Assembly (NCBI RefSeq): GCF_013141825.1
Contig: NZ_RZNH01000032.1
Coordinates: 1-64,000, forward strand
Direction of reading: 5' to 3'
DNA length: 64,000 bases
Source of the DNA: Marinifilum caeruleilacunae
GTDB lineage: Bacteria > Bacteroidota > Bacteroidia > Bacteroidales > Marinifilaceae
The notes below the pieces were generated by a model. It was not told the origin of the DNA and searched no databases. It worked only from the letters and a program-made list of their open reading frames with translations. Positions 1 to 64,000 of this stretch are shown piece after piece. Positions within the stretch are counted from its first letter, which is position 1. Each line of letters starts with the position of its first letter. Position numbers and translations under genes: made by a program.

Positions 1-105
1 GTAGGTCATTTCCCCTTCTTCAACTTGACGTACAACTGACAATTTAAAGGATAAATTATAATTTCGTTGGGTACGCCTTGCTACAGTCTTTCTCAATATT
101 TTCAT
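1..105 (-). CDS. IS3-family transposase OrfA, N-terminal 35 residues (cut by window edge)
   Basis: The frame from the ATG at 105 stays open to base 1, giving 35 residues. It starts MKILRKTVARRTQ and continues with the stretch YNLSFKLSVVRQVEEGEMTY, which is typical of the first helices of the helix-turn-helix domain in IS3-family OrfA proteins. OrfA binds the element ends, and a frameshifted OrfAB supplies the DDE recombinase. Nothing can be said about OrfB or whether the element is intact. The candidate terminal repeat lies just upstream of the start, as expected for this family. Confidence 0.75.
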   Translation of the reverse strand, partial: MKILRKTVARRTQRNYNLSFKLSVVRQVEEGEMTY

Positions 106-147
106 AAATAAGTCGATTTACTGTCAACTTATTTCAGGACGGGACAG
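1..147 (-). mobile_element. End of an IS3-family insertion sequence (partial)
   Basis: The window opens inside an insertion sequence. A leftward reading frame starts at 105 and has the N-terminus of an IS3-type OrfA transposase. Outside it, at about 121-147, lies a sequence that on the minus strand reads CTGTCCCGTCCTGAAATAAG followed by TTGACA, which resembles the terminal inverted repeats of IS3-family elements in Bacteroidota. The exact end and any target-site duplication cannot be fixed because the other end is outside the window. The family call rests on the protein; the repeat call rests on remembered resemblance. Confidence 0.7.
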
Positions 148-154
148 ATCTACT

Positions 155-190
155 AAAAAAGGGTTTTGATAATATTCAAAACCCTTTTTT
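155..190. terminator. Bidirectional rho-independent terminator
   Basis: A perfect 15-bp inverted repeat (AAAAAAGGGTTTTGA at 155-169 and its complement at 176-190) encloses a 6-base loop. It has A/T runs on both sides, so it can end transcription in either direction. It lies just downstream of the leftward gene at 216-464 and shields it from the insertion sequence. Confidence 0.85.
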
Positions 191-215
191 ATTTATTTGA
201 TGTCAAATTCCCTTT

Positions 216-464
216 TTAGGCATTCTCCAAAATACGGAAAGCGTGATCTAAAATTGTAGTATCATCAAGTTCAACAATACCTCCATTAGGTCCTTGTTCA
301 ACGTGGATTCCTGTACTTTTACCTTCGTCAAAATTTGTTCCACCAAAATAATTTCTAACTGTTTCTACGTTTAATTGTAAATCTTCCGCAATCCTTTGCA
401 TGCTGCCATCTGGCAAACGATCCTTAATTTGTCTTAGCTCATTAAATGTGATTGTCTTAGTCAT
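216..464 (-). CDS. Small HTH-type protein of unknown function
   Basis: An 82-residue cytoplasmic protein. Residues about 20-40 (DGSMQRIAEDLQLNVETVRN) look like a helix-turn-helix, with a first helix on the IAEDL side and a recognition helix around VETVRNYF. The C-terminal half is acidic and rich in Gly, with no recognisable domain. It may be a small DNA-binding protein conserved in Bacteroidota. I do not recognise a named family and the target is unknown. It is followed by its own terminator and is separated from the kinase gene by about 100 bases, so it is probably a single transcription unit. Confidence 0.6.
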   Translation of the reverse strand: MTKTITFNELRQIKDRLPDGSMQRIAEDLQLNVETVRNYFGGTNFDEGKSTGIHVEQGPNGGIVELDDTTILDHAFRILENA

Positions 465-568
465 ATGCTGTATATTTTATTAAGGGTTAGAAATATATTT
501 GCCCTTTAAATTTAATGAAAGAATTTCTTAAATTAAAATTATTAGAACGTTAATTCTTACAGCTATAA

Positions 569-1927
569 CTAAAAAGTTAATGTGAAACTGGTTCTCTCAT
601 CCGGCACCGAATGAGCTGTAATGGTACCTCCATGCAAGCGTAGGATCTGTTTCGACAGGCTTAAGCCAATTCCCGAACCTTTCGGTTTTGTGGTAAAGAA
701 TGGAATAAAAACCTTATCTAAAACTTCCTTAATAATTCCTTGACCATTATCGTTTACCTGTATTGAAATCCTGCCTCTTGAATTCATATAAGCCTTAAGC
801 TCGATTTTTGGATTTTCAGAGTGCTCCAAAGCATGAATCGAATTCTTAATTAAATTGATTAAAACTTGCTCTATGAGCTGCTCATCGGCCGAAAGTTCGA
901 TGGATTCAGGATTGATACTAATTTCACATTCAATTCCATTTCTCCTGATTTCCTCTTCCATTAATCGGTGGATGTTATCAAATAACTTCTGAACCTGGAA
1001 AATGCTGAAATTCGGTTTCGGAATTTTGGTTAAGTTTCGATAAGTATCAACAAAGTGGAGCAGACCGGAACTTCTTTTGTGTATGGTTTCCAATGCCATC
1101 TTCACCTCGTTTAAGGTTTCTAAATCTTCCTCCTCGAAACGGTTGGTATTGTTCTCACCAAAATCATCCAGAATTGTGGTAAGGGTTGTAGAAAGAGAAG
1201 AAATTGGAGTAATGGAATTCATAATTTCGTGGGTTAAGACACGAATTAGCTTTTGCCATGATTCAATCTCCTGTTCCTCCAACTCGTACTGGATATTCTT
1301 TATCGATACAAGAATTACCTGGCGATTATTGATTTTAAACTCGGTGGCATATACAGCCAACTGCAGAATGTCATCATTGTCGTTTACCTTAATTAAGGTG
1401 TTTTCTCCGTGCTTCAGGCTCAATAAAGAATCAACAAGATCGGGGCTAAACGATTTCAAATCCTGAATCATTTTCAGATTGCTGATCTGGAACAGCTTTT
1501 TCGAAGCATTGTTGATCATTTCTACCTTTCCATCGCGATGAAATGCAATTAAACTGATTCCAATGTGCTGGATTACAGTTTGCAGGTAAAAATAATGCTC
1601 TTCTTTTTCTGCACGGATTTTTTGAAAATCGGTAATTACCGCATTGAATGACTCTTGTAATTTATCAAACGAACTGCCCAGGCCTTGTACCTGGAAGTTT
1701 CTTGTAAAGTCGGAATAGCGAATCGATTCAAGAAAATTCTTAAGCAGTCGGTTTGTTTTTTCTACATACCTGATAATTTCATAAACCTGGTATATTATGG
1801 CAATAAAAGTCAGGCTCGCTGTAAAGTATAAGCTTTTTTTAGCGACCAGGTAGAATAACAGGAATATCGTTGCAGAAAGAACGATAATCCTGATAATAAA
1901 ATTAATTCGGAAACTTTTATAAACCAT
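569..1927 (-). CDS. NtrY-like membrane sensor histidine kinase
   Basis: A 452-residue kinase that autophosphorylates and probably passes the phosphate to the adjacent NtrC-family regulator. Two hydrophobic segments (about residues 10-30 and 33-50) anchor it, with little periplasmic loop, so the signal is probably sensed in the membrane or cytoplasm. A PAS-like region spans about 105-215. The HisKA H-box LTHEIMNSITP puts the phospho-accepting histidine at 233. The ATPase domain shows an N-box (LINLIKNSIHAL, 357-368), DNGQG (393-397), FIPFFTTK and GSGIGLSLS (418-426). Its start overlaps the end of the regulator gene by 11 bases, so the two are translationally coupled. The short linker and H-box resemble NtrY-type kinases. 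Confidence 0.9.
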   Translation of the reverse strand: MVYKSFRINFIIRIIVLSATIFLLFYLVAKKSLYFTASLTFIAIIYQVYEIIRYVEKTNRLLKNFLESIRYSDFTRNFQVQGLGSSFDKLQESFNAVITDFQKIRAEKEEHYFYLQTVIQHIGISLIAFHRDGKVEMINNASKKLFQISNLKMIQDLKSFSPDLVDSLLSLKHGENTLIKVNDNDDILQLAVYATEFKINNRQVILVSIKNIQYELEEQEIESWQKLIRVLTHEIMNSITPISSLSTTLTTILDDFGENNTNRFEEEDLETLNEVKMALETIHKRSSGLLHFVDTYRNLTKIPKPNFSIFQVQKLFDNIHRLMEEEIRRNGIECEISINPESIELSADEQLIEQVLINLIKNSIHALEHSENPKIELKAYMNSRGRISIQVNDNGQGIIKEVLDKVFIPFFTTKPKGSGIGLSLSKQILRLHGGTITAHSVPDERTSFTLTF

Positions 1928-3296
1928 ATTTTTCTAGTCTTCGGTATAGAGAGGTTCTTGTTAGTCCAAGTTCGCCTGCTGCTTTAGATATATTTCCTTT
2001 GTTTGTTTTTAAAACCTTTTGGATGATATTTTTCTCCACTTCTTCCAGGTTGTAGGAGTCAAACTCTACATCGTCTTGCTGACTTCTTTCCATGCTAATT
2101 TGAAAATCGCCTGGTTCGAGGTTTTTATCATCGGCCATAATTACAGCTCTTTCCATTTGGTGCTGTAATTCTCGAACATTACCCGGCCATCCGTAATCAT
2201 AAAGCTTGTTAATGCATGCTTTCGATAGTGGACTGATTCTCTTCTTGTATTTCTTCGAATAGATTTCAAGGAAATGATCTGCCAATAAAGGAATATCTTC
2301 ATATCTCTCTCGTAGTGGAGGAAGACCTATTTCTACAGTGTTAATTCGGTATAATAAATCCTGACGGTATTTTTCTTCTGATGCCATTTGTTTTAAGGGC
2401 ATGTTTGTCGCGCATATCAAGCGAATATCGATTGGAATTGGTTTGTTTGAACCCACACGAATTACTTCTCGCCTTTCTAAAACAGTTAATAGTTTGGCTT
2501 GCATTGGCAAACTTAGGTTTCCAATTTCATCCAGGAATAAAGTTCCTCCTGAAGCAATTTCGAATCTGCCCGGGCGATCGGTTCTGGCATCGGTAAATGC
2601 TCCTTTCACATGACCAAATAATTCGCTTTCAAACAAGTTTTCGTTTATCGAACCAAGGTCAACACTTACAAATACTTCATCTTTTCTGCTCGAGTTTCGA
2701 TGAAGAGCTCTTGCAACAAGTTCTTTACCTGTTCCGTTTTCGCCAAGAATCAGAACATTGGCATCGGTTTTGGAAACCTTGCTAATGGTTTGAAATACTT
2801 GCTGCATTTCTGGCGACGTACCAATAAAATCGTTAAAAGGTTGATCGAGAACAGCATTCAGTTCTTTTTGCTTTGTTTTTAGTTCGCTAACTTCCTCTTT
2901 CGATTTACGAAGCTTTATGGCCGAAGAAATGGTTGCCAGAAGTTTTTCGTTCTGCCATGGTTTTAAAATAAAATCTGTTGCTCCGGCTTTAATTGCTTTT
3001 ACCGATTTTTCGATATCGCCGTAGGCAGTAATAAATAAAACTACTGCTCTTGGATCGATTTCAAGAATTTTGTTTAACCAATGGTATCCTTCCTGCCCAC
3101 TAATGGCATCTTTGGTAAAGTTCATATCCAATAGAATCACATCGTATTCTTCCTGTTTCATTAGTTTCGGAATCATTTCAGGATCCGATTCGGTATGAAT
3201 TAACTCTACATGTTGTTTTAAAAGTAATTTCAATGAAAATAATATATCTTCATTGTCATCGATAGCCAATATTTTTCCGCTCTTTTGCGCTGTCAT
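1917..3296 (-). CDS. NtrC-family sigma-54-dependent response regulator
   Basis: A 459-residue bacterial enhancer-binding protein. Its receiver domain (about 8-120) has the acidic pair D13/D14, phospho-acceptor D57 (ILLDMN) and K112. The AAA+ domain has Walker A GENGTGK at 185-191, Walker B GTLFLDEIG at 251-259, the R-finger region, and the sigma-54-contacting L1 loop reading GAFTDA (232-237) instead of the canonical GAFTGA. A Fis-type helix-turn-helix occupies about 420-459. It is first in a two-gene operon with the kinase and is divergent from the ABC export operon. A sigma-54-like promoter and a palindrome sit in the intergenic region, so that operon is the likely target. The family call is firm; the target is inferred. 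Confidence 0.93.
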   Translation of the reverse strand: MTAQKSGKILAIDDNEDILFSLKLLLKQHVELIHTESDPEMIPKLMKQEEYDVILLDMNFTKDAISGQEGYHWLNKILEIDPRAVVLFITAYGDIEKSVKAIKAGATDFILKPWQNEKLLATISSAIKLRKSKEEVSELKTKQKELNAVLDQPFNDFIGTSPEMQQVFQTISKVSKTDANVLILGENGTGKELVARALHRNSSRKDEVFVSVDLGSINENLFESELFGHVKGAFTDARTDRPGRFEIASGGTLFLDEIGNLSLPMQAKLLTVLERREVIRVGSNKPIPIDIRLICATNMPLKQMASEEKYRQDLLYRINTVEIGLPPLRERYEDIPLLADHFLEIYSKKYKKRISPLSKACINKLYDYGWPGNVRELQHQMERAVIMADDKNLEPGDFQISMERSQQDDVEFDSYNLEEVEKNIIQKVLKTNKGNISKAAGELGLTRTSLYRRLEKYGL

Positions 3297-3381
3297 AATA
3301 TGATATTTATTTGTGGGTTCGGTTTATTTTGTTTAAATCTGGACTCAAGTTATTACTAATATTTCAGAAATAAAAAAATGA

Positions 3382-3397
3382 TGTACGTAATCGTACA
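3382..3397. promoter_or_regulatory. Candidate upstream activator palindrome for the NtrC-like regulator
   Basis: TGTACG-TAAT-CGTACA is a palindrome with 6-bp arms, centred near 3389.5. It lies about 100 bases upstream of the candidate sigma-54 promoter at 3485-3499, the spacing usual for enhancer-binding-protein sites, and between the regulator gene and the divergent exporter operon. A Fis-type dimer would need such a symmetric site. No second copy was noticed nearby, although these regulators often use paired sites. Confidence 0.4.
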
Positions 3398-3484
3398 CTT
3401 TGTGTCTTAAATCCGTTCATACTTTATCGGCAAAATTGTAGTTTTTGTCGATTAAGTATCTGTTATTCAAGATAAAGTTGTATT

Positions 3485-3500
3485 TGGCATGAAAGTGGTT
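3485..3500 (+). promoter_or_regulatory. Candidate sigma-54 (-24/-12) promoter of the exporter operon
   Basis: TGGCAT-GAAAG-TGGT matches the sigma-54 consensus TGGCAC-N5-TTGC at the -24 GG (3486-3487) and at the -12 G, with correct spacing. It differs at the -12 C (T here) and in the bases just before. Transcription would start near 3511, about 36 bases before the ATG at 3547. The divergent sigma-54 activator gene supports the reading, but the -12 element is imperfect. Confidence 0.45.
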
Positions 3501-3546
3501 GTTGTTTTGCTGTGTTTGAAAAAGGTATATAACAAGTCAAAAAAAT

Positions 3547-4797
3547 ATGGATAGAATTATCGAGAAGAAGCCGTGGTATCTTCAGAAGAAAAACTGGTAC
3601 CTGGCAGTTGGCGTAGTAGCCATAGTTATTCTCTACACAGCATTTTTAGGAACATCAGGTTTAAGCTTTAGAGTAGATGAAGAAACACTTTCAATTGCTG
3701 ATGTTAAAAACGACTATTTTCAGGAGTACATTGCCCGAACTGGTACTGTAAATCCAATAACAACTGTTTATTTGGATGCAATTGAAGGTGGACGAGTGGA
3801 AGAAATTTTACTTGAAGAAGGGAGTATGGTTACCAAAGGCGATGTGATTTTACGTTTAAGTAATTCGGAATTGAATTTGCAGATCTTAAATTCGGAAGCC
3901 GCTTTTACAGAACAGGTAAACCGATTACGTGATACTCGATTGAGTATGGAGCAAGATCGACTTAATATTAAGCGTAACTTGTTGGATATCGATTTAAATT
4001 TGGCAAAAAGTAAAAGACAATATACGAGAAATAAGACCTTCTTCGAGAAGGATTTAATTGCACAGGAAGAATTTGAAGCTTCTCGCGACGATTACTTCTA
4101 CCATAAAAAGGTGAGGGATTTGTTATTGGAGCGTCAAAAAACAGATTCACTATCCAGAACAATCCAAATTGAAAGACTGGAAGCCAACTTGAGCAAAATG
4201 GAAGACAATTTGGATTTGGTTCGAGAGAAACTACAGAATCTGAATGTGAAGGCTCCGGTTAGTGGTCAGTTGGGAGCTTTAAATGCCGAGTTGGGTGAGT
4301 CAAAATCAAAAGGTCAAAGACTTGGTCAGGTGAATGTTCTGGACAACTATAAAATAAATGCAATGGTAGATGAGCTTTACATTGCAAGATTAAACAAAGG
4401 TTTAAACGCAAATTTTAAATTTAATGGCAAAGAATATCTGTTAAAGGTATCGAAGGTATACCCTGAGGTTCGTAACGGACAGTTCGAAATAGATTTGAAA
4501 TTTGATGGTAATTTGCCTGAGGGAATTAGAACAGGGCAAACTTTCCGTACCAAAATCGAGTTGGGAGAACCCCGAGAAGCATTGTTAGTACCTCGAGGAG
4601 GATTTTTCCAAAGTACAGGTGGACAGTGGATTTTCGTTGTCGATCCATCGGGAGAATTTGCAGTGAAAAGAGAGATCAAATTGGGAAATCAAAATCCGAA
4701 ATACTACGAGGTTTTGGAAGGATTGCAGCCAGGCGAAAAGGTAATTACCAACAGCTATGAACTTTATGGCGAAGCAGAAAAGTTACTTTTAAAGTAA
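3547..4797 (+). CDS. Membrane fusion (HlyD/MacA-type) subunit of an ABC exporter
   Basis: A 416-residue periplasmic adaptor linking an inner-membrane ABC transporter to an outer-membrane channel. A single N-terminal membrane helix lies at about 16-34. A barrel-sandwich half follows (EGGRVEEILLEEGSMVTKGD, about 80-99), then a long alpha-helical hairpin (about 105-235) rich in charged residues. The second lipoyl half begins VKAPVSGQLG, and beta-barrel and membrane-proximal domains run to the C-terminus (LQPGEKVITNSYELYGEAEKLL). It is the first gene of the operon and only 4 bases before the first permease, which supports a MacA-like role. No outer-membrane TolC-like protein is encoded in this cluster, so one would have to come from elsewhere. 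The substrate is unknown. Confidence 0.88.
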   Translation: MDRIIEKKPWYLQKKNWYLAVGVVAIVILYTAFLGTSGLSFRVDEETLSIADVKNDYFQEYIARTGTVNPITTVYLDAIEGGRVEEILLEEGSMVTKGDVILRLSNSELNLQILNSEAAFTEQVNRLRDTRLSMEQDRLNIKRNLLDIDLNLAKSKRQYTRNKTFFEKDLIAQEEFEASRDDYFYHKKVRDLLLERQKTDSLSRTIQIERLEANLSKMEDNLDLVREKLQNLNVKAPVSGQLGALNAELGESKSKGQRLGQVNVLDNYKINAMVDELYIARLNKGLNANFKFNGKEYLLKVSKVYPEVRNGQFEIDLKFDGNLPEGIRTGQTFRTKIELGEPREALLVPRGGFFQSTGGQWIFVVDPSGEFAVKREIKLGNQNPKYYEVLEGLQPGEKVITNSYELYGEAEKLLLK

Positions 4798-4801
4798 ATC
4801 G

Positions 4802-7150
4802 ATGATAAAAATTTTACTCAATACCGTAATTCGAAATTTGTACAAGCAAAAAGCTTATTCCGCAATTAATATTTTGGGATTGGCCACGGGAGTTACGTGC
4901 ACACTTTTGATACTAATTTGGGTAAATTATGAAATTAGTTTCGATACTTATCACAAGGATATCAATAGGATTTATACCGTTTATGAGAATCAGCAATATG
5001 CCGATGGCGATATATTTTCGGTCTATTCTACGCCAAGTCCTTTAGCCGAATCCTTAAAGAACGAGTATCCCGAAGTAGAATATGCTTCGCGAATGGTAAG
5101 TACATGGGGGCAGTTGGTTTTATCAGCCAATGGCAAAACCATAGTCGAAAATGGAGGTAAGGTTGTCGATCCTGATTTCTTTAAAATATTTTCGCTTCCA
5201 ATTCTCTATGGAAACTATACAAATCCGCTGGAGAATGAAAATACGATTGTACTGAGTCGCAGGCTATCGGAACGTTTTTTTGGTGATATCGATCCGGTAG
5301 GTCTGACCATTGAAATCAATTCGACCTATCAGTATATTGTTGGTGCAGTGGTGGAGAATGCTCCAGAAAATTCATCGATACATTTTGATTTTTTTCTGCC
5401 ATTCAAGTTTTTCAGAGATTATTGGCAATACGATTTAAGTGATTGGGAAGCCAATTCATTTCATACATTTTTAAAACTAAAAGATGGAGCCAATACCGAT
5501 TATTTGGCTGAAAATATAAGGTATCATGTGCGACAGCGAATTCCATACTCTAATGTAGAGCTGGATTTGCAGGCCTTCGACAGGTATCATTTGTACTCAA
5601 TTAATAAGAACAAAGCCGGACCAATTTGGTATGTACAGGTTTTTCTTTTGGTTGCAGTACTGATACTATTAATTGCTTGTTTTAATTATATGAACTTGGC
5701 TACGGCCAGATCAGAAAGACGAGCCAGGGAAGTTGCCATTCGAAAAGTAGTTGGAGCACAAAGACGTGGTTTGGTAGGTTTATTCCTTACCGAATCTATC
5801 ATATTTACATGCATCGCACTTGGAATGGCCATTGTGTTTGTAGAGTTGTTATTGCCTGTTTTTGGCGATCTAACCAATAGAACATTAACTCTAAATCCGG
5901 GCAATTTTAAATTCTTGCTTGCTGTTGTTTTCATTGTTTTAACAACAGGTGTTTTATCGGGAAGTTATCCAGCTTTATTTCTTTCTTCCTTTTTACCCAT
6001 TCAAGTCATCAGGGGAGTGTTCAGGCAGGATTCTGCCATGTTGCGAAAAATATTGGTTGTAATTCAATTTAGCATGTCAATTGCACTTTTTATTTGCACT
6101 TGCGTGATATATAAACAATTGAATTTCTTACAAGAATCGGATATTGGCTACAACAAAGACAATATTGTTTATGTAGAAATGCTGGATGATTTCTATGATG
6201 AGTACTCTGAGTTGAAAAATGAATTGCTTAAAATTCCCGGAGTTCATTGGGTTACAGCGGCAAATCAGATGCCGGTAAACTTTTCAAATTCAACCTGGGA
6301 TGTTGAATGGCCGGGTAAAACTGTTGATGCCGAACAGGTTTTGTTTCAACTCTCCTTTGTTGATTTTGATTTTATTGAAACTTTCGAAATGGATGTAATT
6401 CAGGGCCGTGGATTTTCGAAAAAACATGGCGAGGATACTTTAAAGTTTATCATCAATGAATCGGCAGCAGAAAAAATGGGTATGGTGTATACCATTGGTG
6501 AGGAAATTACACTTTGGAACTATACCGGAGAGGTGATTGGTATTGTGAAAGACTTTAATTTTAATAGTCTGCAGGTGGGAGTTAACCCACTAATCATGAT
6601 GCGTAATCCGAGATCTTTTAAATACATTGGTATACGCGTTGGCGAAGATCAGGAACCTATTGTAAATAACATTAGAAAAATATGGACACAAAAATTTCCT
6701 GATGTACCATTCAATTACCGATTGCTTGAGGAGGATTTTGATTATTTCTACCAGGCAGAATCAAGAATGGGAAAGCTGTTTGCAACATTCACGGCAATTG
6801 CCTTTATCATTTCTTGCCTCGGATTGTTTGGCCTGGTTTCCTTTGTTACCGAGAGCAAGGCAAGAGAGGTGGCATTAAGAAAAGTGTTTGGGGCCAACGT
6901 CGATCATATATTTCAATTGTTATACAAAGACATTTTCAAATGGATCATGTTATCGGTAGCAATTGCCTGGGTGCTCTCATTTTTTGCAATGGAATGGTGG
7001 CTGAATGGATTTGCCTACAGAATTGAAATCGGAATTGGCATATTTATCCTGGCAGGGATTTTATCAATTCTAATTGCATTTTTAACCATCTATAAACAGA
7101 TTGCACGCCTGGTTTCAAGTGCTCCTGCCCAAGTTTTAAAATATGAATAA
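4802..7150 (+). CDS. MacB/FtsX-type ABC transporter permease 1
   Basis: A 782-residue permease with the duplicated layout of Bacteroidota FtsX-like proteins. An N-terminal helix (about 18-44) is followed by a MacB periplasmic core domain (about 60-250) and four helices at about 276-300, 322-352, 371-395 and 415-440. A second periplasmic domain (about 445-650) and three C-terminal helices (about 659-681, 714-737, 743-764) complete it. The FtsX signatures are visible as ARSERRAREVAIRKVVGAQR near 300-319 and ESKAREVALRKVFGAN near 685. These couple to the ATPase. It does not move substrate through the membrane by analogy with MacB, but drives periplasmic conformational work (inference). It probably pairs with the second permease at 7904, since only one ATPase gene lies between them. 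Confidence 0.9.
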   Translation: MIKILLNTVIRNLYKQKAYSAINILGLATGVTCTLLILIWVNYEISFDTYHKDINRIYTVYENQQYADGDIFSVYSTPSPLAESLKNEYPEVEYASRMVSTWGQLVLSANGKTIVENGGKVVDPDFFKIFSLPILYGNYTNPLENENTIVLSRRLSERFFGDIDPVGLTIEINSTYQYIVGAVVENAPENSSIHFDFFLPFKFFRDYWQYDLSDWEANSFHTFLKLKDGANTDYLAENIRYHVRQRIPYSNVELDLQAFDRYHLYSINKNKAGPIWYVQVFLLVAVLILLIACFNYMNLATARSERRAREVAIRKVVGAQRRGLVGLFLTESIIFTCIALGMAIVFVELLLPVFGDLTNRTLTLNPGNFKFLLAVVFIVLTTGVLSGSYPALFLSSFLPIQVIRGVFRQDSAMLRKILVVIQFSMSIALFICTCVIYKQLNFLQESDIGYNKDNIVYVEMLDDFYDEYSELKNELLKIPGVHWVTAANQMPVNFSNSTWDVEWPGKTVDAEQVLFQLSFVDFDFIETFEMDVIQGRGFSKKHGEDTLKFIINESAAEKMGMVYTIGEEITLWNYTGEVIGIVKDFNFNSLQVGVNPLIMMRNPRSFKYIGIRVGEDQEPIVNNIRKIWTQKFPDVPFNYRLLEEDFDYFYQAESRMGKLFATFTAIAFIISCLGLFGLVSFVTESKAREVALRKVFGANVDHIFQLLYKDIFKWIMLSVAIAWVLSFFAMEWWLNGFAYRIEIGIGIFILAGILSILIAFLTIYKQIARLVSSAPAQVLKYE

Positions 7151-7168
7151 ATTATAAATATAAAGGCT

Positions 7169-7852
7169 ATGATTAAAACGAAAAACTTAATTAAGATCTT
7201 CCGAACAGATGAGGTTGAAACAACAGCTCTGAACAATGTGAACCTCGAAATTAATGAAGGAGAATTTGTTGCCATTATGGGACCATCGGGTTGTGGAAAA
7301 TCTACCCTGTTAAATATTATAGGTTTATTAGATAACCCAAGCGAGGGAGAATTACACTTTAATGGTTACCAGGTTGAAAATTACTCTGAGCGCCAAAGAA
7401 CAAATCTTAGAAAAGAGAACATTGGTTTTGTATTTCAGAGCTTTAACCTGATTGATGAACTTACTGTATTCGAGAATGTTGAATTGCCATTGCTTTATAT
7501 GAAAGTATCGGGTTCGGAACGTAAAAGAAGAGTGAATGAAGCCTTGGAAAGAATGAATATCGCCCACAGGGCAAAACACTTTCCTCAGCAACTTTCGGGA
7601 GGGCAGCAACAAAGAGTTGCAATTGCTCGTGCCGTAATTTCAAATCCAAAATTGATTTTGGCCGATGAGCCTACAGGGAACCTGGATTCGGCGAATGGTG
7701 AAGAGGTGATGAACCTTTTAACACAATTGAATGAAGAAGGAACTACAATTATCATGGTAACTCACTCGCCGTCTGATGCCGATAGGAGTCATAGAATTAT
7801 TCAGCTGTTCGATGGTCATGTAGTTACCGAAAATATGAGACAAAAACTATAA
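7169..7852 (+). CDS. ABC transporter ATPase (LolD/MacB class)
   Basis: A 227-residue nucleotide-binding subunit that powers the two FtsX-type permeases beside it. It has a complete motif set: Walker [10 protein letters not shown] (38-46), Q-loop glutamine 90, signature LSGGQQQR (142-149), Walker B LILADEP (162-168) with the catalytic glutamate, D-loop NLDS and H-loop histidine 199. Its length and the [14 protein letters not shown] stretch place it in the LolD/MacB/FtsE class. It sits between permease genes 4802-7150 and 7904-10342 with short gaps (18 and 51 bases). The ATP-hydrolysing role is firm; the transported substrate is not indicated by sequence. Confidence 0.95.
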
Positions 7853-7903
7853 TACCCAAGCCCACAAAACCCCACATCTACTTGTTTCATCAATAGAATC
7901 GCA

Positions 7904-10342
7904 ATGTTAAAAAATTTCTTAATTACCATTATTCGAAATTTTAATCGAAATAAGTTCTATACAGTCCTTAATGTTACAGGATTGTCGGTGGGATTAATAT
8001 GTGCAATTTTAATTGTGCTTTTTATTCAGGAAGAATTATCCTACGATAAGTACAATGTAAAGCATAAAAGAATTGTGCGTTTGGCTTCCGATTTTACCTT
8101 GAATGGAAAACGCGACCGGGTAGCTACCTCGCCCATGCCTTTTGGACCAACTTTTAAGCAGGAATTTCCTGAAGTGGAAGAGTTTGTTAGAGTTCAGGGG
8201 TCGGGAAGACAACAATTCCGATATGGTGAAAAAGAGTTTTACGAGGAACGAATTTCCTATGTTGATTCGAGTGTATTCAGGGTGTTTAGTTATAAGCTTC
8301 TGCAAGGTGATCCTGATAAAGCACTAAGCGAACCATACTCTATTGTTTTAAACCAAACGCTGGCCAAAAAGTATTTTGGCGATGAAGATCCGCTTGGAAA
8401 GGTATTAATTGTAGGTGAGGATAGATCCTTTACAGTAACTGGTGTAATGGAAGATATTCCGGGAAACAGTCACTTTAGGTTCAGAGGCTTTTATTCCATG
8501 AAAACCCTTGAGGCCTTGCGTGGCTCGGAGGAGTTCAATAGCACCGAACCCATTACATTTTGGAGTTTTAGCAATTATACTTTCCTACTGCTGAAGGAAA
8601 ACTCCAGGGTAGAAGCCATCAAGGAAAAATTTCCGCTTTATTACGAAAAATACATGAAAGCCCTGGGCGATCAGTTGGGAATTGATTACACCCTGGTTGT
8701 TCAGAAGCTCGCCGATATCCATTTAAAGTCCGACCTTCAGTGGGATGCACCAACAGGCAATATCAAGTATATATTTATATTATCAGCCATAGCCTTTTTT
8801 ATATTATCGATTGCTGGTATTAATTATATGAATATGGCCACAGCCCGATCTACCAAAAGAGCAAGGGAAGTTGGTGTTCGAAAAGTTGTTGGGGCGCATC
8901 GAGATACCTTGATCAGACAGTTTTTAATGGAGAGTTTATCCTTAACATTTCTGGCCCTGGCAATTGCAATTATTGTAGTAGAGCTGATTTTGCCATTTTT
9001 TAATAGTTTGGTGGATAAGGATTTGGCTCTAAGTATTTCGGAGACACCAGAAATATTAGTTTTCAGTGTTCTATTGGCCTTGATTCTTGGTATTGTTTCT
9101 GGTAGTTATCCTGCATTTTATTTGTCTTCTTTTCATCCTGCGGTCATTTTAAAAGGATCAACCATAAAGGGCAAAGCAGGTGGAATGCTCAGAAAACTTC
9201 TGGTGATATCACAGTTTACCGTATCTGCCATCATGATTAGCGGAACCATAATTGTAGGCATTCAGCTAAATTACATGAATAACAAGGATATGGGATTTAG
9301 TAAGGAGGATGTTTTGGTAAGTATCGTTAGAGATTCTCTAATGAGAACCAGGATTGAACCTTTGAAAGATGAGCTCAGAAAAAATCCAAATATCAACACA
9401 GTTGCTACCTCTAATACATTAATTGGTTTTGATGGTTCGAAAACTGTGCATTTGTACGAAGGTGAGGAAGGGATGGAACAATATGCCCTAAACTTTAGTG
9501 TAATCGATTTTGATTACCTGGATATGATGCAGATGAAAATGATGCAAGGCAGAAAGTTCGACCGGAATATCGCTTCGGATACAAGCAGTGCATTTATTGT
9601 GAACCAGGCCGCAGCCAGAAAATTCAATTGGAATGAGAATGCCGTTGGTAAAAAGTTGCAATTGGGCGTTGAGTTAGAGGGAGAAGAGGATGATGATGGA
9701 ATCATGAAAGGAGAGGTAGTTGGTGTTGTAGCTGATTTTCATTACCGACCTTTGCGTGAAAATATTGAACCGATTAACTTTCTGGTAAGCGAACATGAGA
9801 GGTTTCGACGGGTTATGTACGTAAAACTGAATCAGGATAACCGGGAAGAAACGATAAAATATATCGAGAAGGTTTGGAACGAGTTTAGTCCAAAAATGGC
9901 CTTTAATTACTTCTTTTTGGATGAAAGATTGAGAGAGAATTATGATTCTGAAGTAAGGTTGACATGGATTTTCTCCATTTTTTCTTTGCTGAGTATCCTT
10001 ATTGCTTCTCTGGGTTTATTTGGCCTTTCGTCCTTTATTGCCGAGCAGCGAACCAAAGAGTTGGGTGTTCGTAAAGTTTTGGGAGCTTCGGTTAGTCAGC
10101 TTGTGTACCTGTTAACCAAAGAGTTTGTGAAGCTGATTATAATAGCCAATATTATAGCCATACCAATTGCCTACTGGGCAATGAATGTTTGGCTGAACGA
10201 TTTTTCATATCGCATTCAGATTAGTTGGTGGATTTTTCTGCTTACCATCATTGTTTCTTTGGCAATCGGAATTTGTACCGTTGCATGGCAATCGTTCAGA
10301 GCAGCCTCTGCCGATCCGGTAAATGCCATTAAATATGAATAA
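7904..10342 (+). CDS. MacB/FtsX-type ABC transporter permease 2
   Basis: An 812-residue paralogue of the permease at 4802. It has the same architecture: an N-terminal helix (about 16-42), a MacB core domain, a four-helix block at about 285-460, a second periplasmic domain, and a C-terminal helix block (about 685-805). The FtsX coupling segments read ARSTKRAREVGVRKVVGAHR and EQRTKELGVRKVLGAS. Compared with the first permease, the periplasmic parts have diverged much more than the membrane parts, which suggests a heterodimer with two different periplasmic surfaces (inference). It is preceded by 51 bases lacking an obvious promoter, so it probably belongs to the same transcript. It ends 33 bases before a small cytosolic gene. 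Confidence 0.9.
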   Translation: MLKNFLITIIRNFNRNKFYTVLNVTGLSVGLICAILIVLFIQEELSYDKYNVKHKRIVRLASDFTLNGKRDRVATSPMPFGPTFKQEFPEVEEFVRVQGSGRQQFRYGEKEFYEERISYVDSSVFRVFSYKLLQGDPDKALSEPYSIVLNQTLAKKYFGDEDPLGKVLIVGEDRSFTVTGVMEDIPGNSHFRFRGFYSMKTLEALRGSEEFNSTEPITFWSFSNYTFLLLKENSRVEAIKEKFPLYYEKYMKALGDQLGIDYTLVVQKLADIHLKSDLQWDAPTGNIKYIFILSAIAFFILSIAGINYMNMATARSTKRAREVGVRKVVGAHRDTLIRQFLMESLSLTFLALAIAIIVVELILPFFNSLVDKDLALSISETPEILVFSVLLALILGIVSGSYPAFYLSSFHPAVILKGSTIKGKAGGMLRKLLVISQFTVSAIMISGTIIVGIQLNYMNNKDMGFSKEDVLVSIVRDSLMRTRIEPLKDELRKNPNINTVATSNTLIGFDGSKTVHLYEGEEGMEQYALNFSVIDFDYLDMMQMKMMQGRKFDRNIASDTSSAFIVNQAAARKFNWNENAVGKKLQLGVELEGEEDDDGIMKGEVVGVVADFHYRPLRENIEPINFLVSEHERFRRVMYVKLNQDNREETIKYIEKVWNEFSPKMAFNYFFLDERLRENYDSEVRLTWIFSIFSLLSILIASLGLFGLSSFIAEQRTKELGVRKVLGASVSQLVYLLTKEFVKLIIIANIIAIPIAYWAMNVWLNDFSYRIQISWWIFLLTIIVSLAIGICTVAWQSFRAASADPVNAIKYE

Positions 10343-10375
10343 AAACAACAAGCAATAACCTTTAACCTTTAAGTC

Positions 10376-10666
10376 ATGAGAGAAATATGTGTACCCATTC
10401 CATTTGCCGATGATAACCAGGTGGCCGAAGTGGAAGTGAAATTTGCAGATCGCAAAATAAGTGTTCAATATAGACTCGAATCATTTGTATGGGACGTGAG
10501 CGATGATCCTGAATTTGATCCGGAAAGTGGGATTGCAGAAAATTTATTAAGGATTTATAAGCTAAAGAAGACGATAGCTGATTACGATTCGGATTGGGAG
10601 TTGATACAAATTTTTACACCTGCCGAAAACTCAAAATACATCCAGGTTTTATTCAGAAAAAAATAA
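10376..10666 (+). CDS. Small acidic cytosolic protein of unknown function
   Basis: A 96-residue soluble protein without signal peptide or membrane helix. It starts MREICVPIPFADDNQVAEVEVKF, in two predicted beta-strands, and has an acidic centre (DVSDDPEFDPESG) followed by a helix and two further strands. I do not recognise the family. It lies 33 bases after permease 2 on the same strand, so it is probably the fifth gene of the exporter operon and may be an accessory or a passenger. The ATG at 10376 is the only good start. No Shine-Dalgarno sequence is seen, which is normal for Bacteroidota. Confidence 0.7.
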   Translation: MREICVPIPFADDNQVAEVEVKFADRKISVQYRLESFVWDVSDDPEFDPESGIAENLLRIYKLKKTIADYDSDWELIQIFTPAENSKYIQVLFRKK

Positions 10667-10671
10667 TTTAA

Positions 10672-10741
10672 ATTGCGGCTGTAACTAATAAGAGCTTTGT
10701 TCGTCTTACAAACGATTCAAAACAATTAATAAAGCCGCAAT
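10672..10741 (+). promoter_or_regulatory. Long-range inverted repeat ending at a start codon
   Basis: ATTGCGGCT (10672-10680) and its exact complement AGCCGCAAT (10733-10741) are 52 bases apart, and the right arm touches the ATG at 10742. In the loop, TTTGT and ACAAA can form a smaller hairpin. In RNA the structure could control translation of the downstream gene or act as a processing or attenuation site between it and the exporter operon. Confidence 0.4.
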
Positions 10742-11986
10742 ATGGAATACCTGATTAAAATCGTACTGTTTTTTTCTTTGTTTTTTAGCTTGTTATTGAA
10801 TGCCTTAGGCTTAGGAGCCCAAAACTATCCTTGCTATCTGTATGGTTCAATAACTACTGTTGATGGAGATGTATATGAAGGTCCAATTCGTTGGAACGAT
10901 GAGGAAGTTTTTCTAACGGATGTTTTTAATTCTCAGAAAATTGAAAATCCTTACCTGAAATACCTGGACGAAGAAAAGCCCCAAATAGTAGAGTACAAGA
11001 AACGAAGAAGAACTTCATGGTATCGTGTTGAGTACTCCAATGGTTCTACCAATCAGTCATTGATACGAAAATTCGAATGTCGTTTTGGTGATATCAATTC
11101 CATTTCGGTTACAGGCAGCGAATCGGTAAACCTTGAATTAAAAACAGGGAAATTCATTAATCTCAAAGGAGGTTCCAATGATGTTGGAAATCAGGTTTGG
11201 ATCATGGATCATGAATTGGGCTTGCTTAAAATTGATTGGAATAGAATTGATGTAGTTAATTTTTTCAGACCTGAGAACCAGATTCAGGAAAATTTTGGAA
11301 ATCCAATTTATGGAAAAATTACAACTACAATAGGAGAGTTTACCGGTTTTATTCAATGGGATCATGATGAACGCTTGCTGCAAGATAAACTGGATGGCTT
11401 AAGTCGCGATGGCGATATGAATATCCCTTTTGCTAAAATAAAAGAGATAAAAAAGCAAGAGAATGGATCATTGATTACTTTACAATCGGGTCGAGAATTG
11501 CATTTAAAATCGTCGAATGACGTAAGCAGAAGCAACAGGGGAATTATTGTAACCATTCCTCAAGTTGGGAGAATTGATTTTACCTGGAAACACTTTTTGT
11601 CATTGGAAATTATAGCCCTTCCTCAAAATGTGGTGAACTGTTTTTCTGAATTTAAAGATTCTGAAAGGCTATATGGCAAGCTAACTACCAAGGAGGGGAA
11701 AACCTTCGAAGGAGTTATTGTGTACGATCTTGATGAGGCTATGGATTCTGAGGTTCTTAATGGGTTGAATGATAAGCTAGAATTTTCCATTCCTTTTAGA
11801 AATGTGAAAAAAATTACACCCAAGGCGTATAATTATTGTTTAGTTGAGCTAAAAAGTGGGCAAAACCTTTATTTAGGCGATCAAACTGATGTTTCGGGAA
11901 AAAATGCGGGAATATTAATATTCACCGGAAATGACCAATATGAAATTATCGATTGGGACGATTTGGAGGAAATAGAATTCATGTAA
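10742..11986 (+). CDS. Exported protein of three tandem about 105-residue repeats, function unknown
   Basis: A 414-residue protein with a signal peptide (about 1-28, hydrophobic core VLFFSLFFSLLLNALGLG). The rest is three diverged copies of one beta-rich module, beginning at about residues 33, 188 and 308. Each starts with the pattern Y-G-[SK]-[IL]-T-T-x2-G-x-[FVT]-x-G, then I-x-[WY]-x-x-[DE]-E and an acidic turn. A later stretch reads LxSG-x4-L, followed by D-V-[SG]-x3-x-G-I and a closing strand (IDWN, FTWK, IDWDD). I do not recognise the family. The layout suggests a periplasmic or surface beta-repeat protein. It is last in the exporter operon and is followed by a strong terminator, so a link to the transport system is possible but unproven. 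Confidence 0.75.
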   Translation: MEYLIKIVLFFSLFFSLLLNALGLGAQNYPCYLYGSITTVDGDVYEGPIRWNDEEVFLTDVFNSQKIENPYLKYLDEEKPQIVEYKKRRRTSWYRVEYSNGSTNQSLIRKFECRFGDINSISVTGSESVNLELKTGKFINLKGGSNDVGNQVWIMDHELGLLKIDWNRIDVVNFFRPENQIQENFGNPIYGKITTTIGEFTGFIQWDHDERLLQDKLDGLSRDGDMNIPFAKIKEIKKQENGSLITLQSGRELHLKSSNDVSRSNRGIIVTIPQVGRIDFTWKHFLSLEIIALPQNVVNCFSEFKDSERLYGKLTTKEGKTFEGVIVYDLDEAMDSEVLNGLNDKLEFSIPFRNVKKITPKAYNYCLVELKSGQNLYLGDQTDVSGKNAGILIFTGNDQYEIIDWDDLEEIEFM

Positions 11987-12040
11987 AAAGACCACAAGGA
12001 CTGGTCATAAAAAAAGATTACAATCATCTAAACATATTGA

Positions 12041-12076
12041 AAAACCTGATCATACCTTATTTGATCAGGTTTTTTG
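12041..12076 (+). terminator. Rho-independent terminator of the exporter operon
   Basis: AAAACCTGATCA (12041-12052) pairs with TGATCAGGTTTT (12062-12073) around a 9-base loop and is followed by a T run. It lies about 55 bases after the stop of the repeat protein and ends the operon starting at 3547. Confidence 0.85.
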
Positions 12077-12332
12077 CTTGTAAACTTCTGATATCGTTCA
12101 AACTACAAATGTTTAATTTTTATAAAACAAAAAACTATTCATAACTTAGGGGAAAAATGTGTGATTTGTAGGTGGAAATAATACATGGGTAATAATTAAT
12201 ATGTTGAAATTTTTCACCAAATTTGAAACTTATTTATTTTTCTCTCGTCAAAACAAAGAGTTCTTTTATAAAAAGAATAATTGTTTTTATCTAACATGCT
12301 AGTGAGTTTGACTGATTAGAAAACTGATTGTT
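12077..12332. other. Intergenic region before the giant surface-protein gene
   Basis: About 256 very AT-rich bases. No open frame, tRNA or repeat was seen. No close match to the Bacteroidota -7 element TAnnTTTG was found, so the promoter of the 3171-residue gene could not be placed. The leader just before the ATG contains ATGCTAGTGAGTTTGACTG, with no recognised motif. Confidence 0.5.
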
Positions 12333-15300
12333 ATGAAAAGGTATGGTATACGTCTACTACTATTAATATTACTACATACTGTTTATATTACTGCCGAAGC
12401 ACGTGATTTCTACTGGATTGGAGGATCGGGTAATTTCAATGATATTCAACATTGGAGTGATCAGCCAGGAGGAAAGGTGAATCCGGAAGCCTTGTTGCCC
12501 GATAAGGACGATAATGTGTATTTCGATGAATTTTCATTTCCAGATCCGGGAGCGGAGGTTGTAATTACCAACGTAGCTCGTTGTGCGAATATGCATTGGG
12601 GAAATGTAAAAAATATGCCAACCCTGAAAACGGATGCCAATCCAGCTCATTATTTGGTCATATACGGTGGTGTAACTTTTACCAACCAAATGATCATCGA
12701 TCTTGATCGTCCTTTATATTTTAGAGCAAGTACACAAGGCAATACAATCGATTTTGGAGGTAATATCTTTGATGGGGATCTTATTTTTGAAAACAATGGA
12801 GGTTGGAGAATTACTGGAGATCTTGATATTCTTGATAATGACATTCAGTTTCAGCAAGGAACTTTAAGTATCGAAGCTGAAGTGAATTGTGGTAGTATTG
12901 TATCTGAAACATCAATTTCGCGCGAATTATTTTTAAACTCTGCGACGATTAATTTAAATAAAACAGGAAATTCGGTCTTGTCTTTTCAAACCGATAATCT
13001 TACAGTACATCCAGGAAATTCCACTATTAATATTTTGTCTGATAATTCCAGTGTTGAAACTACTGGGATGCAAATGGTAGATTTCTACGATCTTGTTTTC
13101 TCTGGTAACGCCGGAGAGATTGTGAATTCAAGTTTAAGAGCGAATTTTAATAAACTTACTTTTCAGAAAGATGGTAGTTTAAGTGGAGAAAATGATTTTC
13201 AGGAACTGGTTTTTACAGAAGGCAATTCATATACTTTGAATAATGGAGTTCAAAATGTTCAAGTGTTGTTTACAGCTTTAGGACAATGTTACTCATATAT
13301 AAGTATAACAGGTGGTGGTGCCGGAGGTTTTATTTCTGCCAATGGTGTTGCCTTAGATTATTTAAAAGTTAGAAATATCACTGCCAACGGAGGAGCTGCT
13401 CCATTTGCCGCAAACAATTCTTACGACCTGGGTGCAAACACAGGTTGGAACTTTATTGCCCCTTCTGCCGACGATTATACATGGACGGGTGCAGGAGGAG
13501 ATAATTTGTGGGGCAATCACTTAAATTGGGACAAATCATGTGTTCCTTCAAGGAACAATAATGCCACCATACCAGATGGATTTACAGTAGAAATTAATGT
13601 TCCTGCCGAGTGTAAGGAACTTACTGTTTTAGGAACTTCAGTGATTGGAGGGAATAATTCTCTTGAAGTTTACTCATCGCTGAATGCAACAGGAGCCAAT
13701 TGGGCTTTCAATGGAGAAACTTACCTAAAAGGAAGTGGTTCGGTTTCTTTAAATGCTACAATGTCTGGTGCGCTAATTGTTGAGGCAACTGGAGCTTATA
13801 CATTGGCTACCAATATTAGTATCGATAATGTATTGCGTCTGATTTCTGGAAATTTATCTGCCGCAACATTTGATATTGATGCTGATCGATTTGAATCTAA
13901 TTCCAGTCAGGCAAGAACTTTGGATATTACCAACTCAACGATAGACATTAACGAAGGTGTAATGCGTGCATGGCATGTTGAAGGCAGTGGTTTTACCTTT
14001 AACGGCACAGGATCTCAAATTACATTGACTCAAAGTGGTGCAGAGTTTTATAATAACAATTCTGATGGAATCAATTATGGAGCTGTATTGTTTAATCCGC
14101 TTGATAACCAGGTGTTTTTAACCAATGATAATGCAACAGACTATCCAACTTTCGATGAGTTAAGGTTTAATGGTAGTGCAATCATAAAAGGAAATCATCA
14201 ATACCATAAGCTGGTTTTTGCTGAAGGGAATGAATATCTTTTCCAGGCTGGAAGTACTCAGAAAATTCTTGATATCGATGGACTTACAGCAATGGGTTCA
14301 TGTTCAGAAAATATCTCCTTGAAAGGGGATGGCGGAATTGCCTTTATTGATAGTGATGTAAACTCTTCAAATATCCAACGCATTCGAGTTGAAGATGTAA
14401 ATGTTGTTGGCGGAATGGCAGGTGTACTGCAAGCAAAAGAATCGGTTGGTGTATCTGGCTACGATGGTTGGGTTTTTCCGAACGACCTGGTAGGTGGAGA
14501 TGTAAATTGGACAGGAGCTGTGGATGGCAATTGGTTTGAAGCAGGAAACTGGGATACTGGTTGTGTTCCAACCAGAAAAGACAATGTTTTCTTTGATGAA
14601 GGTAGCATACCTACAGGAAATTTAAATGTAAACATCTCGGTAAAAGGAAAAATTGCCGAATGTAACAATATGACCTGGATTGCTTCACCAACAATGACCT
14701 TTTCTGGTGACCAGCAACTAAATGTATTTGGTAGCCTGGATATGTCAGGAATGGCAGTTGGTAATAATTCTTTTTCAGGCGAAATGAATTTTAAAGCAGA
14801 AACTGCTCAAACCATTACGATTGGTGCAGTTGAACTGATAAGTGACTTGAATTTTGTCGGAAACAAACAGGATGATGGAACATGGAAAAATGGTCCTTGG
14901 GCTTTAAATTCAGATCTTACAACTACCGGAATTATCAATCTTGAACGAGGTGATCTTTCAACAAATAATCACCAAGTTGAGGCAAACGAATTTTATTCAA
15001 ATTATGGAGTAGATAATCTTCGTTCATTAAACCTGGGATCTTCCATTCTAAAAGTAGATCGATTAGAGGTGTCTGCAAACTCATTTACTTTACTGGCAGG
15101 AACATCTGAAATTCAGATGGCAACAGCTGGTGAATTTATTGTTTCAACGGGCGATGAAGTTTTAAACTTCCACAATTTAACTTTTCAAGAAACAACCGGA
15201 AATGCTTACCTGGATGTTTTTGCTGATGATGTAAGCTTCAACAATATGGTTTTCAATGGAAATACTTATTTCAGAAAACCAACACCTTCGAAAATTAGTT

Positions 15301-18300
15301 TTACAGCTGAAAATATTCAAATGGCAGTAGGTAAAACTTATGTTTTTGAAAGCGGACAAACTTTTATTTTAGGTGGATTAAATGCCGATGGTGCTTGTGA
15401 AGGTACCATTGATATTTCAGGCTCAGATTCTGATGCTGCGATTTTCCAGGCAAAATCAGGAGTGACTGATATAGAGGTGAATTCGGTAAATCTACTAAAT
15501 GTTCATGCAGAACCAGATAATGTGTTTGTAGCGAAAGCTTCTCTTGATTTGGGTAATACCACAGGTTGGAAGTTCGAGGACGAACCTACGGGAAGAGATC
15601 TGTTCTGGGTAGGAGGAGAAGGAAACTGGGACGATCCGAACCATTGGTCTACAACTTCGGGCGGAGCCGCAGATGGTTGTGTGCCAACAGCTAAGGATAA
15701 TGTTTTCTTTGATGTAAATTCATTTAACGGATTTGATCAGAATGTATATACAGGAGCTGGAGATATTCGATGCAGAACAATGGATTGGACTGGATCTGAA
15801 ACAGCTCGACCAAATTTTGTAATGGGAGCAACCGATATTTCAGGTGTATATATATATGGCTCGTTTATATTGAATGCAGAATTGGATATTGATTTATCTC
15901 CTCTGGTAAATTTCTATTTTAGAGCAACCGAAGCTCAGAGTATGAACACATTTGGTTATGTGTTTCCAAATGTAGTGGAGTTCGATGGTAAATCAGGAGT
16001 TTGGACAATGTATTCTGACTTTCAGACTTCAGGAGATTTGTTTATCCGCCAAGGAAAATTGGTTGCCAATGGCAATTTAGTAGAGTGTAAAAGTATCACT
16101 TCCATCGATCAACCTGCCGGAATTCATTCAAGAGGATTAGATATCAGTAATTCTAATGTAATTGTGAATGGTAGCGAGGATGTTTCTGGAAGATCAATCT
16201 ATATTAACCTTGCCGATGAGTCTTACGATCAAGGGTTTGAATTAGTTGCTGATAATAGTACAGTTCGTGTAAAAGATATTGCCGATGTAATTCTTGTAGG
16301 TACAGCAGCACATTCTATCAGCTTCAATGATTTTATTTTCGAACAGGGAGGTAAGCTGGATGGTGGTTTCTCTGGACTCGATGTATATGCTTCGCACATG
16401 TTAATACAAGGTGATGGTGTAATTAACGGGAAGAAAAATTCATTTGGAACTCTTGAATTGGCAAGAGGTTTTGAGTATAAATTGGAAAAGGGCAGAACCA
16501 TTACTACCGACAATCTATTGGTAGAAGGTAGTTGTTTTGCACCGATATATTTACATTCCACTAAGGATGGTGCAGGTAATGAAACATTTATCAAAGCCAA
16601 TAATAATGTAACAGGAAACTTCCTGGAATTGAAAGATATACATGCCGATGTTTCTGAAGGAGTTACTTATACCGCTACGAATTCTTTCGATTTAGGAAAT
16701 GTAACTGGCTGGACAATAGATGGTGCCATTGCACCTATAGCATTATACTGGACGGGTAATGGAGCTGATGATGATTGGAACAATCATGAAAACTGGAGTA
16801 GAGCTATGGACGGTAGCGAAGAAGGTTGTGTTCCAACTCTAAACGACGATGTGTTTTTTACTTCCAATTCATTCTTTGGCAGTAAGTTGGTTGAGATTAC
16901 AGCCGATGCAAAGTGTCATAGCATGACTTGGAATGATGATATTGATCCGGATGCAAATTTTTCAGTAACCGCTAAATTGCAAATTGGTGGTTCTATGGAC
17001 CTTACAGAAAGTATGGCATTGGATATGCAGGGAACATTCGAGTTTGTTGGCGATGGTTTAACCGATAATAAAACTGTTGACTTTGCCAGTAAAACCATGG
17101 ATGGAGATATCCGATTTATTGGAACCAGCCAGAATTGGACGTGGCAAACAGGATTTGTTACTTCCGGTAACCTGATTATTGATGAAGGATCTGTTTCAAC
17201 CCAGGAGAATAACTTCACTGTAAATCAGTTTAGTTCATTATCGCTTCACGATTTTGATGCAGTTCGTTCGTTCGATATGACAAAATCTTTGGTGACAATA
17301 AGTTCCGATGCCATTACAGGTTGGAACATGAAAATGAATACTACCGGAGGTTTGACTTTCACAAGTACCGATTCCTATATTACTTTCGAGAATGGTGGTG
17401 GAATCTATTGCGAAACAGATGGTGACGTTCATTTCGGATTTGTTGATTTTGTTGACAATGGAGTAATCAATATTAAAAGTACAGCCGATACAGAACAAGG
17501 GTATTTTGGTTCGGTAAGATTTATGGAGGAAGGAAAGATTTTTGGTAACAATGAATTTACAAATCTTGAATTCACTCTGGGATATGAAAACAATACCATC
17601 GAATCGGGAAAAACCATAACGGTTCATTACGATTTAAAAATGGAAGGTGTTCGTTGTTCATACGTTTTCCTAAAATCCAGTACAGCAGGAGTTCCGGCAA
17701 CAGTTCATAAACCAAGCGGAACTTTCGACAAAATTTACAATGCAGCACTAACTGATATTCAGGGTACTTCGGGTTCTGGGCAACCACATCCAGTTAAATA
17801 TCATTTTGAAGAAGATAACACTACAGGTTTTGTTTTATATGTTGATCCAAGTGGAGAGGAAAATCCACCTTCATTCGAAGAGAGTTTTGATAAACCTAGA
17901 GAAGAGTGGTGTAGTAATGTTGCAGTTTTGGATCATGTTGAAGGATTTCCAATTAACAGTTCAACAACTTTCCAATGGTATTTCAGTGCTGATGACGGAG
18001 CAACAGATCCATATACAGAATTAACTGGTGAAACAAATCCGGTAATCGAAGTTGATCAAAATGGATTTTATAAAGTTGAAGTTCGATATGGAATCAACAA
18101 ATTTGATGGTACCGATTGTAAAATCGAATCGAAAATTGAAGTTGCCCTTGGAGAAGTTTCAAAAGTATCTTTGGAAATTACTTCCAATAATGTAAAATGT
18201 TTCGGACAAGGAAATGGTCGAATCATTGCAAAAGTTGCCGATGTTCAATATCCGGAATATCAATTTTTCTGGGAAGATGAATCGGGAACTGAAATTACAA

Positions 18301-21300
18301 CTGCATCTACTGACAAGACAATTTGGGAAAGTACTGCGTTCAATCTTGATCCAGGAAAATATCATGTAACTGTAGCCGATGGTAAAAATTGTACATTCGA
18401 CACCATCGTAAATGTATTCGATGCTTATGAATTATTAATAGATAATATCGATACGAAAGATTTAGCTTGCTTTACTGTTCCTGAAGGAGAAATTTTAATT
18501 GATGCTTCGGGTGGAACGGGAGGATTGTCATATTATTTGGATGACAATTTACAGGCGAGTGAAAATATCACAGGATTATTTTCTGGAGATTACAAAGTTT
18601 ACGTTCAGGATGAAAATGATTGTAAAACTGTAGAAGAAGATGTGACCATTAATTCAAACCCTGAAATGATTGTGGATTTGAATGGTTTGGATCTGAAATG
18701 TTATGGCGATGCCAATGGAGAATTTTCTCCAAGTGTAATTGGCGGTGTACCAGATTATTCTTACTCATGGACTGGTCCTGACGGATATACATCCAGCGAT
18801 AATAATATATCGGGATTAGCTGGTGGGCTATATCAATTAACAGTTACCGACAATGCAGGATGTGTTGCAAGTAAGGAGCAAGAATTGAATGAACCAAGCG
18901 AACTTATTGCAGAAGAGTTAGTTGTAGAACCAGCCAATTGTCATGGCGATAATACAGGTGAAATATTTGTTGTAGGTGGACAGGGTACCCCTGATTACCG
19001 CTATTTCCTTGATGGTGTGGAAGAAACGACCGGAATATTCAAAGGTTTAGCCCCTGAGAATTACGTATTACGAATCGTTGATGGCCATGGGTGCATATTA
19101 GAGCAGGAAATTACAGTAACGGAGCCTAACAAAATTGGATTTATTGTTGCTGATAAAGTTTTGCCTTCTTGTGAAAATACAGAAGATGGAATTATTTATG
19201 TAACACCTTATGGTGGGAACGAAGGTTACTCTTATACGTGGACTGGTCCGAATGATTATAAGGCCTATCAAAAAAATATTGAAAATTTAGTTTCAGGAAA
19301 ATATTCCTTAGAAGTCACCGATAAGAAAAACTGTTCGTATAACGATACTGTTGATCTCGATATTGGTCTTCCATTACAATTGGGAGTTGTAGTAGAACAA
19401 CATGTTGAAACTCCTGGAGCAAATGAAGGAATTTTGGCTTTGGAATTATTCGAAGGAAGAATGCCTTATACTTTTACGGTAAGTGGACCAAGTGGAACTT
19501 TTAGCAGTCCTGATAATTTTGATGAAAATAATTACTTGATTGAAAATCTGGCGGCAGGTGTTTATCATGTAATTGCCACCGATGCATCAGGTTGTACAAC
19601 TGTAGAGAAATCTGTAATTATCGAATCTCCGGGACTGGTGTATACTTATATCAATCAGGTACAACCTGTTGGGTGTGTAGGTTTTTCGGATGGTGAACTG
19701 GAAGCGGTAGCGGCCGGAGGATCAGGAACTTATACCTACTCGTGGACCGGGCCTTCAGGCTATACAGGAAGTGGGCAGTCGATAAGTGGTTTAGCACCAG
19801 GAACTTATTCTGTAACTGTAACAGATGGTGGTAATACTGCAAATGCAAGTTATGAACTGTTAGCTGCCGATCCGATTGTTGTAAGTGTTGCAAATTACAA
19901 AGATGTAAGTTGTAACCAGGCTGGCAATGGAGAAATTGAATTATCGGTTGATGCAGGTAAGGCAGATTATACCATAGAATGGACCAATGATTTGGGAACC
20001 GGCTTTCTGTCTTCGGCCAAGAGAATACTCAATTTGGAACCTGCATTGTATACATACACTGTTACTACGGCAACTGGTTGTTCTGTATCTGGAAATCAAT
20101 TGATTGCAGAGTCGACAGATATGAATTTAACGGTTACACCAACTGATATCACAGCCGAGGGGCAACGCGATGGAACAATTTCTGCCAGCTTTGGTGGAGG
20201 TACAGCTCCTTATACGGTATTAATCTCAGGTCCAAATGGTTACTCTTACGCCGATGTGGATAATACTACAGGAAGTGTATCGGTAAGTGGATTAGAAATG
20301 GGAATCTACGAAGTGGCAGTAATTGATGCTAATTCTTGTAGAATAGAAGATGATAAAAAAGTGCACGAACCTTCTAAGTTGTTGTTGTATACAACTTTGG
20401 TAACGCATAATATTTGTCCTGGTGCCAGCGATGGTGCAATTAGCCTTGGAATAGAAGGAGCCAGCGATCCAGCAAACCTTACATTTACATGGAGTGGGGC
20501 AAATTACTTCAGGAGTAATGATCAGGATATTACTGGTTTATCATCTGGCACTTACAAAGTTACGGTGCACGATTCGGGTGGAGATCCGGGATATGAGGAA
20601 CAAACATTGATTGTTATCGTAGAAGAACCAGATTTATTGGATGTTGAAGTGTTTACGAAAAATATAACATGTCCTGGAATGGATGATGGTTATATCAACA
20701 TACAACCTAAGGGTGGAACACCTGCTTATACCTGTGTTTGGACAGGTACGGGAGTAATTCCGACTAATGAAGATCAGGAAAATTTATCAGCCGGAATTTA
20801 TACAGTTGAAATCACCGATAGGAATGGTTGTAAATCGACACCAGTTGATATTGAGATTGTTGAGCCTGCAGAACTGTATGTGGCAGTTGCAGACAGCAAG
20901 GAACCAACTTGTTACGGATTGGAAAATGGTTGGATTCAGTTGGATATTACGGAAGGAACCGCACCATATGTTATCAATTGGGACAACTATGGTAGTGTAA
21001 CTCAGCGAATTGAAGAGCTAACCAGGGGAACATATGATTACATTGTTACCGATGATAATGGATGTAGCAAGAGTGGAACATTTACCTTGAATGAACCAGA
21101 TACGCTAATTGCTGAAGTTAATGATTTTGAGGATGTTCTCTGTCATGGAGACGGAACGGGTCGCGCATATGTAGATATTACAGGGGGTACGCCAGATTAT
21201 ACAATTTTATGGTCTGATGGACAGGATACACAGGAAGCAACCGATTTAAAATTGGGAACTTACGAAGTTTCCGTAACCGATGCGCAAGGGTGTAATGATG

Positions 21301-21848
21301 TTTCTATCGTTGATATTTTTGAGCCGGAACCATTAGCGCTTGAAGTGGAGGTGATTCGACCAACCACTTACGATGCGATGGATGGTGCACTGGGTGTTAG
21401 TGTGAGTGGTGGTGTAACAGATTATACATACAATTGGTCAACAGATGGCATTGCATTGGATAATTCACCAACTCTCGAAGATCTCGACAGGGGTACATAT
21501 CACCTGAATTTGGTAGACGCAAATGGTTGTGAATTAGACTCAACAATTGTTGTTGAATACCTGTTCGAACGCAGAATTCGTATTCCAAAAGCGTTTACAC
21601 CAAATGCTGATGGTTATAACGATTATTGGGACATCGACCGAATAGAATTTATTCAGAATCTTAAAATTGTGATTTACGACCGATGGGGGAAAGCTGTTTA
21701 TAAGTTTAGCGGAACAGGTAATGAGTACAAGGGAGAACCTTGGAAAGGCTACAATGGAAACATGAAACTGCCAATTGGTTCATATTACTATGCCGTTGAA
21801 GTTGACGAAGAGAAACCGATAATGGGAACCGTTACGATATTAAGATAA
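12333..21848 (+). CDS. Giant type IX-secreted surface protein with SprB repeats
   Basis: A 3171-residue protein with a signal peptide (about 1-23, ending TAEA-RD). Five large repeats of about 340-380 residues begin near residues 25, 383, 723, 1089 and 1470. Each starts with a W-[TIV]-G-G-x-N-x-W motif, has in repeats 2-5 a C-V-P-[ST]-x4-[ND]-x-x-F or I stretch, and continues with beta-rich sequence. An Ig-like linker (about 1850-1945) leads to 14 SprB-type repeats (about 1950-3075) of the form C-x-G-x3-G-x-I, GG-x2-[PD]-Y-x-[YI]-x-W, L-x2-G-x-Y-x-[VL]-x-V-x-D-x2-G-C. The last 90 residues, from FTPNADGYNDYW to GSYYYAV, form a type B (gliding-type) sorting domain that directs export by the type IX system and surface attachment. 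The PorP/SprF gene follows at once. Adhesion or gliding is inferred from SprB. Confidence 0.9.
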   Translation: MKRYGIRLLLLILLHTVYITAEARDFYWIGGSGNFNDIQHWSDQPGGKVNPEALLPDKDDNVYFDEFSFPDPGAEVVITNVARCANMHWGNVKNMPTLKTDANPAHYLVIYGGVTFTNQMIIDLDRPLYFRASTQGNTIDFGGNIFDGDLIFENNGGWRITGDLDILDNDIQFQQGTLSIEAEVNCGSIVSETSISRELFLNSATINLNKTGNSVLSFQTDNLTVHPGNSTINILSDNSSVETTGMQMVDFYDLVFSGNAGEIVNSSLRANFNKLTFQKDGSLSGENDFQELVFTEGNSYTLNNGVQNVQVLFTALGQCYSYISITGGGAGGFISANGVALDYLKVRNITANGGAAPFAANNSYDLGANTGWNFIAPSADDYTWTGAGGDNLWGNHLNWDKSCVPSRNNNATIPDGFTVEINVPAECKELTVLGTSVIGGNNSLEVYSSLNATGANWAFNGETYLKGSGSVSLNATMSGALIVEATGAYTLATNISIDNVLRLISGNLSAATFDIDADRFESNSSQARTLDITNSTIDINEGVMRAWHVEGSGFTFNGTGSQITLTQSGAEFYNNNSDGINYGAVLFNPLDNQVFLTNDNATDYPTFDELRFNGSAIIKGNHQYHKLVFAEGNEYLFQAGSTQKILDIDGLTAMGSCSENISLKGDGGIAFIDSDVNSSNIQRIRVEDVNVVGGMAGVLQAKESVGVSGYDGWVFPNDLVGGDVNWTGAVDGNWFEAGNWDTGCVPTRKDNVFFDEGSIPTGNLNVNISVKGKIAECNNMTWIASPTMTFSGDQQLNVFGSLDMSGMAVGNNSFSGEMNFKAETAQTITIGAVELISDLNFVGNKQDDGTWKNGPWALNSDLTTTGIINLERGDLSTNNHQVEANEFYSNYGVDNLRSLNLGSSILKVDRLEVSANSFTLLAGTSEIQMATAGEFIVSTGDEVLNFHNLTFQETTGNAYLDVFADDVSFNNMVFNGNTYFRKPTPSKISFTAENIQMAVGKTYVFESGQTFILGGLNADGACEGTIDISGSDSDAAIFQAKSGVTDIEVNSVNLLNVHAEPDNVFVAKASLDLGNTTGWKFEDEPTGRDLFWVGGEGNWDDPNHWSTTSGGAADGCVPTAKDNVFFDVNSFNGFDQNVYTGAGDIRCRTMDWTGSETARPNFVMGATDISGVYIYGSFILNAELDIDLSPLVNFYFRATEAQSMNTFGYVFPNVVEFDGKSGVWTMYSDFQTSGDLFIRQGKLVANGNLVECKSITSIDQPAGIHSRGLDISNSNVIVNGSEDVSGRSIYINLADESYDQGFELVADNSTVRVKDIADVILVGTAAHSISFNDFIFEQGGKLDGGFSGLDVYASHMLIQGDGVINGKKNSFGTLELARGFEYKLEKGRTITTDNLLVEGSCFAPIYLHSTKDGAGNETFIKANNNVTGNFLELKDIHADVSEGVTYTATNSFDLGNVTGWTIDGAIAPIALYWTGNGADDDWNNHENWSRAMDGSEEGCVPTLNDDVFFTSNSFFGSKLVEITADAKCHSMTWNDDIDPDANFSVTAKLQIGGSMDLTESMALDMQGTFEFVGDGLTDNKTVDFASKTMDGDIRFIGTSQNWTWQTGFVTSGNLIIDEGSVSTQENNFTVNQFSSLSLHDFDAVRSFDMTKSLVTISSDAITGWNMKMNTTGGLTFTSTDSYITFENGGGIYCETDGDVHFGFVDFVDNGVINIKSTADTEQGYFGSVRFMEEGKIFGNNEFTNLEFTLGYENNTIESGKTITVHYDLKMEGVRCSYVFLKSSTAGVPATVHKPSGTFDKIYNAALTDIQGTSGSGQPHPVKYHFEEDNTTGFVLYVDPSGEENPPSFEESFDKPREEWCSNVAVLDHVEGFPINSSTTFQWYFSADDGATDPYTELTGETNPVIEVDQNGFYKVEVRYGINKFDGTDCKIESKIEVALGEVSKVSLEITSNNVKCFGQGNGRIIAKVADVQYPEYQFFWEDESGTEITTASTDKTIWESTAFNLDPGKYHVTVADGKNCTFDTIVNVFDAYELLIDNIDTKDLACFTVPEGEILIDASGGTGGLSYYLDDNLQASENITGLFSGDYKVYVQDENDCKTVEEDVTINSNPEMIVDLNGLDLKCYGDANGEFSPSVIGGVPDYSYSWTGPDGYTSSDNNISGLAGGLYQLTVTDNAGCVASKEQELNEPSELIAEELVVEPANCHGDNTGEIFVVGGQGTPDYRYFLDGVEETTGIFKGLAPENYVLRIVDGHGCILEQEITVTEPNKIGFIVADKVLPSCENTEDGIIYVTPYGGNEGYSYTWTGPNDYKAYQKNIENLVSGKYSLEVTDKKNCSYNDTVDLDIGLPLQLGVVVEQHVETPGANEGILALELFEGRMPYTFTVSGPSGTFSSPDNFDENNYLIENLAAGVYHVIATDASGCTTVEKSVIIESPGLVYTYINQVQPVGCVGFSDGELEAVAAGGSGTYTYSWTGPSGYTGSGQSISGLAPGTYSVTVTDGGNTANASYELLAADPIVVSVANYKDVSCNQAGNGEIELSVDAGKADYTIEWTNDLGTGFLSSAKRILNLEPALYTYTVTTATGCSVSGNQLIAESTDMNLTVTPTDITAEGQRDGTISASFGGGTAPYTVLISGPNGYSYADVDNTTGSVSVSGLEMGIYEVAVIDANSCRIEDDKKVHEPSKLLLYTTLVTHNICPGASDGAISLGIEGASDPANLTFTWSGANYFRSNDQDITGLSSGTYKVTVHDSGGDPGYEEQTLIVIVEEPDLLDVEVFTKNITCPGMDDGYINIQPKGGTPAYTCVWTGTGVIPTNEDQENLSAGIYTVEITDRNGCKSTPVDIEIVEPAELYVAVADSKEPTCYGLENGWIQLDITEGTAPYVINWDNYGSVTQRIEELTRGTYDYIVTDDNGCSKSGTFTLNEPDTLIAEVNDFEDVLCHGDGTGRAYVDITGGTPDYTILWSDGQDTQEATDLKLGTYEVSVTDAQGCNDVSIVDIFEPEPLALEVEVIRPTTYDAMDGALGVSVSGGVTDYTYNWSTDGIALDNSPTLEDLDRGTYHLNLVDANGCELDSTIVVEYLFERRIRIPKAFTPNADGYNDYWDIDRIEFIQNLKIVIYDRWGKAVYKFSGTGNEYKGEPWKGYNGNMKLPIGSYYYAVEVDEEKPIMGTVTILR

Positions 21849-21883
21849 GAGAACGAACTTTAAAACCTGACCAGAATATTCTA

Positions 21884-22945
21884 ATGAAAAGAACGCTAAT
21901 TTTATTAGGTATCCTCTTACTTGGGATGACTCAAGTAAAAGCACAGCAGTTGCCACTTTACAGTCAGTACGTGGAGAATGGGTTTTTATTAAATCCAGCC
22001 ATGGCTGGTAGTAGAATGTATTCGCCATTGCGACTAAGTTTAAGGCAACAATGGGCTGGTGTTGATGGAGCTCCGGAAACCCAGGCATTAAGCTTTAATA
22101 AAAATCTGGGTGGCAAATGTACGACTTGTAATGTGATGGGGAACCCTTTGGCTCGCCGTAACAAACAACGAGGTGTAGGCGTGGGAGGATATTTCTTTAA
22201 CGACAAATACGGGGCTGTATCGCGTACAGGAATCGAACTATCATATGCCTACCATTTGCAATTGACAAGAAAGCGATTGGGACAGTCGGGAACCAAGCTG
22301 TCATTTGGTTTGGGAGGATTGTTTTACCAGTACAAATTCGATGGGAAAGATATTCCTGTGAACGATCCGCTTTATACAGGTACCGATAGGGTTACCTATG
22401 TACCTGATGCCAATTTTGGTGTATATCTGTACAACGATGACTATTTTGTAGGATTTTCGGCTGTACATTTGTTCCAGTCATCAGTCCGAATGGGTGATAA
22501 CAATTACAACGATGATATTATGATGCGCCATTTTTACGGAACTGCAGGTTACACTTTTCACGTGACCGATTTAATTGATCTTGAGCCATCTGTAATTGTT
22601 CGCCAAACAATCGATTCTGAAATGTATTACGATGCCTCAATCAAACTTTACATCAATCATTTTTGGATGGCAGCCTCTTATCGTACAAACGATCAGATTG
22701 TTGGAATGGTAGGTGTGAACTACAACCAGTACTATATTGGATATTCATACGATCATTATACCGATAATTTAATTGCTGATAGTAGTAATGGTACACATGA
22801 AATTACTCTGGGAATCAACTTCGATATTCCTAATAAAATGAAACGTGAAAGCAAAATGAGAGAAAGAAGAGCTGCCGACAGAAACTTTAGCAAGACCAAA
22901 ACACAGCGTCACAAAAGGCAGAGCAAAAGTTATGTCTTCTTTTAG
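21884..22945 (+). CDS. PorP/SprF family type IX secretion outer-membrane protein
   Basis: A 353-residue outer-membrane beta-barrel protein with signal peptide MKRTLILLGILLLGMTQVKA. The family hallmark follows directly: QQLPLYSQYVENGFLLNPA, then a tryptophan-rich RQQWAGVDGAP motif. Alternating aromatic strands continue to the basic C-terminal tail (about 315-353). PorP/SprF proteins bind the type B sorting domain of their neighbouring substrate and anchor or export it. Here the substrate is the 3171-residue protein that ends 35 bases upstream, so the two are almost certainly one operon. The Lys/Arg-rich C-terminal 40 residues extend beyond the barrel and are unusual in length. A terminator follows. 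Confidence 0.92.
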   Translation: MKRTLILLGILLLGMTQVKAQQLPLYSQYVENGFLLNPAMAGSRMYSPLRLSLRQQWAGVDGAPETQALSFNKNLGGKCTTCNVMGNPLARRNKQRGVGVGGYFFNDKYGAVSRTGIELSYAYHLQLTRKRLGQSGTKLSFGLGGLFYQYKFDGKDIPVNDPLYTGTDRVTYVPDANFGVYLYNDDYFVGFSAVHLFQSSVRMGDNNYNDDIMMRHFYGTAGYTFHVTDLIDLEPSVIVRQTIDSEMYYDASIKLYINHFWMAASYRTNDQIVGMVGVNYNQYYIGYSYDHYTDNLIADSSNGTHEITLGINFDIPNKMKRESKMRERRAADRNFSKTKTQRHKRQSKSYVFF

Positions 22946-22965
22946 ATATCAAAACATAAATAAAG

Positions 22966-22999
22966 ATCCGGTAGATGACTTAACTACCGGATTTTTTTT
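22966..22999 (+). terminator. Rho-independent terminator after porP/sprF-like gene
   Basis: ATCCGGTAG (22966-22974) pairs with CTACCGGAT (22984-22992) around a 9-base loop, followed by eight T. It closes the surface-protein operon. Confidence 0.88.
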
Positions 23000-23026
23000 A
23001 TCTTCAAAATTCTAAACAATAATAGT

Positions 23027-24388
23027 ATGCGCAACTTATTCTATATTCTCTGCTCAGTTCTTTTAATTCCTGGCTTTGTAGCTTGCGACAATGATGAAGG
23101 ATTAAATACCGATCCTGAGTTTCGATTGAGCTTTTCAGTAGATACGCTTTCTTTTGATACACTCTTTACAGGATTTGGCTCTACCACAATGCAATTTAAG
23201 GTCTACAACAAATCGTCGAAGCGTGTAAATGTGGAAGAAGTTTTTTTGCAAGATAACAACTCACCATACCGCTTAAATGTAAACGGACTTACGGGCGAAA
23301 ATTTCAGCAATATCGAGATAGGGGCAAATGATAGTTTGTTTGTCTTTGTTGAGGTTGACTTAAAGGAAAATAATGCAGATGATCCGGTTCTGTTGGAAGA
23401 CATTCTTGTATTCAATGTAAATGGTAAGCTGCAAGGGCTAATTTTAAGCACCTGGGCGCAAGATGTGGTATTGGTGGAGGATAACATACTCAGTTCTCAA
23501 AACTGGACGGGAAATCGTCCCTATTTGGTAAATCAGCAAATTGCCATTAACGAAAATGTAATTCTTGGTATGGACAAAGGAACAAGAGTCTATTTTGGAA
23601 AGAACGCCGGAATGGATATCCACGGAAGTGTGCAAATTAATGGAAGTTTTGAGGAGCCGGTGTATTTGGGCAGCTCTCGACTCGAAGAGCTCTATGAAAA
23701 TGTGCCGGGGCAATGGAATGGCCTTTACTTTCACGAAAGCAGTTCAGGAAATGTCATGTCTTATTTTAGGCTCGAGGATGGAATCAATGGAATCAAATTT
23801 CAGGGGAATGAAAATGGGCCAAATGAACTCGAACTGGAATATGGAGTGATTCAAAATTTTACGGAAAATGGAATTTCTGCTACCCATGTTGATCTTGTAG
23901 CTCACGATCTTTTGGTGCTAAACTGTGGCGATGAGTGTTTGCGTGTTGAAAATGGAGAATTCGACCTTTATCATTCTACCTTCTACAATTCCTGGAATTT
24001 TGATGTCAGAACTCTTCCGGTTATCCAATTGATGAATGCAACAGGAAAGTCGATTGAAATCGCTAATTGCATTGTTTGGGGATCACAGAGGGACGAATTA
24101 ATGATTGACAATACAACAGGACTTCAAATCGAAAATACTCTTTTAAAATTGGGCAATTCGCTTCAGACCGATTACTCAAGTATATTCTCCAATTGTATTT
24201 TTAATGAAAATCCTGAATTTACTTCGCTCGAAGAAAGACTCTTTACCCTTAGCGATATTTCTCCTTGCATTAATAGCGGTAAGGTAGAATTCGGAGTTAC
24301 ATTCCCTCTCGATTTGCAAAACACGGCAAGAAATGTTGATGCTGCCCCCGATATGGGCGCTTATGAGTTCAAAGAAGCCCTGGAATGA
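23027..24388 (+). CDS. Lipoprotein with right-handed beta-helix domain
   Basis: A 453-residue lipoprotein. The signal peptide ends at a lipobox with Cys20 (IPGFVAC-DN), so it is probably anchored in the outer membrane. An N-terminal immunoglobulin-like part (about 30-155, with SLSFDTLFTGFGSTT near the start and repeated valine-rich strands) precedes a parallel beta-helix (about 170-430) with short strands and Asn/Gly turns (for example NGIKFQGNENG and ENGISATHVDLVAHD). The ending DMGAYEF is common to Bacteroidota right-handed beta-helix proteins (choice-of-anchor/PbH1 families). Such proteins often bind or cleave polysaccharides, but no catalytic residues can be assigned. It shares its last four bases (ATGA) with the next gene, so the two are coupled. 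Confidence 0.75.
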   Translation: MRNLFYILCSVLLIPGFVACDNDEGLNTDPEFRLSFSVDTLSFDTLFTGFGSTTMQFKVYNKSSKRVNVEEVFLQDNNSPYRLNVNGLTGENFSNIEIGANDSLFVFVEVDLKENNADDPVLLEDILVFNVNGKLQGLILSTWAQDVVLVEDNILSSQNWTGNRPYLVNQQIAINENVILGMDKGTRVYFGKNAGMDIHGSVQINGSFEEPVYLGSSRLEELYENVPGQWNGLYFHESSSGNVMSYFRLEDGINGIKFQGNENGPNELELEYGVIQNFTENGISATHVDLVAHDLLVLNCGDECLRVENGEFDLYHSTFYNSWNFDVRTLPVIQLMNATGKSIEIANCIVWGSQRDELMIDNTTGLQIENTLLKLGNSLQTDYSSIFSNCIFNENPEFTSLEERLFTLSDISPCINSGKVEFGVTFPLDLQNTARNVDAAPDMGAYEFKEALE

Positions 24389-25437
24389 AAGTCGGAATAA
24401 TCGGCATATTTCTCATCTTTATTACCTGGCTCGCACCCGGACAAACAGTGCTGGAAGGCAGCGAGGTGAGCAAGCGAGGAGATTTGAGGCTGATGTTTTA
24501 CAATCTGGAAAATTGTTTCGACTGTTTTGATGACAGCTTAAAGCTGGATAACGAATTTTTACCTACAGGAGAAAGACATTGGACTTGGGATAAATATCAG
24601 CGAAAGCTGAATCGAATTTCCAAGGTGATTATGGCTGCCGGAGGATGGGAATTTCCCGATTTAATTGGTCTGTGCGAAATCGAAAACCGCTTTGTGCTCG
24701 ATGGTATATTTGCACATGGAAGGCTTAATAAAATCGGTTACAAAATGCTTCATAAGGAATCGCCAGATCGCAGGGGTATTGATGTTGCTTTGCTTTATCA
24801 GCCCGAAATATTTCAACCCTTACATACCCATTTTATTCCTTTGATTTACCCAAATGAAAAGGAATCAACTACCCGTGAAATTCTGTATGTGAAAGCAAAG
24901 CTGCACAGTAGCGATACCTTGCATGTTTTTGTGAACCACTGGCCATCGAGGTGGGGAGGACAATTGAAATCGGAACACAAGCGATTAGCAGCTGCCAGAT
25001 TGCTACGCCAGAAAGTAGATTCCATTTATCAGGAATCACCCAAGGCAAAGCTCTTAATCATGGGCGATTTTAATGATTATCCCGAGAATGAATCTATAAA
25101 ATCGGTACTAAATGCTACGGCTGTATCAGGTAAAATAAAGAAACAACAACTCTATAACCTGGCCGATGGATTCGTTAGGAAGGGCAGCATTGGAAGCCAC
25201 AAATACCAAGGAAAATGGGGAATGCTCGATCAGTTTATTGTTTCGGGGAATTTGCTCGATAAATCAGCTGTTTTGTATTGCAAACCCGACGGAATGAGTG
25301 TATTTGCTCCTGACTATCTATTGGAGAAGGACGAAACTTATTTTGGTGTAAAGCCTTTTAGGACATTTGTTGGCTACAGGTATCACGGAGGGTTTAGTGA
25401 TCATTTGCCTGTAATCCTCGATTTTTGGAGAAAGTAA
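24385..25437 (+). CDS. Exported endonuclease/exonuclease/phosphatase family protein
   Basis: A 350-residue metal-dependent phosphoesterase of the DNase I-like fold with a signal peptide (about 1-19). Catalytic-site motifs are present in order: YNLENCFD, GLCEIEN (metal-binding Glu), RRGIDVALLY, HVFVNHWPSRWGG (His), LIMGDFNDYPEN (Asp/Asn), and SDHLPVILDF near the end (Asp/His). This is the full set for nuclease or phosphatase activity. The substrate (extracellular nucleic acid, sugar phosphate or phospholipid) cannot be read from sequence. The start ATG overlaps the stop of the beta-helix lipoprotein gene. A hairpin follows between it and the convergent hydrogenase gene. Confidence 0.85.
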   Translation: MKVGIIGIFLIFITWLAPGQTVLEGSEVSKRGDLRLMFYNLENCFDCFDDSLKLDNEFLPTGERHWTWDKYQRKLNRISKVIMAAGGWEFPDLIGLCEIENRFVLDGIFAHGRLNKIGYKMLHKESPDRRGIDVALLYQPEIFQPLHTHFIPLIYPNEKESTTREILYVKAKLHSSDTLHVFVNHWPSRWGGQLKSEHKRLAAARLLRQKVDSIYQESPKAKLLIMGDFNDYPENESIKSVLNATAVSGKIKKQQLYNLADGFVRKGSIGSHKYQGKWGMLDQFIVSGNLLDKSAVLYCKPDGMSVFAPDYLLEKDETYFGVKPFRTFVGYRYHGGFSDHLPVILDFWRK

Positions 25438-25438
25438 A

Positions 25439-25472
25439 ACCAAGGGCAATGCAATATCACCCTTGGTCTTAT
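25439..25472. terminator. Hairpin between convergent genes
   Basis: ACCAAGGG (25439-25446) pairs with CCCTTGGT (25460-25467) around a 13-base loop, just after the stop of the exonuclease-family gene and before the end of the leftward hydrogenase gene. The T tail is weak in both directions, so termination is probable but not certain. Confidence 0.6.
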
Positions 25473-25479
25473 TGATATT

Positions 25480-26934
25480 CTAGTCTTCAAGGCTTTCAAT
25501 TAAAGCCGCAAGATTCTTTTCGTATAATTTGCTTCCTGTTTTCGGATCGAAGTTTGAACTCGGACCAGCAATACAACCTCCTTCGCAGGCCATTACCTCA
25601 ACAAAGTTTCCACTTGTTTTGCCAGTTTTACCAAAAGCTTTTAGCATTTTGATTTTCTTCTTATCCAAACCGTTCACAATTACAGGCTTGATATTCACGT
25701 AAGGTTTCACCTCAAGAACCGATTGAGCTACACCACCGCTGGCAGCATATCCGCGTCCGTGGTTATGAATACTGCGGTCGAGTTCTAATGGTTGTTCTTT
25801 GCTAATTTCAATTTTCCAGCCATTGAATAGTGCCGACAGCTCTTCGAATGTCATCACATAATCAACATTTGGATCTTTCATCCCTTCGCGACGTTTGGCA
25901 ATACAAGGACCGATAAACACAATTTTTGCATTCGGATATTTTTCGCGTGCAATTTCTGCAGCGTAATACATCGGACTCTTGGTATGAGAAACATACTTTT
26001 GAATTTCAGGAACGTGTTTTTCTGTTGCCGAAACATAGGCCGGACAGCATGATGTAGTCATGAATGGAGCCTTGTCTTCTAAACGCTCCAAGAGTTCATC
26101 AGCTTCTCTTTCTGTGGTTACATTTGCACCTTTTGCCACTTCCATTACATCAGTAAAACCAAGTTGTTTTACCGCTCCCAATACAGTATCGGTGGTCGAT
26201 TTAAACTGACCGATTACAGCCGGAGCAACAATGGCAATGGTTTCTGTTTCTTCTTCCTTAATCGATTTCATTACATCCACAATTTGTGAATTCTCCATAA
26301 TCGATCCGAAAGGACAAGCCGTAATACACTTACCACAATCGATACACTTCTCTTCGTTAATTTGCTCGATGCCATATTCATCTTTCGAGATTGCACCAAC
26401 TGGGCAGGCATTTTCGCATGGAACAGGCATAAATATGATAGAGTGGTACGGACAAACGTTCATACAGATACCACAGTTGATACATGTTTTTGGATCGATT
26501 TGTGCCTGTCCGTTAGCATTCCAGCTAATGGCATTTTTCGGACAGTTCATCATGCACGGATGTGCCACACAACCCTTACAAAGGTTGGTTACAATGTATG
26601 AATTCTTTACACAGGAGGTACAAGCTTCATCAACAACAGTTAAAATTTTGTTGATCGGATCTTTTCTCTCTAATGCTTCATCAGCATAGTCGGCAAGCGT
26701 TTTCAACTCATCGCGATCTTCTTCCAAATCAAATCCCAAAAGTGGAATTAATTTCTCTTTTATGATAACCCGCTCCTTGAACACACAACACCTGTCAAGA
26801 TCTTGTTTTCTGCGAGGTGCCATTTCAAGAGGAATTCGGTCAAGTCCTTCTTTAAATTTTCCTTCATTAAAAAGCTCTGCCATCCTCGATAGCAGATCCC
26901 TTCTGATAATCATCGTATTATCAACGTAGGCCAT
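25480..26934 (-). CDS. [FeFe]-hydrogenase-like protein with multiple 4Fe-4S clusters
   Basis: A 484-residue cytoplasmic protein that would evolve or oxidise H2, or act as a redox sensor. Cysteine groups for several 4Fe-4S clusters stand at 119-131 (CKGC...CMMNCP), 151-161 (CINCGICMNVCP), 173/177 and 197-207 (CIDCGKCITACP). The H-cluster region keeps all expected cysteines: TSCCP (C296, C297), GPCIAK (C344) and MACEGGCIAG (C450, C454). The surroundings differ from the classic group A enzyme: TSCCPAY instead of TSCCPxW, GPC instead of MPC, and GP instead of GGG after the last cysteine. This resembles group B-type monomeric enzymes. No maturase genes (hydE, hydF, hydG) are near, so maturation must be encoded elsewhere if the protein is an active hydrogenase. 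It stands alone, opposite to its neighbours. Confidence 0.88.
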   Translation of the reverse strand: MAYVDNTMIIRRDLLSRMAELFNEGKFKEGLDRIPLEMAPRRKQDLDRCCVFKERVIIKEKLIPLLGFDLEEDRDELKTLADYADEALERKDPINKILTVVDEACTSCVKNSYIVTNLCKGCVAHPCMMNCPKNAISWNANGQAQIDPKTCINCGICMNVCPYHSIIFMPVPCENACPVGAISKDEYGIEQINEEKCIDCGKCITACPFGSIMENSQIVDVMKSIKEEETETIAIVAPAVIGQFKSTTDTVLGAVKQLGFTDVMEVAKGANVTTEREADELLERLEDKAPFMTTSCCPAYVSATEKHVPEIQKYVSHTKSPMYYAAEIAREKYPNAKIVFIGPCIAKRREGMKDPNVDYVMTFEELSALFNGWKIEISKEQPLELDRSIHNHGRGYAASGGVAQSVLEVKPYVNIKPVIVNGLDKKKIKMLKAFGKTGKTSGNFVEVMACEGGCIAGPSSNFDPKTGSKLYEKNLAALIESLED

Positions 26935-26977
26935 TTTGGTAGTATAATTATAAATAGTTTGTTAGCGTAACTGCCGC

Positions 26978-26985
26978 CAAAATTA
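26978..26985 (-). promoter_or_regulatory. Possible -7 element of the hydrogenase gene
   Basis: On the minus strand the sequence is TAATTTTG, matching the Bacteroidota -7 consensus TAnnTTTG, about 44 bases before the ATG at 26934. No clear -33 TTTG was found at the right distance, so confidence is low. Confidence 0.35.
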
Positions 26986-27039
26986 GATATTATGTAGTGT
27001 CTATGAAGTGCTGTTTAACATGAATAGGTTGTACAACAG

Positions 27040-27069
27040 CAAAAAAAAGCCCGGAAAGGATTCCGAGCT
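27040..27069 (-). terminator. Rho-independent terminator of the CCA-adding enzyme gene
   Basis: On the minus strand AGCTCGGAA pairs with TTCCGGGCT (one G-U pair) around a 4-base loop, followed by eight T. The stem begins within the stop codon region of the gene at 27068-28489. Confidence 0.8.
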
Positions 27070-28489
27070 ATTTGTTCTTTTTATTGATTACTGGAGTCAA
27101 TCCCAGTTCTTTTCCTTTTTCGATCATAAATTGGTAGGCTGCCTCTCTTTCGTTTGGAATTACTCCATCGAGAATGGCATCTTTTATGGCCAGTTTAATG
27201 TCGCCAATGGTTTTACAAGGCGATAAATTAAAGGTATCGATAATTTCTTGTCCATCAATTGGTGGCTGAAAGTTTCGAACAGCATCTTTCTCTTCCACCT
27301 CTTTTAGTTTTCTGCGTACCAGTTGGAAATTATCCAGGAAGCGTTTTACTTTTTCTTCATTCTTGGAAGTAATATCTGCTTCGCAAAGTTTCATGAGCTC
27401 ATCAATATCATCCCCGGCATCGAAAAGCAATCGGCGCACAGCCGAATCGGTTACCTCTTCCTGTGCCAATACAATTGGGCGCATGTGCAATAGTACCATT
27501 TTCTGAACAAACTTCATTTTCTCGTTCAATGGCAGTTTCATATTCTTGAAAATACGAGGTACCATTTTCTCTCCTACAAAGTTGTGTGCATGAAATGTCC
27601 AGCCAATTCCTTTTATAAATTTCTTGGTATTTGGTTTTGCGATATCGTGCAAAAGTGCCGACCATCGCAGCCAAAGGTTATCAGAGTGTGGAACCAGTTG
27701 ATCTAAAACCTCAAGAGTATGGTAAAAATTATCTTTGTGACTGATTCCATTTCTGGTTTCGCGTCCTTTTAGTTTATGAAATTCAGGGAATATGATTTGC
27801 AATAATCCACTTTCATCTAACAGTTTAAAACCTATAGATGGCTTTTTAGACATTACAATCTTATTCAATTCCTCAATAATGCGTTCTTTCGAAATGATAT
27901 GGATTCGCTCCTTATTCTCTTTAATGGCTTCGAAAGTCACATCCGAAATCTTAAAGTTCAACTGGGTGGCAAATCGAATGGCACGCATCATTCTTAACGG
28001 ATCATCCGAAAAAGTAATCATAGGATCCATAGGTGTTTTAATGATTTTGTTGTTCAAATCATCAATCCCTCCGAAAGGATCTAAAAGCTCTCCAAAATTG
28101 TCTTTGTGAAGACTTAAAGCAAGTGCATTAATGGTAAAATCTCTTCGCTTCTGGTCGTCTTCCAAACTGCCATTTTCAACAATTGGTTTTCTCGAATTTC
28201 TGTTGTACGATTCTTTTCTGGCTCCTACAAACTCAATTTCAAGATCCTTAAACTTGAGCATGGCAGTTCCAAAATTTTTAAATATCGATACTTTAGGATT
28301 GCCAGCCTTGGCAGCTACTTTTTGAGCCAATTCAATGCCACTTCCAATCACAACAACATCAATATCCTTCGATTCGCGTTTTAAAAATATATCTCTAACA
28401 AAGCCTCCAATTACATAGCTTTCAAGATTTTCTGTGCTTACAATATCAGAGATAATTGAAAATATAGGATGTTTTAAATGTTCTTTCAC
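27068..28489 (-). CDS. cca: CCA tRNA nucleotidyltransferase with HD domain
   Basis: A 473-residue enzyme that adds or repairs the CCA end of tRNAs. The class II nucleotidyltransferase head has YVIGGFVRD (about 25-33), the metal-binding pair KDIDVVV, the motif RRDFTINALAL, and the nucleotide-selecting DPLRMMRAIRFA. An HD phosphohydrolase domain follows in the second half (SALLHDIAKP, about 285-294). The length and domain order agree with Bacteroidota versions. The gene is monocistronic: a terminator follows and a structured leader precedes it. The CCA (rather than poly-A) assignment rests on family usage, because motif reading alone cannot separate CCA-adding from related poly(A) polymerases completely. 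Confidence 0.92.
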   Translation of the reverse strand: MKEHLKHPIFSIISDIVSTENLESYVIGGFVRDIFLKRESKDIDVVVIGSGIELAQKVAAKAGNPKVSIFKNFGTAMLKFKDLEIEFVGARKESYNRNSRKPIVENGSLEDDQKRRDFTINALALSLHKDNFGELLDPFGGIDDLNNKIIKTPMDPMITFSDDPLRMMRAIRFATQLNFKISDVTFEAIKENKERIHIISKERIIEELNKIVMSKKPSIGFKLLDESGLLQIIFPEFHKLKGRETRNGISHKDNFYHTLEVLDQLVPHSDNLWLRWSALLHDIAKPNTKKFIKGIGWTFHAHNFVGEKMVPRIFKNMKLPLNEKMKFVQKMVLLHMRPIVLAQEEVTDSAVRRLLFDAGDDIDELMKLCEADITSKNEEKVKRFLDNFQLVRRKLKEVEEKDAVRNFQPPIDGQEIIDTFNLSPCKTIGDIKLAIKDAILDGVIPNEREAAYQFMIEKGKELGLTPVINKKNK

Positions 28490-28506
28490 TTCTTATTTAA
28501 TCAGGT

Positions 28507-28557
28507 AACCTGATATCAGGTTGTTACTATATGAAGGTCGGTGCATGACAGACCGAC
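28507..28557 (-). promoter_or_regulatory. Two palindromes in the leader of the CCA-adding enzyme gene
   Basis: AACCTGATATCAGGTT (28507-28522) is a perfect 16-bp palindrome, and GTCGGT...ACCGAC (28537-28557) forms a second hairpin with a 9-base loop. Both lie between the ATG at 28489 and a possible -7 element (TAATTTTG on the minus strand, 28573-28580). They may be operators or 5' UTR hairpins. Confidence 0.4.
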
Positions 28558-28653
28558 TGTTTAATTTGCTGACAAAATTACAATTAATTAAGGGGATTAT
28601 GAAAATTCAGAGAAAAATAGACTTTGGTATACTAATTGTCAAATAAAAATGTA

Positions 28654-28661
28654 TAGATTTG
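28654..28661 (+). promoter_or_regulatory. Promoter -7 element upstream of the first thioredoxin gene
   Basis: TAGATTTG matches TAnnTTTG and lies 38 bases before the ATG at 28700. A TTTG at 28623-28626 could be the -33 element, but the 27-base spacer is longer than usual. Confidence 0.45.
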
Positions 28662-28699
28662 TAGATATATAAAGTAGTAAATTAATTTAGGTGTTAGTT

Positions 28700-29062
28700 A
28701 TGGTAGAACATTTAACGAAAGAAACGTTTAAAGAGAAAGTATTTGATTTCGAAAATAATAAAGATTGGAAATTTGAAGGCTCAAAACCATGTTTGGTTGA
28801 TTTTTATGCCGACTGGTGTGGACCTTGTAAAATGGTAGCTCCAATTTTAGAAGAGTTGAAGGCAGAGTATGGCGATGCTCTTGATATTTATAAAATCGAT
28901 ACTGAGAAAGAACAGGAATTGTCTGCCATGTTTGGAATCCAAAGTATTCCTTCATTGTTGTTTATTCCGCAGGATGGTCAGCCACAAATGGCCCAGGGAG
29001 CTCTTTCAAAAGAGAATTTTAAGCAAGCTTTTGCCGAAGTTCTAAAGGTTGAGGCCAAATAA
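28700..29062 (+). CDS. Cytosolic thioredoxin
   Basis: A 120-residue thioredoxin-fold protein without a signal peptide. The active site is WCGPC, in DFYADWCGPCKMVAP, and the cis-proline loop reads IQSIPSLLF. The ATG at 28700 was preferred to the GTG at 28691 because the paralogue downstream aligns from this point (HLTKETFKEKVFD against HLNDDTFKEKVFD). It would reduce disulfides in the cytosol using thioredoxin reductase. Compared with standard thioredoxins it carries an N-terminal extension of about 15 residues, shared with the exported paralogue, with the sequence DWKFEG just before the first core strand. The next gene, 140 bases downstream, is a secreted copy. Confidence 0.88.
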   Translation: MVEHLTKETFKEKVFDFENNKDWKFEGSKPCLVDFYADWCGPCKMVAPILEELKAEYGDALDIYKIDTEKEQELSAMFGIQSIPSLLFIPQDGQPQMAQGALSKENFKQAFAEVLKVEAK

Positions 29063-29202
29063 TTACTATTACATTCCGAAAAAGTTAAATACTTATTAAT
29101 GGTCGTTGAGCCGACACAACTTATGGAAAATCATTATTAGCTTTAAAGCGATAATGAAATCAGAAAAAAACAGAGGTGTTTACACCCGATAAGGAAAAAA
29201 AC

Positions 29203-29643
29203 ATGAAGAAGATATTAATGATATTGTTGGTAGCATTTATTGGTGCCAATAGTTTTGCTCAATCGAAATCGGAAGCAAAAATCATCCATTTGAATGACGA
29301 TACTTTTAAAGAAAAGGTATTTGATTACGAGAAGGGTGGAGATTGGAAATTTGAAGGAGATAAACCGGTAATTGTTGATTTTTATGCAGACTGGTGTGGA
29401 CCATGCAAACGCATTGCTCCAGTATTAAAGGAATTGCAGAAAGAATATGGCGATGCCATTCAAATTTATAAAGTGGATACAGATGATTCGCCATTGGTTT
29501 CGAGAGCCTTTGGAATTAGAAGCATTCCATCATTACTGTTTGTGCCCATGAAAGGGAAACCAACCATGGCACAGGGCGCTTTGCCAAAAGCCAAATTTGT
29601 AGAGGCAATTAATGATGTTTTAGGAGTAAAAGCTCCTAATTAA
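29203..29643 (+). CDS. Exported thioredoxin-like protein
   Basis: A 146-residue thioredoxin with a signal peptide (MKKILMILLVAFIGANSFAQ), so it acts in the periplasm or outer cell envelope. The active site is WCGPC in DFYADWCGPCKRIAP and the cis-proline loop is IRSIPSLLF. The start at the ATG 29203 was chosen over an upstream GTG (29176) because it begins the signal peptide directly. It closely matches the cytosolic paralogue just upstream, which points to a tandem duplication followed by gain of a signal peptide. A periplasmic partner for reduction or oxidation (for example a DsbD-like protein) is not in the window. Confidence 0.88.
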   Translation: MKKILMILLVAFIGANSFAQSKSEAKIIHLNDDTFKEKVFDYEKGGDWKFEGDKPVIVDFYADWCGPCKRIAPVLKELQKEYGDAIQIYKVDTDDSPLVSRAFGIRSIPSLLFVPMKGKPTMAQGALPKAKFVEAINDVLGVKAPN

Positions 29644-29684
29644 TAGGATATTAGTTAGAATAGTTTTAATAGTTTAGGTTTAAG

Positions 29685-29711
29685 GAGTCGGCTTTTAGTC
29701 GGCTCTTTTTT
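29685..29711 (+). terminator. Terminator after the thioredoxin genes
   Basis: GAGTCGGC (29685-29692) pairs with GTCGGCTC (29698-29705) with two G-U pairs, followed by a T run. It overlaps the -33 element of the thiamine operon promoter. Confidence 0.75.
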
Positions 29712-29739
29712 GTTTTTGCTAGTTTTCAGATTATCTTTG
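29709..29739 (+). promoter_or_regulatory. Bacteroidota-type promoter of the thiamine salvage operon
   Basis: TTTG (29709-29712), a 19-base spacer and TATCTTTG (29732-29739) give a near-perfect match to the -33/-7 consensus (TTTG, TAnnTTTG). The predicted start lies near 29745, at the beginning of the TPP riboswitch. Confidence 0.7.
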
Positions 29740-29741
29740 CG

Positions 29742-29826
29742 GCAATCACAGTGGGGTGCCTTTCGAAACGGGCTGAGATCATACCCTTACACCTGATCCG
29801 GGTAATGCCGGCGTAGGAAAAATTGC
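29742..29826 (+). promoter_or_regulatory. TPP riboswitch (THI element)
   Basis: The conserved TPP aptamer core is present in order: GGGGTGCC (29753-29760), GGGCTGAGATCATACCC (29770-29786), ACCTGATCCGGGTAATGCC, then GGCGTAGGAAA. A closing P1 helix can form from GCAAT (29742-29746) and ATTGC (29822-29826). It precedes the outer-membrane receptor gene by about 75 bases and lowers expression of the operon when thiamine pyrophosphate is plentiful. No clear terminator stem follows, so translational control is more likely than transcription termination. Confidence 0.95.
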
Positions 29827-29900
29827 GAGCTAACTTTTCGCCAACCTGATCTTATAAATACCTCATTGCAATATTTTATTAACGTTTTAATTTATACACA

Positions 29901-32360
29901 ATGTTTAAGCAAATGAACTCTGTTTTGCGCAGAGCTACTCTGTTAATTGTATTGCAATTTGTATGCTTTGTTGGTTTTTCTCAATTCAGTCTGAAAGGGA
30001 AAGTAACCGATAACAGTGGAAATGCTCTTCCGGGCGCAGCAATTGCAGTAAAAGGAACCTATTTAGGTACTGTTACAAATTCGTATGGAGAATATCAATT
30101 CAAAAATTTAAAAGCTGGCGATTACCAGTTGATTATCTCTTTTTTGGGGTATAAATCCATCGAAAAATCGATTGAACTAAAAGATTCGCAAGTTTTAGAT
30201 TTTGAATTATCACCTTCGGCCATATTGGCAGATGAGGTACTAGTGGCTGCAACCAGGGCAGGAAGTAAAACTCCGGTGGCAGTTACCAATGTAAAGAAAG
30301 AAGAAATTGCTTCTAAAAATATGGGAAGGGATATTCCGGTAATATTATCATCGACTCCTTCTTTTGTTAGCACAACAGATGCTGGTGCGGGTGTTGGATA
30401 TACAGGTTTTAGAGTGAGAGGAACCGATGCCAACAGAATTAATGTTACTATTGATGGAATTCCATTGAACGACTCCGAATCTCATGGTGTTTTTTGGGTG
30501 AATATGCCCGATTTTGCTTCATCGGTTGAAGACATTCAGATTCAAAGAGGGGTTGGTACATCTACCAACGGTGCAGCAGCATTCGGAGCAACAATTAATC
30601 TGCAAACTTCTAAAGTTTCTGAAGAAGCTTATGCTGAGCTTGCAAGTTCGGCAGGATCATTCAAAACTTTTAAGAATACCTTGAAGTTTGGTACCGGACT
30701 TAAAAATGGTTTTGCTTTTGATGCCCGTTTGTCAAAAATTACTTCTGATGGATTTATTGATAGAGCTGAATCGGATCTGCAATCGATATTTTTATCGGGA
30801 GGTTATTATGGTGAGAAAACAAGTATTAAAGCCAACTTCTTTACAGGAAAAGAGCAAACCTACCAGGCGTGGAATGGTGTTCCAAGCGTTCGTTTAAACA
30901 ATGATGAAGAGGGAATGCAACGTTATGCTGACCACTGGTTGGTGAGTCAGGATATCGTGGATCATATGAAAGCTTCTGACAGCAGAACTTACAATCAGTA
31001 TACCTACGAAAACGAAACTGACAACTATTGGCAAAAGCACAGTCAATTGTTTTTAACCCACCTTTTATCAGAAAAAACAAAACTGAATATCGGTTTACAT
31101 TATACACACGGAGAAGGCTACTACGAACAATACAAGCCAGAAGACAAGCTGAGTAAATACGGCTTGGATCCAATTGTAATAGGCGGAGAAACGATTGATC
31201 GAACAGATGTGATTAGAAGGAAATGGTTGAATAACGATTTTTATGGAGCGGTATTTTCTATCAGTCATTCTACCTCAACTTTAAATGTTGTTTGGGGTGG
31301 AGCCTGGAACAAGTATGATGGTGATCATTACGGAAGAATCCGCTGGATGAAAAATGCGGGTGATGCTTTTATCGATCACGAGTATTATTTCAATAACGGA
31401 ACTAAAAAGGATTACAACACCTATGTAAAAACCAATTTAAGTTTATCCGATGTGTTTAGCGTTTATGCAGACCTGCAACTTAGAGGAATTGATTATAAAA
31501 TTAAAGGAGTTGATGATGATTTTAGAGATTTAACGCAAGATCATGATTTCTTATTTTTTAATCCGAAAGCAGGATTGAACATCCAATTAAACAACAGTAA
31601 CAGAATATACGGCTCTTTCGCTGTTGCAAACAGAGAGCCGAACAGAAGCAATTATACTGATGCTGAAGTTGGAAAAACTCCAACAAGTGAAAGGTTGTTC
31701 GATTATGAATTTGGATACAAATACACAAGTGCAAAAGCATTTTTCGAAACCAATTTGTATTACATGGATTACAAAGACCAGTTGGTTCTTACCGGTCAAA
31801 TTAATGATGTGGGTAGTGCTATTATGGTGAATGTAGAAGACAGTTATCGAATGGGAATCGAAATTAGCGGGGGAATAAAAATTACCAAAGGATTGGATTG
31901 GTCAGGTAACTTAACCTTAAGTCGCAATAAAATAAAGAATTTTACTGAATATGTTGATGATTGGGATAATGGAGGACAAATTGCGACAGATCTTGGAACT
32001 ACCAATTTGGCCTTTTCACCTGAACTAAGTGCAAATTCGATGTTTACCTACAAGAATTCTGGTTTTATGGCTCAATTAAGTTCACAGTTCGTAGATGACC
32101 AGTATATCGATAATTCTTCTAGCGCAAGTAGAAAATTAGATTCTTATTTTGTATCAAACTTAAACCTGTCATACGAAATTAAATGTAATTTGATTAAGAA
32201 TGTGAAGCTGCATTTGCAGGTAAACAATTTGTTTGATGAAGAATATGAATCGAATGCCTGGATTTATAGCTATGTTTTAGGAGGGCAGCGATACGCAATG
32301 GATGGTTACTTCCCTCAAGCAGGAACAAATTTCCTGGCAGGTGTAACAGTACGATTTTAA
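29901..32360 (+). CDS. TonB-dependent outer-membrane receptor, probably for thiamine
   Basis: An 819-residue receptor that would import thiamine or a precursor across the outer membrane using TonB energy. A signal peptide (about 1-27, ending FVGFS-QFS) precedes a carboxypeptidase-regulatory-like beta-sandwich (GKVTDNSGNALPGAAIAVKG, about 33-115), a plug domain with FRVRGTDANRINVTIDGIP (about 172-190), and a 22-strand barrel with aromatic end YFPQAGTNFLAGVTVRF. The substrate is inferred from the TPP riboswitch just upstream and from the transporter and kinase that follow in the same operon, not from the sequence itself. The ATG at 29901 is followed by a second ATG four codons later, so the exact start is open. 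Confidence 0.88.
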   Translation: MFKQMNSVLRRATLLIVLQFVCFVGFSQFSLKGKVTDNSGNALPGAAIAVKGTYLGTVTNSYGEYQFKNLKAGDYQLIISFLGYKSIEKSIELKDSQVLDFELSPSAILADEVLVAATRAGSKTPVAVTNVKKEEIASKNMGRDIPVILSSTPSFVSTTDAGAGVGYTGFRVRGTDANRINVTIDGIPLNDSESHGVFWVNMPDFASSVEDIQIQRGVGTSTNGAAAFGATINLQTSKVSEEAYAELASSAGSFKTFKNTLKFGTGLKNGFAFDARLSKITSDGFIDRAESDLQSIFLSGGYYGEKTSIKANFFTGKEQTYQAWNGVPSVRLNNDEEGMQRYADHWLVSQDIVDHMKASDSRTYNQYTYENETDNYWQKHSQLFLTHLLSEKTKLNIGLHYTHGEGYYEQYKPEDKLSKYGLDPIVIGGETIDRTDVIRRKWLNNDFYGAVFSISHSTSTLNVVWGGAWNKYDGDHYGRIRWMKNAGDAFIDHEYYFNNGTKKDYNTYVKTNLSLSDVFSVYADLQLRGIDYKIKGVDDDFRDLTQDHDFLFFNPKAGLNIQLNNSNRIYGSFAVANREPNRSNYTDAEVGKTPTSERLFDYEFGYKYTSAKAFFETNLYYMDYKDQLVLTGQINDVGSAIMVNVEDSYRMGIEISGGIKITKGLDWSGNLTLSRNKIKNFTEYVDDWDNGGQIATDLGTTNLAFSPELSANSMFTYKNSGFMAQLSSQFVDDQYIDNSSSASRKLDSYFVSNLNLSYEIKCNLIKNVKLHLQVNNLFDEEYESNAWIYSYVLGGQRYAMDGYFPQAGTNFLAGVTVRF

Positions 32361-32371
32361 TTAATGATATT

Positions 32372-32401
32372 TGTAGAGGCGTAGCATTTTGCGCCTCTAC
32401 A
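32372..32401 (+). repeat. Hairpin between receptor and permease genes
   Basis: TGTAGAGGCG (32372-32381) and CGCCTCTACA (32392-32401) form a perfect 10-bp stem with a 10-base loop. The element resembles a palindromic intergenic repeat I recall from Bacteroidota genomes (GTAGAGGCG...CGCCTCTAC). It lacks a T run, so it probably tunes mRNA stability between the receptor and permease genes rather than ending transcription. Confidence 0.5.
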
Positions 32402-32415
32402 CTCAAAACAAAAGT

Positions 32416-33009
32416 ATGAATTGGATTACCGACAATATTGTTGAAATTATAGGAACCATATCAGGTTTGATATACCTGTACCTGGAAATAAAACAGAACA
32501 AATGGTTGTGGCCCGTGGGATTACTGACTTCGGTAATGTACATCTACGTGTTTTTTGTGGCCAAGCTATATGCCGACATGTCTCTTCAGTTCTACTACGT
32601 ATTTATTAGCATTTACGGATGGATTTTGTGGTCGAGAGGAAAAAGCAAGGAAGATGAATTGCCTGTGACTCGCCTGCAACTAAAATTATCGCTAAAACTT
32701 GCTGCAGCCAGCCTGGCAATTTATGCATTTATCGCTTATATATTGGTGAATTATACCGATGATACGGTTCCATACTGGGATGCATTTACCACAGCATTTA
32801 GTGTTATAGCTACCTGGATGTTGGCCCGCAAAATATTGGAACAATGGCTGGTATGGATTGTGGTAAATTCGGTTTCCCTGGGCATATACATCTATAAAGA
32901 TTTGAATTTTACGGCCATACTTTTCTTTTTCTATACCACCATGGCAGTGGTTGGATACATGCAGTGGAAAAAAGATATGATTCGTTCTCAGGCTATTTCA
33001 GGCAATTAA
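32416..33009 (+). CDS. pnuT: PnuC-family transporter, probably thiamine-specific (PnuT)
   Basis: A 197-residue inner-membrane protein of the PnuC/PnuT family with about seven hydrophobic segments. The family pattern is visible: NIVEIIGTISGLIYLYLEIKQ, then KWLWPVGLLTSVMYIYVFF, then FYYVFISIYGWILW, and WLVWIVVNSVSLGIYIY near the C-terminus. The ATG at 32416 was preferred to the TTG at 32389, which lies inside the hairpin. PnuC carries nicotinamide riboside, but here the TPP riboswitch, the outer-membrane receptor and the following thiamine pyrophosphokinase indicate thiamine. The specificity assignment is contextual. Confidence 0.88.
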   Translation: MNWITDNIVEIIGTISGLIYLYLEIKQNKWLWPVGLLTSVMYIYVFFVAKLYADMSLQFYYVFISIYGWILWSRGKSKEDELPVTRLQLKLSLKLAAASLAIYAFIAYILVNYTDDTVPYWDAFTTAFSVIATWMLARKILEQWLVWIVVNSVSLGIYIYKDLNFTAILFFFYTTMAVVGYMQWKKDMIRSQAISGN

Positions 33010-33047
33010 TTAAATTTACTGGCTCTAATTTTATTTACTGATATCGA

Positions 33048-33665
33048 ATGCAAAAGAAAGCTGTTATACTAGCAAACGGAGCCTTCCCAACTCACGAAAT
33101 TCCTTTAAAAGAGTTGAAAGAATCGAAGCATATTATTTGTTGCGATGGAGCAATTAACAAACTGGAGAAAGAAGCTTTGGAACCATTTGCCATCATTGGT
33201 GATCTAGACTCTCTCGATCCCGAGTTGAAATGGAAGTACAAAGATATCATTCACCATTTCTCGAGCCAGGATACCAACGATTTAACCAAGGCTGTTGATT
33301 GGTGTATTTCTCAGAAATACAATGAAATTATCATTCTTGGAGCAACGGGGCAACGCGATGATCATATGATCGGGAACGTATTTCTTTTGCCTCAGTATGC
33401 CAAAAAAGTAAGAGTTAAGATGCTAACCAGTTACGGGGTGTTTACGCCAATTGTTCGTTCTCGTAACTTCGAAAGTTATACAAGGCAACAGGTTTCCATA
33501 TTTTCTCCAAACAGCGAAACGCTAATCACTACGGCTAATTTACGTTATGCATTAACCAATCAGAAACTGGAACTTTTGTGGCAGGGAACCCTTAACGAAT
33601 CGATGGGAGATAGCTTCAGGATTGAATTTGAAGGTGGCCCATTAATCGTTTATCAGGAATACTAA
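33048..33665 (+). CDS. Thiamine pyrophosphokinase
   Basis: A 205-residue enzyme that phosphorylates imported thiamine to thiamine pyrophosphate in one step and so traps it in the cell. The family motifs are present: ILANGAFP (about 7-14), CDGAINKL (32-39), IGDLDSLDPE (48-57, metal-binding Asp), DTNDLTKAVDW (74-84), GATGQRDDHMIGN (98-110), and the C-terminal thiamine-binding strand region SMGDSFRIEFEGGPLIVY. It is last in the riboswitch-controlled operon, 38 bases after the permease gene. No thiamine biosynthesis gene is in the operon, so this unit is for salvage. A terminator follows. Confidence 0.92.
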   Translation: MQKKAVILANGAFPTHEIPLKELKESKHIICCDGAINKLEKEALEPFAIIGDLDSLDPELKWKYKDIIHHFSSQDTNDLTKAVDWCISQKYNEIIILGATGQRDDHMIGNVFLLPQYAKKVRVKMLTSYGVFTPIVRSRNFESYTRQQVSIFSPNSETLITTANLRYALTNQKLELLWQGTLNESMGDSFRIEFEGGPLIVYQEY

Positions 33666-33681
33666 AACAGAAAATAGATAT

Positions 33682-33717
33682 AAACCTGCTGGCTCTTAAG
33701 AGTTGTCAGGTTTTTTT
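33682..33717 (+). terminator. Terminator of the thiamine salvage operon
   Basis: AAACCTG (33682-33688) pairs with CAGGTTT (33707-33713), enclosing an inner imperfect stem (GGCTCTTAAGAGTT), and is followed by a run of T. It ends the operon. Confidence 0.8.
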
Positions 33718-33821
33718 GTTTTAGAATCCTTTGCATAACCTCCCATGCCAAGCCTTTGTGCTTATGCAAAAGGTTCTTTTAATCAATATAAATAAATTTT
33801 AGTCTGATAAACAGTTGGAGG

Positions 33822-33856
33822 TTTGGTGGTAGAAGAGGAAAAGCTGATTATATTTG
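33822..33856 (+). promoter_or_regulatory. Bacteroidota-type promoter of the porin gene
   Basis: TTTG (33822-33825), a 23-base spacer and TATATTTG (33849-33856) match the -33/-7 consensus. The predicted start is near 33863, about 20 bases before the ATG at 33885. Confidence 0.55.
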
Positions 33857-33884
33857 CAGCCGAATAAAAACCTAACTAAAATCG

Positions 33885-35144
33885 ATGAAGAAATTAAACT
33901 ATCTGTTATTGCTTATTGTTTCATTAATAAGTGTTTCAGGTCTTAACGCGCAGCAAAAAGAACTACCAATTTCAGTTAAATTTGGTGGATATGTTCATTC
34001 TCTTTTTACTTATGATACGCGTCAAACCGTAGCAGCCCGAGAAGGTCATATTCTTCTTTATCCAAAAAATGAATTATTGGATGCAGCCGGAAACGACATC
34101 AACAAAGATGGTGTGTACAATATGGCGGTGATTCAATCGAGAGTGAATGCCAAAATAACTGGTCCTGAAATTTTGGGTGCAAAAACTAGCGGATTGTTGG
34201 AAGCCGAGTTTGTGGGTAATGGTGAATCGGATACCAATGGAATGCGTTTGCGTCATGCTTTTGTGAATTTGGATTGGGGAAATACCTCATTACTTATTGG
34301 ACAAACCTGGTCGCCACTCTTTGTAGCCGAAGTATTCCCATTTACAGTTGGAGCTAACGCTGGATTGCCATTTAAGCCTTTTGCGCGTAATCCGCAGGTA
34401 AGACTTACCCATAAAACCGGCAATTGGAAGTTATTGGCTGCAATTGCTACCGAAAGAGACTATACCAGTACCGGACCCGATGGTGCAAGCAACAAATACC
34501 TAAGAAACGCAGGTTTACCTATTGTTCAGGGACAAGTTCATTATTATGCAGGGAAGCATTTAATTGGTTTTAGTGGAGAATATAAAAATATCAAGCCATC
34601 CTTAATGAGCTCAACTGGTTCGGTTGAAATGGGCGATTATCAGGAATGGAAAAATGATGAAACCATTTCTTCATGGGCCATGATGGGATATTTCAAATTG
34701 AATTTCGAACCTGTTACTTTTAAAGCACAGGCAACCTACGGAACCAACATGACTGATGTGTTGATGCTAGGTGGATATGCCGTAAAATCCTTAAATCCGC
34801 TAACCAACGAAGCTAGCTATACAGGAATTAAAGTTCTTGGAACCTGGGCTGAGTTATCGTACAAGAAAAAAGATTGGGAGCTGGCATTTTTAGGTGGATA
34901 TTCTAAAAATTTGGGCGCCGAAGATAAGGTGGTAAATAACCTGATTTATGCTCGAGGAAAAGACATCGGAGAGCTGTACAGATTGGCACCGCGTGTTTGC
35001 AAAAAAGTAAAGAACCTGAAATTTGAATTTGAGGCAGAGTACACAGCAGCAGCTTATGGAACTGTAACCGAAAAAGCTAAAGTTGAAAATACCAAATGGA
35101 TTGGAAATACAAGATATTCTTTAGGCGTTTATTATTTCTTCTAA
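33885..35144 (+). CDS. Outer-membrane porin-like beta-barrel protein
   Basis: A 419-residue protein with a signal peptide (about 1-22, ending GLNAQ). The remainder has a beta-barrel pattern: amphipathic strands with aromatic girdles, an early strand VKFGGYVHSLFTYDTRQ, a strand pair ATSGLLEAEFVGNG, the motif RLRHAFVNLDWGNTSLLIGQTW, and a C-terminal strand ending YSLGVYYFF with the terminal aromatic residue typical for outer-membrane barrels. The RHAFVNL...GQ motif is common in trimeric porin families such as OprP/DcaP-like proteins, but the substrate is not evident. It has its own promoter and terminator and is a single-gene unit. Confidence 0.78.
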   Translation: MKKLNYLLLLIVSLISVSGLNAQQKELPISVKFGGYVHSLFTYDTRQTVAAREGHILLYPKNELLDAAGNDINKDGVYNMAVIQSRVNAKITGPEILGAKTSGLLEAEFVGNGESDTNGMRLRHAFVNLDWGNTSLLIGQTWSPLFVAEVFPFTVGANAGLPFKPFARNPQVRLTHKTGNWKLLAAIATERDYTSTGPDGASNKYLRNAGLPIVQGQVHYYAGKHLIGFSGEYKNIKPSLMSSTGSVEMGDYQEWKNDETISSWAMMGYFKLNFEPVTFKAQATYGTNMTDVLMLGGYAVKSLNPLTNEASYTGIKVLGTWAELSYKKKDWELAFLGGYSKNLGAEDKVVNNLIYARGKDIGELYRLAPRVCKKVKNLKFEFEAEYTAAAYGTVTEKAKVENTKWIGNTRYSLGVYYFF

Positions 35145-35167
35145 AGAATACATTTAAGATATGATAG

Positions 35168-35199
35168 AAAGGATGCAGTTTTTTACTGCATCCTTTTTT
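35168..35199. terminator. Bidirectional terminator between porin and sensor-kinase genes
   Basis: AAAGGATGCAG (35168-35178) pairs with CTGCATCCTTT (35186-35196) around a 7-base loop, with a T run on one side and A-rich sequence on the other. It serves both the rightward porin gene and the leftward kinase gene ending at 35201. Confidence 0.88.
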
Positions 35200-35200
35200 C

Positions 35201-37063
35201 TTACAATGGAATTGTGAAATAAAAAGTTGTCCCTACATGTGGTTTCGATTTCATCCAAATTTTGCCTCCAAGCAATTCTATTAAACTTTGGCTGATGGCC
35301 AGGCCCAATCCTGTACCACCATACTGCCTTGTATTGGCATCCAATTCTGCCTGGCGGAAACGATCAAAAATAATTTCTTGTTTATCTTCCGGTATACCAA
35401 TGCCAGTATCGCGAACAAAGAATTCAACAAATTTTCCTTTTACATCGTAACCAATTTCGATATCTCCTGCAGGGGTAAATTTGATCGAATTCTCAAGTAG
35501 GTTGTTAAATATCTGTTGCAAACGAACCGGATCGGTTGTAATCTCAATCACCTGATTCTCTTTAGGCATGCTAAGCATAAAATTAAGCTGATTGTTTTCC
35601 CTGTGCTCTACCAGGGTTTCATAATCATCTTTAACCGAATCGAAAAGTTCTGAAATTTTGCACCTGCTCAAAATTACCTTTAACTGGTTGGTTTCAATTT
35701 TTGAGATGTCCAGAATATCACTAATTAAACGAAGCAAACCGTTGGTGTTTTTCTGAATAATGGATATGAATTTTTTACGCTTGTTCACATCTACATTATC
35801 GCCTGAAAGCAGTTCGGTAAAACCTAAAATTGCATTCATTGGCGTACGAATTTCGTGCGACATATTGGCCAAAAAAGCAGATTTTAATCGGCTCGATTCC
35901 TCAGCAATTTTAATTGCCTTTTCAAGTTTTATATTGCTTGCCGTGATTTCCAGCATGTGTGCTTTTTCTTTTTGCTCCTTTAATTTTCTCAGGTGAATAT
36001 TAATCATCATTACAATAATAATAATCGTAAGAAGAATTAAAATGGTTAAAGTAAGCACCACAATCTCTTTGTTCTCCTTTACAAGGCTGTATGGTTCGTT
36101 CAGCAGTTTCGAATTCTTTGGAAGATCCTTTGTCCTGATATCGAACTTCACCAATTGGTTGTAATCAAACTCATATTCGTATTCGGCATGCAAAGGTGGA
36201 ATATCATCGATTGGAGTTCCCGATAATACCTCTTTGGCCAGTTTGGCGACCTGTTTACCATGAATTCTACCTGTAATTAAAGAGCCACCAATTGCACCCC
36301 TATTCAGGTAAAAATCCCAAACACAATAAATGGGAACCTTGCAATAGGGTTTGGTTTCCGAAAAGCCTTTTTCGTAGGTACAATAATTGCCGTTGAAATC
36401 TCGATTATAAACCAGGTAAAGCACCACATCGTTGGGATCCAGCTTGGAAAACGAAATTTTAAGATCCTGAACGCTCTTGGCTCGAAGAATGGAGTGTCGC
36501 AAAGGTTCACCCATTTCTTCAATCTCTTTCTCTAATGCAGCCACCAGGCTTTCACCAGTTGTACTGTAATCGGTAACAACCACAATCTTAGAATAATTTG
36601 GGTGATGCTTTTCAATCAATTCAAGTGTTGCACAGAAGCTAAAATTTTCGAATACGCCACTATATCCTTTCGGAGGATCAAAAACCGAATTCAAACCCGA
36701 AAAAATTACGGGAACTTCACCAAATATTTCATCACGATTCTCAATTAAAAAATCGTAAGCATTATTATCTGTCGAAAGTATTAAGTCGAATTTCTGATTT
36801 TCGTATTTCTTAAGGTAATAAGCCTTTAACAAGTCAAGATATCCTTCCGAAAAATATCTTTTGGTATCCATGTATTCAATGTGGAGCGTACAATTAGGAT
36901 CAGCAAGCAACTCGCGTTTTATGCTATTAACCGTTGAGTCGGTCCAACTCAAACCATTATGGTAGGAGTTTAGAATTAGAATGTGCTTCTGATTCGTAGA
37001 ATTGGCAAGTAAACTGCACAGAATAAGAAATGGAAGTAGTAAATATTTTATACTAATTCTCAT
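35201..37063 (-). CDS. Sensor histidine kinase with periplasmic-binding-protein-like sensor domain
   Basis: A 620-residue kinase. After a signal peptide (about 1-22), residues about 27-310 form a periplasmic domain of the ABC substrate-binding (type 1, TrpX/YtfQ-like) type, visible in KHILILNSYHNGLSWTD and FDLILSTDNNAYDFLIENRD. One membrane helix (about 337-360) and a coiled segment lead to the HisKA box SAFLANMSHEIRTPMNAILG, with the phospho-accepting His near 403. The ATPase domain has NNLLENSIKFT, DTGIGIPEDK and GGTGLGLAIS. There is no receiver domain and no adjacent response regulator gene, so it is an orphan kinase. Ligand sensing in the periplasm through a two-lobed domain is inferred. 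It starts 40 bases after the dacB-like gene, with a 9-bp hairpin in between. Confidence 0.88.
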   Translation of the reverse strand: MRISIKYLLLPFLILCSLLANSTNQKHILILNSYHNGLSWTDSTVNSIKRELLADPNCTLHIEYMDTKRYFSEGYLDLLKAYYLKKYENQKFDLILSTDNNAYDFLIENRDEIFGEVPVIFSGLNSVFDPPKGYSGVFENFSFCATLELIEKHHPNYSKIVVVTDYSTTGESLVAALEKEIEEMGEPLRHSILRAKSVQDLKISFSKLDPNDVVLYLVYNRDFNGNYCTYEKGFSETKPYCKVPIYCVWDFYLNRGAIGGSLITGRIHGKQVAKLAKEVLSGTPIDDIPPLHAEYEYEFDYNQLVKFDIRTKDLPKNSKLLNEPYSLVKENKEIVVLTLTILILLTIIIIVMMINIHLRKLKEQKEKAHMLEITASNIKLEKAIKIAEESSRLKSAFLANMSHEIRTPMNAILGFTELLSGDNVDVNKRKKFISIIQKNTNGLLRLISDILDISKIETNQLKVILSRCKISELFDSVKDDYETLVEHRENNQLNFMLSMPKENQVIEITTDPVRLQQIFNNLLENSIKFTPAGDIEIGYDVKGKFVEFFVRDTGIGIPEDKQEIIFDRFRQAELDANTRQYGGTGLGLAISQSLIELLGGKIWMKSKPHVGTTFYFTIPL

Positions 37064-37068
37064 AAAGT

Positions 37069-37102
37069 ATTGAATTGGTTATTAGTTGTAAGTCAATTCA
37101 AT
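37069..37102 (-). promoter_or_regulatory. Hairpin between the dacB-like and kinase genes
   Basis: ATTGAATTG (37069-37077) and CAATTCAAT (37094-37102) form a perfect 9-bp inverted repeat with a 16-base loop. It fills the gap between the stop of the peptidase gene and the ATG of the kinase gene. There is no T tail on the minus strand, so it may be an operator or an RNA processing site. Confidence 0.4.
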
Positions 37103-38527
37103 TTAAGAATTATAAATATTAATTAAAAGATTTAGCAATTTATTATTTAGCGCTTTCGAAGAACAATTGTAATTGTTAATCAGAATGCAAACAGTGTAAG
37201 TTTCTCCTTTAGAATTTGTTAGGTAGCCGCAGTAGCTTCTAACGCCGGTCATCGAACCAGTTTTGGCCTTCCAATTCGATTCTAAACGACTTCCTTTACC
37301 AAAGTATTTTAAGGTGCCCGATTTTCCTGCCACAGCTAGTGATGATAAAAATGTTTCATACTCGGGGCTTCCATACATAAAAGTAAGAATCTGGCTAAAA
37401 AAATCGGCCGAAATTGCATTGAAGTGCGACAAGCCACTACCATCAAATAATTTTTGATGCTGTGTTTCGATGCCATTGCTTTCCCAAAAATCCTGAATCG
37501 CCTTTATTCCAGATTTCCATCCAGCCTCTTTATTTTGATTTTTGCCCAGCTCAAATAACAATTGATCTGCAAACAGATTCACACTTTTTTGGTTGGTCCA
37601 GTATACAATTTCACTCAATGCAGGTGATGGCATCTCAAACAGTTGAGTCTTTTCCTCTGCTGAAGAATTTGATTTTTGGAGAATCTGAATTTTATTTTTT
37701 TTCAGTTCAGCAATCAGATCTTCCAGTAAAGCCAATTTTGGATTCAGGAAAGCACCTTTTACTTTAAAATTTTTTCGGTTTTGCGGAATACTGCCTTCAA
37801 TTCTCCTGTAATTGCTTGTATTACCACCAAAAATATAGGCCAGATCTCGATTAATTTCTGAGCTTACTACCTCATTCTCGAACACCAAACCCGTGTTTTT
37901 AGGCACTGTTTTTACAATGGTGGTTCTTTCTCCTGCTTTTCCCGATGCAAAGTGCAATGTGTACATGTTATCGCGATAGTTGATTGCATTGGGAACCGCT
38001 CCATAATAGTTGCCAATATCTTCCCAAATCCAGGTTCTTGGTATCGACGATTCGAAATAAGAATCATCAAGCAGCACATCACCTTGTATCACTTTAATTT
38101 TGAGTTCCAACAGTTCAGAAACAATTTTACCTGCAATGTTTTTGCGGGATTCAAAGTATTTCGATTCCAAACTCGGATCGCCGGCACCTCGAATAATTAA
38201 ATTGCCTTCGAGAACGCCATTTTTAAGCTTCCCATCAGTTTCTACCAGAGTTTTAAACTGATATTGGCTTCCTAAAATTTCAAGGCTGGTAGCCGTAGTA
38301 ATTAACTTTTGGCTCGATGCAGGCGTTAAAGCCATTTTTGAGTTGTGATGAGCCAACACTTCATCCTTTTCAACATCTTTTACCAGAATGCCAATACCGG
38401 CAGCCACGAAGCTGCTATCGGCTGTAAATTCATCAACTGCCTGCTGAATTTTATTGGGTGTAGTTTTCTGTGAGGAACAGGAAAATCCCCAAACTACCAA
38501 TGCGAAAAGGAGTATTATTTTATTCAT
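37103..38527 (-). CDS. dacB: D-alanyl-D-alanine carboxypeptidase/endopeptidase (DacB/PBP4 family S13)
   Basis: A 474-residue penicillin-binding protein that trims or cleaves peptidoglycan cross-links. The N-terminus is a lipoprotein signal with a lipobox at FSC (Cys17), so it is membrane-anchored. The catalytic triad of motifs is present: SSQK (Ser71, Lys74) in TPASSQKLITT, a second Ser/Asn motif in DGSGLSHFN, and KTG in WKAKTGSMTG. A long insert between motif 1 and motif 2, as in family S13, contains the subdomains with SIPRTWIWEDIGNYYGA. The start overlaps the end of xseB by 8 bases. It closes the co-oriented xseA-xseB-dacB run. Confidence 0.9.
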   Translation of the reverse strand: MNKIILLFALVVWGFSCSSQKTTPNKIQQAVDEFTADSSFVAAGIGILVKDVEKDEVLAHHNSKMALTPASSQKLITTATSLEILGSQYQFKTLVETDGKLKNGVLEGNLIIRGAGDPSLESKYFESRKNIAGKIVSELLELKIKVIQGDVLLDDSYFESSIPRTWIWEDIGNYYGAVPNAINYRDNMYTLHFASGKAGERTTIVKTVPKNTGLVFENEVVSSEINRDLAYIFGGNTSNYRRIEGSIPQNRKNFKVKGAFLNPKLALLEDLIAELKKNKIQILQKSNSSAEEKTQLFEMPSPALSEIVYWTNQKSVNLFADQLLFELGKNQNKEAGWKSGIKAIQDFWESNGIETQHQKLFDGSGLSHFNAISADFFSQILTFMYGSPEYETFLSSLAVAGKSGTLKYFGKGSRLESNWKAKTGSMTGVRSYCGYLTNSKGETYTVCILINNYNCSSKALNNKLLNLLINIYNS

Positions 38528-38720
38528 CGATCTCTTTTAAAATCTTTTCAACTTCTTGCTCTGTGCTGTTCAGTTTAGCTTTACAAATCACCAACAATTC
38601 CGAAACACGTTTTACTTTTGCCGATAAATCATCAACATCAAGTTCTTCATTCTCAATCAGCATTATGGTCTCTTCAATTTCGGCAATTGCCTCGCTGTAG
38701 CTTATTTTTTTCTTCGCCAT
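38520..38720 (-). CDS. xseB: Exodeoxyribonuclease VII small subunit
   Basis: A 66-residue protein with the XseB pattern: SYSEAIAEIEETIMLIENEE near the start, then LDVDDLSAKVKRVSELLVICKAKL, forming two helices. It binds the large subunit XseA to form the single-strand exonuclease VII. The ATG at 38720 lies directly after the stop of xseA (38721) and its end overlaps the start of the peptidase gene, so the three are translationally coupled. Size and sequence match the family well. Confidence 0.92.
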   Translation of the reverse strand: MAKKKISYSEAIAEIEETIMLIENEELDVDDLSAKVKRVSELLVICKAKLNSTEQEVEKILKEIDE

Positions 38721-40112
38721 TTATTTGTGTTTTTTAGGATTTACTTTTTGAATTTCACTTTCCACCGAACCATCTTTAAACCTGGTTTCAATACTGTCGT
38801 TTACCGATAGTGAGCGAATGTCTTTTACAATTTTTCCATCTTTTAAAGTGAGTGTATACCCCTTTTGCAGGATATTTTCAGGATTCAGATATTTTACACT
38901 TTGTTCATGCAATACGAGCTTGTGTTTCTGGTTTTCCAACAACCTTCCTACACGTATCCCAATTTTGCTTTGCAGGTTCTTTGCATGATTCTTTTCATGA
39001 ACCAGGCGATGTTCCACTCCATGTTTCAACTTGCTTTTTTGGTTTTCAAGGGTATAGGAGTGCGACCTTGTTAACTGTTTGGCCGAACCAATTAATTTTT
39101 CCCTGGCCAGTAAGAGCTGATTCGATTTCTTTTCCAGTATACTTTTAACCATTGGCGAAAATTTGTTCGACAAGTAGTTCAGGTTTTCCGAAGCTTCCAA
39201 CAAAATTTCATTTACCCCCGTATAAAATTCCTCCTGTAATCTTTCGTGATATGCCTGCTTTTCATCAAAACAATCAATCAGGTACTCGGCTGCGGCTGTA
39301 GGGGTTTTTACGCGAACATTGGCCACAATATCTACAATGGTTTCATCTCTTTCATGACCGATTCCCGAAATTACAGGAAGCGGAAACTGGGCAATATTAA
39401 AGGCCAGCCAATAATTGTCAAAGCAGTTCAAATCTGCTGTCGATCCTCCACCTCTAATAATCACCACAAGATCAAAAACCTCTTCGTATTCGTTGATTCG
39501 ATCCAAAGCCTCAATAATCGATTCCTCGGCCTGGTTTCCCTGCATAATTGCCGGGAACAGCTTGTAATGAAACTTGTATCCCGATAGGTTGTTTTCCAAC
39601 TGATTGGCAAAATCTTCATAACCCGCTGCCGTTGGCGATGATATCACCGCGATGCATTTGGGAATATCCGGAAAATCAATTTCCTTATTCATATCCAGAA
39701 CGCCTTCTTCTTCCAGGCGATTCAAAATTTCTCTTCTTCTCCTGGCGATATCTCCAAGCGTATAGCTTGGATCAATATCCTTAATGTTTAAGGTGTAACC
39801 ATAAATTTCCTGGAATTCGATGCTAACCTGTATCAATACCTTAATTCCCGAAGAGAACCTTTGTCCGGTCGAAGTTTCAAAATAAGGTTTCAGCATCCTG
39901 AAAGTGTAGGACCAAATGGTTGCCCTGGCTTTGGCAATGATTTTATCTGTTTCTTCATCTTTTTCAACCAATTCCAAATAGCAATGGCCATTCTGATTAT
40001 AGCGTAGCTCACTAATTTCTGCTACTATCCATATCTCAGACTCAAAAGCATCGTTTAAAACGCCTTTAATTCGATTGTTCAGTTGAAAAAGACTAATTCC
40101 TTTATTCGACAT
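38721..40112 (-). CDS. xseA: Exodeoxyribonuclease VII large subunit
   Basis: A 463-residue catalytic subunit of exonuclease VII, which degrades single-stranded DNA from both ends. The N-terminal OB-fold (about 1-110) shows IWIVAEISELRYNQNGHCYLELVEKD. The catalytic core has AVISSPTAAGYEDF, the conserved VIIRGGGSTADLNCFDN, and SGIGHERDETIVDIVAN, then VRVKTPTAAAEYL. A long helical coiled region fills the C-terminal part, ending in a beta-strand segment (GYTLTLKDGKIVKDI). Its length fits the family. It is followed at once by xseB and preceded by a YwqK-like gene 17 bases upstream, likely in one operon. Confidence 0.94.
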   Translation of the reverse strand: MSNKGISLFQLNNRIKGVLNDAFESEIWIVAEISELRYNQNGHCYLELVEKDEETDKIIAKARATIWSYTFRMLKPYFETSTGQRFSSGIKVLIQVSIEFQEIYGYTLNIKDIDPSYTLGDIARRRREILNRLEEEGVLDMNKEIDFPDIPKCIAVISSPTAAGYEDFANQLENNLSGYKFHYKLFPAIMQGNQAEESIIEALDRINEYEEVFDLVVIIRGGGSTADLNCFDNYWLAFNIAQFPLPVISGIGHERDETIVDIVANVRVKTPTAAAEYLIDCFDEKQAYHERLQEEFYTGVNEILLEASENLNYLSNKFSPMVKSILEKKSNQLLLAREKLIGSAKQLTRSHSYTLENQKSKLKHGVEHRLVHEKNHAKNLQSKIGIRVGRLLENQKHKLVLHEQSVKYLNPENILQKGYTLTLKDGKIVKDIRSLSVNDSIETRFKDGSVESEIQKVNPKKHK

Positions 40113-40129
40113 ACTGTACTTTGCTGAAG

Positions 40130-40939
40130 TTATCTTCTCATTTGGTTTCGCAAAAACGAATCAGGGTCGTTAATGTAATTTTCAGGATCGCTATTGATCA
40201 ATTGGTCTTTTTGTGCTTCCATCATCTGTAGTTTTTTCATCTGTTGGGCATCCAGCTGATCCTGGTTAACAGGAATCCCATTTTGGTATTCAATGCTGAA
40301 AAGTAACTTGCCATTTTCAGCATGATATTCCCATATGCCGACTTTCTTGTTATTCTGATATTTACCGCCAAATTCAATCACTCCATTGGGATAAAACGCC
40401 TGGAATCCACCATCTAACTTTCCATCTTTATACATGGCTTCAAGGTAAGTTTTCCCATCTTCAAAAAATCGTTTCCAAACGCCATGTTTCTTTCCATTTA
40501 CATATGGTATCGATTCAGAAATACTACCCTTTTTAAACCTGTATTCACTTGGGCCATTCTTAATGCCTTTCTGGTAACTTTCGCTTGCGCGGATATTTCC
40601 TTTGGCATCGAAATAGTTCCAAATGCTGTCTTTTTTCGATTCAATAAAATTTCCTTTGGCAATGCGTTTGGCCGACTCATTAAACAGTTCAGCCTTGGCT
40701 TTTTTACCATTTTCCGAGAAGAAAAGTACTGCCTTCAGGTTTCCATTGGCATGATATCGTTCCATTTTTCCAATGGGCTGATTGTTCAAAAATGTTCCTT
40801 TGTATTTTAGTTTGCCATTTGGATATTTTTTCATCCAAATGCCTTGCTTTAATCCATTTTCATCTGTTTTGTTTGTTTCCTGTGCAATAGAGATCAGTGG
40901 AAACACAAGTAAAAGCAGGATAAATATGTTTTGTTTCAT
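40130..40939 (-). CDS. Exported MORN/YwqK-like repeat protein
   Basis: A 269-residue protein with a signal peptide (MKQNIFILLLLVFPLISIAQ). About seven repeats of 22-24 residues follow, of the form G-x-W-x-x-[YF]-x-x-[NDG]-G-[KN]-[LI]-x-x-x-x-x-[FY]-x-x-[GN] (for example GIWMKKYPNGKLKYKGTF and GVWKRFFEDGKTYLEAMY). This pattern is the YwqK/MORN_2 type, here probably periplasmic or surface exposed. The C-terminal 30 residues are polar and Gln-rich. The start at 40939 was chosen because it begins the signal peptide; an upstream TTG (40972) would add 11 residues. The function of exported YwqK-like proteins is unknown. It lies before xseA on the same strand. Confidence 0.8.
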   Translation of the reverse strand: MKQNIFILLLLVFPLISIAQETNKTDENGLKQGIWMKKYPNGKLKYKGTFLNNQPIGKMERYHANGNLKAVLFFSENGKKAKAELFNESAKRIAKGNFIESKKDSIWNYFDAKGNIRASESYQKGIKNGPSEYRFKKGSISESIPYVNGKKHGVWKRFFEDGKTYLEAMYKDGKLDGGFQAFYPNGVIEFGGKYQNNKKVGIWEYHAENGKLLFSIEYQNGIPVNQDQLDAQQMKKLQMMEAQKDQLINSDPENYINDPDSFLRNQMRR

Positions 40940-40996
40940 TTTGTTCAGTTGTTGTTTTGTCACGATTGACAAGTATTCAAATAAAAAGTGCTAACA

Positions 40997-41004
40997 CAAA
41001 ACTA
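40997..41004 (-). promoter_or_regulatory. Possible -7 element upstream of the YwqK-like gene
   Basis: On the minus strand TAGTTTTG fits TAnnTTTG and lies about 58 bases before the ATG at 40939. No good -33 element was seen. It may drive the cluster down to the kinase gene. Confidence 0.35.
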
Positions 41005-41312
41005 ATAAAAGAATAACAGTCATAAAAAAATCTCAGGCTTTTCCCATTAAAACCAACAGGTTCGAATCCTTAATAATTTAAATATGTTGTAGATCATCAT
41101 CGATATTTTTTGGATGGTATTGATATTTTGTATTTTATGAATCGAATTCAATGTGTTTTTCTCTAATTATGTATTGTTGAAAGTGGTGATGAGGCAATTT
41201 TTTTGGTGACGAGAAAAACATGAATCGAAAACGATTCCATCTTAGTGGTCAAGTGATTGGAATCAATCAGAAAGAATAAAACTAATAAAGCATAACTAAC
41301 AAAATTGGTGGT
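41005..41312. other. Intergenic region without clear features
   Basis: About 308 AT-rich bases between divergent genes. The sequence AGGTTCGAATCC at 41058-41069 looks like a tRNA T-arm, but no acceptor stem, anticodon arm or D-arm could be fitted. No open frame with support was found. Confidence 0.5.
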
Positions 41313-41996
41313 ATGGAGACAATGGATTTTCCTTTTAATTTCGATGAAATGCCCATCGCGGCAAAATTCATCTCCGATAGTTTCTCTCGAGACATTGGCG
41401 ACTTTCAAAAAGTATATCCTGTATTCGATGAGGTGTTCAAAGCTCGTTTTTCTGAGCAAATAAGAAAGGCGAAAGAGATCGTTTGTTGTGGACCCGAAGG
41501 GGTAAAAATTCAAAACATCAGAATTGGTGTATTTAGAAAAATCGAAAGTTTAAATACTTTAATTTTAGAGGTTCAGGATTATTTCCCGGTTTCCAGAATC
41601 AAGCAATTCGATTATATCGTGGAGATTATCGAGAAAAAGAATTTGAGTTCTATTCTTTCCATCGTGCCAAATTTGCTTCAACAATTGGAAGCCAATATGC
41701 CTACCCAAAACGAAGATGTTGCCCAATCCATAATTGATGGCATACATGCAATTTACCAGGTATTAAAACTGGATCGCATTGAGTTGAACCGCCTGCTGAA
41801 TTCCAGAGGATTGCTTAAAGAGGAAGTTTTCAGGTGTTTGAATCACCTTTGGGCAACCATGCAGGATGTTATGGAAATAGGCCAGAGCTTATATCGCAAA
41901 GAGGACCCAATGAAATGTGTAGAATACGAATTGAACTACATTAAAATGAAGGTAAAAACATTCTGGATGCATTCAGCACCAGATGCTGTCGTGTAA
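41313..41996 (+). CDS. Conserved-looking alpha-helical protein of unknown function
   Basis: A 227-residue cytosolic protein without signal peptide or membrane helix, read as almost entirely helical. It starts METMDFPFNFDEMPIAAKFI and contains a block with two cysteines (KEIVCCGPEGVKIQNI, near 54-69), a helix rich in Ile/Leu (NLLQQLEANMPTQNEDVAQS), and a C-terminal pattern KCVEYELNYIKMKVKTFWMH. I do not recognise the family. A second possible start is the ATG three codons later. It is a monocistronic gene between divergent YwqK-like and convergent dnaK genes and is followed by a terminator. Codon use looks like that of its neighbours. Confidence 0.7.
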   Translation: METMDFPFNFDEMPIAAKFISDSFSRDIGDFQKVYPVFDEVFKARFSEQIRKAKEIVCCGPEGVKIQNIRIGVFRKIESLNTLILEVQDYFPVSRIKQFDYIVEIIEKKNLSSILSIVPNLLQQLEANMPTQNEDVAQSIIDGIHAIYQVLKLDRIELNRLLNSRGLLKEEVFRCLNHLWATMQDVMEIGQSLYRKEDPMKCVEYELNYIKMKVKTFWMHSAPDAVV

Positions 41997-42038
41997 TATT
42001 GACACAAGTAATCTTACCTATATTTTTATCACATAAAA

Positions 42039-42075
42039 AAAAGGAGCTGTTCTGATGAGCAGCTCCTTTTAATTT
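42039..42075. terminator. Bidirectional terminator before dnaK
   Basis: AAAAGGAGCTG (42039-42049) pairs with CAGCTCCTTTT (42060-42070) around a 10-base loop. The A run on the left and T run on the right let it serve both the rightward gene ending at 41996 and leftward dnaK ending at 42106. Confidence 0.88.
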
Positions 42076-42105
42076 ATCGAATTTTAGCCTTTAGCTAATC
42101 ACTTC

Positions 42106-44022
42106 TTATTTTACTTCCTCGAAGTCAACATCAGTTACTTCATCGTCTGATTTTGATTGACCTCCAGCTTGACCTCCAGCTTGTGCGCCTGCATCAGGAC
42201 CTGGCTGACCGCCTTGCTGTTGCTGAGCGTTGTACATTTCCTGAGATGCAGCCTGGAATACATTGTTCAACTCTTCGATAGCAGCATTACAAGCATCAAC
42301 ATCCTGAGCTTTGTGTGCTTCTTTCAATTTGTTCAATGCATCTTCGATTGGCTGTTTCTTATCAGCTGGCAATTTATCACCGATCTCTTTCAACTGCTTT
42401 TCAGTCTGGAAAATCATTCCGTCAGCTTTGTTCAAAGTATCGATTCTTTCTTTTGCTTTGTTATCAGCTTCTTCGTTAGCCTTTGCTTCGTCTCTCATTC
42501 TGTTAATTTCTTCATCAGATAATCCTGAAGAAGCTTCGATACGAATATTTTGCTCTTTACCTGTTCCTTTATCTTTAGCAGATACATTCAAGATACCATT
42601 CGCATCGATATCGAAAGTAACTTCGATTTGTGGAATACCACGTGGTGCTGGTGGAATACTATCTAAGTGGAAACGACCAATTGTTTTGTTTCCTTGTGCC
42701 ATTGGTCTCTCACCCTGAAGAATGTGAATTTCTACAGATGGCTGATTGTCAGCAGCAGTCGTAAAGGTTTCAGTCTTCTTGGTTGGGATTGTAGTGTTGG
42801 CTTCAATCAATTTTGTCATTACACCACCCATAGTTTCAATACCTAAGGAAAGAGGAGTAACATCCAAAAGAAGAACGTCTTTTACTTCACCAGTTAATAC
42901 ACCACCTTGAATTGCAGCACCTACAGCTACTACTTCATCAGGGTTTACACCTTTCGAAGGAGCTTTACCGAAGAATTCCTGTACTTTATTTTGAATTGCA
43001 GGGATACGAGTAGAACCACCTACAAGGATTACTTCATCAATTTCTGCAGCAGATACACCAGCATCGTTCAATGCAGATCTACATGGCTCAATTACAGCTT
43101 GAATCAAGCTATCAGCCAATTGCTCGAATTGTGCACGAGAAAGAGTTTTTACCAAGTGTTTTGGAATACCGTTTACTGGCATAATGTATGGCAAGTTGAT
43201 TTCAGTGCTTGTAGAGCTCGACAATTCAACTTTTGCTTTCTCAGCAGCTTCTTTCAAACGCTGAAGAGCCATTGGATCCTGACGCAAGTCAATTCCTTCT
43301 TCTTTGTTGAATTCATCAGCCAACCAATCGATAATTACCTGGTCGAAATCATCACCACCCAGGTGAGTATCACCATTGGTAGATTTTACTTCGAATACAC
43401 CATCACCCAATTCAAGAACTGAAATATCGAAAGTACCACCACCAAGGTCGAATACTGCGATTTTCATATCCTGATCTTTCTTATCAAGACCATATGCCAA
43501 AGAAGCAGCTGTTGGTTCGTTAATAATACGCTTAACAGTTAAACCAGCAATTTCACCAGCTTCTTTAGTTGCCTGACGCTGTGCATCGTTGAAGTAAGCA
43601 GGAACTGTAATTACAGCTTCAGTTACTTCTTGTCCAAGATAATCTTCAGCAGTTTTCTTCATTTTCTGAAGAGTCATTGCCGAAATTTCTTGTGGAGAAT
43701 ATTTTCTATCGTCAATTTCAACACGTGGTGTGTTGTTATCACCTTTTAGTACTTTATATGGAACACGTCCGACTTCTTTACCTACTTTGTCGTAAGTTTC
43801 ACCCATAAATCTCTTGATAGAGAAAATTGTTTTTGATGGGTTTGTGATGGCCTGACGCTTTGCAGGATCACCAACTTTTCTTTCACCATTTTCTACAAAC
43901 GCTACAATAGACGGAGTAGTTCTTTTACCTTCGCTGTTAGGAATTACTACAGGCTCGTTACCTTCCATTACAGATACACAAGAGTTGGTAGTTCCTAAGT
44001 CGATTCCAATAATTTTACCCAT
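42106..44022 (-). CDS. dnaK: Hsp70 chaperone DnaK
   Basis: A 638-residue ATP-dependent chaperone that binds unfolded peptides with DnaJ and GrpE. The nucleotide-binding domain starts [16 protein letters not shown] (about 5-20) and contains [49 protein letters not shown] and [13 protein letters not shown]. The substrate-binding domain begins near the linker [16 protein letters not shown] (about 383-398). The C-terminal lid has the usual acidic end DVDFEEVK after a Gly/Gln-rich stretch. Length and motifs are standard. The gene stands alone, with no dnaJ or grpE near. A hairpin lies in the leader. Confidence 0.98.
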
Positions 44023-44109
44023 TTTAAGTATTTATTTAATGTTCTTATTTTTTTCTAATTCACTCGCGGATCATTCTCAAATCCGACAGGGAATAATCAA
44101 AGGCTGTGC

Positions 44110-44135
44110 CATTCGAAAAATTGCAGTTTCGAATG
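44110..44135 (-). promoter_or_regulatory. Palindrome in the leader of dnaK
   Basis: CATTCGAAA (44110-44118) and TTTCGAATG (44127-44135) form a perfect 9-bp inverted repeat with an 8-base spacer, about 90 bases before the dnaK ATG. It is not the CIRCE element (TTAGCACTC-N9-GAGTGCTAA), which was not found here. It could be an operator or an RNA hairpin regulating chaperone expression. Confidence 0.4.
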
Positions 44136-44205
44136 CAAAACTGACACAGTATGGGAAGCAATCAGATTAAATCATGACAGGTTTACTGACAGAAAGACAG
44201 AAGTA

Positions 44206-44380
44206 GGCAATTATGAATGATGAATGATTAATGATGAATGATTAATTGAAGCATTCAATTAACAAATCCTCATTAACTCATTTACTAATTCACAAAATCA
44301 CAAATTCAGACAATCACTCATTCACTCACTTCTCATTCACTCATTCACTCATTAACTCACCTCTCATTCACTTTTTTCTT
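44206..44380. repeat. Low-complexity AT-rich repeat block
   Basis: A block made of short repeated units: GAATGAT and TAATGAT on the left (44212-44250) and CACTCATT/CATTCACT on the right (about 44310-44370). The units recur after panB (45307-45360) and, in shorter form, before the beta-oxidation gene at 62940-62998, always between genes. It may be slippage-prone junk or a small non-autonomous repeat family. Confidence 0.5.
44269..44293 (+). repeat. Left copy of a 25-bp inverted repeat flanking panB
   Basis: CTCATTAACTCATTTACTAA followed by TTCAC. The sequence at 45307-45331 is its complement with a single mismatch. The two copies enclose panB and its promoter, about 1.0 kb apart. Confidence 0.7.
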
Positions 44381-44381
44381 T

Positions 44382-44389
44382 TACCTTTG
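44382..44389 (+). promoter_or_regulatory. Promoter -7 element of panB
   Basis: TACCTTTG matches TAnnTTTG. The predicted start is near 44396, about 93 bases before the panB ATG. The -33 element is not clear. Confidence 0.5.
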
Positions 44390-44488
44390 CAGTCTTATAC
44401 CATTCAAAAAATAATTGTAATGGTATGAATTAAAACAGAATTGGGATAATTGCACCTTACTTAATCTATTGTCCAAAAATTTAAAATC

Positions 44489-45307
44489 ATGTCAATTCAT
44501 AAAGAATCGGTAAAGAGAGTTACAACACATGTGCTTTCTGAAATGAAATTGAAGGGAGAAAAAATCTCCATGCTAACCTCCTACGACTATTCGATGGCTG
44601 CCATTGTTGATAAGGCAGGAATAGATGTTATTTTGGTTGGCGACTCAGCATCTAACGTAATGGCAGGACACGAAACCACATTGCCAATTACTTTGGATCA
44701 GATGATTTATCATGGCGCATCGGTTGTACGTGCAGTACAAAGAGCTTTGGTTGTTGTTGATTTGCCTTTTGGTACCTACCAGGGAAACTCGAAAGAAGCA
44801 TTGAACTCTTCCATTCGCATTATGAAGGAAGCAAGCGCCGATGCAGTGAAACTTGAAGGGGGAAGCGAAGTTCTGGAATCGGTGAACCGTATTCTTTCGG
44901 CAGGTATTCCGGTAATGGGGCACCTTGGATTAACACCACAATCGATTCACAAATTTGGTACATATGCAGTACGTGCCAAAGAAGAGGAAGAAGCTGAAAA
45001 ACTGCTCGAAGATGCCAAGTTATTGGAAGAAGCAGGTTGTTTTGCAATTGTGCTTGAAAAGATTCCTGCAGGTTTGGCTAAAAAGGTGGCCGAAAGTGTA
45101 TCCATTCCAATTATTGGTATTGGTGCAGGCAATGGGGTTGACGGACAAGTTTTGGTAATTCACGACATGTTGGGAATTACCCAGGAGTTTTCTCCTCGTT
45201 TCTTAAGAAGATATCACAACCTGTTTGCAGAAATTAAGGGAGCGGTAGAAACTTATATTGGCGATGTAAAATCGAAGGATTTCCCGAACGAAAGAGAACA
45301 ATATTAG
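44489..45307 (+). CDS. panB: 3-methyl-2-oxobutanoate hydroxymethyltransferase (PanB)
   Basis: A 272-residue enzyme that transfers a hydroxymethyl group from 5,10-methylene-tetrahydrofolate to ketoisovalerate, making ketopantoate for pantothenate and coenzyme A. The TIM-barrel motifs are present: [20 protein letters not shown] near 26-45, [19 protein letters not shown] (metal-binding Asp and Ser), [25 protein letters not shown], and [16 protein letters not shown] containing the catalytic Glu. The ending [14 protein letters not shown] is standard. No panC or panD is near. It is flanked by an inverted repeat and followed 62 bases later by a pseudouridine synthase gene. Confidence 0.97.
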
Positions 45308-45331
45308 TGAATTAGTAAATGAGTGAATGAG
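45307..45331 (-). repeat. Right copy of the 25-bp inverted repeat flanking panB
   Basis: GTGAATTAGTAAATGAGTGA followed by ATGAG, the complement of 44269-44293 with one mismatch. It begins on the last base of the panB stop codon, so the repeat directly abuts the gene. Confidence 0.7.
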
Positions 45332-45369
45332 TACTTCATTAATCATTCAGAATTAATAATTGAATAAAG

Positions 45370-46071
45370 GTGGCAAGAGAAAGACTAGAGGTATTATACG
45401 AGGACAATCACATTATTGCAATTAACAAGCGATGTGGTGACATTGTTCAGGGGGATCAGACTGGTGATGAACCTTTAAGCGAAAAAGTAAAGACCTACAT
45501 AAAAAGAAAGTACAACAAACCAGGTGATGTATACCTGGGTGTGCCACACCGTATCGACAGACCGGTAAGTGGAGTTGTGATTTTTGCAAAAACCAGTAAG
45601 GCCTTAACTCGTTTGAATAAAATGTTTCAGCAAAAGGCCGAACAGATCGATAAGATTTACTGGGCCGTGGTGCAAAACTGTCCAAGAGTAGAAGAGGAGA
45701 CCTTGAAGCACTACTTGTTGAGAAACCAGGAGAAGAATCGTACCAATGCTTTCGATAGGGAGAAAAAAGGTGCGAAAGAAGCCATATTGGACTACAAGTT
45801 ATTGACTCGCTCGCAGAAATATTTCTTGTTGGAGGTGAAACTTCATACAGGTCGTCATCATCAAATTAGAGCTCAGCTTTCGAAAGTTGGAATGCCAATT
45901 CGCGGCGATTTAAAATATGGAGCTCCACGCTCTAAAAATGGTGGAGGAATTGGTCTTCATGCCAGGGAAATTGGTTTTATGCACCCGGTAAAACAAGAAC
46001 CCATAAGAATTAAAGCTCCGGTTCCACAGGATGATAATTTGTGGAAAGAGTTAGAAAAATTAGCAGATTAG
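45370..46071 (+). CDS. RluA-family RNA pseudouridine synthase
   Basis: A 233-residue enzyme that isomerises uridine to pseudouridine in rRNA or tRNA. The catalytic motif is HRIDRPVSGVVIFAKTSKAL (about 57-76) with the catalytic Asp at 60 (the usual sequence is HRLDxxTSG). VKLHTGRHHQIRAQLSKVGMPI and GDLKYG follow, and the C-terminal LHAREIGFMHPV is typical. It lacks an S4 RNA-binding domain, as do small RluA members such as TruC-like and RluF-like enzymes. The start is a GTG at 45370; the first residues are MARERLEVLYEDNHIIAINK. The target site cannot be assigned. It is close to panB but separated by the repeat region. Confidence 0.93.
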   Translation: MARERLEVLYEDNHIIAINKRCGDIVQGDQTGDEPLSEKVKTYIKRKYNKPGDVYLGVPHRIDRPVSGVVIFAKTSKALTRLNKMFQQKAEQIDKIYWAVVQNCPRVEEETLKHYLLRNQEKNRTNAFDREKKGAKEAILDYKLLTRSQKYFLLEVKLHTGRHHQIRAQLSKVGMPIRGDLKYGAPRSKNGGGIGLHAREIGFMHPVKQEPIRIKAPVPQDDNLWKELEKLAD

Positions 46072-46076
46072 ATATA

Positions 46077-46104
46077 AAACCGATGCTTTCGCATCGGTTT
46101 TTTT
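46077..46104 (+). terminator. Terminator of the pseudouridine synthase gene
   Basis: AAACCGATGC (46077-46086) pairs with GCATCGGTTT (46091-46100) around a TTTC loop and is followed by T residues. Confidence 0.9.
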
Positions 46105-46114
46105 ATAATGTAAG

Positions 46115-46147
46115 AAAGCTCTATTGGTATTTTTCCGGTAGAGCTTT
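46115..46147. other. Second hairpin after the terminator
   Basis: AAAGCTCTATTGG (46115-46127) pairs with CCGGTAGAGCTTT (46135-46147) with two G-U pairs around a T-rich loop. It may be a second terminator or the 5' end of an RNA. The following 340 bases (46148-46494) hold no open frame or clear motif. Confidence 0.5.
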
Positions 46148-46494
46148 TGTTTTACAATAAAATATAAAATGGTTTAAGATAAGTTTTACTTGGAAAGGAT
46201 GAAAAAAGCCTTTGCGTGTTGTTTTTACTGGTAAATATTATTTTGACTTGTTACATAAATGTTAAACAGAGAATAGACTCCTGTATCTACCAAAAAGCCT
46301 AATTATAGGGTGTTAGGAGATTGCTGGAAAGGAGTTTGTATTTGGATTGTATTAAAATTATATTAATTTAGTAGGGCAATAATCTAACAATATATACCAA
46401 CATATATTCTTTTGGCAGTTGAATTAAATCTTGATTTTAAGTTATGGATTTGAGTTATTGACTAAACAATATGTGGGGTGAAATTGTTGGAATT

Positions 46495-46573
46495 GCCATT
46501 CGGGAATCAAATTTTATCCATTCTCTTCCCCGAATGGCTTGTAGCTTAGCTACTTTGGCAAAGGCAAAGCTAC
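46495..46573 (+). promoter_or_regulatory. Structured leader before the small Cys-peptide gene
   Basis: GCCATTCGGG (46495-46504) pairs perfectly with CCCGAATGGC (46529-46538), and GTAGCTT (46541-46547) with AAGCTAC (46567-46573), 68-146 bases before the ATG at 46641. The two adjacent hairpins are much more GC-rich than their surroundings. They could be a 5' regulatory RNA, a small RNA or an intergenic palindromic repeat. No known riboswitch pattern was recognised. Confidence 0.45.
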
Positions 46574-46640
46574 TAAACCGAGATGACTTGTGCAATTGGC
46601 AATTGTATGGGGAAGGATTTTTGCTGTTAAATTTCTTACT

Positions 46641-46826
46641 ATGAAAAAGAAAATTCTGAGTTTAATGTTTTTTGGAGTTTTGTTGATTGCTGCTGCACCT
46701 AAAAAAGCTGATGCAGCATGCATTGATGTAAATCTTTCTTGTTATGATGGTTATATGGTTTGTGGTTTAACTATGGAAACAGTATTAGAAGGAATAGCAT
46801 CAGCTGAAGAAGATTTGTGTGATTAA
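46641..46826 (+). CDS. Small exported four-cysteine peptide
   Basis: A 61-residue protein. The signal peptide is clear: MKKKILSLMFFGVLLIAAAP, then a cut likely after ADA at residue 25. The mature part of about 36 residues is acidic and has four cysteines at 27, 34, 41 and 60, the first three spaced exactly seven apart, and only acidic or neutral side chains. The start at 46641 was preferred to upstream ATG at 46590, which would give a non-secreted N-terminus. It lies 63 bases before two GLPGLI genes and an outer-membrane protein, so it may be a secreted peptide that the cluster handles. I do not recognise a named family. It resembles, in size and position only, other small signal-peptide proteins of Bacteroidota such as NVEALA proteins. 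Confidence 0.7.
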   Translation: MKKKILSLMFFGVLLIAAAPKKADAACIDVNLSCYDGYMVCGLTMETVLEGIASAEEDLCD

Positions 46827-46889
46827 TGTTTATACGATTGATTCCAAAATGGGATCAATCGTAGCTTTTTAACTTTAAAATTATTAGAG

Positions 46890-47732
46890 ATGTTTCGAAT
46901 TACATTGATTTTACTCTTGATAGTATTTTCTTTTTCAATTAATGCTCAAAATAAAATTAAAAATCATGAAGCAATAGATATTGCAAAACTTCGATGTACC
47001 TATTTGTTTACTTTTCAGCGTGATTCCACTAATGCTTTAAAGATAGGGAGTGAAAGGATGGATTTATTTATAGGAGAGAAGTGTTCAAGATATAAGAGTT
47101 ATGGTAGAATAAAAATGGATTCTATGATTCAAGATTTCGAAAATAGAGGAATTCCCATGGAAATTGCATTGGCCGATATTTCTATTTTTCCAAAATTGAA
47201 ATATGAACATCAAGTTTATAAAAATTTTCCTAAAGGATCATTTAGTGTATTTGATCGTGTACATAAAGATAAGTTTGTATATGATGAACCAATGGATTGT
47301 TTTAATTGGATTATAAAATCCGATACGGCTACAATTTTATCATATAAATGTCAGAAAGCCATAACAAATTATAAAGGTAGATCTTATGAGGCATGGTTCA
47401 CAAAGGAAATTCCATTAAGTGAAGGTCCATATAAGTTTCATGGTTTACCTGGCTTAATTGTTAAAATAGCTGATACTAAAAATCATTATTCTTTTGAGCT
47501 GTTATCAACGATAGTTCCTCCTAAAGGCACTTTGATTTATTTTCCAACTTATCCAACAATTTGTACAACTCGAGAAGGATTAATGAAAGTAAAGCGCGAT
47601 GCGAAACAAGATATCATTAAACGATTGGAGGATATGGGGGGTAGTTTTTCTGATCCAGAGACAAGAGAAAAAGCTAAAAAGCGAGCAATGGAAAAAGCTA
47701 GAAGAAGAAATAATCCAATTGAATTATTATGA
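46890..47732 (+). CDS. GLPGLI family protein 1
   Basis: A 280-residue exported protein with signal peptide MFRITLILLLIVFSFSINAQ. It carries the family-defining motif GLPGLI (about 184-189), here in YKFHGLPGLIVKI, plus upstream landmarks AWFTKEIP and CQKAITNYKGRSYEAWF that are also found in the paralogue. It ends in a basic Lys/Arg-rich helix (about 250-280). GLPGLI proteins occur in Bacteroidota, often beside a TonB-dependent-receptor-like protein, and have no proven function. The protein overlaps the next GLPGLI gene by four bases (ATGATG junction), so the two are translationally coupled. Confidence 0.85.
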   Translation: MFRITLILLLIVFSFSINAQNKIKNHEAIDIAKLRCTYLFTFQRDSTNALKIGSERMDLFIGEKCSRYKSYGRIKMDSMIQDFENRGIPMEIALADISIFPKLKYEHQVYKNFPKGSFSVFDRVHKDKFVYDEPMDCFNWIIKSDTATILSYKCQKAITNYKGRSYEAWFTKEIPLSEGPYKFHGLPGLIVKIADTKNHYSFELLSTIVPPKGTLIYFPTYPTICTTREGLMKVKRDAKQDIIKRLEDMGGSFSDPETREKAKKRAMEKARRRNNPIELL

Positions 47733-48574
47733 TGAAAAAACTAATAAATTTAACAATATTACTGTTTCTATTTACATTTGTTTATTCCCAAACAAAAACA
47801 TGCAACACAAAGATCATTGATCAAGCCAATTTAATTTGTATTTACACCCATCAATATCAAAGAGATTCTACAAACAAAGAAGATATTCGTAATGAGAATA
47901 TGTTATTACTTATAGGTAATAATGGTTCTAAATTTTTGAGTGAAAATTTAGTGAAGAAAGATTCTATGATATATGATATTGAGAAAAGAAATGTTCCTCT
48001 GGAAATAGCTGTTGCAGACATTTCTATATATCCAAGAACGAATTTTAATTATCAAATTTTTAAGAACTATAAAAAAGGAAAATTGGTATGCTTCGATCGA
48101 GTTTTTAATGATAAATACGAATATGAAGAAGATATGAACTCCTTGAATTGGAAAATTGAGATGGACACTGATAGTATTGCTGGAATGGAATGTCAAAAAG
48201 CGACTACCAAATATGCGGGAAGAGATTATATAGCTTGGTTTACCAAAGAAGTACCTGTTAACGAAGGGCCATATAAATTTCATGGCTTACCTGGATTAAT
48301 TGTAATGGTTGGTGATACCAAAAATCACTATGTTTTTAAGTTAAAATCAATATCTAAAACAAAAAAACAAGTAAATATCTACTATCCAATTCTTTATACA
48401 ACGGAGTCTACACGCGAGGGGGTAGTAAAAGCTAAATATGATGCGAATCAAAATATTGTGCAACGTTTGGAGCAAATGGGAGCGCGCTTTACTGATCCAC
48501 TTAAAAAGAAAGAGTTCAAGGAGCGTGCCCAAAGAAAAGCCAAACAAAGAAACAACCCAATGGAGTTGAGATAA
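47729..48574 (+). CDS. GLPGLI family protein 2
   Basis: A 281-residue paralogue of the protein just upstream, clearly alike over the whole length, with signal peptide MKKLINLTILLFLFTFVYSQ after an initial Met. It has GLPGLI at about 186-191 (YKFHGLPGLIVMV), AWFTKEVPVNEGPYKFHG, and a basic C-terminal helix with RAQRKAKQRNNPMEL. The duplication with overlapping genes suggests the two act together, perhaps as a heterodimer (inference). The next gene starts 22 bases later and is an outer-membrane protein. Confidence 0.85.
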   Translation: MMKKLINLTILLFLFTFVYSQTKTCNTKIIDQANLICIYTHQYQRDSTNKEDIRNENMLLLIGNNGSKFLSENLVKKDSMIYDIEKRNVPLEIAVADISIYPRTNFNYQIFKNYKKGKLVCFDRVFNDKYEYEEDMNSLNWKIEMDTDSIAGMECQKATTKYAGRDYIAWFTKEVPVNEGPYKFHGLPGLIVMVGDTKNHYVFKLKSISKTKKQVNIYYPILYTTESTREGVVKAKYDANQNIVQRLEQMGARFTDPLKKKEFKERAQRKAKQRNNPMELR

Positions 48575-48596
48575 TTATTACTGCAATAAACCATTC

Positions 48597-51263
48597 ATGC
48601 CAATTAATAAATCACGCATTTACGGGAAGTGTTTTACCTGTTTTGTAATTGTATTTTTCTTGTTTTGGGTACAGAATGCTCTTGCACAAACCAAAATATC
48701 GGGTAAAATTATCAGCGATAAAGGTGATGCATTGGAAAATATTCATGTACTGATACAAAAGCAGGTTAATGGAGGAATTGTGGCTTTTGCAATAAGCAAT
48801 GCAGAGGGAGAGTATCAAATTCAATTTTCTACCGAAAAAGACTCTGTCTATCTGAAAACTCAATCGCTGAATTATTCCAACCAGAATTTATGGGTGAGTA
48901 CCAAAAGCCATGTTGAGAATTTTACATTATATCCCGATGTTAAGGAAATAAAAGAAGTGAATGTAAAAGCTCCGGGAATTACTCAGCGTGGTGATACCTT
49001 ATCCTATTCGGTAGGTGTTTTCGCCAGTAAAAAAGATCAGGTGATTGCCGATGTGATCAACAAAATGCCTGGCCTTGAGGTAGAATCGGACGGTAGAATT
49101 CTATACCAGGGAACACCAATTCGTAAATATTATATAGAGGGTTTGGATTTGTTAGAAGGCAAATACAATTTGGCCAATAACAATTTACCAGCCCAAGCAG
49201 TGGCTTCGGTGCAGGTTCTCGAAAATCATGAACCCATTAAATTGCTGCGTAATGTAACCGCTACCGATAAGGCTTCCTTAAATATCAAGCTAAAACGGAA
49301 TATTACGCTAACAGGTAAGGCGCAAATGGGAACAGGTTTTACTCCTTTTCTTTGGAACGCCAATATTACCCCTATGCTGTTCAATAAAAAACAGCAATTT
49401 ATCTGTTCGTACCAGGCCAATAATACAGGGAAGGATGTAGCTTCCGATTTAAAAGTGCTTAGCATTGAAGATTTACTCGATAAAGTAGATAACGATACCG
49501 ATAAAGAGGAATTATTAGGCATCCAGGGATTATCTACGCCCAATTTTCAGAGCATGAGATATCTGGATAACAACATCCATTTGTTATCGAATAATTATTT
49601 ATTAAAGTTGAATAAGGATATACAACTTAAGGTAAACAGTTCTTATTTAAACGATTATCAGAAACATGAAGGTGGAAGGAAAAGTGAGTATTTTCTGGGT
49701 AAGGATACTGTTGTATTAAGTGAACATATCAGTAATAGCTTGAATAAACGCTCGCTTGTAAATGATTTTATTGTAACACAGAACTCCGATAAAAGCTATT
49801 TAAAAAACACTCTGAACTTTAAAGTCTATTGGGATGCTCAAATGGGTAATGTACAACAAGCTAGCGATAAAATAAGACAGGATTACGATAATCCATTTCA
49901 GTCATTTTCAAACAAACTAAAATGGATAAAACCCCTGGGCAAACGAATGTGGCAGTTCAATTCTTTTGTGGGATACAACAGGGCCCCACAAAGTTTGCAG
50001 ATACAGCCAGGTGTTTATTCCGATGTTTTAAATGAAGGCAAGCCATACAACGCGGTAATGCAGGAGGCCACGCACAAGGTTTTAAATGTTAATCAATCTG
50101 CAAGCCTGATCAATCGCGTGAAGCGATGGAGTTTTACCCATAAGTTGGGATATCAGTACAAACAGAAAGACTTCGAATCGAATATTTATACTCGAGAACA
50201 GGAACAGTTTGAAAATCTTGGGCTCGATTTTCAAAACCGATTGGAATTCAATAAGAACATGGTGTATGCAAGCGAAGGAGTTCAATACATAAGTGAGACC
50301 TTAAAGCTTTTTGCCGATTTACCTTTTAATTATTCCCGTTACAAGATTTGTGATAAACCTGCAAATGTTTCCTTGAAGAAAGAAAGCTTTTTATTTCAGC
50401 CACAACTTCGCTTGAATTACAAGCTTAATTCTTTTTTAGAGTGGAAAAATAGCTGGAAAAGAATAGATCGGATCAAAGACAATAGTCGGATTAATTATGC
50501 ACAGGTATTAGAAAACTATAGACGTTTGCAACATCGAGAAGCTGCTTTGGGCGAAACCAAAGGACAGAACATGGGGACAACATTATTTTATAAAAATCCC
50601 TTAAGCTCAGTTTTTATGCACATTGGTTATCGTTATACCGAAAGCAAAATGGATGTAATGCTTAATAATGAAATTCAGGACGATGGATCGATGAAAATAA
50701 AATGGGAAAATTACGATAACAATAGCTATACCCATAATTTATTTGCACAGGCAAGCAAATATGTGGGCAATTGGAAAACCAACTTTAGCCTAAAAGGGAA
50801 TTATTTTTCGAGTCGACAAAAAATGTTTTTGAACCAGCTTGTTAGCCCAATTAATAACGAGACTTACATTGTAAATTCCAAAATTACCACTGATGTATTC
50901 GAATGGTTGAACCTGGAATTTAAAAGTGAATTTACCTGGCTAAACTCGCAGATAAATAGGGGCGAAACCAATAAGGTAGAACAGCAGTTGCATAAAATGA
51001 ATATGATGGTGTTTCCCTGGGAAAGTCATTATTTTGGAAGTGCTGCCGAGTATTATAAAAACGAAGGAGCTGAAAGTCTGTTTCTCGATTTATTGTACCG
51101 ATATACTTTTAAAAATAAACGCACAAAATTGGAGTTGCACTGGCTGAATGTATTCGATAAATCTACTTATTCAAGTTATTTTGTCGATGAGTATTCAATT
51201 GTTGGGAACTACTATCAATTGCGTCCATCGCAGGTGCAAATCAATCTTAGTTTTTCGTTTTAG
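48597..51263 (+). CDS. TonB-receptor-like outer-membrane protein with carboxypeptidase-regulatory domain
   Basis: An 888-residue outer-membrane protein. A signal peptide or start helix (about 1-31) precedes a carboxypeptidase-regulatory-like domain (TKISGKIISDKGDALENIHV, about 32-120) and a plug-like region (QVIADVINKMPGLEVESDGR, then YYIEGLDLLEGKYNLANNNL, about 147-190). A barrel of aromatic-rich strands follows, ending QINLSFSF with the terminal Phe usual for outer-membrane barrels. It lies in the same run as the Cys-peptide and the two GLPGLI genes, an arrangement often seen for GLPGLI proteins. Whether it imports or exports a substrate cannot be decided from the sequence; no canonical TonB box was identified. 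Confidence 0.82.
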   Translation: MPINKSRIYGKCFTCFVIVFFLFWVQNALAQTKISGKIISDKGDALENIHVLIQKQVNGGIVAFAISNAEGEYQIQFSTEKDSVYLKTQSLNYSNQNLWVSTKSHVENFTLYPDVKEIKEVNVKAPGITQRGDTLSYSVGVFASKKDQVIADVINKMPGLEVESDGRILYQGTPIRKYYIEGLDLLEGKYNLANNNLPAQAVASVQVLENHEPIKLLRNVTATDKASLNIKLKRNITLTGKAQMGTGFTPFLWNANITPMLFNKKQQFICSYQANNTGKDVASDLKVLSIEDLLDKVDNDTDKEELLGIQGLSTPNFQSMRYLDNNIHLLSNNYLLKLNKDIQLKVNSSYLNDYQKHEGGRKSEYFLGKDTVVLSEHISNSLNKRSLVNDFIVTQNSDKSYLKNTLNFKVYWDAQMGNVQQASDKIRQDYDNPFQSFSNKLKWIKPLGKRMWQFNSFVGYNRAPQSLQIQPGVYSDVLNEGKPYNAVMQEATHKVLNVNQSASLINRVKRWSFTHKLGYQYKQKDFESNIYTREQEQFENLGLDFQNRLEFNKNMVYASEGVQYISETLKLFADLPFNYSRYKICDKPANVSLKKESFLFQPQLRLNYKLNSFLEWKNSWKRIDRIKDNSRINYAQVLENYRRLQHREAALGETKGQNMGTTLFYKNPLSSVFMHIGYRYTESKMDVMLNNEIQDDGSMKIKWENYDNNSYTHNLFAQASKYVGNWKTNFSLKGNYFSSRQKMFLNQLVSPINNETYIVNSKITTDVFEWLNLEFKSEFTWLNSQINRGETNKVEQQLHKMNMMVFPWESHYFGSAAEYYKNEGAESLFLDLLYRYTFKNKRTKLELHWLNVFDKSTYSSYFVDEYSIVGNYYQLRPSQVQINLSFSF

Positions 51264-51271
51264 AAAAACAA

Positions 51272-51304
51272 AAAACGGAAGCCCATCGGACTTCCGTTTT
51301 TTTT
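51272..51304. terminator. Bidirectional terminator of the GLPGLI cluster and cdd
   Basis: AAAACGGAAG (51272-51281) pairs with CTTCCGTTTT (51291-51300) around a 9-base loop, followed by T residues. It closes the rightward cluster and meets the end of leftward cdd at 51303. Confidence 0.88.
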
Positions 51305-51788
51305 ATTCGTTCAACATTTCTTTATCGAAAAACAGGGGCAATAACTGCTTGATATTGTCTACGATTCGAATTTTATTTTCACCGCAAAGAATCACTTTAA
51401 TGGGTTGATTGTACCTGTCTTCGGTTTCTAATAAAACTTGTCGGCACGACCCACAAGGCGGAACAGGAGTATCTAAAAAGTTCCCATTGGTTCTCGAAGT
51501 AATGGCTATGGCTTTTACCGGAACATCTGGGTATTTGGCATTGGCATAAAAAACGGCAACTCTTTCGGCACATAATCCCGAAGGGTAAGCAGAGTTTTCC
51601 TGGTTATTGCCCTGTACAATTTCACCATTTTCCAGAAGGAGAGCTGCCCCAACATTAAATTTTGAATAAGGCGCATAAGAGCGATGAGCTGCATCTTTGG
51701 CCTGATTGACCAGCAATTGATCCTCTTTCGAAAGTTCCTCAACCGAATCGTATTCGTAAACTGTTGTTATAATTTGTGTTTTCTTCAT
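51303..51788 (-). CDS. cdd: Cytidine deaminase
   Basis: A 161-residue enzyme converting cytidine and deoxycytidine to uridine forms for pyrimidine salvage. The zinc-binding motifs are present: NVGAALLLENGEIVQGNNQE, then CAERVAVFYA (zinc Cys and catalytic Glu) and PCGSCRQVLLE (two zinc cysteines). Size matches the tetrameric class, with a small N-terminal extension of about 20 residues beginning MKKTQIITTVYEYDS. The gene is convergent to the outer-membrane protein gene and is a single unit; 260 bases without features separate it from the next gene. Confidence 0.94.
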   Translation of the reverse strand: MKKTQIITTVYEYDSVEELSKEDQLLVNQAKDAAHRSYAPYSKFNVGAALLLENGEIVQGNNQENSAYPSGLCAERVAVFYANAKYPDVPVKAIAITSRTNGNFLDTPVPPCGSCRQVLLETEDRYNQPIKVILCGENKIRIVDNIKQLLPLFFDKEMLNE

Positions 51789-52049
51789 CTTAATGCCATT
51801 AGTATGCAGTAATTTGCAATTAGTACAAGAACTAACTACTAATACTCATAAATATATATAATAGTTTCGATAATATTTACTTAAAAATTATCGTTAGCCT
51901 ATCAACGGAATATCTTGTGAATAAAAATTGATACAGAAATATCAATGAATAACAGGATTGTTATATTTTTATGGTTGTTTTCGAAATCGGAACTAAGATA
52001 TACATAAATTTTCGAAATCTTATTTACCTGGCTATCACTTTAGACATTT

Positions 52050-52985
52050 ATGAAGAAAATTATCCTATACACACTGCTAATGCTTACAATTTCGACAAGC
52101 GTATTGGCAAAAAATTACACACGAAAAGAGTACATTCAAAAATACAAAGACCTGGCCATTAGAGAAATGGAGCGAACAGGAATTCCTGCCAGTATTACAA
52201 TGGCCCAGGGAATTCTGGAATCGCGAAATGGAAATTCAGATTTGGCCCGAAAAGCGAACAACCATTTCGGAATAAAATGCCACGATTGGGTTGGACCAAG
52301 CATGGAGTTCGACGATGATGAAAAAGGAGAATGCTTCAGAAAATATACCAACCCTTACGATTCGTATAAAGATCATTCTAAATTCCTGACCACTCGCTCG
52401 CGATATGCCTTCCTGTTTAAGTACCGATCGGATGATTACAAACGTTGGGCCCATGGACTAAAGAAAGCAGGATATGCTACCGATCCTAAATACGCACACA
52501 AGCTAATCAGTATTATCGAAGGCGAGCAACTGTATAAGTTAGACAGGAAAGGTGCTGGTGGAGACTATTATGTAGAGAAACCAGATAAAACCCAGCTGGC
52601 AGACATTGATGGAGACCTGAGCATCGACCCATTTGGTGCAAGGTTGGAAGTTGCCAATGGAATTCATTACATCCTGACAAAGAAAGGAGATACTTTCTAT
52701 AGCATTGAGAAAAACCTTGGGGTAGAGCGCAAGAAATTGCTTCGCTACAACGATTTACCGAAGAATTATATTCTACAAATCGACCAAAGACTTTACCTGC
52801 ACAACAAGAGGAATAAAGCAGCCAGGGGATATAATTTCCACCGTGTGAAAGAAGGGGAAACACTTTACGAAATTTCGCAGGAGTACGGTGTAAAACTGAA
52901 AAAACTGTGCAAGTACAATGGAGTAAAGAAGAACTACAAAGTGAAGGCTGGAGAAAGAATCTGGCTGAGAAAAAAGAAAAGATAA
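52050..52985 (+). CDS. Exported glucosaminidase with two LysM domains
   Basis: A 311-residue peptidoglycan hydrolase-like protein with a signal peptide (about 1-20, MKKIILYTLLMLTISTSVLA). Residues about 25-175 form a glucosaminidase domain (GIPASITMAQGILESRNGNS with the catalytic Glu, NNHFGIKCHDWVG, then DPKYAHKLISIIE). Two LysM modules follow (about 205-250 and 262-308), each with a strand-helix-helix-strand pattern such as ILTKKGDTFYSIEKNLGV and HRVKEGETLYEISQEYGV, which bind peptidoglycan. It would cleave the GlcNAc-beta-1,4 bond in the cell wall. The domain order matches the Bacteroidota enzymes of this type. Confidence 0.92.
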   Translation: MKKIILYTLLMLTISTSVLAKNYTRKEYIQKYKDLAIREMERTGIPASITMAQGILESRNGNSDLARKANNHFGIKCHDWVGPSMEFDDDEKGECFRKYTNPYDSYKDHSKFLTTRSRYAFLFKYRSDDYKRWAHGLKKAGYATDPKYAHKLISIIEGEQLYKLDRKGAGGDYYVEKPDKTQLADIDGDLSIDPFGARLEVANGIHYILTKKGDTFYSIEKNLGVERKKLLRYNDLPKNYILQIDQRLYLHNKRNKAARGYNFHRVKEGETLYEISQEYGVKLKKLCKYNGVKKNYKVKAGERIWLRKKKR

Positions 52986-52994
52986 AGGATAAAA

Positions 52995-53021
52995 GATATC
53001 CCGATTTCAGGTCGGGATATC
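52995..53021. terminator. Hairpin between convergent genes
   Basis: GATATCCCGA (52995-53004) pairs perfectly with TCGGGATATC (53012-53021) around a 7-base loop. No strong T tail on either side. It lies between the rightward glucosaminidase and the leftward DoxX gene. Confidence 0.65.
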
Positions 53022-53032
53022 AATTCGAAAGA

Positions 53033-53524
53033 TTATATGGAATCCGGTTCAGTTGAATCGGATTTTTTCTTGGGGTAAATCAGGCTTCCTCCAATGGCTA
53101 GCGCAGCCGAAATAATCATGATATTCTTGATTACATATTGACCTTCCAGGCTTGGAAGTAAAATGTTGCCCGACTGGAAAGTAACCTCAGGCAAAATTAC
53201 CAATGGCATAAATGTACCCGTCATTTGTAAAAACAGTAAGGCAATGGCAAGTCGTGTGCTCTTTTTAAAAAGGAAGCAAATGCCAATAAGCACTTCCCAC
53301 CATCCAATAATATCTACCCAGGTTTCAGCAGCAAAGAAAGGCATCCAACTTACGGTTGATTTTACCAATGGAATGGCAGCCGACAAACCGATGGGTTTTA
53401 AAATTCCGAACCAGATAAATATCACAGCAAATGAAAAACGAATTGCCGGGATTGATAATTTCTGCATGTAACCTGCAATAACCAAGTCTAATTTTTTGAT
53501 TTTTATATTCATGATCATCTTCAT
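53033..53524 (-). CDS. DoxX family membrane protein
   Basis: A 163-residue inner-membrane protein with four hydrophobic helices (about 25-45, 65-88, 92-110, 128-148). The DoxX pattern shows in AIRFSFAVIFIWFGILKPIG, TWVDIIGWWEVLIGICFLFK and ALLFLQMTGTF. Members of this family are associated with oxidative-stress or terminal-oxidase functions but have no single proven role. It is a single leftward gene. The ATG at 53524 is used; ATG codons at residues 3 and 5 are also possible. Confidence 0.82.
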   Translation of the reverse strand: MKMIMNIKIKKLDLVIAGYMQKLSIPAIRFSFAVIFIWFGILKPIGLSAAIPLVKSTVSWMPFFAAETWVDIIGWWEVLIGICFLFKKSTRLAIALLFLQMTGTFMPLVILPEVTFQSGNILLPSLEGQYVIKNIMIISAALAIGGSLIYPKKKSDSTEPDSI

Positions 53525-53825
53525 TTAGTTTGTGAATTGGCCTCTTATTAATTCAATAAGAAATAAAAGACCTTAATATCCTAAAAGTAGATATTATTCC
53601 ATTTTTAATGCATGTTAAAGAACAGGTGAGGGTGAATATTACAGAGGAGATAAAGAGAAGAGAAATATGGCTTAGGAATCCTTTATATTCGTGAGAGGAG
53701 ATTCACAGTTTTGCACTAGGAATTTTAGCCATAAACATGTAAATTCAACAAACTTAAGAATATACACATGTTGATGCGTAAACAGACAACTAAAAAGCGC
53801 TTCAACTCATCCTAAAACCAACCAT
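53525..53825. other. Intergenic region between divergent genes
   Basis: About 300 bases, AT-rich, without open frame, repeat or clear -7/-33 element. It should contain the promoters of the divergent DoxX and propeller-protein genes, but I could not place them. Confidence 0.5.
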
Positions 53826-56800
53826 ATGAATACTTTTACAATCCGACTGAAACGGGTGTTGATGGTGATGGCTTTAACCGGCCTGATGCTGCCAGCTCAT
53901 TCTGTTTTGGCCAAGAAAAAAACAAAAGAGCCTACCAAAGATTCTTTAATCAATTCAAGTTTAGTAAGTGGATTAAAATTTAGAGGAATCGGTCCGGCCA
54001 CAACATCCGGACGAATTTCCGATTTTGCAGTGAATCCCAATAACCATAGCGAGTACTACGTAGCTGTTTCGAGTGGAAACATTTTCAAAACCATTAACAA
54101 TGGAACCACATGGAAACCTGTCTTCGATAAGTATGGTTCCTACTCGATTGGTGTAGTTACGATGGACCCGAACAATAGCAATGTGGTTTGGGCTGGAACA
54201 GGCGAGAACAATCACCAACGTGCATTGGGCTATGGCGATGGCGTGTACAAAAGCATGAATGGGGGTAAGAGTTGGAAAAACATGGGATTGAAAGAATCGC
54301 GCCATATTGGTGGAATTGTAATCGATCCACGCAATTCGGATATTGTTTTTGTGGCAGCCGAAGGATCAACCTGGGGACCAGGTGAGGAACGTGGCCTGTA
54401 CAAAACTACCGATGGAGGAAAGAACTGGAAGAAAGTTTTGCATATCAGTGAAAATACTGGTGTGAATAATGTGATTATCGATCCGGTTGATCCTGATGTT
54501 ATGTACGCAACTTCGGAACAGCGTCGTCGTCATGTACATGCAAAAATTGGTGGCGGACCAGAATCGGCCATTTACAAATCGACCGATGGAGGTGAGAACT
54601 GGCGTAAGTTAAAGACAGGTTTGCCATCGGGTCATGTTGGAGGAATGGGCATTGCAGTTTCTCCGGTAAATCACAATTATGTATATGTGATTATTGAAGC
54701 AGCAAAAGGAAGCGGTTTTTACCGTTCTACCGACCGCGGAGAATCGTGGAGCAAAATGAGCGACCATGCAAGTAGCGGACAGTATTACAACGAAATATTC
54801 TGCGATCCTGTTGATGTTGATAAAGTGTATTCGGTAGAAACCTATACGCATTACACCGAAGATGGTGGAAAAACCTGGAAACGCCTAGGTCTGAAAAATC
54901 GCCATGTTGATGATCATGCACTTTGGATCGACCCGAATGATACCAAACACTTTATGATTGGTGGCGATGGCGGTATCTACGAAAGTTTCGATGCTGGTGC
55001 TACCTACGTGTATAAATCGAACTTGTCGGTAACCCAGTTTTACCGTGTTCAGGTGGATAATGCCAAGCCGTTCTATAATGTTTACGGGGGAACTCAGGAT
55101 AACAATACGCTAGGTGGACCATCACAAAATATCAGCCGAAGAGGGGTAACCAACGATGAGTGGGATCCAATTTTGGGTGGCGATGGCTTCTGGGCACAAA
55201 TCGATCCAAAAGATCCTAACATTGTATACTGCGAATATCAATATGGAAACTCATTCCGTTACGATAAAAAAAGTGGTGAAAAGATCAATATCAAGCCACG
55301 TGAGCGAAAAGATGAAAAAGCTTACAAATGGAACTGGAATGCACCAATGATTATATCTCCACACAAACATACACGTTTGTATGTGGCAGCCAATAAAGTA
55401 TTCCGAAGCGAAGATCGAGGAAACTCATGGGAAGTTATTAGCGAAGATTTATCTACCGGAAAAGATCGCGATTCATTCAAGGTAATGGGCAAATACTGGA
55501 GTGCCGATGCAGTAAAGAAACATGTTTCTACCTCACAATTTGGTACCATTGTTTCTATGGCTGAATCGCCATTGAAAGAGAATTTATTATATGTAGGAAC
55601 CGACGATGGTTTGATTCAAATTAGCGAACAGGCTGGAAAAGATTGGACGAAAATTGCCTCTTTCCCAGGAATTCCTCAGTATACATACGTAAGCGACATT
55701 TTACCATCGAAACACGACGAAAATGTAGTTTACGCATCTTTCGACAACCGTAAGCGCGACGACTTTAAACCTTACATTCTAAAGAGTGTTGATAAAGGAA
55801 AAACATGGACAAATATTGCCGGTAACCTGCCAAAAAATGGAACAGTTCATACCATCGAGCAAGATTTTAAAGATCCTGAATTGTTATTCGTTGGAACCGA
55901 ATTCGGCATTTTCTTTACCAAAAACAATGGAGAAAATTGGGTGCAGTTAAAATCAGGTATTCCAACCATTGCTATTCGCGATTTAACCATTCAGGAACGC
56001 GAATGCGACCTTGTTGCAGCAAGTTTCGGACGTGGATTCTTCATTTTGGACGATTATTCGCCGCTAAGATTTGTAAACAAAGAAATGGCAAACAAAGAAG
56101 CTGAACTTTTCGAAGTGAAAGATGCACTAATGTTCATTCAGACAGGAGGAAAAGGAAGCATGGGCCATACCTACTTTACGGCTCCTAATCCTGCCTTTGG
56201 TGCTACATTCACTTACTATTTAAAAGAAGTGCCAAAAACAGCAAAACAAGCTCGCCATCAAAAAGAGAAAGAGCTGTTCAAGAAAGGTGAGTTTATTCCA
56301 CAGCCAAGCTGGAAAGAGCTCGAAGATGAAAAGAGAGAAGTAGCACCTTACCTATTGTTTACCATCAAAGATCAGGATGGAGAAGAAATTCGTAAGATTA
56401 CTTCAAGTGCGAAGAAAGGAATCAACCGTATCAATTGGGATTTAAAATTCCCATCGGTGTACCCGGTAAAGAGCAAAGACTTTAAGCCTACCAAAAAAGC
56501 AAGATCAGGCATGTTTGTAATGCCAGGCGAATATATGGTCGAAATGGGCATTGTGTCTAAAGGAAAATACCAGAAACTTGCCGATGAGGTGAAGTTTAAA
56601 GCAGTTCCGCTTAACAACACAACATTGCCTGCCGAAAACCGAAAAGAACTGGTACAATTCCAGCAAAAAGTGGCACGAATGTTGAAAGCTGTACAGGGTA
56701 GTATGCAGTTAACAGAATCGTTTAAAGCAAAAATGGCAGCCATAAAAACTGTATTGTTGCAAACACCACGAATCAATGCAAATGTTTCTGAAAAAGTAGA

Positions 56801-57116
56801 TGAACTATCGGCAGAGTTGAATGAAATTGAATTCCTGTTCAAAGGAGTATCTGCAAGAGCAAGTTGGGAAGAAGTGCCACCGGCTCAAATTCCAATTTCA
56901 CGACGAATTAACAACATTGTGGGTACACATTGGGCAAGTACATCGGGAGTCACTCAAACGCAGAAAGATCAGTTCGAAATTCTTAAAGAAGAATTTCCGG
57001 CTGCTTTAAAGAGATTACAGAACCTGGCCCAGGAAATGAAATGGGTAGAGGCCGAATTGGAGAAACAAGGAGCAGCATGGACTCCTGGCAGAATCCCTAC
57101 TTACACAGTAGAGTAG
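53826..57116 (+). CDS. Large exported Asp-box (BNR/sortilin-like) beta-propeller protein
   Basis: A 1096-residue protein with a signal peptide (about 1-29, ending HSVLA-KK). At least nine Asp-box-like motifs of the form [TN]-[DN]-[GR]-G-x-[ST]-W are spread over residues about 85-720 (for example TDGGKNWKK, TDRGESWSK, EDGGKTWKR, EDRGNSWEV), giving ten-bladed or double seven-bladed propellers as in Vps10/sortilin-like and glycosyl-hydrolase families. Beyond about residue 760 the protein changes to a helical, Lys/Glu-rich C-terminal part with a short sheet. No catalytic residues can be named with certainty, so a hydrolase call is not supported. It is co-directional with a small lipoprotein 67 bases later. 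Confidence 0.8.
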   Translation: MNTFTIRLKRVLMVMALTGLMLPAHSVLAKKKTKEPTKDSLINSSLVSGLKFRGIGPATTSGRISDFAVNPNNHSEYYVAVSSGNIFKTINNGTTWKPVFDKYGSYSIGVVTMDPNNSNVVWAGTGENNHQRALGYGDGVYKSMNGGKSWKNMGLKESRHIGGIVIDPRNSDIVFVAAEGSTWGPGEERGLYKTTDGGKNWKKVLHISENTGVNNVIIDPVDPDVMYATSEQRRRHVHAKIGGGPESAIYKSTDGGENWRKLKTGLPSGHVGGMGIAVSPVNHNYVYVIIEAAKGSGFYRSTDRGESWSKMSDHASSGQYYNEIFCDPVDVDKVYSVETYTHYTEDGGKTWKRLGLKNRHVDDHALWIDPNDTKHFMIGGDGGIYESFDAGATYVYKSNLSVTQFYRVQVDNAKPFYNVYGGTQDNNTLGGPSQNISRRGVTNDEWDPILGGDGFWAQIDPKDPNIVYCEYQYGNSFRYDKKSGEKINIKPRERKDEKAYKWNWNAPMIISPHKHTRLYVAANKVFRSEDRGNSWEVISEDLSTGKDRDSFKVMGKYWSADAVKKHVSTSQFGTIVSMAESPLKENLLYVGTDDGLIQISEQAGKDWTKIASFPGIPQYTYVSDILPSKHDENVVYASFDNRKRDDFKPYILKSVDKGKTWTNIAGNLPKNGTVHTIEQDFKDPELLFVGTEFGIFFTKNNGENWVQLKSGIPTIAIRDLTIQERECDLVAASFGRGFFILDDYSPLRFVNKEMANKEAELFEVKDALMFIQTGGKGSMGHTYFTAPNPAFGATFTYYLKEVPKTAKQARHQKEKELFKKGEFIPQPSWKELEDEKREVAPYLLFTIKDQDGEEIRKITSSAKKGINRINWDLKFPSVYPVKSKDFKPTKKARSGMFVMPGEYMVEMGIVSKGKYQKLADEVKFKAVPLNNTTLPAENRKELVQFQQKVARMLKAVQGSMQLTESFKAKMAAIKTVLLQTPRINANVSEKVDELSAELNEIEFLFKGVSARASWEEVPPAQIPISRRINNIVGTHWASTSGVTQTQKDQFEILKEEFPAALKRLQNLAQEMKWVEAELEKQGAAWTPGRIPTYTVE

Positions 57117-57183
57117 GGCCAGCAGAGGAGTAACTGCAATACAATAAAACGAGAATACTAATCTAAAATCAATACATTGAATT

Positions 57184-57531
57184 ATGAAAAAAGTAGTCTT
57201 TTATTGTCTTGGAGTTTTGCTTTTGGCATCCTGCCAAATGACTCAAACCATTGTTACTCCTCCTGCCAATGTTAATGTGCCTAAAAACGCACTTTTTATT
57301 TCTCAGTCGGGAACCGAGAATGCCATCATGCAAACCATTATCGATTTGGAAAATAACGAAATGGTGGTGCTTACATACAGTTATGCAAATATCGAAAATG
57401 TAACCCGAACAGGCGTGTATCTCAATCCCGACGATTATCGAAATATGAAAATTGTAGGAACCGATGCTCCTTTCGCCGAAGAGGAAGAAGAAACGAAACC
57501 GCCTCAGCAGGAAGAATCGAAAGAGAAATAA
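57184..57531 (+). CDS. Small lipoprotein of unknown function
   Basis: A 115-residue lipoprotein, lipobox ending at LLLASC with Cys17. The body is short and beta-rich (NALFISQSGTENAIMQTIID, then EMVVLTYSYANIENVTRTGV), and the C-terminal 20 residues are a disordered acidic tail (EEEEETKPPQQEESKEK). It is probably co-transcribed with the upstream propeller gene. I do not recognise the family. A terminator follows. Confidence 0.75.
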   Translation: MKKVVFYCLGVLLLASCQMTQTIVTPPANVNVPKNALFISQSGTENAIMQTIIDLENNEMVVLTYSYANIENVTRTGVYLNPDDYRNMKIVGTDAPFAEEEEETKPPQQEESKEK

Positions 57532-57541
57532 ACACAAAAAT

Positions 57542-57577
57542 AAAAGGGATAAACCAAGCATGAGTTTATCCCTTTTT
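57542..57577. terminator. Bidirectional terminator between lipoprotein and sigma-factor operon
   Basis: AAAAGGGATAAAC (57542-57554) pairs perfectly with GTTTATCCCTTTT (57564-57576) around a 9-base loop, A-rich on the left and T-rich on the right. Confidence 0.9.
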
Positions 57578-57595
57578 ATATCGTAAAAAATAAGT

Positions 57596-57973
57596 TTATC
57601 TCTCCTCCAATTGGTCCTTCGTTCTGCTTAAAAGGAAGGAGTCGGCCAATTGAATTGCCGTAATAATAAACAATACAAAGGCAATCGGATATTTAAATGT
57701 CCATGCAAAATCTACAATGATATTGGCCTCTTGCAGTCCGAAATAGAACAGGAAAGCCATCGAAAACCCCAGGATCACAATTACACCCAAAGCCATTAGC
57801 GAATGGCGCAATAATGCCTCACGAATCGATTTTCTCTTCTCTACCTTTTCCACCACATTATCGGCAAAATCAGCAGGAATCCGAATCTCAAAATCATCCT
57901 CCAAAATCTCTTTTAGCAAATCATCCACATTTTGGAACTCCTCTTCTGTGTGTTTTCCTCTGTAGCTATGCAT
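57596..57973 (-). CDS. Two-helix membrane protein, likely partner of the ECF sigma factor
   Basis: A 125-residue protein. The N-terminal 55 residues are acidic and soluble (EEFQNVDDLLKEILEDDFEI), then two membrane helices follow (about 60-80 and 91-112). It ends in a charged tail (TKDQLEER). The gene starts 5 bases after the ECF sigma-factor gene on the same strand, the usual place for an anti-sigma factor. There is no zinc-binding His-Cys motif of the ZAS type, so if it is an anti-sigma factor it is of another type. The assignment is from context only. Confidence 0.6.
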   Translation of the reverse strand: MHSYRGKHTEEEFQNVDDLLKEILEDDFEIRIPADFADNVVEKVEKRKSIREALLRHSLMALGVIVILGFSMAFLFYFGLQEANIIVDFAWTFKYPIAFVLFIITAIQLADSFLLSRTKDQLEER

Positions 57974-57978
57974 ATCAA

Positions 57979-58542
57979 TTAATTTAAATTGCTTACTAAC
58001 TCACTCTTTTCAATCAACTCTTTCAACAATTTACGTGCCCTGAAAATATAATTTTTCACCGTTCCAACCGGCAAACCCGTAATCTCAACAATTTCCTTAT
58101 AACCCATTTCTTCCAGATGATACAAACTTAAAACAGTTTTGTATTGCTCTGGCAACTCATCAATCATTTTACGCACGTAAAGCTTTAACTCCTTCTTTTC
58201 TGCAATTTTTTGCGGATGCTCCTCGCTAATCATATCCGAATGCAAAAAATCTCGCTCCTTGTCGTCAATATCCGTATCAGGCTTGCGTTTTTTTACATGA
58301 TTAATCGTAACCCTGTAGGCAATGGTGGCAATCCAGGTCGAAAGCTTCGATTCCCCACGAAATTCAGGCAACTTCTGATGCACCTTTATAAACACCTCCT
58401 GGCAGATATCCTCCAAATCTTCCTGCTGATTAAGCAAACGCGCTGCCACGTGAAATACAAGGCGCTCATATTGCTTCACCAAAAACCGAAAGGCCTGGGG
58501 ATTACCATTATTTATCTGATGTATCAGCTCTGTCTCCTTCAT
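57979..58542 (-). CDS. ECF-family sigma factor
   Basis: A 187-residue extracytoplasmic-function sigma factor that directs RNA polymerase to a stress regulon. Region 2 shows GNPQAFRFLVKQYERLVFHV and EDLEDICQEVFIKVHQKL (about 13-65), and region 4 has LPEQYKTVLSLYHLEEMGYK, then GLPVGTVKNYIFRARKLLKE (about 125-175), the helix-turn-helix for the -35 element. The ATG at 58542 (MKETELIHQI) was chosen because it gives the normal ECF length; a further in-frame ATG at 58710 would add 56 residues of unusual sequence. The stop is 5 bases before the two-helix membrane protein gene. The promoter targets are unknown. Confidence 0.9.
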   Translation of the reverse strand: MKETELIHQINNGNPQAFRFLVKQYERLVFHVAARLLNQQEDLEDICQEVFIKVHQKLPEFRGESKLSTWIATIAYRVTINHVKKRKPDTDIDDKERDFLHSDMISEEHPQKIAEKKELKLYVRKMIDELPEQYKTVLSLYHLEEMGYKEIVEITGLPVGTVKNYIFRARKLLKELIEKSELVSNLN

Positions 58543-59410
58543 CTTCTCTTGCAGTAGACAAGCAAGGTAAGAAATAGGTTGCAGAAAATTTGAATATTTT
58601 TTATTCAGCACCGAATCTAAATAAAAATTGTGGCTAGCAACTTGAGGCTTAAAGCTTTTTTCAGAGGGACACGAACGGTTTCTAAATAAAACTGCCATTA
58701 AATTGCTCAATTAATATTCGATTTTCATTTATTAGGGCATTTCCCTTCGGGTCGGGCTATTCGCTAAAACCTGACTTCGAATAAAAATATTGTCACAGTT
58801 TGCACTGATTTTGAGTGGAAATTTTCTCAAATTTTTGAAGGAATATCGGGATATTTCAAGAGGATTTGAGGGAATTTATGCCAAAAGCAGGCAAATTCTA
58901 TGAAAAGTCAACTTCACATTAAATAAATCTTTAATTAATTTGACTTTCTGTGACTGATATTTTTATTCTAAATCAGGTTGCTACTCCTCGCTCGTACCTC
59001 ACTGTGGGATATCCGCTACTATCCCTAATGCTCCGCAAATAAAAGACAGTAGAACCAGGAACAAAAATCTACTTTACCAGATATGGCAAGAAAATATTTT
59101 TCGTCGCAATAGCCGCGCAGAACAAATCCACCCAACAAGTGCGACGATTATTCAACTTACAAATTCACCCAGGGCGACAGTCATTACACTTCTTTTCCCG
59201 GGGCTGAATTAAGGATGCCTTTCAGGCAAAAGTACAGGCCAGACTTTATTTTTATCATGCTATTATAAATCTGTTTTCAGTTTATGAATAAACCAGGTTT
59301 TATATGACATGGAAAGTAAGTCTCAAAAAAAATAACAACAAGCTGCAACCTTTTTAAAAGCATCGTGGTCTACTAGGCAAAACAAATTCAGAAATCTAAA
59401 AATTGAAATT
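58543..59410. other. Long intergenic region with split repeat-like element
   Basis: About 870 bases without a supported gene. At 58734-58765 stands GGGCATTTCCCTTCGGGTCG and GGCTATTCGCT; at 59007-59036 stands GGGATATCCGCTACTATCCC and TAATGCTCCG. These resemble the two ends of a palindromic repeat I recall from Bacteroidota intergenic regions, here split by about 240 bases. An imperfect hairpin (GAATTTATGCC/GGCAAATTC) lies near 58871-58899. The rest is AT-rich with no clear promoter. Confidence 0.45.
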
Positions 59411-59782
59411 ATGCATATAGGAGAATTATTAATGGCAGCAGTGGTGTTCTTTTCTATCATCACTTTCGTGAAAATTTTATCATCACATTTTCTAAAAAGA
59501 AAAATTATCAAAACAGGACATTTCGATCGTGCCGAAATTCTGGATCAAAATGCCGAAATAGAAGTGAAAAAACAGGTGCAGTACGACCAGTATCCAGCAT
59601 TAAAATGGGGATTGGTAGCCTTCTTTGGAGGATTAGGATTCATCGTTCTGGAAATTCTTGGAGCCTACTATCCTGAATTCAAAAGCTACAGAAGCGCAAT
59701 GCCATTTGGTATCTTCTTTGTCTTCACCTCAATCGGATTCCTCGTATACTATCTGATCATGAGCAAGAAAGTAAAAGAATAA
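59411..59782 (+). CDS. Small membrane protein (DUF6249-like)
   Basis: A 123-residue inner-membrane protein with a first helix (about 6-25), a charged cytosolic loop (FLKRKIIKTGHFDRAEILDQ), a second helix (about 68-88, KWGLVAFFGGLGFIVLEILG) and a third (about 95-117). The start MHIGELLMAAVVFFSIITFV and the layout resemble the DUF6249 family of Bacteroidota, which often lies close to ECF sigma and anti-sigma genes. Function is unknown. It is divergent from the sigma-factor gene, with a long intergenic region between. Confidence 0.75.
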   Translation: MHIGELLMAAVVFFSIITFVKILSSHFLKRKIIKTGHFDRAEILDQNAEIEVKKQVQYDQYPALKWGLVAFFGGLGFIVLEILGAYYPEFKSYRSAMPFGIFFVFTSIGFLVYYLIMSKKVKE

Positions 59783-59808
59783 GCTTAAAATTTTTACCCC
59801 AAACATAG

Positions 59809-59847
59809 AAAACCTCACGGAGCAACTGCTTTGTGAGGTTTTTTTAT
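59809..59847. terminator. Bidirectional terminator
   Basis: AAAACCTCAC (59809-59818) pairs with GTGAGGTTTT (59833-59842) around a 14-base loop and is followed by T residues. It ends the small membrane-protein gene and probably the leftward beta-oxidation operon too. Confidence 0.85.
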
Positions 59848-59874
59848 TCTAAATAAAGTGTGGTTTATAATTCA

Positions 59875-61659
59875 CTAAAAACAATATCGATTCGCTTCAA
59901 TCAATTTTCTGGCAATCATTCTACGTTCTTCCTTACTGTTCAAACCACCGTGTTTGGTAAATCGTTTCAGGCCCAAAAGCATCATGCGCAATTCGTCGCC
60001 CGATGAAATGCTATTGGCAGCATCCTTGGCATTTTTATGAATGCGGTCGGCAGCATCGTAAAAGAATACCTTACACATGGCAATTTGCTCCTTACAAGCT
60101 TCTTCTCCTTTGGTTTCTACTAGTTTTTTTACGCGCAGTAGCATCGATTCGGCCACATAACAGTCGGTAATAATATCAGAAATATTCATTAAAATTTCCT
60201 GCTCCTTGCTCAGCTTTTGCATGAACTTTTGAGCAGCAGCACCGGCAACCAAAAGGGCTGCTTTCTTAAATCCTGCCACCAATTTACCTTCAGCAGCAAA
60301 CAGGCTTGTATCTTCCTCACCAAAATCAGGAATAGACATCAGTTCTTTGGCAACCGCTTGAGATGCTGCCAACAGAGGCAATTCATTTTTGAAGGCTTTG
60401 CGCAAAAGGTAATCCACTACCAGCATGCGGTTAATTTCATTGGTTCCCTCAAAAATACGATTGATACGTGCATCGCGATAAGCGCGTTCCATTGGTGCTT
60501 CGGCCGAGTAGCCCATTCCACCATAAATTTGCACGCCTTCATCAACCACATAATCCAGGGCTTCCGATGCGGCCACTTTTAAAATGGCAGCTTCGGCAGC
60601 AAACTCTTTTTGCGCCTGAACCGAAGCATTTTCTTTGCTCATGCCTTCTTCAATCAGGTGATGTTTTAGGTTTTGAACATCGTTGCTACAGCGATAAATG
60701 GCCGATTCGATGGCATAGGTTCTAATGGCCTGTTCGGCAATTTTAAACTGGATGGCACCAAAATTGGCAATTTCTCTTCCAAATTGAATGCGCTCGTTCG
60801 AATAATTAATGGAATTGCTGATTACCTTTTTGCCAGCACCCAAAACAGCGGCAGCCAGTTTAATTCTTCCATTGTTCAGAATGTTCAAGGCAATTTTAAA
60901 ACCTTGCTCCCTTTCTCCCAGTAGGTTTTCAACAGGAATTTCGCAATTCTCGAAAAACATCATACAGGTCGACGAACCTTTAATTCCCATTTTCTTTTCT
61001 TCCTGTCCAAGGCTAATTCCAGGGAAGTTCTTCTCTACAATAAAAGCACTTAAATTCTTGTCGTCGTCAATCTTGGCAAATACCGTGTAAATGTCGGCGA
61101 ATCCACCATTGGTGATCCACATTTTTTGTCCGTTCAAAATGTATTTCGTGCCATCTTCAGAGAGTTTTACCTTACTTTTTCCCGAATTGGCATCCGATCC
61201 AGATCCGGGTTCCGTCAAGCAATAAGCACCTTTGTACTCGCCACTGGCCAGCATTGGCAAATACTTCTCTTTTTGCTCTTGAGTGCCATAATAAAGAATC
61301 GGCAAGGTGCCAATTCCAACATGGGCGGCATAGGCAACTGCAAAGGAACTGTAGGTTCCCATTACCTCTGTGCTGAGCATCGAGGTATTCATGTCTTGCC
61401 CAAATCCCCCATATTCTTCCGGCACAGCAATTCCCAGTAGCCCAAGTTCTCCGGCTTTGTCCATTAAATTGGTCATTAAGCCTTCTTCCTGTGCATCAAT
61501 TCTGTCTTGTAATGGGAATATCTCTTTTTCCTGGAAATCGCGACAGGTTTCCATAATCATTTTTTGTTCCTCAGAAATCTCCTCAGGAATGAAAATATCT
61601 TGTGGCATCGTTTCCTTCACCAGAAACTGACCGCCTTTTACTGTTTTTATCTTTTCCAT
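59875..61659 (-). CDS. fadE: Acyl-CoA dehydrogenase
   Basis: A 594-residue flavoenzyme for the first step of fatty-acid beta-oxidation, oxidising acyl-CoA to trans-enoyl-CoA with electrons passed to ETF. Family motifs: YGGFGQDMNTSMLSTEVMG, GAYCLTEPGSGSDANSG (flavin and substrate site), KMWITNGGFADIYTVFAK, the conserved REIANFGAIQFKIAEQAIRT, then YGGMGYSAEAPMERAYRDAR and RIFEGTNEINR with the catalytic Glu region. The extra C-terminal helical part (about 410-594) makes it longer than the 380-residue type and like FadE of Bacillus. It is the last gene of the operon, 59 bases after fadA. Confidence 0.93.
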   Translation of the reverse strand: MEKIKTVKGGQFLVKETMPQDIFIPEEISEEQKMIMETCRDFQEKEIFPLQDRIDAQEEGLMTNLMDKAGELGLLGIAVPEEYGGFGQDMNTSMLSTEVMGTYSSFAVAYAAHVGIGTLPILYYGTQEQKEKYLPMLASGEYKGAYCLTEPGSGSDANSGKSKVKLSEDGTKYILNGQKMWITNGGFADIYTVFAKIDDDKNLSAFIVEKNFPGISLGQEEKKMGIKGSSTCMMFFENCEIPVENLLGEREQGFKIALNILNNGRIKLAAAVLGAGKKVISNSINYSNERIQFGREIANFGAIQFKIAEQAIRTYAIESAIYRCSNDVQNLKHHLIEEGMSKENASVQAQKEFAAEAAILKVAASEALDYVVDEGVQIYGGMGYSAEAPMERAYRDARINRIFEGTNEINRMLVVDYLLRKAFKNELPLLAASQAVAKELMSIPDFGEEDTSLFAAEGKLVAGFKKAALLVAGAAAQKFMQKLSKEQEILMNISDIITDCYVAESMLLRVKKLVETKGEEACKEQIAMCKVFFYDAADRIHKNAKDAANSISSGDELRMMLLGLKRFTKHGGLNSKEERRMIARKLIEANRYCF

Positions 61660-61718
61660 ATAGCAGAGTTTTTGTGGTTTGTATATGTTTTTAGCATTCC
61701 CGTTACTGGGAAACTGTC

Positions 61719-62894
61719 TTATAGCAATTCAAAAATTCCGGCGGCTCCCTGTCCCGATCCTACGCACATGGTTACCATGCCATATTTTTGATTTCTTTTC
61801 TTCATTTCGTGCAGGAGCTGAACCGATAATTTTGTCCCTGTACAACCCAAAGGATGCCCCAAAGCAATGGCTCCACCATTTACATTGGTGATATCCGGAT
61901 TCATATCCAACTCTCTCATTACCGATAAAGCCTGCACAGCAAATGCTTCATTCAATTCAACCTGTTCGATTTGCGACATTTGCATGCCAGCTCGTTGCAA
62001 GACTTTCGGAATGGCCTCTACGGGTCCAATACCCATGTGTTTTGGTTCCACACCAGCAACGGCATATGAAACAAAACGAGCAATGGGCTGCACATTCAAC
62101 TGTTTTAGCATCTTTTCCGATACCACCAAAACAAAGGCTGCGCCATCCGATGTTTGCGATGAGTTCCCTGCGGTTACAGTTCCATTCTGCGCAAAAACCG
62201 GTCTTAACTTCGAGAGACCTTCCAGGCTGGTATCGGCTCTTGGTCCTTCATCCATAGTTACAAGGTGCTCTTTTGTTTCTGCTTTTTCTTTGCTGTTCAC
62301 AAAAGTCTCGCTTACTGTAATAGGAACAATTTCATCCACAAAACGGTTCACCGATAATGCCTCTAAAGCTTTTCTGTGTGAATGAAAAGCAAATTCATCC
62401 TGGTCTTCGCGCGATATTTTGTACTTTTTCTGCAGGGCTTCTGCGGTAATTCCCATGTTCCAATAATAATCGGGCTTCGATTTGGCAATGCCCAAATTAG
62501 GAACCAGTCGCCAACCTCCCATAGGCATGAGCGACATCATTTCCACACCACCAGCTAAAATACAATCAGCCAAACCGGCTTCAATTTTTGAGGCAGCAAT
62601 GGCAATGGTTTCCAATCCCGATGAGCAGTAGCGATTCACTGTCATTCCCGGAACCTGGATTTTATCCAATCCCATTAAGGAGATCATTCTTCCGATATTC
62701 AATCCCTGTTCGGCTTCTGGAGTGGCATTTCCCACTATTACGTCATCCACCATAAGGGGATCAAGGCTTGGTGTTTTCTCCATAATATGTTGTACCACCC
62801 TTGCGGCCATGTCATCTGGCCTGATGAGGCGAAGCTTGCCTTTTTTCGCTTTGCCAACGGCGGTTCTGTATGCGGCTACTATATATGCATTCAT
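61719..62894 (-). CDS. fadA: Acetyl-CoA C-acyltransferase (thiolase)
   Basis: A 391-residue thiolase that cleaves 3-ketoacyl-CoA with CoA to give acetyl-CoA in the last step of beta-oxidation. The catalytic residues are visible: Cys in MTVNRYCSSGLETIA (about 85-99), His in NGGAIALGHPLGCTG (about 340-354), and Cys in MVTMCVGSGQGAAG near the C-terminus. NEAFAVQALSVM is also typical. It stands between the FadN-like and FadE-like genes, the order known from the fadNAE operon of Bacillus. Homologous biosynthetic thiolases exist, so the degradative role rests on context. Confidence 0.94.
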   Translation of the reverse strand: MNAYIVAAYRTAVGKAKKGKLRLIRPDDMAARVVQHIMEKTPSLDPLMVDDVIVGNATPEAEQGLNIGRMISLMGLDKIQVPGMTVNRYCSSGLETIAIAASKIEAGLADCILAGGVEMMSLMPMGGWRLVPNLGIAKSKPDYYWNMGITAEALQKKYKISREDQDEFAFHSHRKALEALSVNRFVDEIVPITVSETFVNSKEKAETKEHLVTMDEGPRADTSLEGLSKLRPVFAQNGTVTAGNSSQTSDGAAFVLVVSEKMLKQLNVQPIARFVSYAVAGVEPKHMGIGPVEAIPKVLQRAGMQMSQIEQVELNEAFAVQALSVMRELDMNPDITNVNGGAIALGHPLGCTGTKLSVQLLHEMKKRNQKYGMVTMCVGSGQGAAGIFELL

Positions 62895-62998
62895 TGTAAT
62901 GTTTAATTTTTAGTGAGTAATGTTTAGCACAAAAAACATTGTTGTCAGCAATTAGTGAAGAATGAATTAATCATTAATCACCAATCATTAACCATTAT
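62895..62998. repeat. AT-rich low-complexity spacer
   Basis: A 104-base gap between two beta-oxidation genes. The part at 62945-62997 is made of short units (GAATTAATCATTAATCACCA, then ATCATTAACCATTA) like those around panB. No terminator or promoter was clear. Confidence 0.5.
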
Positions 62999-64000
62999 TT
63001 AGTTTCTAAGAATTTTACCTTTCTGTAACAGGCTTTGCATTCTTTCCAGCGTTTTCTTTTGCTGGCAGAGTCGAACAAAAGCAATTCGTTCCAGGTCGAG
63101 CAGGTATTTTTCGCTAACCAGGGCAGGTTCGCTTAGCTCTCCGCCACTTAGCACCTTTCCAAGTTCTATCGACAAATGTTTATCGTATTCGGAGATGAAA
63201 TTTCCCACTTCCATGCCATCGGCACCCGAATAAACCAGGGCCAGTCCTTCGCTTCCCAAAACGGTAATGTCTTTGGTTGGCAGAGGAGGTGTGTAGCCTT
63301 TTTCGAGCATTAGCAATGCTGCTTTTTTGGCATAGCTTAGCTGGTGCTTCTTGCTCACAATCACTTCGTCAACATCCTTACGGAGATATCCCAGTTCGAA
63401 GGCTTCGTAGGCCGACATCGACACTTTGGCCTGGCCAATACTTAGGAATTTATCGCGAAAGCGGTTGGTTCTGATATCGTCCTGAGCAATTTCTTTTGAC
63501 AGACGGTAGGCAAACTCTTTGGTTCCACCACCTGCCGGAATTACGCCAACTCCAAGTTCCACCAATCCCATATAGGTTTCGGCATGTGCAATCACCTTAT
63601 CGGTGTGCATGCAGAGTTCGCATCCGCCTCCGAGGCTCATTCCGTGTGGAGCGGCAATCACTGGCACCGAAGCATATTTCAATTTCAGCATGGTATTCTG
63701 GAAGGTGCGCACAACCATATCGAGCTCTTCAAACTCCTGCTCAATGGCAAGCATAAATACCAAGCCGATATTGGCACCTGCCGAGAAATTTTCTCCCTCG
63801 TTTGATATCACCAATGCCTTGTAATCACTTTCGGCCAGCTCTATCGCTTTGTTGATTCCCTGTATAATTTCACTGCCAATGGTATTCATTTTTGTGTGGA
63901 ACTCAAGGTTGATAATTCCATCTCCAATATCCACAATACTTGCTCCCTCGTTGCTCCAAATCGTTTTGGATGAACGAATATTATTGAGAAGGATTAAATT
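62999..64000 (-). CDS. fadN: FadN-like 3-hydroxyacyl-CoA dehydrogenase/enoyl-CoA hydratase, C-terminal part (cut by window edge)
   Basis: The frame is open from 64000 to the stop at 62999, giving 333 residues of the 3' part of a longer gene. The visible part is the enoyl-CoA hydratase (crotonase) domain: NEGENFSAGANIGLVFMLA with the oxyanion-hole segment, then APHGMSLGGGCELCMHTDKV and GLVELGVGVIPAGGGTKEF with the catalytic glutamates. A helical tail follows. In FadN proteins this domain comes after an N-terminal NAD-dependent 3-hydroxyacyl-CoA dehydrogenase domain, which would lie beyond the right edge. The whole enzyme performs the second and third steps of beta-oxidation. The gene starts the operon fadN-fadA-fadE. 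Confidence 0.88.
   Translation of the reverse strand, partial: NLILLNNIRSSKTIWSNEGASIVDIGDGIINLEFHTKMNTIGSEIIQGINKAIELAESDYKALVISNEGENFSAGANIGLVFMLAIEQEFEELDMVVRTFQNTMLKLKYASVPVIAAPHGMSLGGGCELCMHTDKVIAHAETYMGLVELGVGVIPAGGGTKEFAYRLSKEIAQDDIRTNRFRDKFLSIGQAKVSMSAYEAFELGYLRKDVDEVIVSKKHQLSYAKKAALLMLEKGYTPPLPTKDITVLGSEGLALVYSGADGMEVGNFISEYDKHLSIELGKVLSGGELSEPALVSEKYLLDLERIAFVRLCQQKKTLERMQSLLQKGKILRN

Follow-up and report, generated by a model that had tools for sequence, protein, structure and literature searches.

We found that a putatively secreted peptide with four cysteines, two GLPGLI proteins and a TonB-receptor-like outer-membrane protein are encoded together in the window, the whole 64,000-nucleotide stretch of Marinifilum caeruleilacunae DNA that was analyzed. 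Our leading reading, to which we assign a probability of 0.45, is that this cassette produces a small peptide and brings it out of the cell: the peptide would be the cargo, GLPGLI its carrier in the periplasm and the TonB-receptor-like barrel its gate. The initial annotation had proposed the gene group, and the group is real: the peptide gene, the two GLPGLI genes and the barrel gene all lie on the plus strand, with gaps of 63 and 22 bases. The features are as follows.

46076..46101, plus strand: terminator-like hairpin 5' of the cassette
46641..46826, plus strand: gene for the four-cysteine, putatively secreted peptide (61 aa; start codon ATG 46641, stop codon 46824-46826; cysteines at 27, 34, 41 and 60)
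46833..46863, plus strand: terminator-like hairpin directly 3' of the peptide stop, 14-bp, then GCTTTTT; likely attenuator
46890..47732, plus strand: GLPGLI protein 1, 280 aa (TIGR01200, 185 bits); periplasmic LolA-like carrier by predicted fold
47729..48574, plus strand: GLPGLI protein 2, 281 aa (TIGR01200, 187 bits); tandem duplicate with a 4-base overlap with protein 1
48597..51263, plus strand: TonB-receptor-like outer-membrane protein, 888 aa, with CarboxypepD/NTE domain, plug and barrel
51270..51302, listed for the minus strand and by eye able to serve both strands: terminator-like hairpin 3' of the cassette

Because terminator-like hairpins stand at both ends of the group, the cassette can be one transcription unit. 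The region upstream of the peptide gene (46465-46640) had no special RNA fold (z -0.92) and no second copy in the genome, and TAnnTTTG showed no enrichment, occurring 56 times in the window against 78 expected.

By eye and hydropathy, the window peptide has a Sec-type signal at residues 1-25, likely cut between ADA and A, and a mature part of about 36 aa. A relative with 59% identity lies at the same place in another genus, and comparison of the two whole peptides gave a dN/dS of about 0.26 (dS near saturation), showing that the short frame is under purifying selection. The family is fast-evolving; in paralogous peptides the leader is retained, and variation lies in the second half, for which six pairs gave dN/dS values of 0.23-0.58. 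Positive selection on the mature part was not seen, dN/dS being below 1 throughout. Cysteine spacing is regular within the family, and the seven-seven spacing pointed out initially is one of two common forms. Among 23 peptide relatives (window peptide counted), C1-x6-C2 occurred in 22; the C2-C3 spacing was mostly 6 (10 peptides) or 10 (11 peptides), with single cases of 9 and 14, and the C3-C4 spacing was 18 in 16, 12 in 4 and 17 or 19 in 3. C1 and C3 are missing together from two L168 peptides (C3 by alignment, C1 by eye) and from the G035 peptides in L078 and L079 (by eye); the sequences suggest a pairing of C1 with C3 and C2 with C4 in disulfides, in too few lineages to claim it.

The window peptide had no match in Pfam or to the TIGR04149 RiPP precursor leader profile, and its one NCBIfam match (E 0.17) was judged to be chance. 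The same judgment was made for the single-member family matches (E 0.008-0.09) that were all that 25 peptide relatives (window peptide counted) returned. Seven further peptides gave one weak match, to FtsH_ext (E 3.6e-5), below the family cut-off, and a PDB sequence search with the family gave 22 weak matches, mostly antibody chains and none credible. A small secreted peptide family absent from Pfam and NCBIfam is thereby added, and it may act in competition or signalling.

The link between the peptide and GLPGLI is real. In a strict scan, a gene with a signal peptide and cysteines lay upstream of 27 of 125 GLPGLI genes, compared with 2 of 306 other long frames (Fisher p 8e-14) and 0 of 61 barrel genes. 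The core peptide profile, searched against loci mostly chosen for containing GLPGLI, gave 44 matches at E <= 0.5 (23 being its own seeds), all of them ahead of a GLPGLI gene at distances of -3 to 287 bases; a peptide match in L170 (G271), outside that list, lies about 135 bases before GLPGLI. A blind whole-genome search at E < 1e-5 found seven new places (G375, G365, G388 twice, G276, G738 and G715), each adjoining GLPGLI and with a barrel downstream by profile. A chance small frame was ruled out by the enrichment upstream of GLPGLI, the placement of the profile matches and dN/dS.

Matches away from GLPGLI were also seen. GLPGLI was absent near three weak peptide matches (G080:C17, G057 and G092, E 0.13-0.60); among the weak matches of the window-peptide search, the neighborhoods covered were these three and that of G021:C14. 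The whole-genome matches followed up were those with short open frames, leaving out G535 (E 5.1e-4) and some weaker ones, and no GLPGLI was found near the matches in G366 (E 0.011) and G670 (E 7.6e-5, inside a 1987-aa frame). In a further search, 11 of 14 genomes, with matches at E 6.7e-5 to 0.0084, had no GLPGLI there. By eye, some of the latter 11 matches are other small peptides and some are signal peptides of long proteins.

With all criteria combined, the peptide was present in 38 of 80 GLPGLI loci, of which eight entered by eye (seven also with a profile match, L192 on eye alone) and two from a separate analysis; in the other 42, no peptide was found by any criterion used. The lack of a detected peptide in these loci, together with profile matches in only three of the six genomes of the window's genus, indicates that GLPGLI does not always come with the peptide. 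The initially proposed link of peptide, GLPGLI and barrel therefore held in part: the peptide is kept in its slot in many relatives and under purifying selection, but more than half of the GLPGLI loci show none. In three Chryseobacterium loci and one Cruoricaptor locus, the peptide and GLPGLI were present but no barrel gene was detected in the available stretch.

The hairpin behind the peptide gene was highly stable (z -5.56; 0 of 200 shuffles equally stable). A hairpin behind the peptide stop codon was found in 51 of 59 peptide gaps, which are not independent because the kept rows include paralogs, compared with 24 of 92 controls; L174 and L171 were left out of this count as copies of L187 and L253, and 20 coordinates were entered by hand, so that a p value for this comparison comes out too small. 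These data suggest that the hairpin, a likely attenuator, keeps the peptide in excess over the downstream genes.

A double-glycine leader is a mark of C39 ABC transporters. In three loci, L236, L249 and L080 (the last by eye), the slot before GLPGLI was filled by peptides with such a leader; three of these peptides had no Pfam match, and two in L249 scored above the TIGR04149 cut-off. A C39 peptide-exporting transporter lay in or beside four GLPGLI clusters, contiguous as GLPGLI-barrel-C39 in G027 and G008 and in the order peptide-GLPGLI-barrel-C39 in L236. In both L236 and G027 the transporter was accompanied by an HlyD-like protein, and no TolC was seen by eye near the G027 cluster. The window's genome had three C39 matches, all on other contigs. 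A sensor kinase and a response regulator, named by eye, adjoin the G027 cluster.

Of the roles first offered for the peptide (substrate, regulator or crosslinked product), substrate or cargo fits best and is well supported, given the hairpin, the variable mature part, the double-glycine versions and the nearby C39 transporters. The same observations make it improbable that the peptide serves as a small subunit, structural or regulatory, and remains unreleased on GLPGLI or the barrel, for example as a lid. The constant gene order, with the peptide in the same slot before GLPGLI, would suit such a subunit, but the excess expression suggested by the hairpin, a fast-changing second half and double-glycine precursors in that slot with C39 transporters nearby argue against it.

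Both window GLPGLI proteins exceed the TIGR01200 cut-off of 50 bits and are clear members of the family (Pfam Porph_ging), whose NCBIfam and Pfam entries state no function. In the accessible literature the GLPGLI name occurs only in gene tables and lists, and a literature search found no paper under the name Porph_ging. Among 97 relatives' genomes, 55 had a GLPGLI match at E <= 0.001 and 31 had one above the cut-off. Pfam and NCBIfam assign this widespread family no function, and a recurrent peptide partner, a fold like that of carriers and a probable switch in expression make the question testable. The fold is predicted to be that of a LolA/RseB-like carrier, closest to the N-terminal domain of PNGase F-II (PDB 4r4x, 4r4z), with which sequence similarity is detectable; in PNGase F-II the domain is part of an N-glycanase, whereas GLPGLI stands alone behind a peptide gene. 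GLPGLI may resemble LolA/LolB and RseB in its predicted fold, with a signal-like N-terminus (by eye), and differs from them in having a peptide gene as neighbor. Neither window protein matched the LolA family in Pfam at up to E 1, a range in which HMMER filters drop most weak matches.

The two window GLPGLI proteins are 51% identical (dN/dS 0.14, dS near saturation). In some arrays most GLPGLI genes have a peptide gene of their own in front of them (4 of 4 in L078, 3 of 4 in L168 and 3 of 4 in L249, where the contig end truncates the fourth), as would be expected if the peptide were antibacterial and each GLPGLI its cognate immunity protein. We consider this a poor prospect, since GLPGLI is more conserved (dN/dS 0.11-0.26 in six pairs) than the second half of the peptides, has invariant core residues in 98 sequences, and often occurs without a detected peptide.

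The 888-aa protein has the plug domain and large barrel that define TonB-dependent receptors, and its structural model shows plug and barrel as in the importers FhuA and BtuB. IKEVNVKA, a possible TonB box, lies ahead of the plug, and a pattern of this kind was present in 31 of 47 aligned proteins. The plug-and-barrel architecture would also suit uptake or sensing, with the peptide leaving by another route and the barrel importing it, either alone or carrying a metal or some other ligand, to GLPGLI as a periplasmic receptor. RseB-fold proteins that sense ligands offer an analogy, the C39 transporter and HlyD-like protein of L236 and G027 could export peptides alone, and the regulatory pair beside the G027 cluster would fit. 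Four cysteines could also bind metal in a genome in which neither DsbA nor VKOR was found. We nevertheless regard uptake as unlikely: the window cassette itself offers a peptide exported by Sec no other way out, several peptides share one barrel in L168, L191 and L249, and the variable second half and two-cysteine forms fit a metallophore poorly.

For the delivery reading, we infer export rather than uptake, binding of the peptide by GLPGLI, and the purpose of the peptide. Sec would export the peptide, or in some relatives a double-glycine leader would direct it; after loss of the leader, the cysteines would hold it folded, and the hairpin would keep it in excess. GLPGLI proteins would then bind it in the periplasm and pass it to the barrel, which would release it at the cell surface for what is most likely a job in competition or signalling. 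More tentatively, GLPGLI and the barrel may form an undescribed Bacteroidota outer-membrane delivery pathway, in which a LolA-fold carrier feeds a TonB-powered secreting gate with cysteine-stapled peptides arriving via Sec or C39.

In the available part of their description, bacteroidetocins (42 aa mature; PMC6671954) are, like the window peptide, small secreted peptides of this phylum with four cysteines. They have a double-glycine leader instead of the Sec-type signal seen by eye here, and their neighbors are a thiol oxidoreductase, a membrane protein and a C39-type transporter rather than GLPGLI and a barrel; by eye, no thiol oxidoreductase was found among the frames flanking the window cassette. 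Graspetide and TIGR04149-type RiPP clusters differ from the cassette, which by eye has no modifying enzyme beside it and whose peptide does not match TIGR04149. They resemble it, as far as the accessible text goes, in their fast-evolving precursors and in a TonB-receptor-like protein as predicted exporter, a route already predicted for graspetides (PMC8939145).

The four-gene group in the window is accompanied by three hairpins, as follows.

46076-46101: terminator-like hairpin
46641-51263, plus strand: genes for a 61-residue peptide, two tandem GLPGLI proteins (TIGR01200) and an 888-residue TonB-receptor-like outer-membrane protein (the barrel)
46833-46863: 14-bp stem, then GCTTTTT, directly 3' of the peptide stop codon (z -5.56; 0 of 200 shuffles as stable)
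51270-51302: terminator-like hairpin

The peptide has cysteines at residues 27, 34, 41 and 60 and begins with a Sec-type signal, as judged by hydropathy and by eye. Translations named by eye place a pseudouridine-synthase-like gene and, on the opposite strand, a cytidine-deaminase-like gene beside this cassette. Inverted repeats 5' of the peptide gene (46488-46600; cattcggg...cccgaatg and another pair, found by eye) gave an RNA fold that was not special compared with shuffles, and a genome search found no second copy of them. A second frame matching the barrel profile (819 residues) lies at 29901-32360, and the third GLPGLI gene of this genome (C136, locus L003) is isolated, with no cassette-type peptide ahead of it by eye.

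The single strong match to the peptide among 97 relatives (59% identity) was in G021, a genome from another genus of the family, and this peptide (locus L034) likewise precedes GLPGLI. As shown by comparison of the two, dN/dS was ~0.26 for the whole frame, with dS near saturation, consistent with the purifying selection on the short frame that the initial annotation had called for. The signal was more conserved (76% identity, dN/dS 0.09) than the mature part (47%, 0.46), which is unusual for Sec signals. An upstream scan of relatives revealed same-plan peptides 5' of GLPGLI clusters in G021, G003, G002 and G080 and two-cysteine forms 5' of GLPGLI in G035; a peptide profile matched in three of six genomes of the window's genus.

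We examined the peptide-GLPGLI link in the best 80 of 589 loci from a GLPGLI search in named genomes. Under strict criteria (signal-like start, at least two cysteines, 0-250 bases upstream), 27 of 125 GLPGLI genes in these loci were preceded by a peptide. Among long frames of other kinds the figure was 2 of 306 (Fisher p 8e-14 against the GLPGLI genes), and among 61 barrel genes it was none. Searching the inspected loci with a core profile built from 23 peptides yielded 44 matches at E up to 0.5, the 23 seeds counted, and all 44 lay -3 to 287 bases ahead of a GLPGLI gene, a linkage test that is limited because most loci were chosen for their GLPGLI gene. Among the best 80 loci, 38 carried a peptide by some criterion, 56 had a barrel directly downstream and 32 had both. 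The peptide-GLPGLI association proposed initially is thus widespread but not universal. Two of the six loci with a peptide and without a barrel, L233 and L253, end just past GLPGLI; no barrel was seen in the inspected stretch of the other four (L213, L222 and L248 from Chryseobacterium, L254 from Cruoricaptor). By eye, ribosomal-protein genes directly follow the peptide-GLPGLI pair in L213 and L222 and lie one gene farther in L254. One stretch of Bacteroides pyogenes (L251) holds eight GLPGLI genes, with no peptide detected.

A six-peptide profile was searched against genomes from the order (393), the phylum (395) and the family (57). GLPGLI adjoined the match in eight of nine new contexts inspected, chosen for short open frames, and was not found alongside the ninth (G366, E 0.011). 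It adjoined all five places with E < 1e-5 outside the six profile rows (G375, G365, two in G388, and G276); other matches with no neighboring GLPGLI gene did occur. With a 25-row profile, 14 of the 395 phylum genomes matched at E <= 0.01; the matches with E < 1e-9 (the own match, G715 and G738) all adjoin GLPGLI and a barrel, and the other eleven, with no adjoining GLPGLI, resemble different small peptides or signal peptides by eye. Another type of cysteine-rich exported peptide, similar by eye between two genomes, lies away from GLPGLI in L277 (6089-6349) and L279 (6234-6491).

The family occurs in Hymenobacter, Psychroflexus, Chryseobacterium, Thermophagus, Anditalea and many other Bacteroidota, and 34 of the 44 rows of the profile alignment have all four cysteines. 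The regular cysteine spacing first noticed in the window extends to the family: C1-x6-C2 recurs in 22 of 23 peptides, C2 and C3 are separated by 6 residues in 10, by 10 in 11, and by 9 and 14 in one each, and C3 and C4 by 18 in 16, 12 in four, and 17 or 19 in three. The C2-C3 steps of four (6, 10, 14) would fit a two-strand hairpin growing by two residues per side. The window's genome gave no DsbA or VKOR match, and therefore either a different enzyme would have to oxidize the cysteines or they serve another purpose.

Paralogous peptides of G035 keep 97-100% of their first 31 residues, and the remainder shows 59-61% identity (dN/dS 0.48-0.58); dN/dS of the paired GLPGLI genes is 0.11-0.26. Identity in L168 is 80-90% over the first 30 codons and 48-56% over the remainder, where dN/dS is 0.23-0.54. 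This pattern looks like a changing peptide product with a more constant GLPGLI handler. The nearest functional neighbors are the bacteroidetocins, small four-cysteine peptides of the same phylum (PMC6671954), which differ in leader and partner genes.

Peptides preceding GLPGLI are either Sec-type or double-glycine-type. Cysteine peptides with double-glycine leaders, recognized by pattern and by eye, fill the position directly in front of GLPGLI in L236 (Flavobacteriaceae MAG), L249 (Dysgonamonadaceae MAG; two peptides pass the TIGR04149 cut-off) and L080 (G035; a C39 gene lies close by on the opposite strand). In L236, GLPGLI is followed by a barrel, a C39 ABC transporter, a second double-glycine peptide (6583-6804) and a gene that is HlyD-like by eye, for which no Pfam match was found. 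GLPGLI, barrel and C39 genes are also contiguous in G027, where an HlyD-like gene is next, and in G008; no peptide was seen ahead of GLPGLI in these two clusters. The occurrence of GLPGLI behind either leader type suggests that it handles the peptide past the inner membrane. Most likely, the cassette comprises a cargo (peptide), a carrier (GLPGLI) and a gate (barrel): the peptide would cross the inner membrane, GLPGLI would hold it and hand it over to the barrel, and the barrel would release it. TonB-receptor-like proteins are predicted as graspetide exporters in PMC8939145. Uptake or sensing, the main rival to release, would use the same peptide, GLPGLI and barrel parts; weaker rivals are a fixed-subunit role for the peptide and GLPGLI serving as immunity to it. 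LolA in Bacteroidota was studied in PMC11885536; a word search for GLPGLI did not return this paper, and a search of open-licence literature found none linking GLPGLI to a peptide.

The hairpin behind the peptide gene also recurs. A z below -2 was found in 51 of 59 peptide-GLPGLI gaps (mean -3.95), compared with 24 of 92 control gaps taken from other gene pairs (mean -1.02), and the structure is retained among divergent sequences. Such a hairpin between genes usually means a partial terminator that leaves the first product in greater amount. By a strict T-run rule, only 20 of the 59 peptide gaps look like full terminators (13 of 92 controls), and therefore mRNA protection is also possible. Outside these 59 gaps, a similar hairpin was seen by eye behind the double-glycine peptide of L236.
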